Source: Rhodospirillum centenum SW (GTDB lineage: Bacteria; Pseudomonadota; Alphaproteobacteria; Azospirillales; Azospirillaceae). From it: a stretch of DNA of 64,000 bases. Where the stretch lies: the NCBI RefSeq assembly GCF_000016185.1, contig NC_011420.2, positions 3,139,001 to 3,203,000 on the forward strand. Reading direction: 5' to 3'. Made by a program: the position numbers and the translations under genes. Below the pieces are notes generated by a model. It made no database searches. It was not told the origin of the DNA and saw only the letters and a program-made list of their open reading frames with translations. Below, piece after piece: positions 1 to 64,000 of the stretch. Every line of letters starts with the position of its first letter. Within the stretch, counting starts at the first letter, position 1.

Positions 1-1
1 G

Positions 2-910
2 CGCTACCTGAAGGACGACCGCCAGCTTGAGGACTACCTGATCGCCCAGGGCACGGACGACGTGACCTTCACGCTGGGCGACGGCACCACCCGCAGCGGC
101 GACGATCTGCGCGCCCTGGTGGAACAGGCCCGCGTCGCCCGCCACGCCCTGACCACCCTGGCCCGCAAGGCCGGCAGCCGCGAGGTGGTGGAACAGGCGG
201 CGCTCAGCGGGGCGCTGTCGTCCCGCCTGCTGGACAACCCCGACCTCGCCCGCACCCTGGCGGAGGAGGTGGCCCGCCGCCTCAACGACCTCGCCGTCCG
301 GCAGGCCGCGGCGGCGCTCCAGGCGTCCGGCGGCCCCGCACCGGAGGGCGACGGCAGCCCCGGCAGCGCCAGCGCAGCCGGCGCCACCGGAACCGGCACC
401 GCCAGCACGGGCGGCGTGCCGGCCGGCGGCTGGACGGCGGAACTGATCGAGGACGGCCCGCACGGGGTGGGCGGCTATGTGCTGGCCCGCCGCCGCCGCG
501 GCGTCACCCACCGCCATGTGCTGGACGTCGATCTGCTGAAGAGTGTGGAGGCCCGCCGGCTGGACGGCATGGCCGAGGCGCTGCGCGCCGTCTACGACAC
601 GCCGGGCGTGCTGACCCACCGGGTGAAGCGGCTGGCCGCCGTGGCCGGCCCGGCCGGCCTGATGGACGCGGTGATCGAACAGGGCCGCGCCGGCCTCGCC
701 ATCCAGCGCTACAAGGGGCTGGGCGAGATGAACCCGGACCAGCTCTGGGAAACCACCCTGGACCCGGCCAACCGCACCCTGCTCCAGGTCAAGGTCTCCC
801 ACGCCGACGAGGCCGAGGAGGTCTTCAGCACCCTGATGGGCGACCTCGTCGAACCCCGCCGCGACTTCATCCAGGAGAACGCGCTGAAGGTGGCGAACCT
901 GGACGTGTGA
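2..910 (+). CDS. gyrB: DNA gyrase subunit B, C-terminal part
   Basis: This frame is open from the window edge, so the gene starts outside. The product is the B subunit of DNA gyrase, the ATPase and TOPRIM partner of GyrA in negative supercoiling. The visible part is the C-terminal third. It includes the conserved block [19 protein letters not shown] (codons around 710-770) and the following TLLQVKV segment, and it ends in the family-typical region about 40 residues later. An Ala/Gly/Pro-rich stretch (about 310-430) sits before the conserved C-terminal block and probably marks the variable linker seen in alphaproteobacterial GyrB. The next gene starts 270 bp downstream across a much more AT-rich spacer, so this looks like the end of the transcription unit, although no clear terminator hairpin is visible. 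Confidence 0.95.
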
Positions 911-1180
911 GGGGGCTGTGGTATTGCCTGACATACTGCTTCGGACGATCGATTAAATTCGTAGGATTGGAGCGGGATGCCCAGGAGAACATTCATGCTC
1001 TCATCTTGATAAGCTAATACTTTAATGGTGGTTTCTTAAGATGGAGCGGAGTTGGTTCGATGTTGTGGCATGTGTGACTTCAGTCGGAATCATGGTCGCT
1101 GATAATCAATCTATTGTTTTTAAGTCCTGGCGACGGACGACAATGGCAACTCTGTTGGAGTTCGAGGACTGCGCGTCCGC

Positions 1181-3361
1181 ATGCGGAAACTCGCCATACG
1201 TCTGCTCGAAAGGCTCGTTGCTCGCCTGAAGGCTGAGCCCAAGCGATCCGATTCTGGGAACGCGCGAGCACCCTTTCCGAGGGTCGAGATGCAGGTCGAC
1301 CGTCCGATCCGAACAGGCGACGAAGATTTGTTCGATCGGCGTAGCTTCGCGGAGCGCATTGCGGACGTGATCGCTTCACGGTCCGACCCGTCATCGCTCG
1401 TGATTGGTGTCTACGGCCCCTGGGGCGATGGCAAGACATCGACCCTGAACATGATCCGTGCGCGCCTCTCCTCAAGGTCAGACATCGTCCAAATCAACTA
1501 CAATCCATGGCAGTTCAGCGCGGATCGGGACCGCATCGCGCACAGCTTCTGGAATATGCTCGTCGCGGCTTTGCAGGAGATTCTAGTCGACATTGACAAG
1601 GCCGGGGAGGCGGTCAGCACCTTGGCATCGTTCGTTCCCGTGTACGGTGAAACCCTCTCGAAGGCGGTGGACAAGCACCTCACCCGCGACCTCGAGCAGG
1701 TAAGGCGGGGTGTCTCAGACAAGTTGGAGGTCTCGGACAGGCGGATCGTCGTTTTCATCGACGACATCGACAGGCTGGAGCGAGCGGAAGTCCAGGCCCT
1801 CTTCCGCCTTGTCAAGCTGTCGGGCGACTTTCCCAAGGTCACCTACGTGCTGGCGTTCGACGACAAGATGGTCGCCGCCTCGATTGGCGAAGCCTACGGG
1901 AATGGCGATGTCGCGTCGGGCCGTCGTTTTCTCGAGAAGATCGTGCAGGTTCCGCTCCATCTACCTCCGGCGGACCGCAACGCGCTCAGGGAGATGATGT
2001 TCAAGACCTGCGGCCGCGTGCTGGAGGACGCAGGCATCGTTTTGCCCTCAGAGGAGGGGGGCCGCATTGCGACGGCCATTACCATGGCTCTGATGAGCTT
2101 CGTGAAGACACCGCGCATGGCGAAGCTGTTCGACAACGCGCTCACCTTCGCGATACCGGTCCTGAAGGGAGAGGTACATGTAGGCGACCAGATACTGATT
2201 GAAGCAGTCCGGGTCTTTATACCTAATCTTTATGAGTTCATTCGCGACAATCAGGACATTTTTCTTTCCGAAAGCAACGACCGAAACAAGGAAGGCCGGA
2301 AGAACCGTCTTCAAAAAGCTATGGAAGAGTTGAACCTTCCGGAACGCGACATTGAACAGTTGAGCCGCCATCTCCTGGAAGTGCTGTTCCCGCAGCTTTC
2401 AGGATGGGGCCATGGCAGCCAATGGCAGGTGAGGAGGGCGCGCGAGCAGCGGGTGTGCTCTCCCGACCACTTCCGTCGCTACTTCACCTACGCCGTACCC
2501 CGGGGCGACATCGCTGATGCAATGATCGACGGGATCATAGATGATGCAGCACAAGGGGGGGCCATCCAGGACTCTCTCCTGACCGCGATCCGCAACGGAG
2601 CTACTGCAATCTTTATCCGGAAGCTGAGGCATCGTGAGGAAGTCCTTGCCATAGAAGCAGTTCCCTCACTGGTTCGTGCCGTGACGGCAGCCTCCACCGA
2701 GATACGGATCATACTGACCACTTTCATGGGAGACTTCGAGTTCAGGCAAGCTGCCATCCTTGTTTCGCAACTGTTGGCTCGTTTGCCTCCGGACGACCAG
2801 GATGCACTCCTGATCGAGATCGCCGAGGGACCCTGCCTACTCTTCCCCGTTTATGTGCTAGAACGGTCGCTGCCGGACGGGGGTGAGGGCGGATGGTTGA
2901 CGCATGACCGCCAAGTCCCGGCACTCGCCATTCTCCACAAGAGAACGATCTCGGCGGCACGGGAGGGACGGCTTGAGGAGGCTACGAAGGACTGGATGGG
3001 CGTCGTCTTCGGCCATCTGAGACGCAATCTCGACCCCGATGCTTTGAACACTTTCCGTCTGGAGCTTTCGGAGTGGGTGGCGGCGGACTCGTCGGCTCCG
3101 GTTGCGCTGCTGCGGGCCTATGCGCCTTTTAGTGATCGAGGGCCGGGTGACTTCGAAGAGGATAACTACAGAGTTCTGACGTCTATCGTCGACGGAAACC
3201 TCTTTCTTAGTGAGTTGAAAAAAGCTCTTGGAGATGAAATCGATGTCACTGAATACGTCAGAAAATGGGACGCTGCCGGAATCGTAGTCGACCGAAGGCT
3301 TGCCATGCAGTTTTCCTATTGGCATCATCGAGCTAATATTTTGGCTAGCGGTGATGACTAA
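1181..3361 (+). CDS. KAP family P-loop NTPase
   Basis: A 726-residue protein of the KAP P-loop NTPase family, known from animal Kidins220/ARMS and from bacterial genes such as PifA of F plasmids, which excludes phage T7. Walker A is GPWGDGKTS (about residue 78) and Walker B is the hydrophobic run ending FIDDIDRL (about 190). The family N-terminal signature DRPIRTGDEDLFDRRSFAERIA sits just before the P-loop. I see no convincing transmembrane insertion between the Walker motifs, so it is probably cytosolic. The C-terminal half is helical and not recognised. The ATG at 1181 gives the longest form; an ATG at 1289 begins right at the conserved core and is an alternative. Base composition is clearly lower in GC than the neighbours and both flanks are AT-rich, which suggests horizontal acquisition. 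A phage-exclusion role is inference only. Confidence 0.85.
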   Translation: MRKLAIRLLERLVARLKAEPKRSDSGNARAPFPRVEMQVDRPIRTGDEDLFDRRSFAERIADVIASRSDPSSLVIGVYGPWGDGKTSTLNMIRARLSSRSDIVQINYNPWQFSADRDRIAHSFWNMLVAALQEILVDIDKAGEAVSTLASFVPVYGETLSKAVDKHLTRDLEQVRRGVSDKLEVSDRRIVVFIDDIDRLERAEVQALFRLVKLSGDFPKVTYVLAFDDKMVAASIGEAYGNGDVASGRRFLEKIVQVPLHLPPADRNALREMMFKTCGRVLEDAGIVLPSEEGGRIATAITMALMSFVKTPRMAKLFDNALTFAIPVLKGEVHVGDQILIEAVRVFIPNLYEFIRDNQDIFLSESNDRNKEGRKNRLQKAMEELNLPERDIEQLSRHLLEVLFPQLSGWGHGSQWQVRRAREQRVCSPDHFRRYFTYAVPRGDIADAMIDGIIDDAAQGGAIQDSLLTAIRNGATAIFIRKLRHREEVLAIEAVPSLVRAVTAASTEIRIILTTFMGDFEFRQAAILVSQLLARLPPDDQDALLIEIAEGPCLLFPVYVLERSLPDGGEGGWLTHDRQVPALAILHKRTISAAREGRLEEATKDWMGVVFGHLRRNLDPDALNTFRLELSEWVAADSSAPVALLRAYAPFSDRGPGDFEEDNYRVLTSIVDGNLFLSELKKALGDEIDVTEYVRKWDAAGIVVDRRLAMQFSYWHHRANILASGDD

Positions 3362-3883
3362 GCATGCTTGGTTGGATGGCTAGGCTAATTTAGATCGAAC
3401 TCGGCGCCTCGCCGCACGTCGCCGCCTGACCGGCCCGTCGGGCCGGCTGCCGATCCGCCTTCCCGCCTGATCCCCCCCTTTCTGCGTTCTGTTCCGCGGG
3501 CGGGTGCCCCCTTGGGCATCTCCCGGCGCTCTGTTCCGTCGGCCGTCGTCGGGGCGGAGTCCTCCGGTGCCGCATGAGCCGGTCGCCATGCCTGAAACAT
3601 CAGGCCCGGTCGGCTGCGCTCCTGTGCGCCTTGGGCAGGGCTTGTTAACAAGTTATCAATAATTAATCGCTAATACATAATATTCACATGGCCAATTATT
3701 AGCATACTAATGAATGTTAGAATGCTCATTGCGTGGAAATGCGCGCCCTGAATTGGGGCAGCGCGCTGTTTTATCTCGTCAACGATGGTCGTTTATTGAA
3801 GTTCGGCATTTTCTTCGAATTCGCCTGCATTCTAAGCTCGTTCCAGGTGATCGCTTCCTGGTCACCGGAATGGAGGAATGCCC
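3362..3883. other. Intergenic spacer, GC-rich then AT-rich, with possible promoter
   Basis: No gene is visible between the KAP gene and the chemotaxis receptor. The first 280 bp are GC-rich and open on the minus strand in several frames without recognisable protein sequence. The stretch 3641-3740 is strikingly AT-rich and begins with the perfect palindrome CTTGTTAACAAG (3641-3652). A weak sigma-70-like pair, TTATCA (3653-3658) and CATAAT (3676-3681) spaced 17 bp, could serve the receptor gene about 200 bp downstream. Confidence 0.4.
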
Positions 3884-5566
3884 ATGCCACGTCTGGTCGA
3901 TATATCCATACGCGTCCGAATCTTCGCCGCTTTCGGGCTGGTCCTGCTGGTGACCCTGGCTCTCGGCGGGTTCGGGCTGGCTCAGCTCAGCACGATCAGC
4001 CGGGCGGCTGACGTGGTGGCGGGCAACTCGCTGCCCTCGGTGGTCGGCAGCAACGGCATCCTCAAGGGGGTGCTCAACTACCGCCGCCATCAGGCGGCGA
4101 TGCTGCTGAACACCGACCCGGAGGTCATTGCCGAGCGCAAGGAGCTTCTGGCCAGCCAGATCACGGAGATCGCCGCCGGCCGACAGGCCTACGAGGCCCT
4201 GATCACCAGCGAACGGGAGGCGTTCGGGAAGTTCGACCGGGCCTGGGCCCGGTTCCTGCCGATGGCGGCGGAGATCGAGACGCTGCTGCGCGACGGCAAG
4301 CGCGCCGAACTGCTGGCGATCTACAACGGGCCGTCCCGCATCGCCATCGAAGAAGCCATCACGGCCCTGGAAGAGGCGGTCGGGATCAACGAACGCGACG
4401 GCAAGGACGCGGGCGTCATGATCGTCAACGCGACCGGCAGCGCCATGGCCGGCACCATCATCGCCCTGATCATCGCCGCCGGTCTTGCCGTGGCCGCGGG
4501 CCTCACGACCGTCGCCACCGTGGCCGGGCCGACGCTGCGCCTGACCGACACGATGAACCGGCTCAGCCGCCGTGAGCTGACGGCGGCCGTGGACGGCACC
4601 GACCGCAAGGACGAGATCGGCGCCATGGCCCGCGCCGTGCAGGTCTTCAAGGACGGGCTGATCGAGGCCGAGCGCCTGAGCGCCGCCCAGAAGGCGGAGG
4701 AGAAGGCCAAGGCCGCCCGCGCCGCGCGGGTGGATTCCCTCGTCCAGGCCTTCGACGGCACCTCCAGCGAATCGCTGCGCGCCGTCTCCGCCGCCGCCAC
4801 CGAACTGGACGCCACCGCCCAGAGCATGGCCGCCATCGCCGAGGAGACCAGCCGTCAGGCCACGTCCGCCGCCTCGGCCGCGGAGCAGACCACGGCCAAC
4901 GTGCAGACCGTCGCCGCGGCGACGGAGGAGATGGCCTCCTCCATCCAGGAGATCAACCGGCAGGTCAACCGTGCCAAGGGCGTGGCCCAGCGGGCCGCGC
5001 AGAGCGTGCAGGAAACGAACGTCACGGTCGAGGGCCTGACCGCCGCGACGCAGAAGATCGGCGAGGTCGTGACCCTGATCCAGGCGATCGCGGCGCAGAC
5101 CAACCTGCTGGCGCTGAACGCCACCATCGAGGCCGCCCGCGCCGGCGAAGCGGGCAAGGGCTTCGCCGTCGTCGCCAGCGAGGTGAAGAACCTCGCCGGC
5201 CAGACCGCCAAGGCGACGGAGGAGATCGCCGCCCAGATCTCCGCCGTGCAGAAGGTGTCGGCCGAGACCTCCACCGCGATCCAGGCGATCGGCACCATCA
5301 TCGAGGAGGTCAACGGCATCTCCGCCACCATCGCCGCGGCGATGGAGCAGCAGGGCGCCTCGACCAACGAGATCAGCCGCAACGTGACCCAGGCCGCGGC
5401 CGGCACGCAGGAGGTGTCCGCCAACATCGGTCAGGTGACGCAGGTGACCGGCCAGGCCGGCGCCGCCGCCACCCAGGTGCTGGGCGCCGCCGGCGACCTG
5501 GCCCGGCAGTCCGAATCCCTCAAGCAGGAGGTCGAACGCTTCCTCGCCGCCATCAAGGCCGCCTGA
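3884..5566 (+). CDS. Methyl-accepting chemotaxis protein
   Basis: A transmembrane chemoreceptor of about 560 residues that would signal to CheA/CheW. The order is a short cytoplasmic start, TM1 (about residues 10-30), a periplasmic helical-bundle sensor of the 4HB type (30-185), TM2 (about 185-210, rich in Ala/Ile), a HAMP linker and the long cytoplasmic coiled coil. The signalling hairpin is unmistakable: [20 protein letters not shown] followed by [15 protein letters not shown]. No CheR-binding pentapeptide is present at the C-terminus, which ends in [13 protein letters not shown] at 3872-3876 is 7 bases from the ATG at 3884 but only one base from the ATG at 3878, so I chose 3884. It is a single gene with no che genes next to it. 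The ligand is unknown. Confidence 0.95.
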
Positions 5567-5715
5567 TCCCGGCTGGCGGCCCCCCGCGGCACCGTTCCGG
5601 CGCCGCGGGGGAGTCCGCCGCCCGGGCCGGCGGCACAAAGCGGCACAAACAGGCCCCTCCGCGGTTGAGAGTGGCGCCGGCCCTGCCGGCGGGCCAGACG
5701 ACCACGGGGTCTTCC

Positions 5716-6231
5716 ATGAGCATGACGGTCAACGGCGTCAGCGTAAGCCTGCCCGACGATCCGCGCGTCTCCCTGCTCGATCTGCTGCGCGACCATCTCG
5801 GGCTTTCCGGGACCAAGAAGGGCTGCGACCAGGGGGCCTGCGGCGCCTGCACCGTGCTGGCGGACGGGGAGCGCATCCTCTCCTGCCTTGCGCTGGCGGT
5901 TCAGTATGCGGACCGCTCGATCACGACGATCGAGGGGCTGGGAACGCCCGACGCGCTCCACCCGCTCCAGCGGGCCTTCATCGAACAGGACGGATTCCAG
6001 TGCGGCTACTGCACGCCGGGCCAGATCTGCTCGGCGGTGGGGATGCTCGACGAGCTGCGCCGCGGGGTGCCCAGCCATGTGACCGCGGACCTCGCGGCCG
6101 ACAGGATCGCGCCCACTCCCGAGGAACTGCGTGAGCGGATGAGCGGCAACCTGTGCCGCTGCGGCGCGCACAACGGGATCATCGCCGCCATCGCTGCCAT
6201 CGCCGGAACCGTCGCGGAGGCCGCGGAATGA
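5716..6231 (+). CDS. Molybdenum hydroxylase, 2Fe-2S subunit
   Basis: Small iron-sulfur subunit of a xanthine oxidase-family enzyme, passing electrons from the Mo centre to FAD. The plant-type ferredoxin cluster motif is [12 protein letters not shown] with a later Cys in ILSCLA. The second cluster motif is [10 protein letters not shown] followed by [12 protein letters not shown]. At 171 residues it has the normal family length. The start at 5716 ([12 protein letters not shown]) is preferred because the upstream extension shows no homology-like sequence. No Tat signal is present, unlike E. coli PaoA/YagT, so the complex may be cytoplasmic or depend on a partner for export. The gene overlaps the next by ATGA, marking the start of a three-gene operon in the order YagT-YagS-YagR. 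Confidence 0.93.
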
Positions 6232-7214
6232 CCCCCTTCGACTATGCCCGTGCCGCCGATGCGGCGGACGCCGTGCGCCGTGGCGCCGCGCCCGGCGCGG
6301 CGTATCTCGGCGGCGGCACCAACCTCGTCGATCTGATGCGCGAGACGGTGGAACGCCCGGCGGTGCTGGTCGATGTGACCGGCCTGTCCCGCGGGATCGA
6401 CGCGCTGCCCGACGGGGGGCTGCGGATCGGGGCGGCGGCGCGCAACACCGCGGTGGCGGAACACCGGCTGGTGCGCACGCACTACCCGGTTCTGGCGCGC
6501 GCCATCCTCTCCGGCGCCAGCGCCCAGATCCGCACCATGGCGACGGTGGGCGGCAACCTGCTGCAACGCCCGCGCTGTCCCTGCTTCTACGACACGGCCG
6601 GGTCGCGCTGTAACAGGCGCCTGCCGGGCCAGGGCTGCGACGCGATCGACGGCTTCACCCGCGGCCATGCGATCCTGGGGGCCTCGGACGCCTGCGTCGC
6701 GGTGCATCCCTCGGACATGGCCGTCGCGCTTGCGGCCCTCGATGCGACCGTTCTCCTGGACGGCGCGGCCGGGTCGCGCAGCCTGCCGCTGACGGCGCTG
6801 CACCGGCTTCCCGGCGACCGGCCGGACATCGAGACCGTGCTCCACCCCGGCGAGCTGATCACTGCGGTGGAGCTGCCGCCCCCGCTCCCCGGCGGACGCT
6901 CGGCCTACCGCAAGGTCCGCGACCGGGCCAGCTTCGCCTTCGCCCTGGTTTCGGTCGCGGCCGTGCTGACCGTGGAGGCGGGGCAGGTGCGGGAGGTGCG
7001 GCTTGCCCTCGGCGGGGTCGCCCCCCGGCCATGGCGCGCCTGGCGGGCGGAACAGGCCCTGCGCGGGCAGCCGGCGACCGCGGCCGCGTTCCGCGCGGCG
7101 GCGGATGCCGAACTCGCCGACGCCAAGGCCCTGAAGGACAACGGCTTCAAGATCGAACTGGCGCGGCGGATGATCGTCGCGGCGCTCGCAGAGCTTGCGG
7201 GAGAGGCGCCATGA
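6228..7214 (+). CDS. Molybdenum hydroxylase, FAD-binding subunit with extra Fe-S motif
   Basis: Medium subunit of the same oxidoreductase. The FAD-binding motif [12 protein letters not shown] lies near residue 25 and [14 protein letters not shown] near residue 110. The segment with Cys residues in RCPCFYD, then RCNRR and GQGC, is the insertion that carries a 4Fe-4S cluster in the E. coli PaoB/YagS type and in 4-hydroxybenzoyl-CoA reductase. This separates the enzyme from ordinary xanthine dehydrogenases. The C-terminal CO-dehydrogenase flavoprotein domain follows, ending in LAELAGEAP. The start at 6228 overlaps the upstream stop, and the stop overlaps the downstream start in the same way, so translation is probably coupled. 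The PaoABC-like assignment suggests an aromatic aldehyde substrate, which is inference. Confidence 0.93.
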
Positions 7215-9505
7215 GCATGACCGACGGCACCGGACCGGCGGGCGGGGCGGTCGCCCCCGTGTCCGATACCTCCTCCGACCCGCTCCTGCGCCCGCGCCGG
7301 CACGGCCATGTCGGCAGGCCCCTCGCGCGGATCGACGGTCCGCTGAAGGTGGCCGGGCAGGCGCCCTTCGCGGCGGAGATCCCGATGGCGGGCATGCTCC
7401 ATGCCGCGCTCGTCTGCAGCACCGTCGCCCGCGGCCGCATCGCCGCCCTCGACACCGGCGCGGCCGAAGCGGCCCCCGGCGTCGTCGCGGTGATGACGCA
7501 CCGGACCTGCCCGCGGTTGAGCCCGCCGCCGGTCTTCCTCTCCGCGCCCAAGGCAGGGGCCGGGGACGACCTGCCGGTGATGCAGGACGACCGCGTGCGC
7601 TGGAACGGCCAGCCGGTCGCCGTCGTCCTCGCCGCGACGCACGAGCAGGCGGCCCATGCGGCATCGCTGGTCCGTGTCCGCTACGACATCGAGCCGGCGC
7701 TGACATGCTTCGAGGAAGCCCGGGCGCGGGGCACCCGCCCGGGTGAATTCATGGGCGAGCCCCTGCATGTGGCGGTCGGCGATGCCGATGCCGCCCTGGC
7801 GGCGGCCCCCGTCAGCGTGGATGTCGTCTACCGGACGCCGCGGCACAACCACAATGCGATCGAACCCCACGCGGTCACCTGCGCCTGGCAGGGCGACACG
7901 CTGCGCCTCCATGACGCCTCGCAGATGGTGGCGCACGCGGCCTGGTCCATCGCCCGCATGTTCGGGATCGACGAGGCGCAGGTCGTCGTCACCTCGCCCT
8001 TCGTCGGTGGCGGGTTCGGCGGCAAGTGCCTCTGGCAGCACCAGATCCTCGCCGCCGCCGCGGCCCGGCTGGTCGGCCGCCCGGTGCGGCTGGTGCTGAC
8101 GCGCGAGCAGGTCTACCGCATCGTCGGCGGCCGCTCCCCGACCGAACAGCGGGTGGCGCTGGGGGCCGGCCGCGACGGCCGGCTGACCGCGCTGATCCAT
8201 GAGGGGACGACGCCGAAGACGGCCTTCAACGTGATGCCGGAACCGTTCATCCTGCCGACCCGCAGCGCCTATGCGACCCCGGCGATGAGGCTCGACGTGC
8301 AGACCGTCGAGCTGGACATGCTGAGCAACACCTTCATGCGCGCGCCGGGCGAATCCGTCGGCACCGTCGCGCTGGAAGGGGCGATGGACGAACTGGCCGA
8401 GGCGCTCGGCATCGACCCGGTCGAACTGCGCCTCCGCAACGAGCCGGAGACGGACCCGGTATCGGGGCTGCCCTTCTCGTCCCGCCATATCGTCCAGGCC
8501 TGGCGGGCGGGGGCGGAGCGGTTCGGGTGGGACCGGCGCAACCCGGTGCCGGGTGTGACCCGCGACGGGGACTGGCTGGTCGGCATGGGCTGCGCCATGG
8601 CGACCTATCCCTATTACCGCATGCCGGGCGGGGCGGCGCGGCTCACGCTCACCCGCGACGGCCGCGCGGTGGTCGAGATCGCGGCGCACGAGATGGGCAT
8701 GGGCACCGCGACCGTCCACACCCAGATCGCCGCCGAACGGCTGGGCCTGCCGCCGGAGGCGGTGACCTTTGCCTATGGCGATTCCACCCTGCCGGGGGTG
8801 GTGCTGGCCGGCGGCTCGCAGCAGACGGCCGCCATCGCTGCGTCGGTGATCGCGGTGCACCGTGCCCTGGTGGCCGAGCTTCTCACCCTGGCCGGCAACG
8901 ATTCCCCCCTTGCGGGGCTGGGTCCGGACGAGGTCGGCAGCCGCGACGGGGGCCTGTGCGCGCTCGCCGGGCCCGGCCGGTACGAGAGCTACGCCTCCAT
9001 CCTCGGGCGCGCCCTGCGCGACAGCGTGCGCGTCCAGGCGTCCGCCCCGGAGCCGCAGGAGACCCGGGAGCGGTCGATGCACAGCCACGGCGCGATGTTC
9101 TGCGAGGTCCGCGTCCATGCGGTGACGGGCGAGCCGCGGGTCAGCCGCTTCCTGGGCTCGTTCGACTGCGGCCGCATCCTCAATCCCAGGACGGCCGCCA
9201 GCCAGTTCCGCGGCGGCATCATCATGGGGCTGGGGCTTGCCCTGATGGAAGAGACGCGGTTCGACGGGCGCACGGGCCGGGTGATGAACCCCAGCCTCGC
9301 CGAGTACCACATCCCGGTGCATCTGGACGTGCCGGAGATCGACGTGATCTGGACCGACATCCCCGACCCGCACGCCCCTCTGGGCGCCCGGGGGATCGGG
9401 GAGATGGGCATCACCGGCACCGGCGCTGCCGTCGCCAACGCCGTCTACAACGCCACCGGCCGCCGCATCCGCGACCTGCCGGTCACGCTCGACAGGCTGA
9501 TGTGA
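7211..9505 (+). CDS. Molybdenum hydroxylase, molybdopterin-binding catalytic subunit
   Basis: Large catalytic subunit of about 765 residues. Conserved features in order are [17 protein letters not shown] near the N-terminus, the cofactor motif [11 protein letters not shown] (about residue 270), the arginine loop [20 protein letters not shown] (about 375), the GGSQQTA segment (about 535) and the C-terminal [19 protein letters not shown], whose Glu is the expected catalytic base. The true start is the ATG at 7211 overlapping the upstream stop, not the longer open frame. No accessory XdhC/MocA-type chaperone lies next to it, although PaoABC-type enzymes usually need one (PaoD), so it must be encoded elsewhere. 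It converges on the HNH endonuclease gene, with about 85 bp between them. Confidence 0.93.
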
Positions 9506-9591
9506 TCCCCTACTCATCGGGACGGCACCGGCTTCCTCTGTGTTCCTGCGTGTGCTGGAACGGACGTTTCCGTCCTGGACTGGCGCGATCC

Positions 9592-10509
9592 TCACCCCTT
9601 GAACACATTCTCCCGGTGCCATTTCAGGAACTGGGGATGCGGTCGTTGGTCGCCGCGCTCGGGCAGCAGCAGCTTGCCGGTGGGCAGGAACAGGCGGCGG
9701 GCGCTGTCCGGAACATGACGCTCGGCGACAAGCAGCGAGTGGTCGTCCGCAGCCGAGATCAGGCCTCGGTCGAACATCCAATGGACGGTGGCCGACAGGG
9801 CCAGCCCGTTGCGCGGGCTGTCCGGCCCGTCGGCGGCGACAGGGCGGATATGGGCCGCCTGCACCTCCGACCGGCCGCCGCCGTTGATCAGGCGCAGCCC
9901 CGTGACGGCGCAGGTCTCATGGTAGGCGGACTTGATGGCGGCGGCAAAGGCGGCGTCGCGCACCGGACGGGTGCTCAACCGCTCCACGATCGGGCGCTCG
10001 AAGGTCGCCGGTTCGTCGGCGAACTGGAACGGGGCCACCGATGTCGTCGGATCGGCAGCCAAGCCGGCCGGTTCGGGCAGGTCCAGGAGCCTTGCCATCC
10101 CGGCGTTCAGGATCTCCAGGTACTCGGCGTCGGAGAGGCGACGCACCGCCCGGCCGAACGCCCCCTTGTTCGTCTGTCCGTCATCCCGCCGCAAGGCGGT
10201 TTCGTAGTAGTGCTCCCCCTCCCGGAACGGCACGGGCCGGGGCAAGGGCAGGTAGTCGCGCACGAAGGCGTAGAAATGGTCGGGCAAGGACGGGTCCGGC
10301 ACGATCTGCGTGACCTGTGCCGTAGCGAAATAGGATTGACGGCCGCCACGGCTGGACAATTCCCCGCTGGTCCGACGGGGTTCATAATAGATGATCCAGT
10401 CGCCGACTGCCGCTTCCGCCACATTCAAGTATGCACGGGGGAAGTGATACCGGAATTCTGGCAGGTCATCGTAGGTCGGATCGACCTTGGTCGTGAAGAC
10501 GGCTTTCAT
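9592..10509 (-). CDS. HNH endonuclease with N-terminal reader-like domain
   Basis: A protein of about 305 residues resembling the predicted restriction endonucleases of COG3440. The C-terminal nuclease half carries ETCAVTGLRL, the HNH histidine in VQAAHIRPV, then NGLALSATVHWMFDRGL with the Asn and second His. The N-terminal 130 residues (VFTTKVDPTYDD, DWIIYYEPRR, YFATAQVTQIVPD) look like a compact PUA/EVE-type fold, which in related proteins reads modified bases. This suggests a modification-dependent restriction enzyme, but the fold guess is mine. The start is the ATG at 10509, because homology-like sequence begins there. It is a single gene with no methyltransferase beside it, consistent with a type IV-like stand-alone enzyme. 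Confidence 0.8.
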   Translation of the reverse strand: MKAVFTTKVDPTYDDLPEFRYHFPRAYLNVAEAAVGDWIIYYEPRRTSGELSSRGGRQSYFATAQVTQIVPDPSLPDHFYAFVRDYLPLPRPVPFREGEHYYETALRRDDGQTNKGAFGRAVRRLSDAEYLEILNAGMARLLDLPEPAGLAADPTTSVAPFQFADEPATFERPIVERLSTRPVRDAAFAAAIKSAYHETCAVTGLRLINGGGRSEVQAAHIRPVAADGPDSPRNGLALSATVHWMFDRGLISAADDHSLLVAERHVPDSARRLFLPTGKLLLPERGDQRPHPQFLKWHRENVFKG

Positions 10510-10594
10510 TCCGGATAGGGGCGCGACAGTCGGATACCGGAACAACGATAGCCGACGACCGCCCCATCATCCATAGGCCGTCATGTCCCTTCCC

Positions 10595-10987
10595 TCACGC
10601 GCTGCGCAGGGTCATCCGCTGGGGGGGCGTGGGGTGCAGCAGGTCGGTCAGGCGGCCGGCCATGTCGCGGCCCTTCTCGGTCAGGGTCACGATCTTGCGC
10701 CGGCGTTCGCGCGGGTCTTCCTCGGCGCGGACGAGGTCCAGCCCCTCCTTGCCGAAGCTGTGCCAGCGCGACAGCGCGGCCACGTTGCGCGAGGCGGAGG
10801 ACTGGGCGATGCCCAGCCGCTCCGAAAGGTCCCGGATCGACAGCCCCTCGTTCTGGGCGATCGTCAGGAAGGACAGCGCGTACTGGATGGGCAGGTCCGG
10901 GTCCAGGGTGCGGAATTCCTCCAGCACCCTGACCAGCGGGTCGAGCGCTTCAGGACGCCAGTCTGCGCCCCTGATGGGTACGGCCAT
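10595..10987 (-). CDS. MarR-family transcriptional regulator
   Basis: A 130-residue winged-helix regulator. The recognition region LSIRDLSERLGIAQSSASRNVAAL and the wing DPRERRRKIVTLTEKG are typical of MarR proteins, with dimerisation helices at both ends. The preceding small gene overlaps its start by about 38 bp on the same strand, so the two may be co-transcribed. The target is unknown; nothing nearby is an obvious partner, and the Mo-hydroxylase operon lies beyond the HNH gene on the opposite strand. The protein is slightly shorter at the N-terminus than classical MarR proteins. Confidence 0.88.
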   Translation of the reverse strand: MAVPIRGADWRPEALDPLVRVLEEFRTLDPDLPIQYALSFLTIAQNEGLSIRDLSERLGIAQSSASRNVAALSRWHSFGKEGLDLVRAEEDPRERRRKIVTLTEKGRDMAGRLTDLLHPTPPQRMTLRSA

Positions 10988-11171
10988 AGTCCGTCGGTCC
11001 TCTCGCCACCGGCCGCCAGCGGGCCGGGGTGTAGATCAGATGGAGGCGCCAGAGCCAGATGAGCAGCTCCCCGTTCTCCCGGCGGACCTGAAGGCCGCGC
11101 GGCAGGGAAGCCCAGCGCGCCAGCTCAACGTAAAGCTTGGGCCCCCGGCCCAGTGACACAAAGAAGCTCAT
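10950..11171 (-). CDS. Small hypothetical protein upstream of marR
   Basis: A 73-residue basic, Trp-rich peptide beginning MSFFVSLGRGPKLYVELARW. I do not recognise a family. Support comes from a good ribosome site (GGGGGAG a few bases before the ATG at 11171), amino-acid content that looks protein-like (LLIWLWRLHLIY) and its position directly before the MarR gene, which it overlaps. The C-terminal 20 residues are low-complexity Arg/Gly and may not matter. It could be a membrane-associated or nucleic-acid-binding peptide; nothing decides. Confidence 0.45.
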   Translation of the reverse strand: MSFFVSLGRGPKLYVELARWASLPRGLQVRRENGELLIWLWRLHLIYTPARWRPVARGPTDYGRTHQGRRLAS

Positions 11172-11304
11172 TATCTCCCCCGGATGTCGGAAATCCTTGA
11201 TGCGCATCGGCCTGTCCGTGGCGTGCGGTGCCGGACGGGCGGTCGACGCCGACGCCGGCAGCGCCGGCTGTCGCGCCGAAGACGGGGTAGGTCTTGAACA
11301 TCAT
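11125..11304 (-). CDS. Possible 59-residue peptide with strong ribosome site
   Basis: A short frame beginning MMFKTYPVFGATAGAAGVGV directly after an excellent Shine-Dalgarno sequence (GAGGAGGAG, 4 bases before the first ATG). The rest is Gly/Ala/His-rich with no recognisable domain, and its 3' end overlaps the start of the next small gene in another frame. The ribosome site is the only real support. It could be a leader peptide coupled to the downstream gene or chance. Confidence 0.25.
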   Translation of the reverse strand: MMFKTYPVFGATAGAAGVGVDRPSGTARHGQADAHQGFPTSGGDNELLCVTGPGAQALR

Positions 11305-11498
11305 GGATCTCCTCCTCGGGGTTTCTGACGCCCGATCTATCCCCGAAAGCCGGGAGGGATGCAAGCGGGGATCGGTCCCGGCCCCCGACCAGTTCCGGGA
11401 TCGGATGCATCCGGAACAGGGACAGCCGGCCCCCGGTTCCGGCCGGACGGCGGGCGCCGGTGCGTTCCTGACGGTGTCGGGAGCCCCCGCCGTTTCCC

Positions 11499-13487
11499 TC
11501 AGCCCACGCTGCGGCGCACGGCCAGGGCGGTCTTGCTGCCGCGGGCGAGGCCTGCCAGCGGGGAGGGGGCGCTGCCCTGGCCGCCCGGGGGGCCGCCCGG
11601 ATGGCCGCCCGGATGGGCACTCCTGGGGGCGCCGGGCGGGCGGCGGGCGGGGCGGATGTCCTCGTCGAACAGTTCCGCCAGCTTCTCCATCACCGTGCCG
11701 CCGAGCTGTTCGGCATCCACGATGGTGACGGCGCGGCGGTAATAGCGGGTGACGTCGTGGCCGATGCCGATGGCGATCAGCTCCACCGGGCTGTGCGCCT
11801 CGATCTGGCCGATCACCTGGCGCAGGTGCCGCTCCAGATAATTGCCGGCATTGACGGACAGGGTGCTGTCGTCCACCGGCGCCCCGTCGGAGATCACCAT
11901 CAGGATGCGCCGCTGCTCCGGCCGCGCGATCAGCCGGTTGTGCGCCCAGAGCAGGGCCTCGCCGTCGATGTTCTCCTTCAGGATGCCCTCGCGCAGCATC
12001 AGGCCCAGGTTCCGCCGCGCCCGCCGCCAGGGCGCGTCGGCCGACTTGTAGACGATGTGGCGCAGGTCGTTCAGCCGGCCCGGTGCCGGCGGCTTGCCGG
12101 CGGCGATCCAGCGTTCCCGGCTCTGGCCGCCCTTCCAGGCGCGGGTGGTGAAGCCCAGGATCTCCACCTTCACGCCGCAGCGTTCCAGGGTGCGGGCCAG
12201 GATGTCGGCCGACATGGCGGCGATGGTGATGGGCCGGCCCCGCATCGAGCCGGAATTGTCGATCAGCAGCCCCACCACCGTGTCGCGGAAGTCCGTCTCG
12301 TTCTCCCGCTTGAAGGAGAGCGGCAGCACCGGGTTCACCACCACGCGCGACAGCCGGGCGGCGTCCAGGATGCCTTCCTCCAGGTCGAACTCCCAGGCGC
12401 GGGTCTGCTTCGCCAGCAGGCGGCGTTGCAGCCGGTTGGCCAGCTTGGCGATCATGCCGTGCAGGTGCTGGAGCTGCTGGTCCAGCATCAGGCGCAGCCG
12501 GGCCAGCTCGTCGGGGTCGCACAAATCGTCGGCCTCCACCACCTCGTCGAACTCGGTGGTGAAGGCGCGGTAGGCGGCGGGGTCGGGCTCGTTGCGCCGG
12601 GCATCCGGGCGGCCCGGCCGGCCGGGCGCGCCCGGCTCCTCGCTGCCGGCCCCCTCGGTCGTCTCGGCCTCCTCCTCGCGGCTCTCGCCGCCGGCGGCCA
12701 TCTCCTCGGCGGGGGCCTGCTGTTCCTCCCCGCTGGCGGAGTCCTGGGCGTCGCCGCCCTGCTGCTCGCCGCCCTCGCTCTGCTCCTGGTCGTCGCCGCT
12801 GTCCTCGGGCGTGTCGGTCTGCGGCTGTTCCTCGCCGGGTTCGGGCTCCGGCTCGGCGCCCACCTCCATGTCCAGATCGGCCAGCAGCCGGCGGGCGGTG
12901 CGGGCGAAGGCCTCCTGGTCGTGCATGACCCGGCCCAGGTCCTCCAGCCCCTTGCCCAGCTTCTCCGTCACCCAGGGCCGCCAGAGCGCGACCGCGGCCG
13001 CGGCCGAGGCCGGCGGCGTCTCCCCGGTCATGGCTTCGCGCGCCAGCAGGCGCAGCGCATCGGCCAGCGGCGCTTGCTCGCGCTCGGTGATGCGGTCGAA
13101 GCCCTGGCGGCGGTAGCGCTCCTCCAGCGCCGCCTCCAGGTTGGCGGCCACCCCGGCCATGGCCGAGGCGCCCAGCGCCTCGCAGCGGGCCTGCTCCAGC
13201 GCGTCGTAGGACTGCCGCGCCGTCTCCGAGGTCGGCTGGCGCAGGGCGTGCAGGGCGGCGTCGTGGTGCTTCAGGCGCAGGGCCACGGCATCGGCCGCGC
13301 CGCGCACCCCGGCCACGTCGCGCGGGTTCAGGTCGCGCGCCGGCAGCGGCACCCGCACCCGCGTGCCGCTGGCCCCCGCCGGCTCGGCGGAGAACCCCAC
13401 GGTCAGCTCGCGCTTCTCCGCGATCGCCCGCACGCAGGCGCCGGTGGCACGCTTGAAGACCTCCAGGGGGGAATCGGACTGCGTCAT
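11499..13487 (-). CDS. cobT: Aerobic cobaltochelatase subunit CobT
   Basis: The 662-residue CobT subunit of the CobN-CobS-CobT complex, which inserts cobalt into hydrogenobyrinic acid a,c-diamide in aerobic B12 synthesis. The order is an N-terminal conserved region, a long acidic Glu/Gln/Asp-rich linker (about residues 215-300), then a von Willebrand A domain with the metal-site motif [11 protein letters not shown] and [35 protein letters not shown]. The last 60 residues are a Pro/Gly-rich tail. CobS lies upstream on the same strand but is separated by higBA and a gene relic rather than being adjacent as usual. B12 made with this enzyme would serve the methylmalonyl-CoA mutase encoded elsewhere in the window. 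Confidence 0.93.
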
Positions 13488-13530
13488 GGCCTCAGGTCCC
13501 GGTACGGGTCGGTGGGTCGGGGCGGGCGTT

Positions 13531-13566
13531 CTGCCGGTTGATCTGCCGGTTGATCTGCCGGTTGAT
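13531..13566. repeat. Three perfect 12-bp tandem repeats
   Basis: The unit CTGCCGGTTGAT occurs three times without a mismatch in the short gap between cobT and higA. It lies just downstream of the higA stop and upstream of the cobT start, so it would sit in the cobT leader. No function is evident; slippage-prone tracts like this often vary between strains. Confidence 0.8.
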
Positions 13567-13569
13567 CCG

Positions 13570-13896
13570 TCACGCGGCCAGCGGGCGGACGGCGGCGGCG
13601 ATCCGCGCGCCGCTTTCCGCCTCGGTCAGCGCAAGGTCGTAGGCGGACTGGAGGTTCAGCCAGAACCGCGCACTGTTGCCGAAATAGCGGGCCAGCCGCA
13701 GCGCGGTATCCGCCGTCACCGCGCGCCTGCCGGCCACGATTTCGGCCATCCGGCTCTGCGGCACGTCGATGGCGCGGGACAGGGCCGCGACCGACACGCC
13801 GGCCGCCGCCAGCTCCTCGGCCAGGATTTCGCCCGGATGGATCGGCGGAAGCCGCACGGCCTCAATGGTAATCGACGATTTCGACATCGTAGGCAT
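13570..13896 (-). CDS. higA: HigA-type antitoxin
   Basis: A 108-residue helix-turn-helix antitoxin of the HigA/VapI family. Diagnostic sequence is the N-terminal [17 protein letters not shown], the helix-turn-helix [25 protein letters not shown], and the C-terminal motif [18 protein letters not shown]. It neutralises the HigB nuclease and, with it, represses the operon. The start may be 13896 or the ATG at 13887; both overlap the end of higB, as is usual for this gene order (toxin first). The pair lies between cobS and cobT. Confidence 0.92.
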
Positions 13897-14140
13897 CCCC
13901 GTCCTGGAAGGTGAAGCAGATCCGCCATTGCTCGTTGATGCGGATGCTGTACTGGCCCCGGCGCTCCCCGCCCAGCGCCTCGAAGCGGTTGGACGGCAGC
14001 CGCATCAGATCCTCGATGCAGGTCGCCTCGTTCAGGATGGCGACACGACGCTGCGCCTGACGCTCGAACGCCTGGAACTCGCGGACCCGCTGTCCCTCCA
14101 GAAAGAGCGCCGTGCGCTTGTCGGCGGCCGACTTGATCAT
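13862..14140 (-). CDS. higB: HigB-type mRNA interferase toxin
   Basis: A 92-residue RelE-superfamily toxin that cleaves mRNA on the ribosome. Family features are the central PSNRFEALGGERRGQYSIRINEQWRICFTF and the C-terminal [11 protein letters not shown]. The toxin gene comes first and overlaps higA by about 35 bp. Upstream of its start, at 14166-14182, lies a perfect palindrome that is a likely HigA operator. The N-terminus starts MIKSAADKRTALFLEGQRV, within normal length for the family. Confidence 0.92.
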   Translation of the reverse strand: MIKSAADKRTALFLEGQRVREFQAFERQAQRRVAILNEATCIEDLMRLPSNRFEALGGERRGQYSIRINEQWRICFTFQDGDAYDVEIVDYH

Positions 14141-14165
14141 GCCGTCAGTCTGCCCCGCCGCGTCC

Positions 14166-14182
14166 TATCCGTCAAACGGATA
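14166..14182 (-). promoter_or_regulatory. Probable HigA operator upstream of higB
   Basis: A perfect inverted repeat TATCCGT-caa-ACGGATA, 26 bp before the higB start codon. Position and symmetry fit autoregulation by the HigA dimer or HigBA complex, which is established for this family. The core resembles other HTH-antitoxin operators with TATCC/GGATA arms, for example those of E. coli HipB. Confidence 0.7.
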
Positions 14183-14238
14183 ACGCACGGCGGATACATC
14201 CGGAGCGCGGCGTCAGCCGCTGTCATGCTTCGTTTCTT

Positions 14239-14278
14239 ATCCGTGTTCATCCGTGCCGATCCGCGTTCATCCGTGTTG
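14239..14278. repeat. Four degenerate 10-bp repeats of the ATCCGTGTTC type
   Basis: Four consecutive units of ATCCGTGTTC or close variants (ATCCGTGCCG, ATCCGCGTTC, ATCCGTGTTG) lie between higB and the gene relic. From memory, runs of this kind are common next to GxxExxxY-type genes in many genomes, which fits the relic 36 bp away; this association is recollection, not tested. Confidence 0.6.
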
Positions 14279-14313
14279 CCCGGCTCCCCCCGCTGCCCGC
14301 CGGACAGTCCCGG

Positions 14314-14415
14314 TCAGCCGTTCAGCACCCGCGCATAGGTCAGTTTCGGGGTGCCGAAGTTCAGCAGCAGCACGGCGCGCAGGCGGCTGGTGCGCAGATA
14401 GGTCAGGAGTTGGGG
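14314..14415 (-). pseudogene. 3' relic of a GxxExxxY-type gene
   Basis: The minus strand reads QLLTYLRTSRLRAVLLLNFG and then TPKLTYARVLNG before a stop at 14314. This matches the conserved C-terminus of the small GxxExxxY protein family, normally about 125 residues. Only about 33 codons remain; upstream the frame loses resemblance, right before the cobS stop. It is a truncated remnant, probably left by the same rearrangement that brought in higBA. Identification rests on a short segment from memory of the family. Confidence 0.55.
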
Positions 14416-14439
14416 CCTCCCCGCCGTGCCGCCCGCGTC

Positions 14440-15426
14440 TCAGGTCAGGGTCGGCTTCACCCCGCTCTCCGGCAGTTCGGTGCCGAAGCAGCGCTGGTAG
14501 TATTCGGCCACGGTGGGGCGTTCCATCTCGTCGCACTTGTTCAGGAAGGTGACGCGGAAGGCGAAGGCGATGTCGCCGCCGAAGATCTCGGCGTTCTGCG
14601 CCCAGGTGATGACGGTGCGGGGGCTCATCACGGTGCTGATGTCGCCGGCGATGAAGCCGGCGCGGGTCAGGTCGGCCAGCCGCACCATGGCGTTGATCTT
14701 CCGCCGTCCCTCCTCGCTGTCATGGCCGGGCATCTTGGCCAGCACGATCTTCACCTCGTCGTCGTGCGGCAGGTAGTTCAGCGTCGCCACGATGTTCCAG
14801 CGGTCCATCTGGCCCTGGTTGATCTGCTGGGTGCCGTGGTAGAGCCCGGTCGTGTCGCCCAGCCCCACCGTGTTGGCCGTGGCGAACAGGCGGAAGGCCG
14901 GGTGCGGCCGGATCACCTTGTTCTGGTCCAGCAGGGTCAGCTTGCCTTCCACCTCCAGCACGCGCTGGATGACGAACATCACGTCCGGCCGGCCGGCGTC
15001 GTACTCGTCGAAGACGATGGCGCAGGGGTGTTGCAGCGCCCAGGGCAGGATGCCCTCGCGGTATTCCGTTACCTGCTTGCCGTCCTTCAGGACGATGGCG
15101 TCCTTGCCGATCAGGTCGATGCGGCTGATGTGGCTGTCCAGGTTGATGCGGATGCAGGGCCAGTTCAGCCGCGCCGCCACCTGCTCGATGTGGGTGGACT
15201 TGCCGGTGCCGTGATAACCCTGGATCATCACCCGCCGGTTGTAGGCGAAGCCCGCCAGGATCGCCATGGTCGTTTCGCGGTCGAAACGATAGGCGTCGTC
15301 CACCTCGGGCACATGCTCGCTGGTCTGGCTGAAGGCCGGCACCTGCATGTCGCTGTCGATGCCGAAGGTCTGGCGCACGGCGACCTTGATGTCGGGAAGC
15401 TCGGGGCGGGCGGGGGTCGTGGCCAT
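14440..15426 (-). CDS. cobS: Aerobic cobaltochelatase subunit CobS
   Basis: A 328-residue AAA+ ATPase that forms the ring of the cobaltochelatase with CobT and drives cobalt insertion by CobN. Walker A is [10 protein letters not shown] (about residue 70) and Walker B is [11 protein letters not shown] (about 135). Sensor-like sequence [24 protein letters not shown] follows. Length and C-terminus ([12 protein letters not shown]) agree with the family, so the gene is intact. It is separated from cobT by about 950 bp containing the GxxExxxY relic and higBA. The DnaJ-domain gene precedes it by about 80 bp on the same strand, an arrangement also seen in other alphaproteobacteria. Confidence 0.95.
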
Positions 15427-15508
15427 CGTGGGGGCTTGCTCTTCTGTTGCGGCGGCGGAACGGTCGGATCGGGTGGCGGCCGGGGGTTCTGTTTCGTCGG
15501 CGGAAGGA

Positions 15509-16087
15509 TCAGCCGGCGGCGTAGCTGGCGCGCAGCGTGCGGTAGGCCTGGTTGATGCGCTTCAGCCGCTCCTCCGCCTCCTTGTCGCCGCCGTTGGTGT
15601 CGGGATGGTGCGCCTTGGCCAGTTCGCGGTAGCGCGCCTTGATGCGGGCGAAGTCCACCGGGGGCTCCAGCTCCAGCACGGCCAGCGCCTCCTCCTCCGG
15701 GGTGCGGGGGCGCCTGGGGCGGACCTCGGCCGCGGCCTCGCCGTCCCATTCCGGGCCGAAGGGGGAGGCGCCGTTGTAGAGATCCTCGCGCGGCGAGCGG
15801 CCCTGGGTGCGCCAGCGCCCCATGGGCCAGGTCGGGCGCTGCCAGGTGGTGTCCTGGCGCACCTGCGCCTCGATCTCCTGCTCCGACATGCCGGCGTAGA
15901 AGTCCCACGCCTTGTTGTAGTCGCGCACATGGTCCAGGCAGAACCACCAGTACTCGTTCAGGCGGTCGCGCGCCTTGGGCGCGCGGAAATCGCCGATCTC
16001 GCGGCAGCCCGGATGGTCGCACGGGCGGGCCTGCGGCCGGGGCGCGTCGTTGAAGTCGAAGGACAGGCCGAAGCGGTTCTTCTGCAT
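15509..16087 (-). CDS. DnaJ-domain protein
   Basis: A 192-residue protein with a C-terminal J domain (about residues 125-190): [20 protein letters not shown], the diagnostic HPD in [12 protein letters not shown], and [12 protein letters not shown]. The N-terminus has [15 protein letters not shown] and [15 protein letters not shown], with paired Cys/His residues that may bind zinc. This architecture is a conserved alphaproteobacterial family normally adjacent to cobS. It would recruit a DnaK chaperone; a role in assembling the chelatase is inference from the neighbourhood only. Confidence 0.9.
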
Positions 16088-16150
16088 GGGCGGAGTATGG
16101 GTCGGCGGCGGTCGGGTGACAAGGACGGCGGGGGCGGGAGCGCAGCGGGA

Positions 16151-17218
16151 TCAGCCCCGCCCGCTCCCCGGGCGGCGGTTTCCCAGGCCCCGGCTTTCCG
16201 AGAGCGCGACCAGCACCAGCCCGCTGCCGATCAGGCCCAGTCCCGTCAGGTTCGTCCAGGTCAAGGGCTCGCCCAGCCACCAGGCGGAGAGCAGCAGCCC
16301 CACCACCGGCGTGCCCAGCGTGCCCAGCGACGTGGTGATGGCCGGCAGCGCCCGGGTCACCGTCACCATGGCCCAGAAGCAGAAGGCGGTGCTGACCGGG
16401 CCGTTGTAGACCAGCACGGCGGCCAGGGTGCCCGACCAGTCGATGCCGCGCCCGCCCTCCAGCAGCAGGGCCGCCGGCACCAGCACCAGACTGGCGACCA
16501 GCGCCTGCCACGGCCCCAGGGACAGGGGCGTGCCCTCCCAGCGGTGGCCGCGCACCTGCACGATGTTCACGGCCCAGGCCAGGGCGGCCAGCAGCAGCAG
16601 CCCGTTGCCCAGCAGCACGCCCCGGTCGCCCCAGTCGAACCCGGCCGGGTTGAACAGCACGGCGACGCCCGCCAGCCCGGCCACCAGCCCCGCCCCCTTC
16701 ATCCAGGTCAGCCGCTCGCCCAGCACCAGCATCGCCATGGGCAGCACCCAGAGCGGCGTCGTGTAGGACAGGATGGCCGAGCGGCCGGCCGGCACGATCT
16801 GGAGCGCCAGCGCGATCAGCAGCACGAAGGCCGCCATCTGCAGCAGCCCCACCCAGACGACGATGCGGCGGTCGTGGCGCGACGGCAGCCGCGCCTGCCC
16901 GGCCGCCGCGGCGACCAGGAACAGGGTGGCGCAGCCCAGCACCATGCGGGCCGCGGCGAAGGTGACGGGCGGCATCAGCTCCACCCCCACCTTCATCACC
17001 GGCCAGTTCGCCCCCCAGAGCAGGATCACCAGCCCCAGCAGCAGGGCAGCCACGGCCGGCCGCACCGGGACGCTGCCCGACGGCCTGCTGCCCGACGGCC
17101 CGCTGCCCGATGGCCCGCTGCCCGGGGGGGCGCTTCCCGAAGGTCCGGAAGCACCGGGCGCGGCGGTGGCGGGCGCGGACGGCAGGGGATGGGAAGGCGG
17201 GGGGCTCGTGTCGTGCAT
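16151..17218 (-). CDS. EamA/DMT-superfamily transporter
   Basis: An inner-membrane protein with about ten transmembrane segments in two EamA repeats: first LLLGLVILLWGANWPVMKVG, with GRSAILSYTTPLWVLPMAML, and a second half containing VYNGPVSTAFCFWAMVTV and LGTLGTPVVGLLLSAWWLGE. Members export metabolites or amino acids; the substrate cannot be told. The first 55 residues are Pro/Ser/Gly-rich and come from a 15-bp tandem repeat (about 17072-17146, five units encoding SGSGP-like pentamers), so the natural start may lie downstream of it. Confidence 0.88.
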   Translation of the reverse strand: MHDTSPPPSHPLPSAPATAAPGASGPSGSAPPGSGPSGSGPSGSRPSGSVPVRPAVAALLLGLVILLWGANWPVMKVGVELMPPVTFAAARMVLGCATLFLVAAAAGQARLPSRHDRRIVVWVGLLQMAAFVLLIALALQIVPAGRSAILSYTTPLWVLPMAMLVLGERLTWMKGAGLVAGLAGVAVLFNPAGFDWGDRGVLLGNGLLLLAALAWAVNIVQVRGHRWEGTPLSLGPWQALVASLVLVPAALLLEGGRGIDWSGTLAAVLVYNGPVSTAFCFWAMVTVTRALPAITTSLGTLGTPVVGLLLSAWWLGEPLTWTNLTGLGLIGSGLVLVALSESRGLGNRRPGSGRG

Positions 17219-17409
17219 CGCGGGTCCGGGGAAAGCGGGACGGGAAAGCGCAACTGGAAAGCGGAACGGACAGGACGGAAACGGGCGGCCGGAGAGGTCG
17301 GCGGGATGCTGCCGGGCGGTTGCCAGGAACGGCCGGGCGCGGCACTGTCGCCCGACGCGGCTGCGCCCGCCAAGGATAGCGGGGACGCCATGCCCCGAGG
17401 GAGGCCATC

Positions 17410-17724
17410 TTGGACTACAGGACCCGCATCGAAGACAAGCTTACCCGGCACCTGGAGCCGGTCCGGCTCCGCATCAAGGATGTTTCGCACCGGCATGCCG
17501 GCCATGCGGACCGGCGTGTCTCCGACGCGCCCGAGGGGGGCGAGACGCATTTCTCGGTCGAGGTGGTCTCCGCCCGGTTCGACGGCATGGCCCGGCTCGC
17601 CCGGCACCGGCTGGTCAACGAACTGCTGGCGGACGAGCTGAAGGAGCGGGTCCACGCGCTCCAGCTCCGCACCCTGACCCCGGCAGAGGACGCGGCGGCG
17701 GCCGACAGCCCGCGCCGGCGCTGA
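17410..17724 (+). CDS. bolA: BolA-family protein
   Basis: A 104-residue BolA-like protein, a KH-like fold that partners monothiol glutaredoxins in iron-sulfur trafficking and can act in stress regulation. The family signature is GGETHFSVEVVSARFDGMARLARHRLVNELLADEL, with the invariant His. The start is a TTG at 17410 with GGGAGG 6 bases upstream; no in-frame ATG lies close by. The Ala/Arg tail after residue 90 is non-conserved. No glutaredoxin gene is adjacent. Confidence 0.92.
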   Translation: MDYRTRIEDKLTRHLEPVRLRIKDVSHRHAGHADRRVSDAPEGGETHFSVEVVSARFDGMARLARHRLVNELLADELKERVHALQLRTLTPAEDAAAADSPRRR

Positions 17725-17894
17725 CCCCGTTGAAGGGATGCGCAACCCTTGGGGTGTGTAATTTCGGGGTCATTGCCCGATCGGCGGGAAATGGGTTGAA
17801 CAGGTCATAGGACTGTCCATAATATAGCATTCAGGCGGGGCCGTCGGGTCCCGCCGTCCGTCCCTGACCGTCCCTCCCAGCCGGAGCGTCCGCC

Positions 17895-18287
17895 GTGCCG
17901 CCGCGTTCGAAACGTCTGTCGGGCAATGCCACACCGGGGGAAAGCCCCCAGATCATCCGCAATGTCACCGTGCTGGGCCAGCGCACCAGCGTCCGGCTGG
18001 AGCCGGAGATGTGGGACGCGCTGCTGGACGTCTGCCGCCGCGAGGGCCGCAGCGTCCATGAGGTGTGCAGCCGGATCGCCCAGGCGAAGCCGCCCGCCGC
18101 CTCGCTGACGGCGGCGATCCGGGTCTTCCTGCTCTCCTACTTCCGCCGCGCCGCCACCGAACAGGGGCACGCCCGCGCCGGCCATGGCGACGGCCGCGCC
18201 GGGGTCATGGAGCGCACCTTCCCGGGCACGCCCGCGACGCCCCTCTCACCCCCGGCGTCCGCCGTCCCGCTTCCTCCCTCGTCCTGA
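17895..18287 (+). CDS. Ribbon-helix-helix domain protein (first of two paralogues)
   Basis: A 130-residue protein whose centre reads RNVTVLGQRTSVRLEPEMWDALLDVCRREGRSVHEV followed by SLTAAIRVFLLSYFRRAA. This is the alphaproteobacterial RHH domain (PF13467-like), a small putative DNA-binding fold. The C-terminal 40 residues are low-complexity. A clear paralogue lies at 58557-58991. The function of the family is not established; DNA binding is inferred from the fold. Confidence 0.85.
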   Translation: MPPRSKRLSGNATPGESPQIIRNVTVLGQRTSVRLEPEMWDALLDVCRREGRSVHEVCSRIAQAKPPAASLTAAIRVFLLSYFRRAATEQGHARAGHGDGRAGVMERTFPGTPATPLSPPASAVPLPPSS

Positions 18288-18309
18288 CCCGGCGACGGCC
18301 GCCCCGCTC

Positions 18310-18924
18310 TCAGCCGCCCGTCGGGCTGGCAGGCTGGCGCGAGGGCGGTGGCGGTCCGGCCGGGCGCTCCGTTCCGCCGGGACCCGGCGGGCTGCCGGCT
18401 TCCGGCCCCGTCACCGGCTCGCCCTCCGCCGTCGCGTCCGGGTCCGCCGCCTCCGGTCCGGGCGCTCCGGGGACGACCCCGCGGTCCGGCGCCGCGTCCG
18501 GCAGGGTCGGGTCCAGCGGCGGGGCGACGCTGCCCGGATGCGGTCCGGGGGTGGTGACGCCGGCGGGGCTCTCCAGCCCCACTTCCGGGTCCACCAGATC
18601 GACGCGGTCGTCCACCTGCGTGTCCAGCCGGTCCGCCTCCGGCACCGGAGCCGCCGGCCCGGCCGGGTCGCCCGCCGTCCGGCCCGGCGGCGCCGGCCGC
18701 ACGATGTCGGCCGGGGGCGGCGGCGGTTCCGTCAGCGGCGAGGCGGGCCGCCCGGCCGGGGTGGACGGCCCCGCCTGCCCCGCCGCGGGCAGGGGGAGCA
18801 GCAGGGCCGGCAGCAACAGGAACGGCATCAGGCGCCGGCGGACCGGCGCGGGGGCGGGCGCGCGGGCCGGGCGCTGGTCGATCGACTGTTCCGTCGGCAG
18901 TCCTGTCGGCATGTCTGTCAGCAT
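18310..18924 (-). CDS. Proline-rich exported or anchored hypothetical protein
   Basis: About 204 residues. After a short start (MLTDMPTGLPTEQSIDQRPA) comes a basic cluster RRR and a hydrophobic stretch MPFLLLPALLLPLPAAGQA, ending in an Ala-x-Ala-like site, so it is either exported or anchored. The remainder is Pro/Ala/Gly/Asp-rich with no domain I recognise. I placed the start at 18924 because AGGAG lies upstream; an earlier ATG at 18966 exists. It ends 280 bp from the left copy of the 43-bp repeat. Low-complexity sequence makes the call uncertain. Confidence 0.5.
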   Translation of the reverse strand: MLTDMPTGLPTEQSIDQRPARAPAPAPVRRRLMPFLLLPALLLPLPAAGQAGPSTPAGRPASPLTEPPPPPADIVRPAPPGRTAGDPAGPAAPVPEADRLDTQVDDRVDLVDPEVGLESPAGVTTPGPHPGSVAPPLDPTLPDAAPDRGVVPGAPGPEAADPDATAEGEPVTGPEAGSPPGPGGTERPAGPPPPSRQPASPTGG

Positions 18925-18980
18925 GGGGGATCGCTCCTCGAAAGCGTGTCCCCGCCCAACAGCCACTCCCCAGGCCGGTT

Positions 18981-19023
18981 CCGCCCCGCGGGTGCCCTCC
19001 GCCCCGCCCGGCTCAGGCGGCGG
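18981..19023. repeat. 43-bp direct repeat, left copy (candidate attachment site)
   Basis: A perfect 43-bp sequence starting CCGCCCCGCGGG and ending GGCTCAGGCGGCGG, identical to 21769-21811. The right copy includes the last codons and stop of a chemotaxis receptor gene. The two copies enclose 2.75 kb carrying the interrupted abi gene. This is the pattern left when an element inserts into the 3' end of a gene and keeps that gene whole. Confidence 0.85.
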
Positions 19024-20152
19024 CCGCCTTTTGGCCCGGATCGCCGGACCTGGCCGCCGCCTTTCCCAGTACGCGGTATGTAATGATCGGGAGGCCGGGG
19101 ATCAGTACCGGCGATGGGCGCGGATCAGTACCCCGGCGGCTTTTCCGCGCGGATCCACACCTACGATCATGTCTGTCCCCGGCTGTTTCAGGACATCGAT
19201 GGCGTCCGCCAACGGCACTCCCGCATCCATTGCGACCCAGCTTCCCGTGATGTCCATGGCGGTGAGGAGGTCATCAACGGTTCGTTCTGAAAGTAAGGTG
19301 AAGCCGCCATTCTGCTGAAGGTCGAAGGAAACGTATCTGACCAGATCGAGAGGGCCGAAGGCTGCCGTCGGCGCGCCGGTGCTGCCCACGCGCACAGCAG
19401 CCTGGTGGGCACGATCGAAGCGGCTGGCGACGATGTCCAGTCGGGTCGTTCCCAGGACCTCGACGAAGTCCGGCGCCAGCCGGTCGCCGAGCGATACGAA
19501 GCCGGCGACCGGACCGTGCGGCCGGGTCCGGATGGCCGTACTGACGGTGGAATGATGCTTCAGCCAAGCTGCCGTTTCTCTGCATCGCAACGACACGATA
19601 TCGACGATCTTGGCGTGGATGTCCGTGACGTTGCGGTCCAGGATCGGTTCATGATGGGCGACCCGATTGCGGAACTCGTTGATCTCCCGGACAATCTTCT
19701 GGATCTCATGGCGTGTCCGTCCGCGCTGGATGTTCGGGAAGACGATATTGAGATTTGTCCGCCAGAACTGGCCATAATCAGGCCGCAGCAGGTTCGACCA
19801 GAAGTCAAAGGTCAGTTCGGCGACGACGCGGCCGCGATCCGCATTGATCCCCACCCGATTGATCGCTTTTTCAAGGGCTTCCAGACTCTCCCTGGTCAGA
19901 ACAGAGTGGTGGAGATGTGGGGTTCGATGCCAGTTCTCGCCGTAGACATCGGCAAATCGCGCATCGATCGCGTTGCGTAGCGTGACCTCCACGACGCCCA
20001 GCGGGAACATGAAGGCCTGGGCAACCCGGACATTGTAGAGATAGAGAGCCAGCGCATACCGTTCGTCGTTACCGCCTTTATTGAGGTAGGTCTTGAACCT
20101 GGGCTCCGAGAGCAACGCACGCAGGGCGGCAATCTGATGGGGATGATCTGGA

Positions 20153-21419
20153 CAGGGCTTCGAATCCAAGTTAAGGGATGGCGGGGTTGAGGAGAGAGGC
20201 GAGGTAGTCGTCCGACCATCCGGCCATTTTTCGGCGCGTCTTGAGCGACTTTTGGTCGTTGGCTGCGCGGATGAGGTTGAGGGCGAAGTGGCGGACGACG
20301 GCCATGTTCTTGGCACCGTGGCCGGTTCGCAAGCGCGAGAGATCGTCCTTGAAGAGGACGTCGAGCACCCAGTGCAGCCTGTTCTCGATGCCCCAGTGCC
20401 CGCGGACGGCGTCGGCGGCGTGTTCGGCGGTGAGCGGGGCGGAGGAGATGAAGTAGCGGGTGTCGGTCCGCGTCCGGTCGGCGATGTGGGCTGTGGTGTG
20501 GACGCGGACGATGGCGGCGACGTCGGGCAGGCGCATCTCCCCAGGAAACCGGCGCGTGCCGGAGAGCCAGTCGACCTCACGGATCACGCTCACGTGGCGT
20601 TCTTCGACCCGGCCGTGCCCCTTGTCGAGGTCGTGGTGGTGGTCAGCGCCGTCGCCGACGGCGAACGCCGCCTCGAGCTCCGCGCGCAGCGTGGGCTGGT
20701 TGGCCTTGACGGCGAGGAGGTAGTCGGCGCCCTGGCCCCGGATCGCGGCGGCGATGGTCGGGTTGGTGGCGATGGCGTCGATGGAGACGAGGGCGCCGGC
20801 CAGCCCGCCGTTCTCGCCGAGCCGATCGAGCAGCACCGGAATCGCCGCAAGCTCGTTGGCCTTGTCGGGGACCGCCTCCTGGGCGAGCACCAGGCGGGAG
20901 GTCGTCGCGAAGGCGGATACGAGGTGGATCGGCGCGGTCCCGGCGCGGCGGTCGTGGCTGCGCCGCGAGGTCTTGCCGTCGATGGCGACGAAGTCGGCCC
21001 GCCCCGGAAAGGTCGCACGTACCCACGCGGTGAAGGCGGCCGAGAACAGCGCCGGATCGATCCGGTTCATCAGGATCGTCAGCCACCGCTCGCCGGGAAC
21101 GCCGTGCGCGTAGGGCAGATGCCGACGCAGGAACGGCAGGTGCGCCGCACCCCAGGCCGCGATGTTCTCGTAGTCGTCGCAGTCCGCCATCGTGCCGCAC
21201 ACCACCAAAAGCAGGATCTCCGGCAGCGGATGCAGGATCCGCCGCTCATCCCGCGGGTCCTCTATCCGGCTGAAATGCTCCAAAAGCACCCGAAGCCGCG
21301 ACTTCGAACCCCAATCGTCCTCGTCCATGACGCCGATCCCGTGCCGTCCGATAACACCGGCCCACAGAATCAGCAGTTCCGCAATCTGTCACCCGCTGTC
21401 ACATGAGTTCAGTGCCCTG
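20153..21419 (-). mobile_element. ISAs1-family insertion sequence (1267 bp)
   Basis: The ends are imperfect inverted repeats: left CAGGGCTTCGAATCCAAGTT, and right, read inward, CAGGGCACTGAACTCATGTG (14 of 20 match). An 8-bp direct duplication GATCTGGA (20145-20152 and 21422-21429) flanks it, or 10 bp with two mismatches, within the 8-10 bp range of this family. One transposase gene fills the element. Intact gene, ends and duplication suggest a fairly recent insertion. Confidence 0.92.
20171..21328 (-). CDS. ISAs1-family transposase
   Basis: A complete 385-residue DDE transposase. The N-terminal H-repeat-associated region reads HFSRIEDPRDERRILHPLPE and ILLLVVCGTMADCDDYENIA. Catalytic residues are expected at the D of VAIDGKTSRRS, the D of LVSIDAIATNP and the E of RGHWGIENRLHWVLDV. 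It starts about 90 bp inside the right end of the element and stops 18 bp from the left end. No frameshift is present, so it is likely active or recently so. Confidence 0.95.
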   Translation of the reverse strand: MDEDDWGSKSRLRVLLEHFSRIEDPRDERRILHPLPEILLLVVCGTMADCDDYENIAAWGAAHLPFLRRHLPYAHGVPGERWLTILMNRIDPALFSAAFTAWVRATFPGRADFVAIDGKTSRRSHDRRAGTAPIHLVSAFATTSRLVLAQEAVPDKANELAAIPVLLDRLGENGGLAGALVSIDAIATNPTIAAAIRGQGADYLLAVKANQPTLRAELEAAFAVGDGADHHHDLDKGHGRVEERHVSVIREVDWLSGTRRFPGEMRLPDVAAIVRVHTTAHIADRTRTDTRYFISSAPLTAEHAADAVRGHWGIENRLHWVLDVLFKDDLSRLRTGHGAKNMAVVRHFALNLIRAANDQKSLKTRRKMAGWSDDYLASLLNPAIP

Positions 21420-21452
21420 CAGATCTGGATACGGGGCTTGACTCTCTGCCAT

Positions 21453-21768
21453 TCGCTCGCCTATGGTCCCAGAGAGCAGTTGACCGGCCCCACTGGCTTT
21501 CAGCTACGCGCCGCCAACATCGTTCATTGAGCACCAGGTCAGGCCAGTCCTCACCTGGTGTTTCTATTTTTAGCCTGTTTTCCGCTCGGCAAGAAGCGCC
21601 CCCGAATGGATCGGCGCCTCTCGTGGCTCATCCAGCCAGGACCGATGCCCGCTGCGCCGGTCACGGTGACAGCGCCGCCGCCGGTTATCGTGCAGCTTCC
21701 CGCCCCACAGCCGCCTCCGGCCCGGCCGAGCCCTGATCCACCCTGATCCGGTGCAGGGCGGGCCCCGC
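21453..21768. other. Island spacer between the abi start and the right 43-bp repeat
   Basis: No firm gene. It holds the likely promoter region of the abi gene, a terminator-like hairpin at 21532-21571, and a plus-strand Pro-rich frame (ATG at 21606 to 21746, 46 codons) with no ribosome site or homology that I can support. Base composition rises from AT-richer near the abi gene to very GC-rich next to the repeat. Confidence 0.4.
21532..21571 (+). terminator. Rho-independent terminator-like hairpin
   Basis: CACCAGGT pairs with ACCTGGTG, with a further AGG/CCT pairing inside, followed by TTTCTATTTTT. It reads on the plus strand, but no plus-strand gene now precedes it. It may be left over from a gene lost from the island. 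Confidence 0.6.
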
Positions 21769-21811
21769 CCGCCCCGCGGGTGCCCTCCGCCCCGCCCGGC
21801 TCAGGCGGCGG
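21769..21811. repeat. 43-bp direct repeat, right copy at the 3' end of a receptor gene
   Basis: Identical to 18981-19023. It spans the last codons and TGA of the chemotaxis receptor (stop at 21801) and 32 bp beyond. It is the intact-gene side of a presumed integration at the gene's 3' end. Confidence 0.85.
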
Positions 21812-23507
21812 TCCGGGTGCCGTCTTCCGCCGCGGCCATGGAGGTGCGGACGACGCTCACCAGCACGGTGCGCAGGTCGCTGACCGCGTGCGCCACGTCG
21901 GCGGCGGTGGCGCGCACCGTGTCGGCGTGCTCGCCGGTCGCCGTCGCCTCGGCGGAGACGGCGGCGATGCGGGTGGAGACCTCGCGCGCCGCGTCGGCCG
22001 CCTGGATGATGTTGCGGCTGATCTCCTGCGTCGCCGCGCCCTGTTCCTCCACGGCGGCGGCGATGGTGCCGGCGATCTGGTCCATCTCCTCGATGGTGTG
22101 GCCGATCTCCTGCACCGCGGCCACGGCGGTGCGGGTGACGGCCTGGATCTCCGCGATCTGGCGGCCGATCTCGTCGGTCGAGCGGGAGGTCTGGGCGGCG
22201 AGGTTCTTCACCTCCCCCGCCACCACGGCGAAGCCCTTGCCGGCGTCGCCGGCCCGGGCTGCCTCGATCGTGGCGTTCAGCGCCAGCAGGTTGGTCTGGG
22301 CCGCGATCTCCGCGATCAGGGTCGCCACCTCGCCGATGCGGGCGACCGTCTCGGACAGGGTGTCGATGGTGCGGCGGGTGTGGTCGCCCTTCTCCACGGC
22401 GCGGCGGCTGACGCTGCTGGCATAGCTCACCTGGGTGCCGATCTCGCGGATGGAGGCGGCCAGTTCCTCCGCCGCGGACGCCACGGTCTGCGCGTTGTGC
22501 AGCGACTGCTCGGCGGCGGCGGCCACGTTCTGGCTGTTGGCCGTGACCAGCCCGGCCGAGGTCGCCATGGCGCCGGCATGGGCGTCCATGTCGTGGGTGC
22601 GGGCGGCGACCTGATCCACGGCGCTGCGCGTCTCCGTCTCCACCTTCTCGGCCATGCTCTCCAGGGCGGCGTGGCGGCGCCGTTCGGCCTGGGCGCGCTC
22701 CTCGGCCTGGGCGGTGCGCAGCCGCCGCGCCTCCAGCCCGTGGCGCTTCAGCACCTCCACGGCGCGGGCCATGCGGCCCATCTCGTCGGTCTTGTCCGTG
22801 TGCGGCACGGCGACCGAGTAGTCGTCCCGCGCCAGCACGTCCAGCGTCGCCGTCAGCCGGGCGATCGGGCGGATCACCCGCAGCAGCACGGCCAGCGCCC
22901 CGCCGACGGCGGCGACGATGCCGATGGCCAGCAGCAGTTCCGCCAGCCGGATGGCGACGGACTGGCTGTGGCGGGAGGTCTCGAAGATCAGCCCGGCATC
23001 GCCGACCTGGAGGTCGATGATGCGGCCGATCGTCTCCGTCACCGGGTCGATGGTCTGGTACAGCCGGTCCTTGACGAAGCCGTCCAGGGCCGCGCGGTCC
23101 TGCTCCTGAAGGATGCGGGTCAGGTCCGCGATGGCCGCGTCCGCGCTGCGGAAGCGCGGCAGCGCCTCCTCCAGCAGGGCCTGTTCGGCGGCGCTGAAGC
23201 GGCGGCCGGTGGTGAAGGTCGCCCACTCGTCCCGGATGTCGCGCACCGCCTTGGCGACCGAGGCCCGCCCCTCCGCCCAGGTGAAGTTGCCGTTGCGCAC
23301 CTTGTGCGAGGCATCCACGACGAACACGGCATAGGCGTCGGAGATCACCTTCAGGTTCCGCTGCGGCACCACCTTGTCCTGGTACAGGGTCTCCAGGTTG
23401 CCGCTGGCGTCGGACAGGGTCTTCAGCCCCACCGCCGCCGTTCCCACGAGCAGGAGCCCCAGCGTCGCCAGGACCGCCAGGAGCATGGTCTTGATATCGA
23501 GCCGCAT
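21801..23507 (-). CDS. Methyl-accepting chemotaxis protein
   Basis: A chemoreceptor of about 568 residues: TM1 ([20 protein letters not shown]), a periplasmic four-helix sensor (residues 30-185), TM2 ([20 protein letters not shown]), HAMP ([18 protein letters not shown]) and the signalling hairpin [20 protein letters not shown] with [20 protein letters not shown]. The C-terminus (EDGTRTAA) has no CheR-tether pentapeptide. The ATG at 23507 is preferred over a GTG at 23510 because GAGG lies 7 bases upstream. Its stop codon lies inside the 43-bp direct repeat, so a foreign island abuts this gene while leaving it complete. Confidence 0.95.
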
Positions 23508-23911
23508 CACGAAGCCTCAGGAGGGCGCGGGGCGTCGGGCCGGACGGGCCGGTCCGGGAGGGGGACCCGCCACCGCGAAGGAAGACCGCTGTGTAGCGGA
23601 TGGGATCGGCCCGCGCAAACAAACTCAAGACCAGCGAAAATTTTCGGCGCATTAATCTGGTGGCGTCCCGGGAGTGGCGAAGTGTCCGGCGGCGTTATAT
23701 TGGAATATGCGCCAATTCCAGGTTGTCGGCTCTTGGCGAGTGTTTCGATTTCCTGGATGTAGTTTGCATTTTAACTAATTATTAAGCATTTAAATGGCAT
23801 GTCCGGGCGTGAGCCGGGTAACAAAAAGCCGGCGGGATCGCTCCCGCCGGCCTCTGTCCGCATTGCGGACGGTTCTCATTTCAAGTGCCCGCCCTGCGGA
23901 CAGCTTCCATC
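23508..23911. other. Intergenic region between receptor gene and ABC permease
   Basis: About 400 bp with no gene. The middle (23620-23800) is AT-rich and probably contains the receptor promoter, although I cannot pick convincing boxes. The end holds the terminator of the ABC permease gene. Confidence 0.5.
23822..23851 (-). terminator. Rho-independent terminator of the ABC exporter operon
   Basis: A perfect 10-bp stem (GCCGGCGGGA and TCCCGCCGGC, loop TCGC; 23828-23851) followed on the minus strand by CTTTTTG. It lies 60 bp after the stop of the permease gene. Confidence 0.9.
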
Positions 23912-26515
23912 CTATTCGTTGCGCAGCAGCGGGGCGGCCGGCTGGCCCAGCGCCCGCCAGGTGCCGATGAAGCCCAGCCCCAGGGTGATGCCGGTGCAGA
24001 GCAGCGCCGTCGTCGCCACGGCCGAGGGCAGCAGCACGAACTCCAGCTCCATCACCCGGGTCAGCACGGCCCAGGCGACGAGGCTGCCCAGCAGCGACGC
24101 CACCGCCGCCGTGATCAGGCCCAGCAGCCCGTATTCCAGCAGGAAGGCGCGCAGCACCGTGCCGCGGGTGGCGCCCAGCACCTTCAGCACGACGGCGTCG
24201 TAGACCCGGCGGCGGTGCCCCGCGGCGATGGCCCCGGCCAGCACCAGCGTGCCGGCCAGCAGCGTCACCGCCGCCGTCACCCGCACGGCCATCCCGATGT
24301 TGGTCAGGATGCTTCCCACCGTCTCCAGCGCGTCGCGCACGCGCACGGCGGTGATGTTGCTGTACCGCTCCGTCACCGCCCGCTGCACGGCCAGTTCGGA
24401 GTCCGGCTCCGCCCGCACGGTGGCCAGCCAGGTGTGCGGTGCCGCCTCCAGCACGCCGGGGGAGAAGACCAGCGTGAAGTTGATCCCCATGCTGCGGAAA
24501 TCCAGGTCGCGCACGACCGCCACCTCGGCCTCGATGTCGCGGCCCAGGATGTTGATCGCCATGCGGTCGCCCGGCCCGATCCCGAAGGCGTCGGCGATGT
24601 CCTTGTAGACCGCCAGCTTCGCCGGACCGCGGTAGTCCGCCGGCCACCAGCCGCCGGCCAGCACCTTGTCGTCCGCCGGCGCCTCGGCCCGGTAGGTGAC
24701 GCCGCGGTCGCCGTTCAGCACCCAGGCGTGCTCGCGGTTCACCACCGCCTCCTCCGCCGGGCGGCCGTTGACCGTGCTGATGCGGCCGCGGAGCTGCGGC
24801 ACCCGGTTCAGGTCCGCCGTGCCCGGCACCGCCAGCACGGTGCGGGAGAAGTCGTCGAGCTGGTCGGGCTGGATGTCCACGAAGAAGAAGGCGGGCGCGC
24901 CCTCCGGCATCGTCTCCAGCACGGCGCGGCGGAAGTTGCCCTCGATCAGGGCGATGGCGACCAGCACCGTCAGCCCCAGCCCCAGCGACAGCACCACGGC
25001 CCCGGTCGGGTTGCCGGGCCGGTGGATGTTCGCCAGCGCCAGCCGCAGCACCGGCCGCCGCGGCCGGCCCAGCCGGGCCGCGACGCGCGTCACCAGCCAG
25101 CCCGCCGCCCAGAAGGCGCCCAGCGTGGCGGCGCTGCCGGCGACGAAGGCGGCGGCGAACAGCTTCGCGTCGGCCGTGCCCACGGCCAGCCCGGCCAGCC
25201 CCGCGACCGCGGCCAGCAGCAGCGCCAGAACCAGGGGCCGCGGCCGGCCGCCGCCCGGCGCCACCGCGTCGCGGAACAGCGCCGCCGCCGGCACCTCCCG
25301 CGCCCGGCCGAGCGGCCAGAGCGAGAAGGCCAGCGCCGTCAGCAGACCGAAGCCGGCGGCCACGGCCAGCGCCTCCGGATAGACCCCGATGCGGGCGGTG
25401 ATCGGCAGCAGCCCGGCCAGCGCGCGGCCGGCCAGGACCGGCGCCACCGCCCCCAGCAGCAGGCCCAGCGCCGTGCCCAGCAGCGCCAGCGCCAGGATCT
25501 GCGCCAGATACGCCTCGAAGATCAGCCCGCCGCGCGCGCCCAGGCATTTCAGCGTGGCGATGGTGGCGGTCTTGCTCTCCAGATAGCTGCGCACGGCGTT
25601 GCCGACGCCGACCCCGCCGACCAGCAGCGCGGTCAGCCCGACCAGGGTCAGGAACAGGGTCAGCCGGTCGATGAAGCGGGCAAGCTGCGGGGCGGCGTCC
25701 GTGAAGTCGCGGATGCGCCAGCCGGCAGCGGGGAAGGTCTCCTCGACCGAAGTGCGGAACGCCGCCGGATCGCTGCCCGGCGGCAGGCGCAGCAGATAGC
25801 TCCAGGTGATCAGGCTGCCGGGCTGCACCAGATCCGTCGCCGCGAGCGCGCCGTCGGCCACCAGCAGCCGCGGCCCCAGGGAGAAGCTGCCCGACCCGGC
25901 GCGGTCCGGTTCGCGCGCGATCAGGCCGCGCACCTCCAGCACGGCCTCGCCCACCGCCACCCGGTCGCCGGGGGCGAGGTCCAGCCGGGCGGCCAGCGTG
26001 TCCTCGATCAGCGCGCCCCAGGTGCCGCCGCGCTCGGCCAGCGCCGCCTGCACGTCCGTGCGGTCCTGCACCAGGGCGCCGTCCGCGATCTCGAACGTGC
26101 CGTAGAGCGGATAGGCCGGCCCGACCGACTTCAGCTCCACCAGGGCGGAACGGCCGGCATCCTGCGGGTCGCGGGCCATGGCCCGCATCTCCGCGCTGGT
26201 CAGCAGCGTGCCGCGTTCCGCCAGCCAGGCACGCTGGTCCGGTGTCGCCTCGCGGTAGAGCAGGCGCAGCGCCACGTCGCCGCCCAGGATGGCGCGGCCG
26301 TCGCTGCGCAGCGCGTCCAGGATGCCGCCGGAGACCGACTGCACCGTGGCGATGGCGCCCACCCCCAGCGTCAGGCAGGCCAGGAAGATGCGGAACCCGG
26401 TCAGCCCGCCGCGCAGTTCGCGCCGGGCGATGGTCAGCGCCAGCCGCGCCTGGGTCCAGAACCCGGGGGCGGCGGCGTCGGGGCGCGCCACGGCGCCGTC
26501 GGTCAGCGCGGTCAT
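23912..26515 (-). CDS. ybbP: ABC transporter permease, YbbP/FtsX type
   Basis: An inner-membrane permease of about 867 residues with two FtsX-like units. Transmembrane segments include FRIFLACLTLGVGAIATVQSV near the N-terminus, LTLFLTLVGLTALLVGGVGV, a central group (VLALLLAAVAGLAGLAVG), and the C-terminal trio ending GLITAAVASLLGSLVAWAVL and TTALLCTGITLGLGFIGTW. The large soluble region (about 45-240) carries a MacB-like periplasmic core. The start at 26515 (MTALTDGAVARPD) is 7 bp after the ATPase stop. The order ybbA-ybbP divergent from tesA is the same as in E. coli. The natural substrate is not established; family members handle lipids, peptides or envelope signals. Its ATPase partner is frameshifted here. 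Confidence 0.9.
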   Translation of the reverse strand: MTALTDGAVARPDAAAPGFWTQARLALTIARRELRGGLTGFRIFLACLTLGVGAIATVQSVSGGILDALRSDGRAILGGDVALRLLYREATPDQRAWLAERGTLLTSAEMRAMARDPQDAGRSALVELKSVGPAYPLYGTFEIADGALVQDRTDVQAALAERGGTWGALIEDTLAARLDLAPGDRVAVGEAVLEVRGLIAREPDRAGSGSFSLGPRLLVADGALAATDLVQPGSLITWSYLLRLPPGSDPAAFRTSVEETFPAAGWRIRDFTDAAPQLARFIDRLTLFLTLVGLTALLVGGVGVGNAVRSYLESKTATIATLKCLGARGGLIFEAYLAQILALALLGTALGLLLGAVAPVLAGRALAGLLPITARIGVYPEALAVAAGFGLLTALAFSLWPLGRAREVPAAALFRDAVAPGGGRPRPLVLALLLAAVAGLAGLAVGTADAKLFAAAFVAGSAATLGAFWAAGWLVTRVAARLGRPRRPVLRLALANIHRPGNPTGAVVLSLGLGLTVLVAIALIEGNFRRAVLETMPEGAPAFFFVDIQPDQLDDFSRTVLAVPGTADLNRVPQLRGRISTVNGRPAEEAVVNREHAWVLNGDRGVTYRAEAPADDKVLAGGWWPADYRGPAKLAVYKDIADAFGIGPGDRMAINILGRDIEAEVAVVRDLDFRSMGINFTLVFSPGVLEAAPHTWLATVRAEPDSELAVQRAVTERYSNITAVRVRDALETVGSILTNIGMAVRVTAAVTLLAGTLVLAGAIAAGHRRRVYDAVVLKVLGATRGTVLRAFLLEYGLLGLITAAVASLLGSLVAWAVLTRVMELEFVLLPSAVATTALLCTGITLGLGFIGTWRALGQPAAPLLRNE

Positions 26516-26522
26516 GGCCGGG

Positions 26523-27330
26523 TCACTCCGCCGGGACGGCGCGCGCCGGCCGTTCCTGCCCGCCGCGGTCCCGGCTGTCGCCGGGGGCATCGGTGCGGCT
26601 GTCGCCGCGGGCATCAGTGCGGCTGTCGCCGCGGCCGTCGCTGACGATCAGCCCGTCCACCAGCCGCACCACCCGGTCGCACTGCCGGGCCAGACCGGGA
26701 TCGTGGGTGATCAGCAGGATCGTCGTGCCCTTGCGCGCCGCCAGCCCGAACATCAGATCGATGACATGCCGGCCGGTCTCTCCGTCCAGGTTGCCGGTCG
26801 GCTCGTCCGCCAGCAGCAGGGCCGGCTCCGGCGCGAAGGCGCGGGCCAGCGCCACGCGCTGCTGCTCGCCGCCGGGAAAGCTGGCCGGGATAATGGCCCA
26901 GCCGGTGCCCCAGCCCGACCGACTCCAGGGTCGTCCGGGCGCGCTCGAAGGCGTCGGGCAGGCCGGCGAATTCCAGGGGAATCGCCACGTTCTCCAGCGC
27001 CGTCATGGTCGGGATGAGGTGGAACGCCTGGAAGACGATCCCCACATGGTCGCGGCGAAAGCGCGCGAGGGCATCTTCGTCCAGGCGCGTCAGTTCGTGC
27101 CCGTTGACCCGCACGCTGCCGCCCGTGGGCGGCTGCAACCCGCCCAGGATCATCATCATGGACGATTTGCCCGAGCCCGAAGGCCCCACCACGCCGACCC
27201 GTTCGCCGGCCGCGACGTCCAGATCTATGCCCTTGAGTATGTTGACGGTTCCCGCGGCGCTGTCCAGCTTAAGGCGGACCTCCCGGAGAAGGACGACGGG
27301 TTCTTCGGCGGACGGCAGGGTATCGCCCAT
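26523..27330 (-). pseudogene. ybbA: ABC transporter ATPase (YbbA type) with a one-base frameshift
   Basis: The first part (27330 to about 26877) has Walker A GPSGSGKSSM and Q-loop VGIVFQAFHLIP. The frame then leaves homology exactly where the signature motif LSGGEQQR is expected: it reads QLSRRRAAA, while one base later the other frame continues EQQ-RVALARAFAPEPALLLADEPTGNLD with Walker B and the H-loop LLITHDP. One surplus G in the run at about 26874-26876 (a C on the coding strand) explains it; removing it restores an intact ATPase of about 270 residues. The C-terminus carries a tandem octapeptide repeat (RGDSRTDA). The start at 27330 is opposite and overlaps the tesA start. Either a real null mutation or a sequence error. 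Confidence 0.85.
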
Positions 27331-28132
27331 GTCTCTCTCTCGCAGCGCGGAAACAGACAGCCGATATGGCTTCCGACGCCGGCTTTTCAACGCAAAGCTC
27401 GTCAGGGCAGCGCTCGTCAGGGCAGCGCTCGTCCGGGGCGGCCTCGCCGTGCTGGCCGTCTGGCTGCTGCTGGCCGGCCCGCCCGCCGCGGCGGCTCCGG
27501 CTCCCGCTACCCTCGTCGTGCTGGGCGACAGCCTGTCCGCCGGCTATGGCCTGCCGCGGGAGGCTGCCTTCACCAGCCGGTTGGAGGCCGCGCTGACGGC
27601 GCGGGGCTACGACGTCCGGGTGCCGGATACCGGCGTCTCCGGCGAGACGACGGCCGGCGGGCTGTCCCGGCTGGACTGGATCCTGGCCGACCGGCCGACC
27701 CTGGTGCTGGTGGCGCTGGGCGGCAATGACGGGCTGCGCGGCATCGACCCCGCCGCCACCCGCGCCAACCTGGACGCCATCCTGACGAAACTGGCCGAGC
27801 GCGGCGTGCCCGCCGTGCTGGCCGGGATGCTGGCCCCGCGCAACCTGGGCCGCCCCTATGCCGAGGCGTTCGACGCCCTGTTCCCCGAGCTTGCCCGCAG
27901 GCACGCCGTGCCCTTCTATCCGTTCTTCCTGGAGGGCGTGGCGATGCGGCCGGAGCTGAACCTGGAGGACGGCATGCACCCCAATGCCGAGGGCGTGGCG
28001 GTGATGGTGGCGGGCATCCTGCCGACCGTGACCGCGGCCCTGGAGCGCGCCGGGGTGGTGCCGGAGGGCGGCGGCGGTCCCGAGGGCGGTCCCGCTCCCG
28101 CCGGGGCTGCGGAGGGGAGGACGGCGCCATGA
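27329..28132 (+). CDS. tesA: SGNH/GDSL esterase, TesA type
   Basis: A periplasmic arylesterase/lysophospholipase of 267 residues. An N-terminal signal region (GGLAVLAVWLLLAGPPAAAA, about 35-55) precedes the GDSL block LVVLGDSLSAGYGLP with the catalytic Ser, then ALGGNDGLRG (block III, Gly and Asn of the oxyanion hole) and DGMHPNAEG with the catalytic Asp and His. The in-frame ATG at 27329 overlaps the divergent ybbA ATG in the same CATG; a GTG near 27446 just before the hydrophobic segment would be an alternative. A 15-bp tandem repeat (GCTCGTCAGGGCAGC) lies in the N-terminal extension. The stop overlaps the start of the FIST gene by ATGA. Confidence 0.9.
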   Translation: MSLSRSAETDSRYGFRRRLFNAKLVRAALVRAALVRGGLAVLAVWLLLAGPPAAAAPAPATLVVLGDSLSAGYGLPREAAFTSRLEAALTARGYDVRVPDTGVSGETTAGGLSRLDWILADRPTLVLVALGGNDGLRGIDPAATRANLDAILTKLAERGVPAVLAGMLAPRNLGRPYAEAFDALFPELARRHAVPFYPFFLEGVAMRPELNLEDGMHPNAEGVAVMVAGILPTVTAALERAGVVPEGGGGPEGGPAPAGAAEGRTAP

Positions 28133-29274
28133 GCATCACCGACCTGGCCGGCAGGACCGACACCGGATTCGCCTCCGCCCTTGCCGTCGGGGCGGACTGG
28201 GCCGACGCGGCGAAGAACTGCCTTGCCGCCCTGCCGTCGGCGCCGGGGGCCAATCTGGGCTTCGTCTACGTCACCGACCCGCTGGCCGACCAGCTTTCCA
28301 GCATCGTCACCCTGTTCCGCGGCGTCACCGGCGTGGACCAGTGGGTGGGGTCGGTGGGCATGGGCATCGTCGGGCGCGGGACGGAGGTGTTCGACCACCC
28401 CGCCATCGCGGTGCTGCTGACCACCCTGCCGGCGGACGCCTTCCGGCTGTTCCCGGCCGTGAGCGACGGCATGGCGCCGCTGGAGGAGGCGGCGGGAACC
28501 TGGCTCGCCACCCGGCAGCCGCTCCTGGGGCTGGTCCATGCCGATCCGCGCACGCCGCGGCTGCCCGACCTGATCGCCGCCGTGGCGCGGCGGGCCGGTG
28601 GGTTCCTGGTCGGCGGGCTCTGCGCCTCGCGCGGGGAGCAGGCGGTGCTGGCCGGGCGGGTGGCGCAGGGCGGGCTGTCGGGGGTTCTGTTCTCCGACCG
28701 GGTGGCGCTGGCCACCGGCCTGACCCAGGGCTGCAGCCCGATCGGCCCGACCCGCACCGTCACCGATGCCGAGGCCAGCATCATCAAGGAGATCGACGGC
28801 CGCCCGGCGCTGGAGGCGCTGCGCCACGACGTGGGCGAGCTGTTGGCGAACGACCTGGAGCGGGTGGCCGGCTATGTCTTCGCCGGGCTGCCCATCGCCG
28901 GATCGGACACGGGCGACTATCTGGTGCGCAACCTGCTGGGCATCGACCCGCAGCGCGGCTGGATCGCCGTGGGCGAGCCGGTGGCACGGGGCCGGCCCCT
29001 GCTGTTCTGCCGCCGCGACCGCGCCGCCGCGGAGGCCGACCTGAAGCGCATGCTGGGCCAGATGAAGCGCCGGCTGGGCGGTGGCACGCCGAAGGGTGGC
29101 GTCTACATCTCCTGCATCGCCCGCGGCCCCGGCCTGTTCGGCGACCCCGACCACGAACTGCGCGCCATCGCCGAGCATCTGGGCGACTTCCCGCTGGCCG
29201 GCTTCTTCGCCGGCGGCGAGATCAGCCACGACCGCCTCTACAGCTACACCGGGGTGCTGACGCTGTTCCTGTGA
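28129..29274 (+). CDS. FIST-domain sensory protein
   Basis: A 381-residue cytoplasmic protein with FIST N and FIST C domains, a family predicted to bind small ligands such as amino acids and feed into signal transduction. Recognisable stretches are VGSVGMGIVGRGTEVFDHPA, GGFLVGGLCASRGEQ, TQGCSPIGPTRTVT, the C-terminal KGGVYISCIARGPGLFG and FPLAGFFAGGEISHDRLYSYTGVLTLFL. It lacks any output domain, so it would act with a partner. Start and stop overlap with tesA suggests co-transcription, although a functional link is not obvious. Confidence 0.9.
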   Translation: MSITDLAGRTDTGFASALAVGADWADAAKNCLAALPSAPGANLGFVYVTDPLADQLSSIVTLFRGVTGVDQWVGSVGMGIVGRGTEVFDHPAIAVLLTTLPADAFRLFPAVSDGMAPLEEAAGTWLATRQPLLGLVHADPRTPRLPDLIAAVARRAGGFLVGGLCASRGEQAVLAGRVAQGGLSGVLFSDRVALATGLTQGCSPIGPTRTVTDAEASIIKEIDGRPALEALRHDVGELLANDLERVAGYVFAGLPIAGSDTGDYLVRNLLGIDPQRGWIAVGEPVARGRPLLFCRRDRAAAEADLKRMLGQMKRRLGGGTPKGGVYISCIARGPGLFGDPDHELRAIAEHLGDFPLAGFFAGGEISHDRLYSYTGVLTLFL

Positions 29275-29398
29275 GGGTGGGGGGCGGCACGGCACGCTTG
29301 GAAAGCCGGACGCGATCCGCCATTAACTCAAGGTGCCGCCGCCGGCGCGCCCTGCCCATCGCCGTCCCGCCGCCGATCCCACCGGACAGAAGACCCCC

Positions 29399-30469
29399 AT
29401 GGACTATCGCCGACTTGGCCGCACCGATCTGACCGTGTCCGCCGTCTGCCTGGGCACCATGACCTGGGGCGTGCAGAACACCCGCGAGGAGGCCTTCGCC
29501 CAGATGGATCTGGCGCTGGACCGCGGCGTCACCTTCTGGGACACGGCGGAGATGTATCCCGTCCCGCCCGGTGCGGCGACCTATGGTGCCACCGAGAGCA
29601 TCATCGGCGACTGGTTCGCCAGCCGCGGCGGGCGCGACCGCATCGTGCTGGCGACCAAGGCCATCGGCCGGGCGCCGGGCGGCTTCGGCTGGGTCCGCGG
29701 CGGCACCGCCCGGCTGGACCGGGCCAATCTGGTGCAGGCGGTGGAGGACAGCCTGCGCCGGCTGCGCACCGACCATATCGACCTCTACCAGCTCCACTGG
29801 CCGGACCGGCCGGCCGACCGCTTCGGCCGCCGCGCCGCCGCCCATGCCGCGGGGGACCCCGAGGCCCCGGCCGAGACGCCCATCGAAGAGACGCTGGAGG
29901 CCCTGGCCGGGCTGGTGACCGCCGGCAAGGTCCGGCATGTCGGCGTCTCCAACGAGACGCCGTGGGGCGTCATGACCTTCCTGGCCGCGGCGGAATGGAC
30001 GGGGTTCCCCCGCATCGTCAGCATCCAGAACCCCTACAACCTGCTGAACCGCACCTTCGAGGACGGGCTGTCGGAGATCGCCGGGCGGGAGCAGGTGGGG
30101 CTGCTGGCCTATTCCCCGATGGCGGCCGGCACGCTCTCGGGCAAGTATCTGGGCGACAACGGCTGCGGCGGGGCGCCGCCACCGGGCTCGCGCCGCGCCA
30201 TCGACCCGCGCCGCTCCCGCTACGACAATCCGCGCGGCATCGCCGCGACGGCCGCCTATGTCAACATCGCCCGCCGCCACGGGCTGGACCCGGCGCAGAT
30301 GGCGCTGGCCTTCGTCCATCGCCAGCCCTTCGTCACCGCCACCATCGTCGGGGCCACCTCCATCGACCAGTTGACGACGGACCTGGACGCCTTCGGGATG
30401 GATCTCCCCGCCGAGGTGTCGGAGGAGATCGGACGGGTCCACGCCGCCAACCCGAACCCCTGTCCCTGA
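29399..30469 (+). CDS. Aldo/keto reductase, Tas-like
   Basis: A 356-residue NAD(P)H-dependent oxidoreductase with the TIM-barrel aldo-keto reductase fold. Motifs are VSAVCLGTMTWGVQN, the catalytic Asp/Tyr in FWDTAEMYPVP, Lys in RDRIVLATKAIG, His in YQLHWPDR and the cofactor region TIVGATSIDQLTTDL. The insert with the extended GWVRG and RAAAHAAGDPEAP region resembles the Tas protein. The start at 29399 was chosen because the upstream in-frame extension is low-complexity. It stands alone about 125 bp after the FIST gene. Confidence 0.93.
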   Translation: MDYRRLGRTDLTVSAVCLGTMTWGVQNTREEAFAQMDLALDRGVTFWDTAEMYPVPPGAATYGATESIIGDWFASRGGRDRIVLATKAIGRAPGGFGWVRGGTARLDRANLVQAVEDSLRRLRTDHIDLYQLHWPDRPADRFGRRAAAHAAGDPEAPAETPIEETLEALAGLVTAGKVRHVGVSNETPWGVMTFLAAAEWTGFPRIVSIQNPYNLLNRTFEDGLSEIAGREQVGLLAYSPMAAGTLSGKYLGDNGCGGAPPPGSRRAIDPRRSRYDNPRGIAATAAYVNIARRHGLDPAQMALAFVHRQPFVTATIVGATSIDQLTTDLDAFGMDLPAEVSEEIGRVHAANPNPCP

Positions 30470-30501
30470 CGCCCGTCCCCACCCCTGACCGGGAGGCGCC
30501 G

Positions 30502-31116
30502 ATGATCCGCCTGTTCGTCGGGCTGCCGCTGCCGGAGGCCAGCCGCGACCGCCTCGCCCGCCTGGGTCCGGGCTTTCCCGGGGTGCGCCGGGTGCCGCCG
30601 GAGAACTTCCACCTCACCCTGCGCTTCATCGGCGAGGTGGACGAGGGCACGGCGCAGGACATCGACGCCGCGCTGGACCTTGTCACCGCCCCGCCCTTCC
30701 CGCTTATGCTGGAGGGGCTGGGCCAGTTCGGTCGCGGCGGCCGGCCGCGCGCCCTGTGGGCCGGGGTGGCGCGCAGCGAGGCGCTGGCGCACCTGCGCGA
30801 CAAGGTGGAATCCGCCGTCGTCCGCGCCGGCCAGCCGGCGGAGGAGCGCCGGTTCATGCCGCATGTCACCCTGGCGCGCCTGACGGCCGAGGCGCCCGCC
30901 CACAGGATCGGCCGCTTCATCGCCGAGAACGGCCTGTTCCGCGAGGGGCCGCTCCCGGTGGACCGCTTCGTCCTGTTCGAGAGCGTGCTGGGCAAGGGCG
31001 GCAGCATCTACCACGAGCTGCGCAGCTACCCCCTGGGCGGCTGGCGGCCCGACGATGACGATGATGATGACGGCGACGTTGAACAGGGTGAGGACGGGGC
31101 GGACACCGGCGGGTGA
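30502..31116 (+). CDS. thpR: RNA 2',3'-cyclic phosphodiesterase (LigT/ThpR)
   Basis: A 204-residue member of the 2H phosphoesterase family, which opens 2',3'-cyclic phosphates on RNA ends. Both catalytic HxTx motifs are present: FHLTLRF (about residue 36) and HVTLARL (about 120). It starts MIRLFVGLPLPEASRDRL after GGGAGG. The C-terminus has an unusual acidic tail with seven consecutive Asp residues, encoded by a GATGAC-type repeat that may be slippage-prone. It converges with the HTH gene 24 bp away. Confidence 0.93.
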   Translation: MIRLFVGLPLPEASRDRLARLGPGFPGVRRVPPENFHLTLRFIGEVDEGTAQDIDAALDLVTAPPFPLMLEGLGQFGRGGRPRALWAGVARSEALAHLRDKVESAVVRAGQPAEERRFMPHVTLARLTAEAPAHRIGRFIAENGLFREGPLPVDRFVLFESVLGKGGSIYHELRSYPLGGWRPDDDDDDDGDVEQGEDGADTGG

Positions 31117-31140
31117 GGGGACGGGCGCTGCGGCCGGGCG

Positions 31141-31614
31141 TCAGGGGTGCTCCGCCGCCACGCGCCAGGGGCCGCCGTCCCCGCCGGTGGCCGTGAGGGT
31201 CACCACCTCGCCCCGGATCGCGGCGGTCCGCCGGGCCGTCTCGGTGAAGGACTGGGCGCTGCCGGCATGCTCCAGGAAGAGCTGGCGCAGGGCGCGGTCC
31301 TCCGTCGGCGGAATCCGGGTGCGGGCGCGTTCCCAGCGGGCGACCGACTGGGCATCCTTGCCCAGCAGCGCGGCCAGCCCCTCCTGCGTCAGGTCCATCA
31401 GGCCGCGCAGGAAGCGGACCTCCTGACCCGTCAGGTGGCGGCGGTGGCGGACGACCGCTTCGGCGATGGCCCGGTCCAGGGCCGAGGCGTGCTCGACCAT
31501 CACCGCCGGGCCGTAGGCGGTCTCCTCCCGGACGAAGCCGCCCTCCAGCCAGACATAGTCCAGCCCGCATTCGACGTAGTGGTGACGGGTCCCGGTCTCA
31601 GCCGCCGTCGTCAT
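31141..31614 (-). CDS. HTH antitoxin-like protein paired with DUF4258
   Basis: A 157-residue protein. The N-terminus YVECGLDYVWLEGGFV resembles the start of MqsA-like or YgiT-like proteins but has only one Cys here, so a zinc site is doubtful. An XRE-type helix-turn-helix follows: LTGQEVRFLRGLMDLTQEGLAALLGKDAQSVARWERAR. Proteins of this shape are typically encoded next to DUF4258 genes, as here, with the upstream gene overlapping by 17 bp. It probably binds the palindromes at 31974-32036 and represses the pair; toxin-antitoxin function is inference. Confidence 0.75.
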   Translation of the reverse strand: MTTAAETGTRHHYVECGLDYVWLEGGFVREETAYGPAVMVEHASALDRAIAEAVVRHRRHLTGQEVRFLRGLMDLTQEGLAALLGKDAQSVARWERARTRIPPTEDRALRQLFLEHAGSAQSFTETARRTAAIRGEVVTLTATGGDGGPWRVAAEHP

Positions 31615-31981
31615 TGTCCTGTCCTTCCCCGCGCTTGCCGCCCGCGCCGCGCCGCGGTCGGCGCCCGATCCTGTCCCAGCCATAGCCGGTGATGACCAGC
31701 ACGTTCCGTCCGGGGATCAGCACACCGGCGACCTCATGCCGCTCGCCCTCGCGCAGGCGCCGCATCGTGAACTTCCAGCCCTCCGGCTCGCGGATGTCCG
31801 GTGAGGGGCCTTCCCGGACCACGCCATGCAGCAGGCACTGCCGGATCTGTTCCCGCGTCAGCGGGAACTTCCCGGCCCCGGGCTCCCGGTTCCGCGCATG
31901 GCGGAGCAGGAGAAGCCGATCGGCCTCCGCCAGGAAGCGTATCTGGGCGCGTGCCCGCTCCGGCGTCATGGAACCCGTCAT
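31598..31981 (-). CDS. DUF4258 protein, putative toxin of a TA-like pair
   Basis: About 127 residues. The core RFLAEADRLLLLRHARNREPG and the later HEVAGVLIPGRNVLVITGYGWD match DUF4258, a small family thought to be related to BrnT/RelE-like toxins. It is the first gene of the pair, toxin before HTH as in higBA. Start choices are 32011, 31981 or 31969; I prefer 31981 because a palindrome half overlaps that ATG, as expected of a tightly controlled start. The Arg/Gly/Asp-rich tail is not conserved. Activity has not been inferred beyond family membership. Confidence 0.72.
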   Translation of the reverse strand: MTGSMTPERARAQIRFLAEADRLLLLRHARNREPGAGKFPLTREQIRQCLLHGVVREGPSPDIREPEGWKFTMRRLREGERHEVAGVLIPGRNVLVITGYGWDRIGRRPRRGAGGKRGEGQDNDDGG

Positions 31982-32036
31982 GATGATAGGTCGGGGGGCT
32001 GGGGGAATCAAGCGGCCAACCCGTCATGATGACGGG
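31974..32036 (-). promoter_or_regulatory. Two palindromic operator candidates before the DUF4258 gene
   Basis: The perfect palindrome CCCGTCAT-g-ATGACGGG lies at 32020-32036. A half-degenerate copy, CCCGTCAT-g-ATGATAGG, lies at 31974-31990 and overlaps the preferred start codon. The centres are 46 bp apart. Position and duplication suggest binding of the HTH partner and autorepression. Confidence 0.65.
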
Positions 32037-32209
32037 GTGCCTGCGGGCGTGATGGCAATAGTACGCGAAAAAATAACAGGACTGAACGCCCTATGGGTGC
32101 ATCGCCCCCCTTTCCGCCGGCGGGGCGCATTGACGGCTGGGCGGCGGCGGGCGGGCGCGCTACCTATAGGGGCCCTCCCTGTAGGGACCCGTTGCCTGGA
32201 GCCGCCGCC

Positions 32210-32941
32210 ATGACCCCCGAGACCCGATCCCCCCGTGCCGACCGCATCTTCGTCGCCCTGGACACGCCCGGGGTGGCGGCGGCGCGGCAGTTGGCCGGGC
32301 GGCTGGCCGGCTCGGTCGGCGGGCTGAAGCTGGGGCTGGAGTTCTTCGTCGCCTGCGGGCCGGACGGCATCCGGGCCGTGACCGAGGATGCCGGCCTGCC
32401 GCTGTTCCTGGACCTGAAGTTCCACGACATCCCGAACACGGTGGCGGGGGCCGTGCGCTCGGCCGTGCCGCTGCGGCCCGCCTTCCTGACCGTGCATGCC
32501 TCCGGCGGCCGCGCCATGCTGCGCGCCGCGGCGGACGCCGCCGCCGAGGAGGCGGAGCGGCTGGGCGTGCCGCGGCCGAAGCTGCTGGCCGTCACCGTGC
32601 TGACCAGCCTGGGCGCCGACGATCTGGCCGCCGTCGGGCAGGCCGGCCCGGTGGAGGACCAGGTGGCCCGGCTGGCCGAGCTGACCGCCGAGGCCGGCAT
32701 CGACGGTGCCGTCTGCTCCCCCGCCGAGGTGGCGCCGCTGCGCCGGCGGCTTCCCCCCGGCTTCACCCTGATGGTGCCCGGCATCCGTCCGGCCTGGGCC
32801 GCGGCGGGCGACCAGAAGCGGGTGATGACCCCGGCCGAGGCGGTCGCCGCGGGCGCCGACCATCTGGTGATCGGCCGGCCCATCACCGCCGCCGCAGACC
32901 CCGTCGAGGCGGCGCGGCGCATCGGGGCGGAGCTGGGCTGA
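32210..32941 (+). CDS. pyrF: Orotidine 5'-phosphate decarboxylase
   Basis: A 243-residue TIM-barrel enzyme for the last step of UMP synthesis (OMP to UMP). The catalytic Lys/Asp network is FLDLKFHDIPNTV; other signatures are IFVALDTPG at the N-terminus, LTVHASGG, LLAVTVLTS and MVPGIRPAWAAAGDQKRVMTP near the phosphate site, ending DHLVIGRPITAAADP. It starts MTPETRSPRAD at 32210. The stop overlaps the trpF start (TGATG), so the two are probably translationally coupled; pyrF-trpF adjacency is common in alphaproteobacteria. Confidence 0.96.
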   Translation: MTPETRSPRADRIFVALDTPGVAAARQLAGRLAGSVGGLKLGLEFFVACGPDGIRAVTEDAGLPLFLDLKFHDIPNTVAGAVRSAVPLRPAFLTVHASGGRAMLRAAADAAAEEAERLGVPRPKLLAVTVLTSLGADDLAAVGQAGPVEDQVARLAELTAEAGIDGAVCSPAEVAPLRRRLPPGFTLMVPGIRPAWAAAGDQKRVMTPAEAVAAGADHLVIGRPITAAADPVEAARRIGAELG

Positions 32942-33585
32942 TGCCGGTCCAGGTCAAGATCTGCGGCATCAACCGGCCCGACGCCCTGGCCGCGGCCGTG
33001 GCCGGCGGTGCGCGCTATGTCGGGCTGGTCTTCTACGAGCGCTCGCCCCGGCATGTGGCGCCGGAACTGGCGGCCGAGCTGGCCCGGCAGGTGCCGACCG
33101 GGGTGCGGGTGGTGGGCCTGTTCGTGGACCCCGACGCGTTGATGCTGGAACGGGTGCTGGGCAGCGTGCCGCTGGACCTGATCCAGCTTCACGGCGAGGA
33201 GACGCCGGAGCGGGTGGCGGCGGTGCGCGCCGCCCATGGAATCGAGGTGATGAAGGCGGTGAAGGTGGCCGGGGCCGCCGACCTGGACCGCGCCGCCGCC
33301 TATGAGGGCGCCTGCGACCGCCTGCTGTTCGACGCCAAGGCGCCGAAGGGCGTGGCGGCGCTGCCGGGCGGCAACGGGCTGAGCTTCGACTGGACGCTGC
33401 TGGCCGGCCGCACCTGGGCCCGGCCCTGGATGCTGTCCGGTGGCCTGAACGCCGGCAATCTGGCCGAGGCCGTGCGCGCCACCGGCGCCACGGCGGTGGA
33501 CGTCTCCTCCGGCGTGGAGGACCGGCCCGGCCACAAGGACCCCGCCCTGGTGGCCGGCTTCCTGGCCTGCGCCGCCGCGCTGTGA
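32941..33585 (+). CDS. trpF: Phosphoribosylanthranilate isomerase
   Basis: A 214-residue TIM-barrel enzyme of tryptophan synthesis converting N-(5-phosphoribosyl)anthranilate to the CdRP isomer. The catalytic Cys is in VKICGINRPDAL; other signatures are YVGLVFYERSPRHV, LIQLHGEETPE, LLFDAKAPKGVAALPGGNG and the phosphate-binding end GGLNAGNLAEAV with VDVSSGVEDRPGHKDP. Most relatives are followed by trpB and trpA; here a strong hairpin and a convergent gene follow, so trpBA must be elsewhere. Confidence 0.96.
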   Translation: MPVQVKICGINRPDALAAAVAGGARYVGLVFYERSPRHVAPELAAELARQVPTGVRVVGLFVDPDALMLERVLGSVPLDLIQLHGEETPERVAAVRAAHGIEVMKAVKVAGAADLDRAAAYEGACDRLLFDAKAPKGVAALPGGNGLSFDWTLLAGRTWARPWMLSGGLNAGNLAEAVRATGATAVDVSSGVEDRPGHKDPALVAGFLACAAAL

Positions 33586-33660
33586 GGGCCGTAAGGGACG
33601 TGCCGTGACGGCGGGGCTGAGCCGTGACGGGGCCGCGCTGGACGGGCGCCGGAACGGAAA

Positions 33661-33686
33661 CGGCCGCGGGGGTGCCCCCGCGGCCG
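33661..33686. terminator. Strong GC hairpin between convergent genes
   Basis: Perfect 12-bp arms CGGCCGCGGGGG and CCCCCGCGGCCG with a 2-base centre, 75 bp after trpF and 40 bp from the end of the convergent gene. No T-run follows on either strand, so it is not a classic intrinsic terminator, but it may act as one or protect mRNA ends. Confidence 0.5.
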
Positions 33687-33725
33687 CAGTCGCTCTCCGA
33701 TGCTCCGGGTCCGGAGCGACGGCCC

Positions 33726-34781
33726 TCAGGTCGGGCTGGACTGGTTCGGGTTCTCCGCCGGCGGAGCCACCGGCTGCTGGTTCTGCGGCGGGGTCTGGTT
33801 CTGCTGCTGCGACGTCTGCTGCTGTGCGACCTGCTGCGGGTTCTGCCCGGTCAGCACCGCGTTGAGCTGGGCGGCGTTGCCCGGATTGGCCTGGGCCAGC
33901 GCCGCGGAGCTGGCGGCCTGATTGACCGTCTGGGTCACGCTCTGGGCGGCCTGCGGCGCCACCGCGGCGACCGCCTGCGAGGAGACGGCGGCGACGGCGT
34001 TCGCCAGAGTCTGCACGGCCGCGGCCGGTGACGACTGGTAGACCACGGGATTGGTCACGATCTGGGCCACGCTGGTGGCGACGGTGGCGACCGTCTGCGG
34101 GGCGGCCTGCTGCACCGACGGCTGGGCGGCGACGCGGGCGGCGGCCGTGGCGACCTGGAGTGCCTGCGCCGGCGCGGCCTGCTGCACGGCGGGGCTGTTG
34201 ATCGCCTGCACGGCGGCGGCGGTCACCTGCGCGGCGGCGGCCGGGTTCGTGGCGACGATCCGTTCCGCCGCCGTCACGGCCTGCGCCGCGATGCTGGCCG
34301 TCAGCGTCGCATTCCGGGTGGTGGCGGCGACCTGCATGGTCGCGGCCGCGACCTGGGCCACGGCGGCGGGGGCCACCTGCTGCACCGCCGGCGAGACGAA
34401 GATGCGGGCGGCCGCGGTGACGACCGATTCCGTCTGCTGCGGCGACGACTGCTGCACCGACTGGTTGCGCACCGTCTCCACCGCCGCGGCGGCGACCTGG
34501 ATGGCCGCCTGCGGGTTGGTGGCGATCATCTGCTCCGCCGCGCTGATGGTGGAGGCCGCCAGCGTCGCGGCCCGCTGCGGGTTGCCGCCGGACAGCGTGT
34601 TGATGACCTGCTGCACCTGCTGCGCGTTGCCGCTCAGCACGGCGGCGCGCAGGGCCGGCGGCAGCGCATTGACCGCCGCCGCGTTCTGCTGGGCCTTGGC
34701 CTGCGGCGCCAGGGCCACCATCGGCAGGGTCGGCAGCAGGGCGCCCGCGAAGAGAAGAGCAAGGATACGGTGCCTGGTCAT
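33726..34781 (-). CDS. Secreted Ala/Gln/Val-rich repeat protein
   Basis: A 351-residue protein starting MTRHRILALLFAGALLPTLP, a clear signal peptide with cleavage likely after AQAKA-like sequence near residue 30. The mature part is built of loosely repeated helical units of about 30-40 residues, such as ATNPAAAAQVTAAAVQAI, SPAVQQAAPAQALQVATAAA, QPSVQQAAPQTVATVATSVA. It ends with a Gln/Pro/Asn-rich disordered tail (QQQTSQQQNQTPPQNQQPV). I do not recognise a family. The repeats predict an extended alpha-helical, perhaps amphipathic, surface or periplasmic protein. The start is well defined by the signal peptide. It is transcribed towards trpF, and nothing suggests an operon partner. Confidence 0.7.
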   Translation of the reverse strand: MTRHRILALLFAGALLPTLPMVALAPQAKAQQNAAAVNALPPALRAAVLSGNAQQVQQVINTLSGGNPQRAATLAASTISAAEQMIATNPQAAIQVAAAAVETVRNQSVQQSSPQQTESVVTAAARIFVSPAVQQVAPAAVAQVAAATMQVAATTRNATLTASIAAQAVTAAERIVATNPAAAAQVTAAAVQAINSPAVQQAAPAQALQVATAAARVAAQPSVQQAAPQTVATVATSVAQIVTNPVVYQSSPAAAVQTLANAVAAVSSQAVAAVAPQAAQSVTQTVNQAASSAALAQANPGNAAQLNAVLTGQNPQQVAQQQTSQQQNQTPPQNQQPVAPPAENPNQSSPT

Positions 34782-34900
34782 GCTGGAGCCCCTAATCGAA
34801 GGAAGGCGACAGCGCCCGTAGCCGGCTGCGCGTCCGCTTTCTATTGAGGTATCTCTGCAACCATAGACCAGTTTCCCATCCGCGGGGAAGGGCAAAGGGA

Positions 34901-35887
34901 TCAGCGACTCCGGAATCTCTCCAGAAGGCTGCGTGCCGCCGTCCCCGGCGTGGCCCGGCCGGCCGCGACCCCCGCCTCCAGCTCCGGCAGGGCGGCGGTG
35001 ACGGCGGGCTCCGCCAGGAAGGCAGCCAGCAGGCTCTCGCGGATCTCGCTCCACATCCAGGCGCGGGCCTGCTCCGCCCGGCGTCTCCGGATCGCCCCCG
35101 AGGGGTCGAGCGCCGCGCGGTAGGCCCCCACCGTGTCCCAGACCTCCGGGATGCCGCTGCGGGTGGCGGCGGAACAGCTCAGCACCGGCACCCGCCAGTG
35201 CGGGCTGGCCGGACGCAGCATGGCGAGCGCGTGCCGGTACTCGGCCACGGCGCGGCGGGCCGCGGCCAGCAGATCGCCGTCGGCCTTGTTGACGACGATC
35301 AGGTCGGCCAGCTCGACGATGCCCTTCTTGATGCCCTGCAGCTCGTCGCCGCCGGCCGGCGGCAGCAGCAGCAGGAACAGGTCCACCATGTCGGCCACCG
35401 CCGTCTCCGACTGCCCCACCCCCACCGTCTCCACGATCACCACGTCGAAGCCCGCCGCCTCCACCAGCAGCATGGCCTCGCGCGTGCGGCGGGCGACGCC
35501 GCCCAGGGTGGTGCCGGCGGGCGAGGGCCGGATGAAGGCGTCCGGGTGGCGCGACAGCTCCTCCATCCGGGTCTTGTCGCCCAGGATGGAGCCGCCGGTG
35601 CGCTGGCTGGTCGGGTCGATCGCCAGCACGGCGACCTTGTGCCCCTGGCCGATGACGTGCAGGCCGAACGCCTCGATGAAGGTGCTCTTGCCGACGCCGG
35701 GCACGCCGGTGATGCCGATGCGGGTGGAGCGGCCGGTATCGGGCAGCAGGTCCGCCAGCAGCGCCTCCGCCGCGGCCCGGTGGTCGGGGCGGGTGCTCTC
35801 CACCAGGGTGATGGCGCGGGCGAGGGCACGGCGCTCGCCGGCCCGGATGCGGGCGGCGAGATCGGCGGCGACGGCGGGCTGGGACAT
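34901..35887 (-). CDS. meaB: Methylmalonyl-CoA mutase-associated GTPase MeaB
   Basis: A 328-residue G3E-type GTPase that protects and reloads the B12-dependent methylmalonyl-CoA mutase. The P-loop is [18 protein letters not shown], followed by [22 protein letters not shown] (switch region), [12 protein letters not shown] (Walker B-like) and the base motif [11 protein letters not shown]. Length and C-terminal dimerisation region are complete. The mutase gene itself is 20 kb away at 56103-58265, so the partners are unlinked here. An acyl-CoA dehydrogenase gene lies 200 bp upstream on the same strand. Confidence 0.95.
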
Positions 35888-36038
35888 GGTCGGGGGCGGT
35901 GGGAGGCGGGACGGGAGAACCCGGGGCGGGACGCCGCCGGGCGGGACCCGCGACCTTACCGCCCCGCCGCCCGCCCCGCCACCCCCGGAGGAGGGGCGGG
36001 GAGCGGTGCGACGGCGCTGGCGGCCCCTACGTGTGCCG

Positions 36039-36101
36039 GCGCTACAGGCCCCTGCGCCTGAGGGCGCTACAGGCCCCTGCGCCTGAGGGCGCTACAGGCC
36101 C
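36039..36101. repeat. 25-bp tandem repeat duplicating a gene end
   Basis: Two and a half copies of a 25-bp unit (GCGCTACAGGCCCCTGCGCC plus TGAGG) run into the last codons and stop of the acyl-CoA dehydrogenase gene. Each copy therefore includes the complement of that gene's stop codon (CTA), so the coding end has been tandemly duplicated outside the gene. Confidence 0.8.
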
Positions 36102-37288
36102 AGGATCTGCTTGGCGATGATCTCCCGCTGCACCTCGGCGGAGCCGCCGAAGATGGTGGTGGCGCGGGCGTTCAGGTAGGCGGCCGCGGCCGGGGCGGCC
36201 CAGTCGGGGCCGACCGGCGCCTCGTTGGTGTCGCCGCGCGGCGTGCCCCAGGGCAGGGCGTAGAGGCCCGCGGCCTCCACCGTCAGTTCGGTGACGAGCT
36301 GGCGGACCTCGCCGCGCTTGACCATGACCGGGCTGGCGCCGGTGCCGATGCGGCCGGTCCGCTCGGCCTCCGCCATCAGCCGGGCCTCCATGGCCTCCAG
36401 CGTCAGCGCCTCCAGTTCCGCCTGCACCAGCCTGGCGTGGAAGGCGGGGTCGTCGGTCAGCCGGCCGCCGCCCGCTTCCTCCGCCGCCGCCAGCCGGCGC
36501 AGCCGCTGCACCGCCCGGCGGAAGCGCACGCCGGCCAGCCCGCCGCCGCGCTCATGCTCCAGCAGGTACTTGGCGACGGTCCAGCCCTGGTTCTCCTCGC
36601 CCACGCGGTTGGCGACGGGCACCCGCACCTCGTCCAGGAAGACCTGGTTGACCTCGTGGTCGCCGCCGATCAGCAGGATCGGCCGGACGGAGACGCCGGG
36701 CGAGCGCATGTCGATCAGCAGGAAGCTGATGCCCTCCTGCGGCTTGCCCTGGTCGCTGGTGCGCACCAGCGCGAACATCCAGTCCGCGACATGGGCGCTG
36801 CTGGTCCAGATCTTGGTGCCGGTGACGACATAGTCGTCGCCGTCGCGCACGGCGCGGGTCTTCAGGCTGGCGAGGTCGGAGCCGGCGCCCGGTTCCGAAT
36901 AGCCCTGGCACCACTGGTCCTCCGCCGCCAGGATGCGGGGCAGGAAACGCTGCTGCTGGTCGGGACGGCCGAACCTGATGAGCACCGGCCCGATCATGCG
37001 CGGCCCGAAGGGCGAGACGGGCGGGGTGTCGGCGTCGGCGCACTCCGTCTCGAAGATGTAGTGCTGCGCCGGGGTCCAGTCGGTGCCGCCGAACGCCGCC
37101 GGCCAGTGCGGCGCGCCCCAGCCGCGGCGGTTCAGGATGCGCTGCCACTCCCGCCCGATCTCCGGGTCCGGCACGACGGCCGAGCTGCGGCGGTAGGCGG
37201 CGACCAGCGCCGGCGGCAGCTCGGTGCGCAGGAACTCCCGCACCTCCTGCCGGAATGCCTCCGGATCGACCGCGTGATCGAGCGGCAT
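36092..37288 (-). CDS. Acyl-CoA dehydrogenase
   Basis: A 398-residue FAD enzyme of the acyl-CoA dehydrogenase family. Typical blocks are WQRILNRRGWGAPHWPAAFGG, CQGYSEPGAGSDLASLKTRA (FAD/substrate site), VVTGTKIWTSSAHVADWMF, NQVFLDEVRVP and the C-terminal NARATTIFGGSAEVQREIIA. The catalytic Glu position cannot be fixed by eye. The sequence is closest to the IVD/cholesterol-side-chain-type group that often works as paired subunits, but no partner is adjacent. The start at 37288 follows GGAGGA. It lies between the thiamine genes and meaB on the same strand with gaps of 130-200 bp. Confidence 0.93.
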   Translation of the reverse strand: MPLDHAVDPEAFRQEVREFLRTELPPALVAAYRRSSAVVPDPEIGREWQRILNRRGWGAPHWPAAFGGTDWTPAQHYIFETECADADTPPVSPFGPRMIGPVLIRFGRPDQQQRFLPRILAAEDQWCQGYSEPGAGSDLASLKTRAVRDGDDYVVTGTKIWTSSAHVADWMFALVRTSDQGKPQEGISFLLIDMRSPGVSVRPILLIGGDHEVNQVFLDEVRVPVANRVGEENQGWTVAKYLLEHERGGGLAGVRFRRAVQRLRRLAAAEEAGGGRLTDDPAFHARLVQAELEALTLEAMEARLMAEAERTGRIGTGASPVMVKRGEVRQLVTELTVEAAGLYALPWGTPRGDTNEAPVGPDWAAPAAAAYLNARATTIFGGSAEVQREIIAKQILGL

Positions 37289-37418
37289 GGGGTCCTCCTC
37301 CCGGTTGGTTCGCTGTCGTTCTGCGCGACGCAGCCGGCAGGATGCGGCCGCCCCGCCGCCCCGTCCAGGGCGGGGGCGGGCGGGGTCCGCGCAGCGGGCA
37401 GGCACGGGAGAGGGGAAG

Positions 37419-38109
37419 TCAGGACGCGGCGGCGGCCCAGGCGGCGACCAGGGCGCGGGCCTCGGCGGCCGGGTCGGCGGCGCGCATCGGCCCGCCCATG
37501 ACGGCCAGCCCGGCCGCCCCGGCGGCGCGGCAGTCCCCGGCGCAGCCGGCATCCACCCCGCCCAGCGCCAGCACCGGAACGCCCAGGGGCCGCGGCCTCG
37601 CGCACGGGCCCGAAGCCCAGGGCGGGGCCGTAGCCGGGCTTGCTGGCGGTCAGCCGGACGGGACCCAGGGTCACGTAGTCCGCCCCCGCCGCCGCAGCGC
37701 GGGCCACACCCGCCCGGTCGTGGCAGGAGACGCCGACCAGGGCCGCCGGCCCCAGCGCCGCGCGGGCCGCGGCCACGTCCGCATGGGGGCCGTCCGGCAG
37801 GTGCAGCCCGTCGCAGAGGCGGGCGGCGTCCAGGTCGGCATGGACGGTCAGCACCGCCCCGTGGCGGCGGGCGACGGGCAGCAGGGCGGCCAGCAGATCG
37901 CGCCGGGCGGCCGGGTCCAGGTCCTTCTCCCGCAGGCTGGCCCAGCGCAGCCCGCCGGCGAAGGCGGCGTCCAGCAGGGCGGGCAGCGGCAGCCGCGCCT
38001 GGGCGCGGTCGGTGATCAGCAGCAGCGGCGGGGAAGGCAGGGAGCGGCCCGGGAGGGGGCGGTCAGGCGGCGGGCGCCCAGCACGGGGCCGCATGGTCCG
38101 GGACCCCAT
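37419..38109 (-). pseudogene. thiE: Thiamine-phosphate synthase ThiE with a frameshift
   Basis: The first 160 codons are a good ThiE: PPLLLITDRAQARLPLP, LREKDLDPAARRDLL, LTVHADLDAARLCDG, GLHLPDGP, VGVSCHDRAG and ADYVTLGPVRLTASKPGYG. Near 37590 the frame leaves homology (REAAAPGRSGAG), while the next frame continues PLGVPVLALGGVDAGCAGDC and AGLAVMGGPMRAADP to a stop at 37419. One extra base in the GC run near 37585-37600 explains it. Repaired, the protein would be about 230 residues. The start is 38109 or 38094. It is last in the thiO-thiS-thiG-thiE operon. Either a recent loss or a sequence error; ThiE is essential for thiamine unless a second copy exists. Confidence 0.82.
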
Positions 38110-38120
38110 GGCCGGCCGGC

Positions 38121-39164
<1,044 letters not shown>

Positions 39165-39168
<4 letters not shown>

Positions 39169-40370
39169 GCCGGCACTCCCGCCGGCATCGGGCTGGCAGC
39201 GGCGGCCGCAGGGGTGGCGGCGAAGCGGTCCAGGCCGAAGGGCTGCATCAGCGGGTCCACCCGTCCGGTGAGGATGAAGCCGGCCACGAGGTCGGCGGTC
39301 ACCGGCGTCAACAGGATGCCGTTGCGATGGTGCCCGGTCGCCAGCACCAGCCCGTCCACGCCCGCGACCGGGCCCAGAAGGGGCGCGTCGTCGCGGCTGC
39401 CGGGGCGGAAGCCGGTCCACATCTCGGAGATCCGCAGCTCCTCGATGCCGGGCAGGGTGCGCCACGCCCCCTCCAGCATGGCCAGCACGCCGCCGGCCGT
39501 GAGGCTGTCGTCCCAGCCCTTCTCCTCGGTCGTGCCGCCGATGATCAGGGTGCCGTCGGCGCGCGGGACCATGTAGCACTTGGGTGCCCAGAGGACGTGC
39601 CGCAGCAGCGGTGCCGCCGGGTCCATGGCGACGGAGAGGAGCTGGCCCTTCACCGGACGCACCGGCGGCACCGCCGCCGCCGGCAGCCCGGCGATCTGGC
39701 GCGACCAGGCGCCGGCCGCCAGCACCACGATGTCGGCCGTGTGCGCCCGGCCGCCGACGACCACGCCGCGCACGCGGCCGGCCTCGGCGTCCACCGCCTC
39801 GACCGGGCTGTCCTCGTGCAGGCGGCCGCCGGCGCGCTCGAAGGCGACGCGCAGGGCGGCGGTGGCCCTGCGGTTGTCCACCTGGTTGTCCAGCGGGCTC
39901 AGCACGCCGGCGACGGCGCGCGGCGTCAGGAAGGGCTCAAGCTCCTTCACCTGCGCCCCGGTCAGCCAGTGGCTCTCGATGCCCAGGCCGCGCTGGAACT
40001 GGTGGTTGACGCGCATCACCTCGACATCGTCGCGGGTCAGCGCGACGATCAGCGTGCCCTCGTCGCGCAGCCCGACCGGCTGGCCGCTGGCCGCCTCCAG
40101 CTCGGCGGCGAAACCGCGCCAGCGGCTGCGGCTCTCCAGGCAGAGCGGCAGCAGGCGCTGCTCGCCCGGCTCGGCCTCGGCGCCGGCGGCCAGCATGCCG
40201 GCGGCGGCATGGCTCGCCCCCTGGCCGGCCCGGCCCTTCTCGAAGATGTCCACGCGGCAGCCGGCGGCGGCGAGGCGCCAGCCGATGGCAAGGCCGATGA
40301 TGCCGCCGCCGATGACGGCGACGGACGGACGCGCGCCGGCTGCGGGCGCGGCGGACAGGATGGTGCTCAT
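39165..40370 (-). CDS. thiO: Glycine oxidase ThiO
   Basis: A 401-residue FAD-dependent oxidase that makes the iminoacetate needed by ThiG in organisms without ThiH. The Rossmann FAD motif is SVAVIGGGIIGLAIGWRLAA. Other DAO-family features are GQGASHAAAGMLA, LSPLDNQVDNRRATAALR, VVLAAGAWSRQIAG, RPVKGQLLSV and the C-terminal DGLVLATGHHRNGILLTPVT. The use of glycine rather than tyrosine implies aerobic thiamine synthesis. It is first in the operon, directly behind the TPP riboswitch. Confidence 0.95.
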
Positions 40371-40388
40371 GACGGTGCTGATGGTGAC

Positions 40389-40475
40389 CTCCCTTCGCCG
40401 GCATGACCCGGATCAGGTTCGACGGGTGTGATCTCAGCCGGGGGCGGATCTCCCCGGCACCCCCGGGTTTGACGA
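40389..40475 (-). promoter_or_regulatory. TPP riboswitch (THI element)
   Basis: Read on the minus strand, the conserved blocks appear in order: GGGGGTGCCGGGGAG, then GGCTGAGATCACACCCGTCG, then GAACCTGATCCGGGTCATGC and GGCGAAGGGA. These are the pyrimidine-sensor and pyrophosphate-sensor helices of the TPP aptamer. It ends about 20 bp before the thiO start, suggesting control at translation initiation of the thi operon. Confidence 0.95.
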
Positions 40476-40679
40476 CCCCCTCTCTGGCGCGGCCGGCGCC
40501 GGATGCAAGGGGGTGCGCGAGAGGGTGGGGGAGGGGGCGGGCGACGCCGCGGGGGCAATATCCGATGGAGACAAGCCGAGGTGTCGGCAGATTTCACGGC
40601 CAGGTGGCGGACAAAATTGAGTCCAAATTGCCTGGATTCCGATTTATCCTAGCAGCCGTTTCGCAACGGGTCGCCTTCC

Positions 40680-41075
40680 GTGGACGTTCGTGAAGTTATA
40701 AGGCTGCTGACGACAAACGACAACCGACCGGCCAGGGTTTGCCGGGTTTCGGAGGCCGTGCGCTCTGTGATGAAGGCGGGAACAGCGGCCGTCTGGATTT
40801 CGGAATACACTTTAAGAAAGCAGGCGCTGCGTCATCCCGATTTGCTTCTAGAGCACTATGAACACTTGGCTTGCGTCATTGAAAATGGAGAGTTTTTTGC
40901 GGACAATCGAGGTATAACAATAGTGTATGATGCCACCTTGACAACGGGGTATTGGTATAAGGCGTGTCTTAAGGTGACGAGATGTACCAACGAGATATAC
41001 GTAACTAGCTTTCATAAGGCGCGCACATCCGACATCAAGGCCATAAAGCGGAAATGCACAAAGATTGCTGCCTGA
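40680..41075 (+). CDS. RelE-fold-like nuclease of the phage Barnase-EndoU-ColE5 type
   Basis: 131 residues. The pattern of an early Leu/Ser-strand, HPDLLLEHYEHLACVIENGEFF, GYWYKACLKVTRCTNEIYVTSFH and a basic C-terminus (DIKAIKRKCTKI) resembles the RelE-like nuclease domains found at the ends of phage proteins and as free-standing genes. Catalytic residues cannot be assigned by eye. The GTG at 40680 is the start. GC is clearly lower than in the neighbours, and a strong bidirectional terminator follows, both fitting an acquired single-gene unit. An orphan BrnA-type antitoxin gene lies 350 bp downstream on the same strand. Function is inferred from pattern only. Confidence 0.6.
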   Translation: MDVREVIRLLTTNDNRPARVCRVSEAVRSVMKAGTAAVWISEYTLRKQALRHPDLLLEHYEHLACVIENGEFFADNRGITIVYDATLTTGYWYKACLKVTRCTNEIYVTSFHKARTSDIKAIKRKCTKIAA

Positions 41076-41084
41076 GCTGAAATG

Positions 41085-41114
41085 AAAAAGGCGCCTTGGG
41101 CAAGGCGCCTTTTT
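41085..41114. terminator. Bidirectional rho-independent terminator
   Basis: AAAAAGGCGCCTT-gggc-AAGGCGCCTTTTT: a perfect 13-bp stem with A- and T-runs at the ends, starting 10 bp after the nuclease-like gene. It would stop transcription on both strands. Confidence 0.95.
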
Positions 41115-41424
41115 CTTAGCTTCCAGGGAGGGGCCTGCTCGCACCCCCAATCTGCTCCCGTTCGTGCCCAAAATTCTAATGAACGGTGCTACGGTTAGCA
41201 GTTGGCCTAAGCCGCACTCTTCACGAGGTTTTACCGCGTCCCCTGGATCTATCCGTACAGATATGCACTGATCTTGTCTTCGTCAAGGAAAAACGTAACC
41301 ATTTGAAATCAATGGTATATTTTTCGTCACAGACATCGTCTCGCTTGGTTTTCCCCATTTTCCACATACCGGACCATTCAACCCAGCCGCGCTAAATCGC
41401 ACCAACTTCCGCAAATCAAAACTC
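41115..41424. other. Intergenic AT-richer spacer
   Basis: About 310 bp without a supportable gene. Several short frames run through it, but none has a ribosome site or protein-like sequence. It presumably holds the promoter of the BrnA-like gene. Confidence 0.4.
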
Positions 41425-41646
41425 ATGCAGAACAAATTCGACCCGGACGACGCGCCGGACCTGTCCGCCCCGGAGTGGCAGCGGAAGTTCGCCCAGGCCC
41501 GGCGGGGCCGCCCGCCCGCCCAGGCCCGGCCCAAGGTCGCCACCAGCCTCCGCCTCGACGCGGACGTGGTGGAGCGGCTGCGGCAGGACGGGCCGGGCTG
41601 GCAGACGCGCGCCAACGCGCTGCTGCGGAACGCCCTGGGGCTCTGA
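41425..41646 (+). CDS. Orphan BrnA-type antitoxin
   Basis: A 73-residue protein matching the BrnA/COG3514 antitoxin family: FDPDDAPDLSAPEWQRKFAQ, the linker RRGRPPAQARPKVATSLRLDADVVERLRQDGPGWQTRANALLRNAL. The C-terminal part is the ribbon-helix-helix domain. Normally brnT precedes brnA; no BrnT-like gene is next to it. It could partner the RelE-like protein 350 bp upstream, regulate the adjacent phage remnant, or be a leftover. Confidence 0.8.
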   Translation: MQNKFDPDDAPDLSAPEWQRKFAQARRGRPPAQARPKVATSLRLDADVVERLRQDGPGWQTRANALLRNALGL

Positions 41647-41677
41647 AGCAGCGGCCGCAGGGCGCCCGCGGGGCGCG

Positions 41678-42166
41678 CTAGCGCGGCTTCTTCTCCTCCG
41701 AGCGCTTGTAGACATAGATGCCGAGCACGCCGAGGCCGACCGACCAGATGGTGGTGAGGCTGGCCAGCGCGGCGACGGCGCCCGCGGCGGCGGGGGGATC
41801 GGCGATGGTGATCCAGGCGACGGACCCCATCTGCGCCCCCCAGGTCACGGCCATGATGTAGCCGAAGGTCGGGCGCATGCGGCGGACATAGGCGTCCTGC
41901 GAGGCGGCCTCGGCGCGCAGGCTGGCGTTGACCTCGCGCAGGGTGGTGCGGGCCTCGTCCGATTCCAGCTCGGCCATCCGCTCGACATGGCGGTTGGCCT
42001 CGGCCACCTGCTCGGGCGTGATGGCCCCGGCGCCGATCGAGGTGCCGACCTCGGTCAGCGCCTCGGCGGCGGCCCGGGCCGCGGGGTGGTCGATGCGGGC
42101 AAGGCCCTGGCCCGCCGCCTGGACGAGCAGGGGCAGGCCGAGTTTCGCAAGAAGGGCGGGGATCAT
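41678..42166 (-). CDS. Phage holin, 3-TM type
   Basis: A 162-residue membrane protein. The C-terminal half contains hydrophobic segments FGYIMAVTWGAQMGSVAWIT and AAGAVAALASLTTIWSVGLGVLGIYVY, and the N-terminus another weakly hydrophobic one. It matches the holin family first described for gene-transfer-agent release (PF11351-like). A charged KRSEEKKPR tail ends it. It would permeabilise the membrane so that the lysin encoded just upstream can act. Confidence 0.8.
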   Translation of the reverse strand: MIPALLAKLGLPLLVQAAGQGLARIDHPAARAAAEALTEVGTSIGAGAITPEQVAEANRHVERMAELESDEARTTLREVNASLRAEAASQDAYVRRMRPTFGYIMAVTWGAQMGSVAWITIADPPAAAGAVAALASLTTIWSVGLGVLGIYVYKRSEEKKPR

Positions 42167-42235
42167 GGGCGGACTCCGTCGGGGGCAGGGGGGGTGTGCA
42201 GGGGAGTGGGATCGGGGGCGCGGGTCAGGCCCGCG

Positions 42236-42742
42236 TCAGCCGATGTCGCGGTAGAAGAGGTGGCGGCCGATCTCCGCACACGGCGCCCGGCCGGCCGCCC
42301 AGGACGGCGTGATGCCGCCGTGGTGGTAGTGGGTGGCGCCGCCGGTGGGGTCGCCCAGCGTGCCGGCCACGGCGCGGCGGGCGATGCGCAGGGCGGCGGC
42401 GAAGGCCGGGTCCGCGGCCGTGACGGCCAGCAGCCGGGGCCGGTTCGGGTCGCCCTCGTTCCAGCAGGAGAACTGCCAGGGGGCGCGGCAGACCTCCGCC
42501 ACCGTGCGGCCCCACCAGCGCACGCGGCCGGCGCGGGCGGCGGCGACGCGGTTCATCACCACGGCGGCCACCGCCTCCATCCCGCGCACGGACTCGCCGC
42601 GCGCCTCCCCCCAGAGGGTGCGGGCCAGCACGTCCACCGCGTCGCCGCCGGGCGGCGGATCGGGCGGTTCGGGCATGAGACGGGGCCGGGCAGGGGCGCC
42701 GGCGGGGGTGCCGGCACCCGTGATCTCCGAGGGGCCGGTCAT
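42236..42742 (-). CDS. Cell-wall hydrolase, SleB-like endolysin
   Basis: A 168-residue hydrolase. After a Pro-rich start, the SleB-type domain reads LARTLWGEARGESVRGMEAVAAVVMNRV, with the catalytic Glu in WGEARGE, followed by CRAPWQFSCWNEGDP, AVAGTLGDPTGGATHYHHGG. It lies between the membrane/coiled-coil gene (overlapping ATGA) and the holin, forming a lysis cassette. Phage use is inferred from location; chromosomal homologues remodel cell wall. Confidence 0.88.
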   Translation of the reverse strand: MTGPSEITGAGTPAGAPARPRLMPEPPDPPPGGDAVDVLARTLWGEARGESVRGMEAVAAVVMNRVAAARAGRVRWWGRTVAEVCRAPWQFSCWNEGDPNRPRLLAVTAADPAFAAALRIARRAVAGTLGDPTGGATHYHHGGITPSWAAGRAPCAEIGRHLFYRDIG

Positions 42743-43077
42743 GCCGCACCCCCGGTCCCGCGGGCGGCGGTCCCGCGGGTGGCGGCCGCACGGGCGCCGT
42801 CCAGCTTCGCCTCGATGCGCAGCAGGTGGTCGGTCAGGCGCTGCTCCACCTCCCGCAGCGTGCCCAGGGAGGCGTAGGTTTTCGCCACCTCCAGCTTGTA
42901 GGCGGCGAGCGCCTCGCGCATCTGCACCGAGGTGGCGTCGATGCCGGCGCGGGCGCGCTCCAGGGCGGCGTCGGCATCCTTGCGGACCTTCAGGATCAGC
43001 CAGAACAGCCCGCCCAGCGCGGGCAGGTCGATGGCGGTGATCCACCAGGCCAGGTCCAGGCCCGTGGTGTCGGTCAT
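42739..43077 (-). CDS. Small phage membrane/coiled-coil protein
   Basis: 112 residues: one N-terminal transmembrane segment (LAWWITAIDLPALGGLFWLI) followed by a helical region with heptad-like pattern (ADAALERARAGIDATSVQMREA to RIEAKL). This shape suits a spanin-like or lysis-accessory protein. No specific family is recognised. It overlaps the lysin gene by four bases. Confidence 0.75.
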   Translation of the reverse strand: MTDTTGLDLAWWITAIDLPALGGLFWLILKVRKDADAALERARAGIDATSVQMREALAAYKLEVAKTYASLGTLREVEQRLTDHLLRIEAKLDGARAAATRGTAARGTGGAA

Positions 43078-43094
43078 GGTCGTGCGTCTCCGGA

Positions 43095-44630
43095 TCAGGG
43101 GTCGAAATCGGTGTCGGCCAGGAAGGGTTCGGTGCCGCCGCCCCAGCCGGGGGCGCGCGGCGGCGGCGGCAGGCGGGGCAGCCGGGCCGGGCTGGCGAGA
43201 AGCGCGCCGGCCGCGGCGTCCAGCCCGTCGTCGTGGCCGCCGCGCCCGTCCGGGCGCCAGTCGCGCATCTCCCGCACGAAGGGCGTCTCCCAGACGGAGC
43301 GGTGGGCCGCGAGCATGCCGGCGGCGAGGCGGGCGTCGAACGCCTCCAGGATGCGCAGGGCCTTGGGCCGGCGGCTGGTCTCCTCCAGCACGGCGCAGGC
43401 GAGCCGGCGCCGGGCCAGGGTCTGGCGCAGCAGCCCCGGCAGGAAGCCGCCGATGCCGTTCGTCTCCAGATGCAGGGTGGCGAGCTGGAGCGCCTCCACC
43501 AGGTCTGCCACCTGCCGGCACTGGTCCTGCGCCGGTTCCGTCCCCTCCGCGGCGCGGACATAGAGGACCCGGTGCAGGTAGGCGCGGCCGTCGGCATCGC
43601 CGAAGACGACGGCGACGACGCTGCCGTCGCCGCGCCCGCCACCGCCCTCTCCGCCCCCGCCGGCCCCGCTCTCCCCGCCGGCGGCGGGGCGGCCCAGGGC
43701 GGGGTCCCACCAGGCCCGCGCGGTCAGCAGCCGCCGGCCCTCCAGGGTCAGCACCGGGCGGCCCTGCACGCTGCGGATGTCGGGCTCGGCCGCGTAGGGT
43801 CGCAGCCGGTCGGGGTCGAGCCGGCCGGCGGTGGCGGGCCGCGGCGTCAGCAGCATCTGCGAGAGGAACTTGGCCGGGCCGGCGCGGCGGCGGATGCGCT
43901 CCACCACCTCCGGCCCGAACCGCTCGGGCCAGAGATGCAGGCGGGCGCCGTCCGGCCCCTCGCGGTAGACCGGCAGCTCCAGCCGGGCGTAACCGGCCAG
44001 GAACGGCTCCCGCTCGCCCAGCTCGGGCCGCGGCTCGCGGGCGTAGATCGAGTACCAGGTGTGCGGCGTGCCGATGTAGAGCGAGGTCCCGCCCGGCGCC
44101 AGGACGGAGGCGATCTCCCGCAGCCGGGTGCGCAGCTCCTCCCGCTTCGGGGCGGTGTCGCAGGTGTTCGGCACCTCCACGTCGTCGCAGACGACAAGGT
44201 CGGCGTGGCTGCCGGTGAAGTTGCCGCCCACCCCCTGCGCCGCCATGGAGGGGTCGCGGCCGACCAGGGGGCGTTGCAGGGTGAACGCCTCCGCCCCCCA
44301 CAGCTCCCGCTTCTCCGGCTTCAGCCCGGCGCAGAGCGGATGGCGCTCCACCACCCGCTTCACGGTGCGGACCATCTTCTTCGCCAGGGTCAGGTCCGCG
44401 GCCAGCACCAGGATGCGGCAGTCGGGATCGCGGGCCAGCCGCCAGGCGCAGTAGAGCCCGACGATGCTGGACTTGCCGCTGTCGCGGAAGGCCAGCAGCA
44501 GCAGCTCGCGCCGGCCGCGGGCCAGAGCGTCCTCCAGCCAGTCGGCCATCTCCAGATGCAGGTCGGGGGTGCCGCGGCCCTGGAGATGGTTCCAGAGCGC
44601 GAGGAACTCGGTGAAGCGGACGGGCGGCAT
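43095..44630 (-). CDS. Phage terminase large subunit
   Basis: A 511-residue DNA-packaging motor. The ATPase part has Walker A LAFRDSGKSS (about residue 47), Walker B LVVCDDVEVPN (about 148) and the coupling motif IGTPHTWYSIY. The nuclease part has acidic residues in VVAVVFGDADGRAYLHRV, the block LHLETNGIGGFLPGLLRQTL, and HDDGLDAAAGAL near the C-terminus. A Gly-rich insertion (about 325-345) separates the two halves. Length and order fit T7-like large terminases. Confidence 0.93.
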   Translation of the reverse strand: MPPVRFTEFLALWNHLQGRGTPDLHLEMADWLEDALARGRRELLLLAFRDSGKSSIVGLYCAWRLARDPDCRILVLAADLTLAKKMVRTVKRVVERHPLCAGLKPEKRELWGAEAFTLQRPLVGRDPSMAAQGVGGNFTGSHADLVVCDDVEVPNTCDTAPKREELRTRLREIASVLAPGGTSLYIGTPHTWYSIYAREPRPELGEREPFLAGYARLELPVYREGPDGARLHLWPERFGPEVVERIRRRAGPAKFLSQMLLTPRPATAGRLDPDRLRPYAAEPDIRSVQGRPVLTLEGRRLLTARAWWDPALGRPAAGGESGAGGGGEGGGGRGDGSVVAVVFGDADGRAYLHRVLYVRAAEGTEPAQDQCRQVADLVEALQLATLHLETNGIGGFLPGLLRQTLARRRLACAVLEETSRRPKALRILEAFDARLAAGMLAAHRSVWETPFVREMRDWRPDGRGGHDDGLDAAAGALLASPARLPRLPPPPRAPGWGGGTEPFLADTDFDP

Positions 44631-44644
44631 GGCTCTCCTGCGGG

Positions 44645-45166
44645 TCAGCTCGTGTCGGGCGGGTCCGGCCCGGCCGGATCCGGGGCGGGAGCGGTGGGCG
44701 CGGGCTCAGCGGGCTCTGCGGGGTCGGCGGGCAGGGGGCCGGCGCGGCGGGCGCGCCAGGCGGCGACCTCGGCGCGGGAGTCGGCCATCAGCCCGGCCAG
44801 CCCGCCGGGCTGCTCCGGGCCGCCCGCCGCCGGCGCCGGGGGGGCAGCGGGGGTGTCCGGCGGCGGGTCTTCCGGCGGGCCATCCGGTGATGGGCCGTCC
44901 GGTGATGGGGAATCCGGAAGGGGGACGGTCTCCGGGGCGACGCGCTGCGACAGCCGCACCAGCGCGTCCAGCAGCGCCACCCCGGCCTTGCCGGCGGCGC
45001 ACCAGTCCTTGAAGGCGCGGGCGTCGGGCATCCCGTCGTCCGCGTCCGCGGCCGGTCCGGCCTCGATGAAGGCGGCAACATGCCGGCAGCCCACCGGCAG
45101 CAGCCGGGCCAGGGCCGCCGGCAGCAGGCCGGGCGGCGGGAGATCGGGCGTCGGACGGTCGCGCAT
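44645..45166 (-). CDS. Small phage protein upstream of the large terminase
   Basis: 173 residues. The N-terminal half is moderately conserved-looking (RHVAAFIEAGPAADADDGMP, FKDWCAAGKAGVALLDALVRLS); the rest is Pro/Ala-rich low complexity. Its place directly before the terminase suggests a small terminase subunit, but no DNA-binding motif is visible, so this is position-based only. Confidence 0.55.
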   Translation of the reverse strand: MRDRPTPDLPPPGLLPAALARLLPVGCRHVAAFIEAGPAADADDGMPDARAFKDWCAAGKAGVALLDALVRLSQRVAPETVPLPDSPSPDGPSPDGPPEDPPPDTPAAPPAPAAGGPEQPGGLAGLMADSRAEVAAWRARRAGPLPADPAEPAEPAPTAPAPDPAGPDPPDTS

Positions 45167-45184
45167 GGCGGGGCTCCGGTCGGA

Positions 45185-47587
45185 TCAGGCGGAATGGCGG
45201 GACAGCAGGTGCCAGGCGGCGCCGTTGCAGACGGCCGTCAGCGCCGCGTGCTGCGCGGCCAGCGTCTGTGCCGCCCCGTCGGGTCCGCTCCCGCCGGAAC
45301 CGTCCCCGGCGGAACCGTCCCCGGCGGCGGTGACGCTGACGGGGTTGGGGCCGGGATCGGTCTTCTTGACGGAGACGACGGCGCCGGCATGGGCGGCGGC
45401 CGGGGCGGGCAGGCGCACCTCCACCGGGCCGGCGAAGGCGCTGACCAGGTAGATGTCCGCACCGAGGTCGGCCTCCAGCAGCCCCGCCGCCTCGTGGAAG
45501 CGCACGGCGGCGCGCGGCCGGGCGGTGCCGGTGACCAGCCATTCCGCCCCGTTGCTGAAGACGGTGACATGGTCGTAGCGCCGGCCCAGCAGCCAGGACC
45601 GCCCCTCCGGCCCGCCGCCGCCATCCGTCGTGACGGTGACGGGGGCGGTGCCGTCGTCGGACTTCTTCACCGTCAGCCAGCGGCCGGCGGCCTGGGGATC
45701 GCCGGGGGCGGGCAGGCGCACCTCCACCGCCCCGCCGGCCGTGCCGACCAGATGCAGCCGGCGTGTCGTGTCGGGCCGGTAGAGACCGGGTCCGTCATGG
45801 AACCAGGCGTTCTCCGGCAGCAGGTTGGAGCCGGTCAGCCACCAGGTGGCGCCGTTGGAGACCAGGGTGGCGACGTCGTAGCGGTTGGCCAGCACGACCT
45901 CCCGGTTGTCGGGGCCGGGGCCGCCATCCTCGGTGATGCGGACGGGGTTGGGGCTGGCGTCGGTCTTCTTCACGGTGACGACGCGGCCGTTCGCCGGGTC
46001 GGCCGCGGGCAGGCGGAACTCCACCGGCCCGCCGAAGGCGGAGACGAGGTAGGTGGTGGACCGCAGGTCCGGCTCCACCAGCCCGCCCGCCGCGGGTTCG
46101 ACATAGTCGGTGTCGAGCTGCAACCCCTCCAGCCGCAGGTCGGTGATCCAGGTCTTCTTCAGGAAGTTGCGCGTGGGATGGCCGGCATTCACGGCGGTGA
46201 AGGCGCGGGTCTCCGCCGGGTCCCAGATCGGCTGCCCGGCGGTGGCGCTGAACAGGTTGACGATGCTGGTGTCGCGGCTGCCGTTGTCGATCCGGACGCC
46301 GGGCAGCGCCCCCAGGCTCTCGGCGTAGAAGTTCACGATCAGGGTCTGGTCCGTGGCGGCCCCCAGGCGGAAGCACGCCTCCCCCGACGGGTGCAGGTTC
46401 GCCTCGCAGTCCACGAAGCTGTTGTTGAAGCGCGCCGCCGACAGGAAGAAGCCGCAGCCCTGGATCGGCGCGCCCAGGGAATAGACCCGCACGTCGTGGA
46501 ACTTGTTGGCGTTGGGCGTGTCGCCCGTGCTCTCCACCGTCAGCAGCACGCCGTGGAGCTGCTGCCGGGCGCAGAGCACGCGGGCGACGTGGTTCCAGTA
46601 GCAGGGCCGGTCGGCATCGGCATGGCCGTCCAGCACGAGGCCGATCAGCGTGTCCCAGACGGAGACGTTCTCCACCACGTTCTTCACGCACGGCCCGTCG
46701 CGGCCGTAGAGCTTGATCCCCGTGGCGCCGCCGACGATGCGCAGGTCGCGCAGGGCCGCGTAGCCCTCCACGATCTCCACGGTGTTGAAGGGGCTGTCGT
46801 AGCCGGGCACGGCGGCGGCGTCGAACGGTTCGGCCCGCGCCTGGATCACCGATCCCTCGCCGACGCCGGACAGGGTCTGGCCGTAGCGCAGCGTCAGGGT
46901 GCCGGAGATGCGGTAGGCCCCGGCCGGCAGGTGGACGGCCCGGTGCGCCGCCAGCGCGGCCCGGATGGCCGCGGTGTCGTCCGCGATGCCGTCGCCCACG
47001 GCGCCGTAGTCCTTGGCCGAGACGCTGTCGCGCAGCTTGTCGGGCAGGCTGCGGGCGACGGCGCCGGCCCCGGCCTGCACGGTGGCGGGCAGCGGCGCCG
47101 GCAGCCCGGCCGGGTCCAGCGCCACCGGGTTGCCCTCGGCGTCGAAGCCCAGGACGCGGCCGGCGCGGACCCGGCGGTCGGGCAGCAGGGCGCCCGCCGG
47201 CAGGTCGGTGCCGGCATAGCGCAGCATGCGCTCCTGGTCGGCGGCAAGCTGCTGGATCTGCGCCGTCAGCCGGTCGAACTGTTCGTTCAGGCTGCGCGCG
47301 GCCAGCGGCCCGCTCTCCTGGAAGTCGGTCAGCCGCTCCACCGCCAGCCGGCGCTCCAGCGTCACCAGCACGCCGTCGGCGGGCGGCACCGCGAAGGTCA
47401 CCGCCCCGCCGCCCGCGGCCCCGATCCCGGCCACGGCATAGCCCTGGTCCTGCGGGGCCGCGTCCAGGAAGACCTTCAGGTCGCCGGCGGCGAAGATCGG
47501 GAAGGCGAAGACGAAGCGGGTGGTCTGCCCGTCCGCCCGGTACTGGACGCGCGGGCTCACCGCGGGCACGGGGATGTGCTCGGTCAT
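45185..47587 (-). CDS. Phage tail spike/fibre with beta-helix
   Basis: An 800-residue adhesin. The N-terminal 150 residues resemble the virion-binding head of T7-like tail fibres (PRVQYRADGQTTRFVFAFPI to LNEQFDRLTAQIQQLAADQE). A pectate-lyase-type beta-helix follows: VSAKDYGAVGDGIADDTAAI, HLPAGAYRISGTLTLRYG and VIVNFYAESLGALPGVRI-like rungs. The C-terminal 300 residues contain three tandem domains of about 95 residues, each with a pattern of EVRLPAP / VVTVKKTD / PV-V-EDGG / NGA-W-LTG. These are likely receptor-binding or trimer-tip modules. Host range probably depends on this protein. Confidence 0.85.
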   Translation of the reverse strand: MTEHIPVPAVSPRVQYRADGQTTRFVFAFPIFAAGDLKVFLDAAPQDQGYAVAGIGAAGGGAVTFAVPPADGVLVTLERRLAVERLTDFQESGPLAARSLNEQFDRLTAQIQQLAADQERMLRYAGTDLPAGALLPDRRVRAGRVLGFDAEGNPVALDPAGLPAPLPATVQAGAGAVARSLPDKLRDSVSAKDYGAVGDGIADDTAAIRAALAAHRAVHLPAGAYRISGTLTLRYGQTLSGVGEGSVIQARAEPFDAAAVPGYDSPFNTVEIVEGYAALRDLRIVGGATGIKLYGRDGPCVKNVVENVSVWDTLIGLVLDGHADADRPCYWNHVARVLCARQQLHGVLLTVESTGDTPNANKFHDVRVYSLGAPIQGCGFFLSAARFNNSFVDCEANLHPSGEACFRLGAATDQTLIVNFYAESLGALPGVRIDNGSRDTSIVNLFSATAGQPIWDPAETRAFTAVNAGHPTRNFLKKTWITDLRLEGLQLDTDYVEPAAGGLVEPDLRSTTYLVSAFGGPVEFRLPAADPANGRVVTVKKTDASPNPVRITEDGGPGPDNREVVLANRYDVATLVSNGATWWLTGSNLLPENAWFHDGPGLYRPDTTRRLHLVGTAGGAVEVRLPAPGDPQAAGRWLTVKKSDDGTAPVTVTTDGGGGPEGRSWLLGRRYDHVTVFSNGAEWLVTGTARPRAAVRFHEAAGLLEADLGADIYLVSAFAGPVEVRLPAPAAAHAGAVVSVKKTDPGPNPVSVTAAGDGSAGDGSGGSGPDGAAQTLAAQHAALTAVCNGAAWHLLSRHSA

Positions 47588-47679
47588 GATGGCTCCAGGA
47601 TGTGCAGTGAGGTCTCGCGCTCCGCCCCTCTGTCAGGCCGGAGGGTGCCGGGTCCCGGACAGGGCGGACGGGTCCGGGA

Positions 47680-48315
47680 TCACGTCCCCCGCATCGCGCG
47701 GCGGCGTGCCTCGATCCAGTCGGGCAGGGTGGTTCGCAGGCGGTCCAGAACGGAATGGGTGAGGCGCTGGTCGGCCATCTTGTCGGCCGTCTCCTCCAGC
47801 GCCGGCGGGACGCGGTCCAGCAGCGCGGCGATCCGGTCCTGCACACGGTTGCCGCCCATCGCCAGCGCCGGGCCGAGCCGGCGCCCCTGGGCGGGATCGG
47901 CCCGCAGTGCCCGCAGCCGGGCGGCGATGTCCGCCTCGTCCAGCCAGTCCACCTCCAGGGGCCGGGGCTCGCGGATCGCTGCCAGACGGTCGGGGCGGAC
48001 GATCTGGACGGCACCGGCGCAGTCCTCCCCGACATGGCCGAGGAGGGCCAGGACGTTGCGCGGGGAGACGCCGAACCGCTGGCCCCAGCGCTGGAGCACC
48101 GCCTCGTTGTCCGGCAGCAGCCCCCAGAGGAAGTTGGCGACGGCCTCGCCCGCATGCTCCTCCCGGTCCCGGGGCAGCGACAGGGACAGGGCCGCGACGG
48201 GTTGCCCCCGGTCGTCCCCGTGCGGCTCCCGGTAGCGCAGGACGCAACGTCCCTTCCGGGACGACAGCTCGCCGATCTCCGTCCCGGCGAGTAGCACGCT
48301 CAGCGGCCCGTTCAC
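47680..48315 (-). CDS. Kinase-less HipA-like protein
   Basis: A 211-residue protein whose first 135 residues are a good HipA N-terminal region: GTEIGELSSRKGRCVLRY, LSLSLPRDREEHAGEAVANF, LWGLLPDNEAVLQRWGQRFG and LLGHVGEDCAGAVQIVRPDR. The kinase core that should follow (normally about 200-300 more residues with the ATP loop, the HxxN and DxN motifs) is missing. After RLRALRADPAQ the chain runs straight into a helical C-terminus like that of full HipA (VQDRIAALLDRVPPALEETA). The frame is open, so this is an in-frame internal loss. The start is a GTG overlapping the hipB stop. It resembles the regulatory HipS part of HipBST systems in covering the N-terminal subdomain. Confidence 0.8.
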   Translation of the reverse strand: MNGPLSVLLAGTEIGELSSRKGRCVLRYREPHGDDRGQPVAALSLSLPRDREEHAGEAVANFLWGLLPDNEAVLQRWGQRFGVSPRNVLALLGHVGEDCAGAVQIVRPDRLAAIREPRPLEVDWLDEADIAARLRALRADPAQGRRLGPALAMGGNRVQDRIAALLDRVPPALEETADKMADQRLTHSVLDRLRTTLPDWIEARRRAMRGT

Positions 48316-48617
48316 GGCGTCCTCCGGCGGGCGCGCTCAAGGACCGCGTCCAGGTCGATGTCCGCGGCTGCGGGCGGTGCGCCGTCGGGGGCGGAGTCCC
48401 CCTCCCCGGCCCCGGCGTCGAGCCGGAGGGCGAGGTCGAGCGCCGCCAGGGTCCGCAGTACCAGACCCAGTTCCGCCCGTGGCCGGCCCTGCTCCAGGCC
48501 GATCAGCCAGTCGCGGCTGACGCCGGCCTTCTCCGCCAGGGCCCGCTGGCTCAGGCCCAGGGCGCGGCGGCGGCGGCCGATCGCCGTGCCGAGGTCCTTC
48601 GGGGTCAGGACGCGCAT
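48312..48617 (-). CDS. hipB: HipB-type antitoxin regulator
   Basis: A 101-residue XRE-family helix-turn-helix protein: LGTAIGRRRRALGLSQRALAEKAGVSRDWLIGLEQGRPRAELGLVLRTL. A short flexible C-terminus follows. It precedes the HipA-like gene and overlaps it, as in hipBA operons. The five palindromes at 48678-48801, directly upstream, are its likely operators. HipB normally dimerises, represses the operon and binds HipA. Confidence 0.9.
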   Translation of the reverse strand: MRVLTPKDLGTAIGRRRRALGLSQRALAEKAGVSRDWLIGLEQGRPRAELGLVLRTLAALDLALRLDAGAGEGDSAPDGAPPAAADIDLDAVLERARRRTP

Positions 48618-48677
48618 GGTCGTCGCCTCCGGTCGGGGACGGTCGAGCGGTGTCGACGGTCGTCCGCATGGGAAAAT

Positions 48678-48801
48678 GTCGACGAGCGTCGACCTGGTGT
48701 CAATGTCGACGCTCGTCGACCACGTACCAATGTCGGCGTTCGCCGACGGCGTTCCAATGTCGGCATTCGCCGACGACGTACCAATGTCGGCATGCGCCGA
48801 C
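48678..48801 (-). promoter_or_regulatory. Five tandem palindromic operators upstream of hipB
   Basis: Five inverted repeats start at 48678, 48705, 48732, 48759 and 48786, exactly 27 bp apart. The first two have arms GTCGAC-N4-GTCGAC; the other three have GTCGGC-N4-GCCGAC. The change in the left arm is matched in the right arm, so dyad symmetry is kept. Linkers share CAATG and related bases. A degenerate sixth site lies at about 48652. They end 61 bp from the hipB start. Confidence 0.85.
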
Positions 48802-48817
48802 GGGAGATCTGTCCGCG

Positions 48818-49351
48818 TCAGGAATAGCCGCGGGCGAGGCGTTGCAGGCGTTGGCGTTCGGTCAGTTCGGACAGGTCCAGCAGGTTGCGCCGGTAGGCGG
48901 CCCGGGCCTCGTCGTCCAGGGCCTTCAGGCGCAGCGCGTCCAGGCTGCGGGCGGTGGCGTCCTCCTCCGCCGCCTCGCGCACGAGGCCCAGCAGGATCGC
49001 CTCGCCCGAGCCGTCGGCGGCGGAGATGCCCTGGCCGCCCAGCTTCGCCCGCTGCCGGCCCACGGCCCGGCGCAGCGAGCGCTGGCGCCGGGTTTCCGCG
49101 GCCTGCGCCTCCACGGCGATCTGCCGGGCGCGGCGTTCGGCGTCGGTGCGGCGGGTCTCCGCCTCCAGGTCCTGCGCGGCGCGGAGCTGCGACAGTTCCA
49201 CCGCCTGACGGTAGTCCAGCAGGTCGTCCTCGCGCCGGCGGCGCTCGTCGCCGTCGTCGTCGCCGCCGTCCAGACCCAGGGTGCGGGCCGCGGACTTCAC
49301 GGTCCGCACCGTGCCCAGGGTCGCCAGCACGGGCGTGGTCAGTCCGGCCAT
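48818..49351 (-). CDS. Phage internal virion protein, T7 gp14-like position
   Basis: 177 residues, mostly charged helix (DERRRREDDLLDYRQAVELS to AVGRQRAKLGGQGISAADGS). The GGQGISAADGSGEAILLGL segment is typical of small internal virion proteins of podoviruses infecting alphaproteobacteria. It follows the tail tube B gene with an ATGA overlap. The large internal virion genes normally next in order are absent; the hip operators begin 17 bp after its stop. Confidence 0.65.
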   Translation of the reverse strand: MAGLTTPVLATLGTVRTVKSAARTLGLDGGDDDGDERRRREDDLLDYRQAVELSQLRAAQDLEAETRRTDAERRARQIAVEAQAAETRRQRSLRRAVGRQRAKLGGQGISAADGSGEAILLGLVREAAEEDATARSLDALRLKALDDEARAAYRRNLLDLSELTERQRLQRLARGYS

Positions 49352-51267
49352 CAGTCGTTCACCTTCAGCTCAAGGGTTGCGGACAGCAGCGTGAAGGGCA
49401 GCGGGCGGTCCTCCTCGATCCGCCAGAGCGGCCGGGTGCGGTCGTGCACCCAGCCCAGCGCCGCCAGCCGGCGGTCGCCGGTGAAGGGCGCCGCCGGGCG
49501 GCTGGAGAGCGGCGCCTGATCCATCCGGCGCAGCGGCACCTCCACCATGCCGCGGCCGAGATCGGCCCGCAGCGCGGGGGTGGCGGCCACGCGGAAGGTC
49601 ACGGCCAGCGGGCGCAGGGCGCGGCCCTGCCCCTCCGGCGCCAGGGCGTTGGGCGGCAGCGGCCTCCACCCGGTGGGTTGTAGGGCAGGCCCGGCGGTGA
49701 CGATTCCCGGGCCGGCCGGTCCAGCCGCAGCCGCCTCGGCTTCCACCACCGCCGGCCCCGGCAGGCAGCCGTCCGCCACGATGGCGACGCGCCGGCCCTC
49801 CAGATGCGACAGGCCCGACCAGCGCGGCGTCGGCGGGTCGGCCAGGCCGGACAGCGCGCTGTCCAGGGCGAGGCCGTCCTCCCACTGCTCCAGCATCCAG
49901 CGGCCCTGCCGCTCCACCAGCCAGTGGACCTCGCCGCGCACGACGGCGAGGGAGCGGACGGCGCCGTCCGTCTCCAGCCGGGTCCAGCCGGTGACCTGCT
50001 CGGCCCGGTCCAGCGTCAGGGCGGCGACGCCGCCGTCCGCCTGCACCGCCAGCAGCAGCCGGCGGCCGGGGTCCACGTCCAGTTCCACCGGGGCGCGGCA
50101 GAGATGGCCGGCGGCCAGCGTCAGGTCGGTGGTGCTGTAGCTGCTCTCCAGGTCGGTCCAGAGGAACTCCCGCACCGCCCCGTCGCGGCCGGCGAACAGG
50201 GTGGCCCCGTCCACCTCCCGCGCCGGGATCTGCCGGCCGGGACCGCTGCCGACCCGGCTCTGCCGGTCCAGCCGCACCTCCTTCGGGGTCAGCGGCTCGC
50301 CGGTGACGGCCCATTCCGCCCCGGTGGTGAAGACCTGCAGGTGCCGGCCGGAGAAGACCTGCCGGATGGCGTTCACCTGGTCGGACAGGATGGCGAACTC
50401 GATCGCCTCGTCGTCCTCCCCCTCGCCCGGATCGAAGTCGAACAGGTCGCCCGAGCGCGACAGCCAGAGCCGGTTGGGCAGGTCGCGGCTGCCGCCGATC
50501 ACCAGCCGGTCCTGGTGGAAGCAGGCGCTGACCGGCCAGCCGCGCAGGGGGGAGAAGGCGGGCTCGTCCCAGTCGATGGAGGGCTCCGCGTCCGGCACAT
50601 CCTCCAGCAGGTCGATCTCCGCCAGGGTGGGGGAGCGCACGGCCACCACCAGCCCCTGGCGCCGGCGCAGCCGGAACGGCCGGCCGGCATGTGCGCCGTC
50701 GAACACCGGGGCGGAGGCGCGCACCCGGACCCGGCCGCGGGTGCCGGAGGGGGTGAGCGTCACCGCGGCGTCGGCGAAGCGGTGGAACGGAAGCCGCTGC
50801 AGCGCGCGACCGTCCGCCGTCTTTACCGTCGAGAAGCGCCACGCCTCGCAGCGCCAGCGCCGGTCGCCGCTGCGGACGATGCGGCGCGGCGGCACGTCGG
50901 GGTGGCAGACCAGCAGCACGTCGGCCGACTGGGTCCAGGCGAGCTGGGCGAGCTGCCCGGCGGTCCAGGGCGTCTCCAGCACCGCCTCGGTCGCGCCGTC
51001 GCGGAACACCTCCAGCCGCCGGTCGGTGAAGGCCAGCAGGTAGGCCTGCTCGGTGTCGAAGGCGAAGGCGGCCAGCCGGCCGGGGCCGGGCAGGGTGGCG
51101 AGATAGGCCGTGCCCGGCCGCCGCGTCACCCCGCCGGTCGGCAGGATCAGCACGTTGCGCAGGGCGAGCGCCCCCGTCTCGTAGCTGCGCAGGTCGCCGC
51201 GGCCCAGCAGGTCGGGCGACAGTTCGCCGCCGGTGAAGGCGGCCTTGACGCTGCGGAGACGGGTCAT
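49351..51267 (-). CDS. Phage tail tubular protein B-like
   Basis: A 638-residue virion protein. The N-terminus MTRLRSVKAAFTGGELSPDL and the segment LALRNVLILPTGGVTRRPGT are typical of T7 gp12-like nozzle proteins of podoviruses. Beta-propeller-like repeats follow (AFDTEQAYLLAFTDRRLEVF, FHQDRLVIGGSRDLPNRLWL, FTTGAEWAVTGEPLTPKEVR). The start at 51267 overlaps the tail tube A stop. The gene is intact. Confidence 0.82.
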   Translation of the reverse strand: MTRLRSVKAAFTGGELSPDLLGRGDLRSYETGALALRNVLILPTGGVTRRPGTAYLATLPGPGRLAAFAFDTEQAYLLAFTDRRLEVFRDGATEAVLETPWTAGQLAQLAWTQSADVLLVCHPDVPPRRIVRSGDRRWRCEAWRFSTVKTADGRALQRLPFHRFADAAVTLTPSGTRGRVRVRASAPVFDGAHAGRPFRLRRRQGLVVAVRSPTLAEIDLLEDVPDAEPSIDWDEPAFSPLRGWPVSACFHQDRLVIGGSRDLPNRLWLSRSGDLFDFDPGEGEDDEAIEFAILSDQVNAIRQVFSGRHLQVFTTGAEWAVTGEPLTPKEVRLDRQSRVGSGPGRQIPAREVDGATLFAGRDGAVREFLWTDLESSYSTTDLTLAAGHLCRAPVELDVDPGRRLLLAVQADGGVAALTLDRAEQVTGWTRLETDGAVRSLAVVRGEVHWLVERQGRWMLEQWEDGLALDSALSGLADPPTPRWSGLSHLEGRRVAIVADGCLPGPAVVEAEAAAAGPAGPGIVTAGPALQPTGWRPLPPNALAPEGQGRALRPLAVTFRVAATPALRADLGRGMVEVPLRRMDQAPLSSRPAAPFTGDRRLAALGWVHDRTRPLWRIEEDRPLPFTLLSATLELKVND

Positions 51268-51860
51268 GCCCCGCCCCCGCCCTGCCGGGCCTCGATCAGG
51301 GTGAAGTCCTCGAAGCGGTCCTGGCTGTCCTGCTGCGTGTCGATCAGGCGGGCGCGGCGGAATTCCGCGTCGGCCAGTCGCCACAGCATCTCCGCCCGGC
51401 TGGAATTCTCCGTCAGCGGCAGGCAGAACTCCGCCGCCAGCCGGGCGATCAGGGCCTGGTCGAAGAAGGGCGGGAAGCTCTCCTCGGCCGGGCGGTGCAG
51501 GTAGGTCAGGATCACGGCGTCCGCATCGGCCAGCAGCGTGCCGCCCTGGATGCGGTACTCCAGCCCCCGCATCCGCCCGCCGCGCCCGGCCGACAGCGCC
51601 CGCAGGAAGCCGTCGGGCAGGGCGAAGGCGTGCGCCGGCCCGGCCACGGCGGTGCCCTGGGGCGGGTCGGCCAGCCGGGCCAGCCCGGCATGCAGGGTGG
51701 CGAAGCTCCAGCCGTGGGCGGAGAGCAGCGCATCGCGCGTGGGGGCGTAGAGCGCCGCCGCCACCTCCGCCTCCGCCGTGCCGTCGGCGAAGCTGGCGAT
51801 GCCGGCGGCACCGATCTTCAGGAGCGCGCGGGCGCACAGGCCGATCGCGGTGAGGGCCAT
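51264..51860 (-). CDS. Phage tail tubular protein A-like
   Basis: 198 residues. MALTAIGLCARALLKIGAAG at the start and the later ARDALLSAHGWSFATLHAGL-like and LIARLAAEFCLPLTENSSRA segments match the T7 gp11-like gatekeeper of the tail. It overlaps the next gene by four bases. The ATG at 51858-51860 was chosen because the family starts there. Confidence 0.83.
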   Translation of the reverse strand: MALTAIGLCARALLKIGAAGIASFADGTAEAEVAAALYAPTRDALLSAHGWSFATLHAGLARLADPPQGTAVAGPAHAFALPDGFLRALSAGRGGRMRGLEYRIQGGTLLADADAVILTYLHRPAEESFPPFFDQALIARLAAEFCLPLTENSSRAEMLWRLADAEFRRARLIDTQQDSQDRFEDFTLIEARQGGGGA

Positions 51861-51949
51861 GGGGTAACTCCCGGAACGGAGGGCGAGGGGGAGGGGGAGG
51901 GGGAGGGGGAGGGAAGGCGGCGGCGCGGGTCCGGTCGGTCCGGGGCCGG

Positions 51950-52220
51950 TCAGTCCGTATCGCTGGCGCCGACCGGGGTCAGGTCGGACAGGTCCACGAT
52001 GCCGGCGGTGTTGCTGGCGACGACCAGGAGGCCGGCGGCCGGGGTGCCGTCGGTGTCGGTGTTCGCCAGCAGCATGTCGCCGACCCGCAGCATGTGGCCG
52101 GCGGCGTTGAAGTAGCCGCTGACGCGCACCTGGGTGTGCAGGTCGGCGGTGGTGTAGTGCCAGAGCGTGAAGCCGTTGAGCATAGGCCAGCACGCTCAGG
52201 TCCTTCGGCAGGAAGGCCAT
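51950..52220 (-). pseudogene. Small phage virion-associated gene with a frameshift
   Basis: From the ATG at 52220 the frame reads MAFLPKDLSVLAYA and then loses homology; one base later the other frame continues NGFTLWHYTTADLHTQV, GYFNAAGHMLRVGDMLLANT and DTDGTPAAGLLVVASNTAG to a stop at 51950. Related phages encode these as one protein of about 90 residues, from memory. A surplus T near 52180 (coding GCTCAAC for expected GCCAAC) explains the break. A short version could start at an ATG at 52183. Confidence 0.7.
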
Positions 52221-52308
52221 CGCGAGATCTCCGGGGATCGGGGGAAGAGGCGGGGTGGCAGAGGAAGCGATGAAGCGGGGAAGCGGGGGAGAGGGGCCGG
52301 GCGGCCCC

Positions 52309-53127
52309 TCACGCCTCCTTGCAGCGCAGGGTGACGACGCCCTTGGGGTCGATCAGGCAGGCGCCCTGGCTCATCATGTGGTTGACGAAGAAGGCGGCGC
52401 GGTCGCCGTGCCAGGTCACGTCGGTGGCCACGTCGGCGCCGGCGGCATGGCCCACGGCGGTGCGGTGGTACCAGTGGCAGAGCCGGACCCCGCCGGTCAG
52501 GGTCAGCCCGGAATGCGGCATCCAGAGCGTGCCCAGCCAACGCTTGGCCTGGGTGCCGCGCCAGGGCAGCTCGTCCGCGCCGACATAATCGGCGTCCGCG
52601 AATTCCGGCAGGGCCAGGAGCTGGCTCCACTGCTTCCAGCCGACGACGGCGGTGCGCTGGCCGTCGTCCGGCACGTCGGCCGTGCCCAGCATCTCGAAGG
52701 CGGCCAGCACCTTGTCGCGGGTCAGCCCGTCGGTGGCGGCCCCGGCCAGGTTGGCGGAGCGGTCCAGCTCGGCGATGATCAGCTCGTCGGTCTTGCGGCC
52801 CAGCGCATAGGCGCCGGCATTGGCGACGACGGCGCGCTCGTCGATGTTGACCTTCAGCTCGTCCAGCCGGTCCACCCAGTCGCCGGCGTAATAGTCGGCC
52901 AGCGCGCATTCGACATGGGAATGCTCCAGGTTCATCACCGGCACCTTGCCGTGCCGGGCCTTGGTGCTGGCGGCACCGCGGCCGACCACCTGGAACACGG
53001 TGGAGGCGCCCTGGACATCGGTCTTGTGGCGCACGGTGGCGCGCAGCTTCGAGCCCATGCGCTGGTAGGATTCGTGGACCTCGCGCTCGAACTGCTTGAT
53101 GAAGGCCTGGTCGATCGTCGTGGACAT
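52309..53127 (-). CDS. Phage major capsid protein
   Basis: 272 residues: MSTTIDQAFIKQFEREVHES at the start, then LRATVRHKTDVQGASTVFQV, DYYAGDWVDRLDELKVNIDE, RKTDELIIAELDRSA and a C-terminal half with AKRWLGTLWMPHSGLTLTGG and HMMSQGACLIDPKGVVTLRC. This matches the capsid family of several podoviruses without a separate protease. The upstream promoter (53344-53372) probably drives the whole block. No portal or scaffold gene precedes it. Confidence 0.85.
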   Translation of the reverse strand: MSTTIDQAFIKQFEREVHESYQRMGSKLRATVRHKTDVQGASTVFQVVGRGAASTKARHGKVPVMNLEHSHVECALADYYAGDWVDRLDELKVNIDERAVVANAGAYALGRKTDELIIAELDRSANLAGAATDGLTRDKVLAAFEMLGTADVPDDGQRTAVVGWKQWSQLLALPEFADADYVGADELPWRGTQAKRWLGTLWMPHSGLTLTGGVRLCHWYHRTAVGHAAGADVATDVTWHGDRAAFFVNHMMSQGACLIDPKGVVTLRCKEA

Positions 53128-53343
53128 CCGGGAATTCCTTCCTAGGGTGCGGGCGCGCGGAAACGGCCCGGTTCCCGGGCCCCCCGGCCAAGGGGACCCG
53201 GCCGCGGCGGCGGCGCGACGATGGGTGGAAAAGGGGAAAGATCAGGGGGCTGGGGCCGGACCGGCCCGCCACGGGGCAGGCGCGGTTCCCCGGCCGGACG
53301 CCCGCCGGTGCCGTCCGGGCACACGTCGGGCGGTGCTGACCCG

Positions 53344-53372
53344 GTTATGGGTTATTAATCCTATACTGTCAA
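53344..53372 (-). promoter_or_regulatory. Sigma-70-type promoter upstream of the phage block
   Basis: On the minus strand, a perfect -35 box TTGACA (53367-53372) is followed after 17 bp by CATAAC (53344-53349) as the -10. It lies in the only AT-rich patch of the region, 217 bp before the capsid start. This would let host polymerase transcribe the phage remnant. Confidence 0.65.
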
Positions 53373-53403
53373 GCGGGAACTTGCGGCTTCCGGGGCAGTC
53401 CCC

Positions 53404-54612
53404 TCAGCGGCCGAAGTCCAGGCGGCCGGGGCCGTCGTGGCTGACGGCGGGGGTGCCGTCATAGGCGGCGATGGCGACGTCGCCGATACCGCTCAGCAGG
53501 ATGACCGGGTCCACGGCGGTGCCGTCGAAGCGGAAGCTGCCCGCCCCGGTGCTGGCCAGCTCGAACGGCCCGGCCCGGCCGGTGGCGACGGCGACGCTGC
53601 CGGCCCCCGACTGCACCGCCCGCAGCGCGCCGTTCACGCTGCCGATCCGCACGTCGGCCTTGCCCGGCAGGTTCAGCACCGCCTCCCGCCCCACCGTGGC
53701 GACCTGAAGGGTCGCGGCACCGGCGAGGTCGGCGGCCAGCCGCTCCACCTGTCCGGCGTTCACCTGGGCGATGCCGCGCACCTCCACCGCCAGCAGGTCG
53801 GAGACGCGGCCCAGGGTGACGGTGCCCGTCTCGGTGACGCGGACGCGGGCGGAGCGCAGGCTGCCCCCGACCTCCAGCGTGCCGCGGCGCAGGGTCAGCC
53901 GGGCCGGCGCGTCCAGGTCGCCCACCACCTTCAGGTCACCGACCAGATCGTTGACCAGCAGCGGCACGCCGCGGGGCACGGTGATGTCCAGCTCCGTCGG
54001 CGTGTCGGAGGGGCCGGGGCCGGTGATCCAGAGCACGCCGTCGCGCACGTCCAGGTCGTAGCGCCGGCGGCTGTCCAGCATGGTGATCTCGGTCCGCTCG
54101 ATGCCGGAGCGGACGCGGATGGTGACACGGCCGTAGACGTCCGCCAGCCGCAGCCCGGCCGGCGCCACCGCCGCGGCGGTGACCCGGTTCATCCCGGTCT
54201 GCCGGTCCTGCTGGCGGTCCAGCACGGCCACGTCGGCATGCGGGCCGTCCCACGCCTCGGCCTTGGCGACGGCCAGCGCGGCCGCCTCCTCCCCCGCCCG
54301 CCTGGCGGCGGCGGTGATGGCCCTGGCGTCCACCCGGGGCGTCGCCATCGGCTGCTGCTCCGCCCGCCCGGCCCTGTCCGCCTGCCCGGCCCTGTCCGCG
54401 CGCGGGGCGGCGGGCGGCTCCGGGGCGGTGATCCGGATCTCCAGGCCGGCGCTGCGGCCGTCGCCGCTTCCGTCCGTGCCGCCGTCGCCGGCCAGCACCG
54501 ACCAGACGACGACGCCCAGGGTGACCGCCACGGCGGCGATGCCGCCGGCGGGCACACCCGGGCGCAGACGGGGACGGACGGGGGCGGATTCCGCCGGACG
54601 GTCGCTCCACAT
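53404..54612 (-). CDS. Membrane-anchored beta-solenoid protein (DUF2807-like), second of two paralogues
   Basis: 402 residues. A short cytoplasmic start, one transmembrane segment (VPAGGIAAVAVTLGVVVWSVLAG), an Ala/Arg-rich linker and a C-terminal domain of about 230 residues made of short beta repeats (LVGDLKVVGDLDAPARLTLR, VTETGTVTLGRVSDLLAVEV, QSGAGSVAVATGRAGPFELA). This is the head-GIN/DUF2807 pattern found in putative adhesins and envelope-stress proteins. It is closely related to the gene just upstream. Function unknown; the long minus-strand frame and codon usage support it as real. Confidence 0.75.
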   Translation of the reverse strand: MWSDRPAESAPVRPRLRPGVPAGGIAAVAVTLGVVVWSVLAGDGGTDGSGDGRSAGLEIRITAPEPPAAPRADRAGQADRAGRAEQQPMATPRVDARAITAAARRAGEEAAALAVAKAEAWDGPHADVAVLDRQQDRQTGMNRVTAAAVAPAGLRLADVYGRVTIRVRSGIERTEITMLDSRRRYDLDVRDGVLWITGPGPSDTPTELDITVPRGVPLLVNDLVGDLKVVGDLDAPARLTLRRGTLEVGGSLRSARVRVTETGTVTLGRVSDLLAVEVRGIAQVNAGQVERLAADLAGAATLQVATVGREAVLNLPGKADVRIGSVNGALRAVQSGAGSVAVATGRAGPFELASTGAGSFRFDGTAVDPVILLSGIGDVAIAAYDGTPAVSHDGPGRLDFGR

Positions 54613-54629
54613 GCGGGCCGGTTCCGTGC

Positions 54630-55913
54630 TCAGTCGCTGCCGATGACGACGCTGCCGCGCCCGACGCGCTGCATGCGCGGTTCGCCGGTATGGTGCTCGA
54701 TGTGGATGGAGCCGGTGCCGGCGTTGAAGATCACGGGGTCGTGGGCGGTGCCGCCGAAGCTGAAGTCCCCGGCGCCGGTGACGGCGACCTGGAAGGGGCT
54801 GGCGTCGCCGCCGCCGATCTGGACCCGGCCGGCGCCGGCGAAGGCCGTCTTAAGCGGCCCGTCCATGCGCCCCACGTCGATCTCGGCATAGCCGGGCAGG
54901 GCCAGCGTCAGCCCGTTCTCCACCCGGCTGAGGGAGACGCTGGCATGGCCCTTGACCTCCAGGGCGGCGCTGCCGGCGCGCTCCACCGACAGTTCGGCCG
55001 ACCCCAGGGAGGCGAAGGTCAGGGCCCCCTCCACCCGGTTGACGGAGACGCTGCCGGACGCCAGAACGCGGATGTCGGCCGAGCGCACCCGCTCCAGCGA
55101 GACATCGCCCTGCTGCAGATCCACCGTCACGGCCCCGGCCTGCCGGCCGGTGAGCGACAGGTCGCCGGCGAAGCTGGCCAGCGTCAGGTCCGCCCCTTCG
55201 GGCAGGGTCAGGCGCACCCCCACCGGCGGGGCAGTGCCGCCGTTGCCGATCAGGGTCAGGGCGCCGTCGGTCACGTCGGTGCGCAGGCCCGAGGCGCCGT
55301 CATCCACCTCCACCCGCACCTTGTCGGTGCGGGTGGAGACCTCGACGGTGATGTCCCCGCGGACATCCACCAGCCGCACCCCGGCCGGGGCGGTGAAGCT
55401 GGCGGCCAGCCGGTCCTCCCCGTCGGAGGCGGACTTGCCCTGGGCGCCGGCGTCGTGCGTTCTCCACTCCCAGTTGCTGCTGCTGGTCCCGGCCTGCTGG
55501 CGGATCTGTTCGGCCTGCTGGCGGGCGGCCTCGGCCGCGCGGCGGATACTGTCGATGTCCACGCTGCGCAGCGCGTCCTGGACCGAGCGGGCGATCTGCT
55601 CGGGGTCGATGACGATGACGCCGGGGGCCGCCATGCTGGCCGCCGGCGGGGCCGGCCGGGCCGGGGGCGTGGGCGGTGTGGGCGGTGTGGGGGGTACGGG
55701 CGGTGTCGGGGCGATGTGCAGGGTGGCGCTGAGGCGGTGGTCGTCCGTCTCCGCCGGCGTGCCGACCAGCAGGCCCCAGCCGACGATGCCGGCCGTCACG
55801 GCCAGGGCCACGATGCCGCCGGCCGGGATGCCGGGGGTCAGGCGGGGGCGGGTCGGGGCGGATGGCGTCGCGGGCGACGACAGGGTGGCGTCCATGGGGC
55901 TGGTCCTGCGCAT
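54630..55913 (-). CDS. Membrane-anchored beta-solenoid protein (DUF2807-like), first of two paralogues
   Basis: 427 residues with the same plan as its neighbour: a transmembrane segment (IPAGGIVALAVTAGIVGWGL), a Pro/Thr tract (PTPPVPPTPPTPPTPPARP), a helical Gln-rich linker (AAEAARQQAEQIRQQAGTS) and a C-terminal beta-repeat domain (LASFAGDLSLTGRQAGAVTV, VLASGSVSVNRVEGALTFAS, VTGAGDFSFGGTAHDPVIFN). The start is 55913 or the ATG at 55895. The two genes are 17 bp apart and must be co-transcribed. Duplication with strong divergence suggests a heteromeric or specialised pair. Confidence 0.75.
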   Translation of the reverse strand: MRRTSPMDATLSSPATPSAPTRPRLTPGIPAGGIVALAVTAGIVGWGLLVGTPAETDDHRLSATLHIAPTPPVPPTPPTPPTPPARPAPPAASMAAPGVIVIDPEQIARSVQDALRSVDIDSIRRAAEAARQQAEQIRQQAGTSSSNWEWRTHDAGAQGKSASDGEDRLAASFTAPAGVRLVDVRGDITVEVSTRTDKVRVEVDDGASGLRTDVTDGALTLIGNGGTAPPVGVRLTLPEGADLTLASFAGDLSLTGRQAGAVTVDLQQGDVSLERVRSADIRVLASGSVSVNRVEGALTFASLGSAELSVERAGSAALEVKGHASVSLSRVENGLTLALPGYAEIDVGRMDGPLKTAFAGAGRVQIGGGDASPFQVAVTGAGDFSFGGTAHDPVIFNAGTGSIHIEHHTGEPRMQRVGRGSVVIGSD

Positions 55914-56049
55914 GGCCTGGAAATTCCCCTCATGATAGGCGACGCACGGCGCCTGTCTGCCGCCGTGACACGGGCGTTACAAAATTCGCGGCCGCGTTAC
56001 ACGGCCGGCTGCCGCGGTCCCGACCGGGGCAGAGGATGGCCCGGTACGC

Positions 56050-56073
56050 CCGCGGTCGCAAGAGCGACCGCGG
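56050..56073. terminator. Perfect hairpin downstream of the mutase gene
   Basis: CCGCGGTCGC-aaga-GCGACCGCGG, 30 bp after the mutase stop. The T-poor tail (GGTTTCTT) is on the plus strand, so for the mutase it would act as a stem without a U-tract. It may end transcription or stabilise the mRNA. Confidence 0.5.
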
Positions 56074-56102
56074 GGTTTCTTCCCGGGAAGCGCCGGCGCC
56101 GC

Positions 56103-58265
<2,163 letters not shown>

Positions 58266-58321
58266 CACGGCAGCTCCTCGACACCCGCGCGTCACCACGC
58301 GGCTATGCACCAAGGAACAGG

Positions 58322-58362
58322 GCGGCCGGGACGCGCGGGGGCGCCACTATAGTCCCGGCCGC
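58322..58362. repeat. Inverted repeat in the mutase leader
   Basis: GCGGCCGGGAC and GTCCCGGCCGC, perfect 11-bp arms around a 19-base loop, 57 bp upstream of the mutase start. It may be an operator or an mRNA hairpin. It does not look like a cobalamin riboswitch. Confidence 0.5.
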
Positions 58363-58556
58363 ATCGGCTTGTCACGGCACCCCGCCCCCCGGCCCGCGCT
58401 CCGCATGGCCGTCATGTGCGCTCCGGGACGCTGCCGGAAGGTCGGTTTTCCAAGAAAACCGCCATGGTTTACGAGAAATGTTGCCTCATACTAGTGAAGG
58501 CCATATGATAGGCTTAAATCTACAGTTAATAGAACAGAGTTTGCGGATTTCTCGTC

Positions 58557-58991
58557 ATGGCAGCAAAGCGGCGCCCTTCGGCCCATCCTGACGCCCTCGC
58601 CCCCGACGCCATGCGGTCGATCTGCAAGAACGTCACGGTCGCCGGCCGCCGCACGAGCGTGCGGATGGAGCCGATCATGTGGCAGTGCCTTGAGGAAATC
58701 TGCCGGCGGGAGGGGCGGACGGTCCATGAGATCGTCACCCTGATCGACCGTCTGCGCGGTGACGGCGGCCTCACGGCGGCGTTGCGCATCTTCCTGGTCG
58801 GCTACCTGCAACAGGCGGCCAGCCGCTCGGCCGGGCTGCTGTCCGCGGCCGGGGCTGCTGCCGGGCCGCGGCCGGCGCCGCACCCGATCCTGGGGATGTC
58901 CGAAGAAGCGGCCGGATACAATCCCGGTGCCCGCCGCTACAGCCCCGCCTTCGAGGATGCGATCCGCATCTTCGACACGCTGGACGACTGA
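58557..58991 (+). CDS. Ribbon-helix-helix domain protein (second paralogue)
   Basis: 144 residues. The centre reads KNVTVAGRRTSVRMEPIMWQCLEEICRREGRTVHEI and LTAALRIFLVGYLQQAA, clearly paralogous to 17895-18287. The C-terminus is different and includes ARRYSPAFEDAIRIFDTLDD. The upstream 80 bp are AT-rich and probably carry its promoter. A DNA-binding role is predicted from the fold only. Confidence 0.87.
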   Translation: MAAKRRPSAHPDALAPDAMRSICKNVTVAGRRTSVRMEPIMWQCLEEICRREGRTVHEIVTLIDRLRGDGGLTAALRIFLVGYLQQAASRSAGLLSAAGAAAGPRPAPHPILGMSEEAAGYNPGARRYSPAFEDAIRIFDTLDD

Positions 58992-59070
58992 CGGATCGGT
59001 ATTTTTTCTTTAACCCCTGGTTGTATTCTTCCGGCGGCCGCCCGTTCTTCCGACGGGGGTCCCCAGGCCA

Positions 59071-59098
59071 GTCCCGGTCCCGGTCCCGGTCCCGGTCC
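59071..59098. repeat. GTCCCG hexanucleotide tandem repeat
   Basis: Four and a half units of GTCCCG, followed at once by two CGCGACCTG-type units, in the spacer before upp. A slippage-prone simple repeat. Confidence 0.85.
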
Positions 59099-59205
59099 TG
59101 CGCGCGACCTGCGCGCGACCTGCGCGTCCTCTCGCCGCGCGTCCCCTCCCCGTGTGCGCCCGGATGCGCTAGGGTGCGCCGATCCCGACGTGAACGGCCC
59201 GGTCC

Positions 59206-59856
59206 ATGCGAACCCATCCCGATTTTCCGAACCTCTTCATCCTCGACCACCCGCTGATCCAGCACAAGCTCTCCCACATGCGGGACCGGCAGCGCTCGAC
59301 CATGGGCTTCCGCCAGCTCCTGAAGGAGATCGCGCTGCTCATGGGCTACGAGATCACGCGCGACCTGCCGCTCACCACCGAAGCGATCGAGACGCCGCTC
59401 TGCACGATGGATGCGCCGGTCATCGAGGGCAAGAAGCTGGCGATCGTGCCGATCCTGCGGGCCGGCCTGATCATGGCGGAAGGCCTGCTGGAGCTGGTGC
59501 CGGCAGCGCGCGAGGGGCATATCGGCCTCTACCGCGACCACGACACCAAGATGCCGGTGGAATATCTGGTGAAGCTGCCCGATCCGGCGGGCCGCCGCTT
59601 CATCCTGGTCGATCCCATGCTCGCCACCGGCAATTCGGCCGTGCATGCGGTGGACGTGCTGAACCGGAACGGCGTGCTGGACGCGCAGATCCGGTTCATG
59701 GCGCTCGTCGCCGCGCCCGAGGGGGTGCGCACCTTCCATGCCGCGCATCCCACGGTGCCGGTCTTCACCGCGGGGCTGGACAGCCACCTGAACCCCAACG
59801 CCTACATCGTCCCCGGCCTGGGCGATGCCGGCGACCGGCTGTTCGGCACGAAGTAG
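59206..59856 (+). CDS. upp: Uracil phosphoribosyltransferase
   Basis: 216 residues; salvages uracil to UMP using PRPP. The N-terminus [20 protein letters not shown], the flexible loop region [20 protein letters not shown], the PRPP motif [14 protein letters not shown] and the uracil-binding C-terminus [20 protein letters not shown] are all present. Length is normal and it stands alone. Confidence 0.96.
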
Positions 59857-59946
59857 GCCGCCGGCCCGGGCCGACGCTTCTCCTTGCGTCCCGCGGGGGA
59901 CCTGCGGCACACCTGCAGCCGGCATGCCCCCACGGGAAGAGGCTCC

Positions 59947-60906
59947 ATGAAGCGCGTCCTGCTCGGATTTCTGGCCTTCGTCCTGCTGATCGTCGCGGCC
60001 ACGGCGGTCTGGCTCTACACCCCCGACCTGCCGCGGGAGGAGGTGGAGGCGCTCTATCTCCGCGACCCGGGCGACTACCGCGAGATCGCCGGCCAGCGGC
60101 TGCATGTCCGGGTGGAGGGCGAGGGTCCGGCCGTCGTGCTGATCCACGGCTTCGGCTCCAGCCTGCTGACATGGGACGCCTGGGCCCGGGATCTGGCGAC
60201 GGACCACCGGGTGGTCCGCTTCGACCTGCCCGGCCACGGCCTCTCCGGCCCCGCCCCGGACGACGATTACGGCATCGACCGCAGCGTCGCGCTGATCGGC
60301 GCCCTGCTGGACGCGCTGGGGCTGGAGCGCGCCACCCTGGTGGGCAACTCCCTGGGCGGGCTGGCCGCCTGGCGTTTCGCCGCTGCCCGTCCGGACCGGG
60401 TGGAGAAGCTGGTGCTGATCGCCGCCGGCGGTTTCGTGCCGCCCGGGGCCGCCTACGGCCAGCGGATCGAGGTGCCGCCCGCGTTCCGGGCGATGCGCTC
60501 TGTCCTGCCGGAATCCATGGTGCGCGCCAGCCTCGCCAGCATGTACGGCGATCCCGCCCGGCTGGACCCGGAGACGGTGCGCCGCTACTGGACCATGATG
60601 CGGGCGCCGGGCGTGCGCGACGCCCTGGTCCGGCGGCTGGAGGATTTCACGACCGAGGACCCGGTGCCGCTGCTGGCCCGCATCCCGGCGCCGACCCTGG
60701 TGATGTGGGGCGCCCGCGATGTCATGGTCCCGGCGACCGACGCCGCCCGCTTCGCCGGCGCGCTGCCGGACGCGCGGGTGGTGATCTGGCCGGATCTGGG
60801 CCATGTCCCGATGGAAGAGGCGCCGGAGCGGACCCTGGCGGACCTGCGCGCGTTCCTGGCAGGGGTGCCGGTGGGAACCGCCCCCGCCGCGGTGCCCGCA
60901 CCCTGA
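59947..60906 (+). CDS. Alpha/beta hydrolase, membrane-anchored
   Basis: 319 residues. An N-terminal transmembrane anchor (LLGFLAFVLLIVAATAVWLY) precedes an alpha/beta-hydrolase fold. The oxyanion-hole strand is VLIHGFGSSLLTWDAW. The nucleophile elbow is LVGNSLGGLAAW (Ser). The acid is expected in VMWGARDVMVP and the His in WPDLGHVPMEEAP. The substrate is not known. The start at 59947 follows GGAAGAGG. It is separate from upp by 90 bp. Confidence 0.92.
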   Translation: MKRVLLGFLAFVLLIVAATAVWLYTPDLPREEVEALYLRDPGDYREIAGQRLHVRVEGEGPAVVLIHGFGSSLLTWDAWARDLATDHRVVRFDLPGHGLSGPAPDDDYGIDRSVALIGALLDALGLERATLVGNSLGGLAAWRFAAARPDRVEKLVLIAAGGFVPPGAAYGQRIEVPPAFRAMRSVLPESMVRASLASMYGDPARLDPETVRRYWTMMRAPGVRDALVRRLEDFTTEDPVPLLARIPAPTLVMWGARDVMVPATDAARFAGALPDARVVIWPDLGHVPMEEAPERTLADLRAFLAGVPVGTAPAAVPAP

Positions 60907-60918
60907 GCCCACGGGGGC

Positions 60919-61093
60919 GGGTCATCGCTGGTCTTGACCGTCCCGCCGGAGGCGGGTCCGGGTCATTGCGGGCCCCGACCGGCCCGCCGGAGACGGGTCC
61001 GGTCATTGCGGGCCCCGACCGGTCCGCCGGAGGCGGGGCCGGGTCATTGCGGGCCCCGGCCGGTCCGCCGGAGGCGGGTCCGGTCATTGCGGG
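60919..61093. repeat. 41-bp tandem repeat tract before the aap operon
   Basis: Four copies of a 40-41-bp unit (starting GGTCATTGCGGGCCCCGACC, then GGTCCGCCGGAGGCGGGTCC) plus a partial fifth. The first copy is more divergent. Each unit contains a small inverted repeat around CCGCCGGAGGCGG. It lies between two genes and ends 130 bp before the aapJ start. It looks like a REP-type array. Confidence 0.85.
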
Positions 61094-61223
61094 ACTGTAC
61101 CGCACCCGCAAACCCTGTTTAGACTGCGCGCCGACCGGCCGGGCCGTGGTTTTCCATCCCGTCCGCACTGTAAAGAACAACAAACCGTCCCGCAGGGGGC
61201 CATTCAGCTTGGGGAACGTGATC

Positions 61224-62285
61224 ATGACCCTTCGCCGTCTCCTTCCGCCGCGTCCGGGGGCCACGCTGCGCCTCGCCGCCGTCGCGCTGGCGCTGGCCGC
61301 CGGACTGACCGCCGCCGGCGGGGCCTCGGCGCAGCAGTCCACCCTGGACCAGATCAAGCAGCGCGGCGTGCTGCGCTGCGGCGTGAACACCGGCCTCGCC
61401 GGTTTCAGCACTCCGGACAGCCAGGGCCGCTGGACCGGCCTGGACGTCGATGTCTGCAAGGCGATCGCCGCCGCCGCGCTGGGCGATGCCGGCAAGGTCC
61501 ATTACGCCCCGCTGTCGGCGCAGCAACGGCTGACGGCGTTGCAGTCGGGCGAGGTGGACATCCTCTCGCGCAACACGACCTGGAGCCTGTCGCGCGACAC
61601 CCAGGGCATGAATTTCGGCCCCGTCGTCTATTATGACGGCCAGGGCTTCATGGTGCCGAAGGCGCTGGGCGTGACCAGCGCCAAGCAGCTCGACGGCGCC
61701 ACCGTCTGCGTGCAGACCGGCACCACGACCGAGCTGAACCTCGCCGACTACTTCGCCGCCAACCGGATGAGCTTCAAGCCGGTGGTGATCGAGTCCTTCG
61801 ACGAGGTGGTGGCCGCCTTCTTCTCCGGCCGCTGCGATGTCTTCACCACGGACGGCAGCCAGCTCGCCAGCGTGCGCGCGGTCAGCGCCGCCGCCCCGGA
61901 CGACTACGTGATCCTGCCGGAGATCATCTCCAAGGAACCGCTGGCCCCGGTGGTGCGCCACGGCGACGACCAGTGGTTCGACATCGTGAAGTGGACCGTC
62001 TACGCCCTGCTGGAGGCGGAGGAGAAGGGCATCACCGCCGCCAACGTGGACGAGAAGAAGAAGAGCGCCGATCCCACCGTGCAGCGCCTGCTGGGCGTGC
62101 AGCCCGGCATGGGGCAGTCCCTGGGCCTGGACGACGCCTGGGCCTACCGGGCGATCAAGGCCGTGGGCAACTACGGCGAGGTCTTCGAGCGCAATGTCGG
62201 CAAGGCCACGCCGCTGCGCCTGGAGCGCGGCCTGAACGCGCTGTGGACGAACGGCGGCCTGATGTACGCCCCCCCGGTCCGCTGA
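61224..62285 (+). CDS. aapJ: General L-amino-acid ABC transporter, periplasmic binding protein
   Basis: 353 residues. Signal peptide (LRLAAVALALAAGLTAAGGASA, cleaved near AQQ). Mature sequence STLDQIKQRGVLRCGVNTGL, GRWTGLDVDVCKAIAAAAL, RLTALQSGEVDILSRNTTWS, and VCVQTGTTTELNLADYFAAN match AapJ/BztA binding proteins for broad-range L-amino acids. The start at 61224 (MTLRRLLPPRPG) follows GGGGAA; a GTG at 61218 is in frame. It leads the operon with permease genes following directly. Confidence 0.94.
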   Translation: MTLRRLLPPRPGATLRLAAVALALAAGLTAAGGASAQQSTLDQIKQRGVLRCGVNTGLAGFSTPDSQGRWTGLDVDVCKAIAAAALGDAGKVHYAPLSAQQRLTALQSGEVDILSRNTTWSLSRDTQGMNFGPVVYYDGQGFMVPKALGVTSAKQLDGATVCVQTGTTTELNLADYFAANRMSFKPVVIESFDEVVAAFFSGRCDVFTTDGSQLASVRAVSAAAPDDYVILPEIISKEPLAPVVRHGDDQWFDIVKWTVYALLEAEEKGITAANVDEKKKSADPTVQRLLGVQPGMGQSLGLDDAWAYRAIKAVGNYGEVFERNVGKATPLRLERGLNALWTNGGLMYAPPVR

Positions 62286-62298
62286 ACGGGGCGGGACC

Positions 62299-63489
62299 GT
62301 GACCTCATCGGCTCCGCGTGATGCCGCCGCGCCGCCGGTGCGGCGGCGGCTGTCGTTGAACGACCCCTTCGTCCGTGCCGTGCTGTGGCAGGCCGGGGTG
62401 GCCCTGCTGCTGGGGCTCGTGGCCTGGTATCTGGTCTCCAACACGATGGAGAACCTCGCCCGGCAGGCCGTCGCCACCGGCTACGGATTCCTGGACATGC
62501 CCGCCGGCTTCCATGTCGGGGAGGCGCCGATCCCCTATTCCCCGACCGACACCTACGGCCGGGCCTTCCTGGTCGGCATCCTGAACACGCTGAAGGTGGC
62601 GGCCATCGGCATCGTGCTGGCCACCGTGCTGGGCGTGCTGCTGGGCATCGCCCGGCTGTCGGGCAACTGGCTGGTGGCGAAGCTGTCGGCCGGCTATGTC
62701 GAGGTGGTGCGCAACGTGCCGCTGCTGCTGCAGCTCTTCCTCTGGTACGGGCTGCTGACGGAGGCGCTGCCGGGGCCGCGGCAGGCGCTGGAGCCGGTGC
62801 CGGGTGTCTTCCTCTCCAACCGGGGCCTGAAGCTGCCGGCCCCGGGCGAGGGCGGCGGCTGGGAGCTGGCGCTCTACGCGCTGCTGGCCGGCATCGCGCT
62901 GACGGTCGCTCTGTCGTTCTGGAACCGGCGGCGGCAGGCGGCCACGGGCCGGCGCCTGCCCATGGGGACCATCGGCACCGGGCTGGTGGCGGGGCTGCCG
63001 GCGCTGGTGCTGCTGGCGCTGGGCGCCCCGCTGGACGTGCCCGAGCTGCGCGGCTTCAACTTCGCCGGCGGCGCCACGCTGACGCCGGAGCTGTCGGCGC
63101 TGCTGTTCGGGCTGGTCGCCTACACCGCCGCCTTCATCGGGGAGATCGTGCGCAGCGGCATCCTGGCGGTGCCGCAGGGCCAGACCGAGGCGGCCCGCGC
63201 CCTGGGCCTGTCGGGCGGGCAGACGATGCGGCTGGTGGTGCTGCCGCAGGCGCTGCGGGTGATCGTGCCGCCGACCACCAGCCAGTACCTGAACCTGACC
63301 AAGAACAGTTCGCTGGCGGTGGCGATCGGCTATCCCGACTTCGTCTCCATCGTGAACACGACGATCAACCAGACCGGCCAGGCGCTCGAAGGCGTGGCCG
63401 CCGTCATGGCCGTGTACCTGACGATCAGCATCGCGCTGTCGCTGCTGATGAACTGGTACAACGCCCGGATCGCGCTGAAGGAGCGGTGA
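62299..63489 (+). CDS. aapQ: General L-amino-acid ABC transporter permease
   Basis: 396 residues with about eight transmembrane segments. The AapQ-specific N-terminal part (LNDPFVRAVLWQAGVALLLG, NTMENLARQAVATGYGFLDM) precedes the permease core AFLVGILNTLKVAAIGIVLA, and the EAA-type loop EAARALGLSGGQTMRLVVLPQALRVI binds the ATPase. It starts with GTG at 62299, 13 bp after aapJ. It forms the channel with AapM. Confidence 0.93.
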   Translation: MTSSAPRDAAAPPVRRRLSLNDPFVRAVLWQAGVALLLGLVAWYLVSNTMENLARQAVATGYGFLDMPAGFHVGEAPIPYSPTDTYGRAFLVGILNTLKVAAIGIVLATVLGVLLGIARLSGNWLVAKLSAGYVEVVRNVPLLLQLFLWYGLLTEALPGPRQALEPVPGVFLSNRGLKLPAPGEGGGWELALYALLAGIALTVALSFWNRRRQAATGRRLPMGTIGTGLVAGLPALVLLALGAPLDVPELRGFNFAGGATLTPELSALLFGLVAYTAAFIGEIVRSGILAVPQGQTEAARALGLSGGQTMRLVVLPQALRVIVPPTTSQYLNLTKNSSLAVAIGYPDFVSIVNTTINQTGQALEGVAAVMAVYLTISIALSLLMNWYNARIALKER

Positions 63490-63490
63490 G

Positions 63491-64000
63491 ATGACCCAGG
63501 AGCATGCCGCCGCCCCGGTCGCGCCGCCCCGGCCGCCGCGGTCCGGTCCCCTGGCCTGGATGCGGGCCAACCTGTTCTCCACCTGGTACAACGCGCTGCT
63601 GACCCTGCTCGTGCTCTGGGTGGCGGCGCAGGCGCTCCCGGGCGTCATCGCCTGGGCCCTGCGCGACGCCGTCTGGATCGCGGACGACGCCGCGGCCTGC
63701 CGGCAGGCGGGCGGGGCCTGCTGGGCCTTCATCGCGGAGAAGGCCCGCTTCATCCTGTTCGGCACCTATCCCTACCAGCAGCACTGGCGGCCCGCGGTCG
63801 CCATGCTGGCGGTGATCGCCATGCTGCTGGCCTCGGCCGACCGCCGGCTCTGGGGCCGGCCGCTGCTGCTGGTCTGGGGCCTGGGGCTGGGCGTCGCGGG
63901 CGCGCTCATGTTCGGCGGCTTCGCCGGGCTGGACTACGTGCCGACGGCGCGCTGGGGCGGTCTGCCGCTGACGCTGGCGCTGGCCGTCGTCGGGCTGGCC
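63491..64000 (+). CDS. aapM: General L-amino-acid ABC transporter permease, partial
   Basis: The first 170 codons of the second permease; it runs off the window edge. LAWMRANLFSTWYNALLTLL, VLWVAAQALPGVIAWALRDA and CRQAGGACWAFIAEKARFILFGTYPYQQHWR are characteristic of AapM/BztC. The ATG is 1 bp after the aapQ stop. The ATPase aapP is expected next, outside the window. Confidence 0.93.
   Translation, partial: MTQEHAAAPVAPPRPPRSGPLAWMRANLFSTWYNALLTLLVLWVAAQALPGVIAWALRDAVWIADDAAACRQAGGACWAFIAEKARFILFGTYPYQQHWRPAVAMLAVIAMLLASADRRLWGRPLLLVWGLGLGVAGALMFGGFAGLDYVPTARWGGLPLTLALAVVGLA

Follow-up and report, generated by a model that had tools for sequence, protein, structure and literature searches.

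Tandem palindromes upstream of hipB in a Rhodospirillum centenum prophage remnant very likely form an enlarged HipB operator array beside a kinase-less hipA

Analysis of a 64,000-nucleotide stretch of the Rhodospirillum centenum SW genome (contig NC_011420.2, positions 3,139,001 to 3,203,000; here called the window) revealed a regular array of palindromes directly upstream of a hipB gene. The palindromes are very likely the tandem operators of the adjacent HipB, repressing hipB-hipA; the array probably arose from duplicated site-plus-spacer units, and the HipA partner has lost its kinase. The array is a longer example of a known operator type, with one or two extra copies.

Layout of the palindrome array

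A palindrome scan confirmed the five palindromes that the sequence-only reading had described upstream of hipB. These are 16-bp perfect palindromes starting at 48678, 48705, 48732, 48759, and 48786 (span, 48678-48801), and their pitch is exactly 27 bp. The two arm types were found as described, GTCGAC/GTCGAC in two sites and GTCGGC/GCCGAC in three, as was the degenerate sixth site, an imperfect palindrome at 48652-48667 with 2 mismatches and a pitch of 26 bp, closest to hipB. The array occupies the intergenic interval 48618-48817, flanked by a gene for a 177-aa product (48818-49351) and by hipB (48312-48617), both on the minus strand. The candidate operators, with PWM percentiles relative to the relatives' sites, and hipB are as follows.

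48785..48802, minus strand: operator site 1, farthest from hipB, CGTCGGCGCATGCCGACA; 3rd percentile
48758..48775, minus strand: operator site 2, CGTCGGCGAATGCCGACA; 11th percentile
48731..48748, minus strand: operator site 3, CGTCGGCGAACGCCGACA; 45th percentile
48704..48721, minus strand: operator site 4, GGTCGACGAGCGTCGACA; 8th percentile
48677..48694, minus strand: operator site 5, GGTCGACGCTCGTCGACA; 7th percentile
48651..48668, minus strand: degenerate sixth operator site, nearest hipB, 13/16 consensus matches, pitch 26; 1st percentile
48312..48617, minus strand: hipB, 101-aa Xre/HipB-type DNA-binding protein, recognition helix SRDW; HTH_31, TIGR03070

The repeated unit is a 27-bp direct repeat that extends beyond the palindrome and includes much of the spacer. 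The outermost base pair of the sites is asymmetric: read toward hipB, the five sites start with C, C, C, G, and G in place of the family's T, and A is the last base of each. The window holds 67 palindromes with 6-nt arms and a 4-nt gap, and the longest equal-pitch run among them (pitch, 20-40) has five members. Dinucleotide shuffling of the window, done 100 times, gave a mean of 46 palindromes and 65 at most, and never an equal-pitch run of more than two. A whole-genome pattern search (4,355,543 bp) found the tandem pattern nowhere else. The 17-base core GTCGRCGNNCGYCGACA had no exact match in the genome outside the array; with one mismatch allowed, it had 13 matches elsewhere, compared with 6 for a reversed control pattern. 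Twelve places outside the window carry a core one mismatch away from the operator (e.g., G000:C1:2364918-2364934) and could be other HipB targets or chance matches. A coding origin of the repeat was also considered and dropped, as frames across it give Arg-rich, low-complexity peptides and a 62-aa minus-strand frame had no Pfam match.

Probable operators upstream of related hipB genes

The regions upstream of 94 hipB loci were scanned with the consensus TGTCGNCGWWCGNCGACA. The set comprised 72 and 13 loci from two profile-based searches and 9 added from other searches. One of them, L135, is a viral-collection record of the same prophage as the window; it was excluded from the relatives' counts, leaving 93 loci, and it stands in for the window in the family statistics, its six sites and spacers being letter-identical to those of the window. 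Sites matching at least 14 of 16 positions numbered 150 in 13.5 kb of upstream sequence and 1 in 235 kb of downstream sequence at the 93 related loci. Arrays of at least two sites, with 2-4 sites each, were present at 70 of these 93, a proportion that holds for relatives reached with the search profile and not for all hipB genes, because that profile (the HipB of the window plus ten relatives) had been picked partly for visibly similar upstream sites. Counted over all 94 loci, 71 had arrays (four sites in 30, three in 25, two in 15, and six in L135 alone), and 23 had none by the TGTCGNCGWWCGNCGACA consensus. The 155 intervals within arrays outside L135 included 63 of 26 bp and 77 of 27 bp, so that 140/155 fell at 26-27 bp.

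Both the motif and the pitch of the window array therefore recur upstream of related hipB genes, in locus records labelled Alphaproteobacteria, Gammaproteobacteria, Acidobacteria, and Planctomycetota, and this conservation strongly supports the identification of the palindromes as HipB operators. The sequence-only reading had also put the number of operators in known HipB operons at up to four, which agrees with E. coli (PMC3376134) and with the relatives' 70 arrays, none of which has more than four. Its proposal that neighboring dimers sit on alternating faces of the DNA stands as arithmetic (27/10.5 = 2.57 turns), but a pitch of 26-27 bp is the rule in the family and no local peculiarity.

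Several features of the sample bear on these counts. Eight relatives were left out of the profile (L015, L040, L041, L042, L045, L050, L051, and L052), at least four of which (L015, L050, L051, and L052) bear other motifs as judged by eye. L013 and L014 entered the set under the names L111 and L121, and L015-L020 are outside it. L110 and L128, with almost no upstream sequence, were counted as misses, and L049 was counted as array-less through an offset error, although its duplicate L108, read correctly, has an array. As some loci had been fetched twice (e.g., L044 = L066), site statistics were computed on 67 distinct arrays (215 sites, 195 distinct). Sites entered these statistics with a consensus score of at least 11/16 and a neighbor at 24-30 bp; this selection inflates conservation at the scored columns, and half-site position 6 is unscored.

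The array at L108 has three sites at a 24-bp pitch, off the 26-27 bp rule. Other operator codes are seen at more distant hipB genes, e.g., at L052 (genome G444, outside the 94), where three identical TTTCCCGATCGGGAAA palindromes lie upstream at an exact 50-bp pitch.

When 385 genomes of the class were searched by pattern alone for a tandem pair of these palindromes, 3 gave matches, one of them the window's own. The second match, L055 (genome G451), lies between ftsA- and ftsZ-like genes (by eye) at a 30-bp pitch, and the third, G116, had hits near the starts of two contigs; neither was taken as a HipB array. In L055, positions 1499-1606 hold four copies of a 30-bp unit with palindromes of the GTCGGC N4 GCCGAC type, the last copy imperfect.

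Comparison with known HipB operators

The array resembles O1-O4 of E. coli K-12 hipBA, which are likewise tandem 18-bp palindromes at a regular pitch upstream of an adjoining hipB. The E. coli operators are four TATCCN8GGATA sites with pitches of 28, 39, and 28 bp, and by eye a -10-like TATAAT lies between O2 and O1, its last base in O1. The two systems differ in the half-site (TATCC in E. coli, TGTCGNCG here), in the number of sites (four in E. coli, five or six here), and in hipA, which is full-length in E. coli (annotated 1590854-1592176) and truncated here. For hipBA1 and hipBA2 of Caulobacter crescentus, inverted repeats are described whose intervals would suit the E. coli complex (PMC7029023), with three operators each (PMC8545095); these systems, with three sites and active kinases, were compared by their published descriptions and not by their letters. 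Legionella hipBST is reported to have three inverted repeats, evenly spaced and with arms of 6 nt, to which HipB binds, but with 53-bp gaps and a split toxin (PMC10653801). The asymmetric O2 and O3 of Legionella are also described as HipB bound in that report, which indicates that symmetry is not needed for binding (PMC10653801). None of the papers listed in a search of largely non-subscription literature on hipBA and operator number contained "hipBA" together with "five operator."

On the model of E. coli HipB, a HipB dimer would bind each 18-bp site, and a filled array would cover the region upstream of hipB, so that the hipB-hipA operon would be repressed. Binding along the array may be cooperative, as reported for E. 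coli HipB at its own operators (PMC3376134).

Promoter geometry

In a first tally, run with no control and with duplicates kept, the best promoter-like match had its -10 box between the two hipB-nearest sites in 42 of 71 arrays, and 32 of those 42 had TTGTCN followed by a 17-base gap. The relatives share a fixed register in which the -35 box coincides with the start of the second operator (beginning one base before it), the gap is 17 bases, and a -10-like hexamer lies in the last spacer. At this fixed place 37 of 58 distinct arrays had a -10-like hexamer; in 500 spacer shuffles the number averaged 4.9 and never went above 13. This is the outcome to expect from an array that covers the promoter. 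Of 62 arrays, 47 have a last interval of 27 bp, and the other intervals are mostly 26 bp (47/83). This suggests that promoter geometry sets the last interval and that the assembly of neighboring HipB complexes sets the others.

In the window, the family register reads AGGTCG and CCCATG, which is no promoter. The best promoter-like match in the array begins within the spacer that separates site 4 from site 5:

48675..48703, minus strand: weak candidate promoter TTGACA-17-GACATT, matching at 6+3 of 12

This candidate was absent from the output of the standard promoter scan. A promoter/terminator scan of 48550-48950 found none, and the scan expects no promoter in shuffles of the region either.

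The hipA gene has lost its kinase core

The gene downstream of hipB encodes a shortened HipA:

47680..48315, minus strand: truncated hipA, 211 aa; HipA N-domain (1-145) fused in frame to the C-terminal tail

hipB lies upstream of hipA, and the two genes overlap by 4 bp (48312-48315). The truncated HipA matches the HipA N-terminal domain alone (Couple_hipA, 1.5e-21; a second model, 3.9e-23), and a domain-profile search found no match to a kinase domain. Comparison with 20 full-length relatives of 425-493 aa showed 47-53% identity over residues 1-145 among the 12 matches listed, and the last 63 residues showed a weak alignment with the C-terminal part, starting near residue 368 (E value of 0.001 at best in this set of 20). 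In alignment with full-length HipA, about 220 residues of the kinase core are missing and the frame is intact. Of the features of a type II HipBA module, a HipB with an HTH whose gene overlaps hipA is present and the Ser/Thr kinase core is absent; as the core is lost, the module cannot serve as a toxin-antitoxin pair of the kinase type. Either it is in decay, or it survives in the form of HipB and an N-domain remnant.

Neither a search of plasmids nor one of the genome that contains the window revealed a second HipA with this in-frame deletion. The plasmid search matched 145 records, none covering 80% of the query, and a whole-genome search with this query, which lacks the kinase core, returned only the self-match.

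The predicted structure of the truncated HipA is a modest model (mean pLDDT, 70.7; pTM, 0.47), and Foldseek comparison with full-length HipA gave query TM-scores of 0.30-0.37, which is weak support. The model weakly matches HipS/HipA-N structures 7ab3 and 8ezr along the N-domain, and 7czo at an E value of 0.5 only. N-domain proteins of this kind, HipS and HipA-N, are described in tripartite systems (PMC9438503; PMC10653801), where HipS is reported to neutralize the HipT kinase by contact (PMC10653801). HipS and HipA-N stand alone and have about 100 aa, whereas the N-domain here is fused to the HipA C-terminal tail and has no adjoining HipT. A tripartite HipBST module, with a HipT kinase gene next to those of HipB and HipS, was rejected, the next gene downstream being the tail fibre/spike-like gene; a HipT elsewhere in the genome would be missed by the whole-genome search with the coreless query.

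Prophage setting and the possibility of a functionless relic

The module lies in a prophage remnant, so called because of its short span:

41678..53127 (edges approximate), minus strand: prophage remnant around the module, by PHROGs matches
52309-53127, minus strand: major head protein (PHROGs)
~51267-51803, minus strand: tail tubular protein (PHROGs)
49351-51285, minus strand: tail protein (PHROGs)
48818-49351, minus strand: 177-aa gene between the array and the tail gene; no PHROGs match and no Pfam match above cut-off
45185-47587, minus strand: tail fibre/spike-like gene (PHROGs)
44645-45166, minus strand: gene without a PHROGs match
43095-44630, minus strand: large terminase (PHROGs)
41678-42166, minus strand: holin-like gene (PHROGs)

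Outside this run are host metabolic genes, for ThiG and an FAD oxidoreductase at one end and for methylmalonyl-CoA mutase at the other. PHROGs gave no match for two genes that separate the mutase gene from that of the head protein. A search of 50,697 phage records with HipB found no match. L135 is 99.87% identical to the window over 8.3 kb and has the same array.

The array could be a relic with no function now, left over from a defunct hipBA module of a degraded prophage. This explanation, which overlaps the operator explanation with respect to the origin of the sites, is possible, if somewhat doubtful. The lost kinase core, the lack of a recognizable family-type promoter, the degeneration of the gene-proximal site, and the partial state of the prophage all speak for it. 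However, both frames are open with a coding-like base composition (GC3 of 0.92 in hipB and in truncated hipA), and five sites are still perfect palindromes. The retention of the array in L135 also argues against a relic, although L135 may be a near-identical strain and so carry little information on age. Kinase loss need not end repression, since HipB alone is reported to repress its own promoter in E. coli HipBST (PMC10627512).

The HipB recognition helix

HipB of the window matches HTH_31 (1.2e-8) and the NCBIfam model TIGR03070 (Y4mF-type antitoxin; 9.5e-16), the latter at 57.5 bits and thus under the curated cut-off of 71.65. It is 58% identical to the HipB of L043 and 57% identical to that of L044. 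Its recognition helix, SRDW, contains a D that occurs in none of 67 relatives, 59 of which have Q at that residue.

Among 67 HipB proteins, the residue before RxW (G or S) was associated with the base at operator position 5 (G or A). With G before RxW, half-site position 5 was G in 127 and A in 6 cases (23 loci); with S, it was A in 127 and G in 97 (42 loci). These are raw counts that ignore kinship, and the association, which counts in favor of the operator explanation, is a possible HipB specificity code.

Several observations stand against the operator explanation favored here. The window sites rank low by the family PWM (percentiles 3, 11, 45, 8, 7, and 1, from site 1 to the degenerate site) and miss the outer T; the promoter of the family register is absent; HipB carries D in its helix; and symmetry in five of five sites is rare. 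A shift in HipB specificity, in which the D and the loss of the outer T co-evolved and the symmetric sites suit the changed protein, would be compatible with that explanation, and we consider it rather unlikely. It draws on the D found in 0/67 relatives, on the outer T, which is present in 172 of 195 relatives' sites and missing on the upstream side from all five window sites, and on the association of recognition-helix residue and operator base in the family. Yet this is a single lineage, in which coincidence is possible, the right-hand outer A is kept in all five sites, and the family association was computed with kinship ignored.

A further reading is improbable: that the kinase was shed and that a HipB of changed specificity, with the HipA N-domain remnant and an enlarged symmetric array, now forms a repressor system acting as a prophage transcription block or as a HipS-like antidote. 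The array does lie inside a same-strand cluster of phage late genes, with tail genes on one side and the fibre, terminase, and holin-like genes on the other.

Probable tandem duplication and the matched arm changes

The spacers TTGGTACGT, TTGGAACGC, and again TTGGTACGT in the window are nearly identical, and the window alone among 54 distinct arrays has two spacers identical over 8 bases. Its mean spacer identity of 0.625 is tied with that of five other arrays (median, 0.375), and as it has more spacer pairs than the tied arrays, an identical pair is easier to find in it; spacer identity consequently supports tandem duplication but does not prove it. Probably, the array expanded as a 27-bp unit, site plus spacer, was duplicated in tandem. 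Under such duplication, the two arm classes would be two groups of copies that differ at a base which HipB probably does not read, and the classes are most simply seen as its outcome. Duplication reduces, without abolishing, the surprise of five symmetric sites out of five: symmetric 6-bp arms occur in 22 of the 195 distinct sites of relatives, and symmetry throughout an array in one of their 67 arrays (L097, with three sites). Five such sites would be striking if they were independent of each other.

The two arm classes differ at half-site position 6, which is N in the consensus and the least informative column of the relatives' PWM (0.13-0.14 bits). Left position 6 in the 195 distinct relatives' sites was G in 52, A in 20, C in 73, and T in 50. 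Complementary pairs at this position numbered 61/195, compared with 51.3 expected by column permutation (s.d., 6.0; p, 0.06). When right halves were shuffled within the 67 arrays, 78.0 were expected (s.d., 5.2) and 68/215 observed, a symmetry that 98% of the shuffles reached. Of 163 within-array site pairs differing at left position 6, both sites were symmetric in 12. Position 6 thus varies in the family without keeping symmetry.

At position 5, the excess of complementary pairs under column permutation (95 versus 75.4) disappeared within arrays (108 versus 110.4), as expected if lineages differ. Position 1 was the sole position with a small within-array symmetry excess (154 versus 150.0, reached in 3% of shuffles), and this is the pair that is broken in the five window sites.

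The sequence-only reading had proposed that selection kept symmetry while the half-site changed, marking two recognition classes for one HipB or a second regulator. It had named free, asymmetric variation of the repeats among relatives as an outcome that would speak against this, and for position 6 that is what was found: the changed base falls in the least conserved column and shows no paired change in relatives. Selected symmetry at position 6, marking two recognition classes read by one HipB or by a second regulator, is therefore very improbable: all five window sites are symmetric there, in two types, and complementary pairs slightly exceed expectation across relatives, but the position holds 0.13 bits and is less symmetric within arrays than in shuffles, both sites are symmetric in 12 of the 163 differing within-array pairs, and the near-identical spacers make the window's sites non-independent.

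Significance

The hipB genes in records from the four labelled groups have an operator code in common, TGTCGNCGWWCGNCGACA with a pitch of 26-27 bp, and in most relatives with this code a promoter is built into the last two sites. The array also advises caution, as matched arm changes across a few tandem sites may reflect duplication and not selection. If the kinase-less repressor reading were true, the role of the module would be a transcriptional block or an antidote to foreign HipA kinases and not that of an addiction module. With its HipB very likely acting on the palindromes as its operators, the module would be a naturally occurring example of HipB and its operators outlasting the activity of the toxin.
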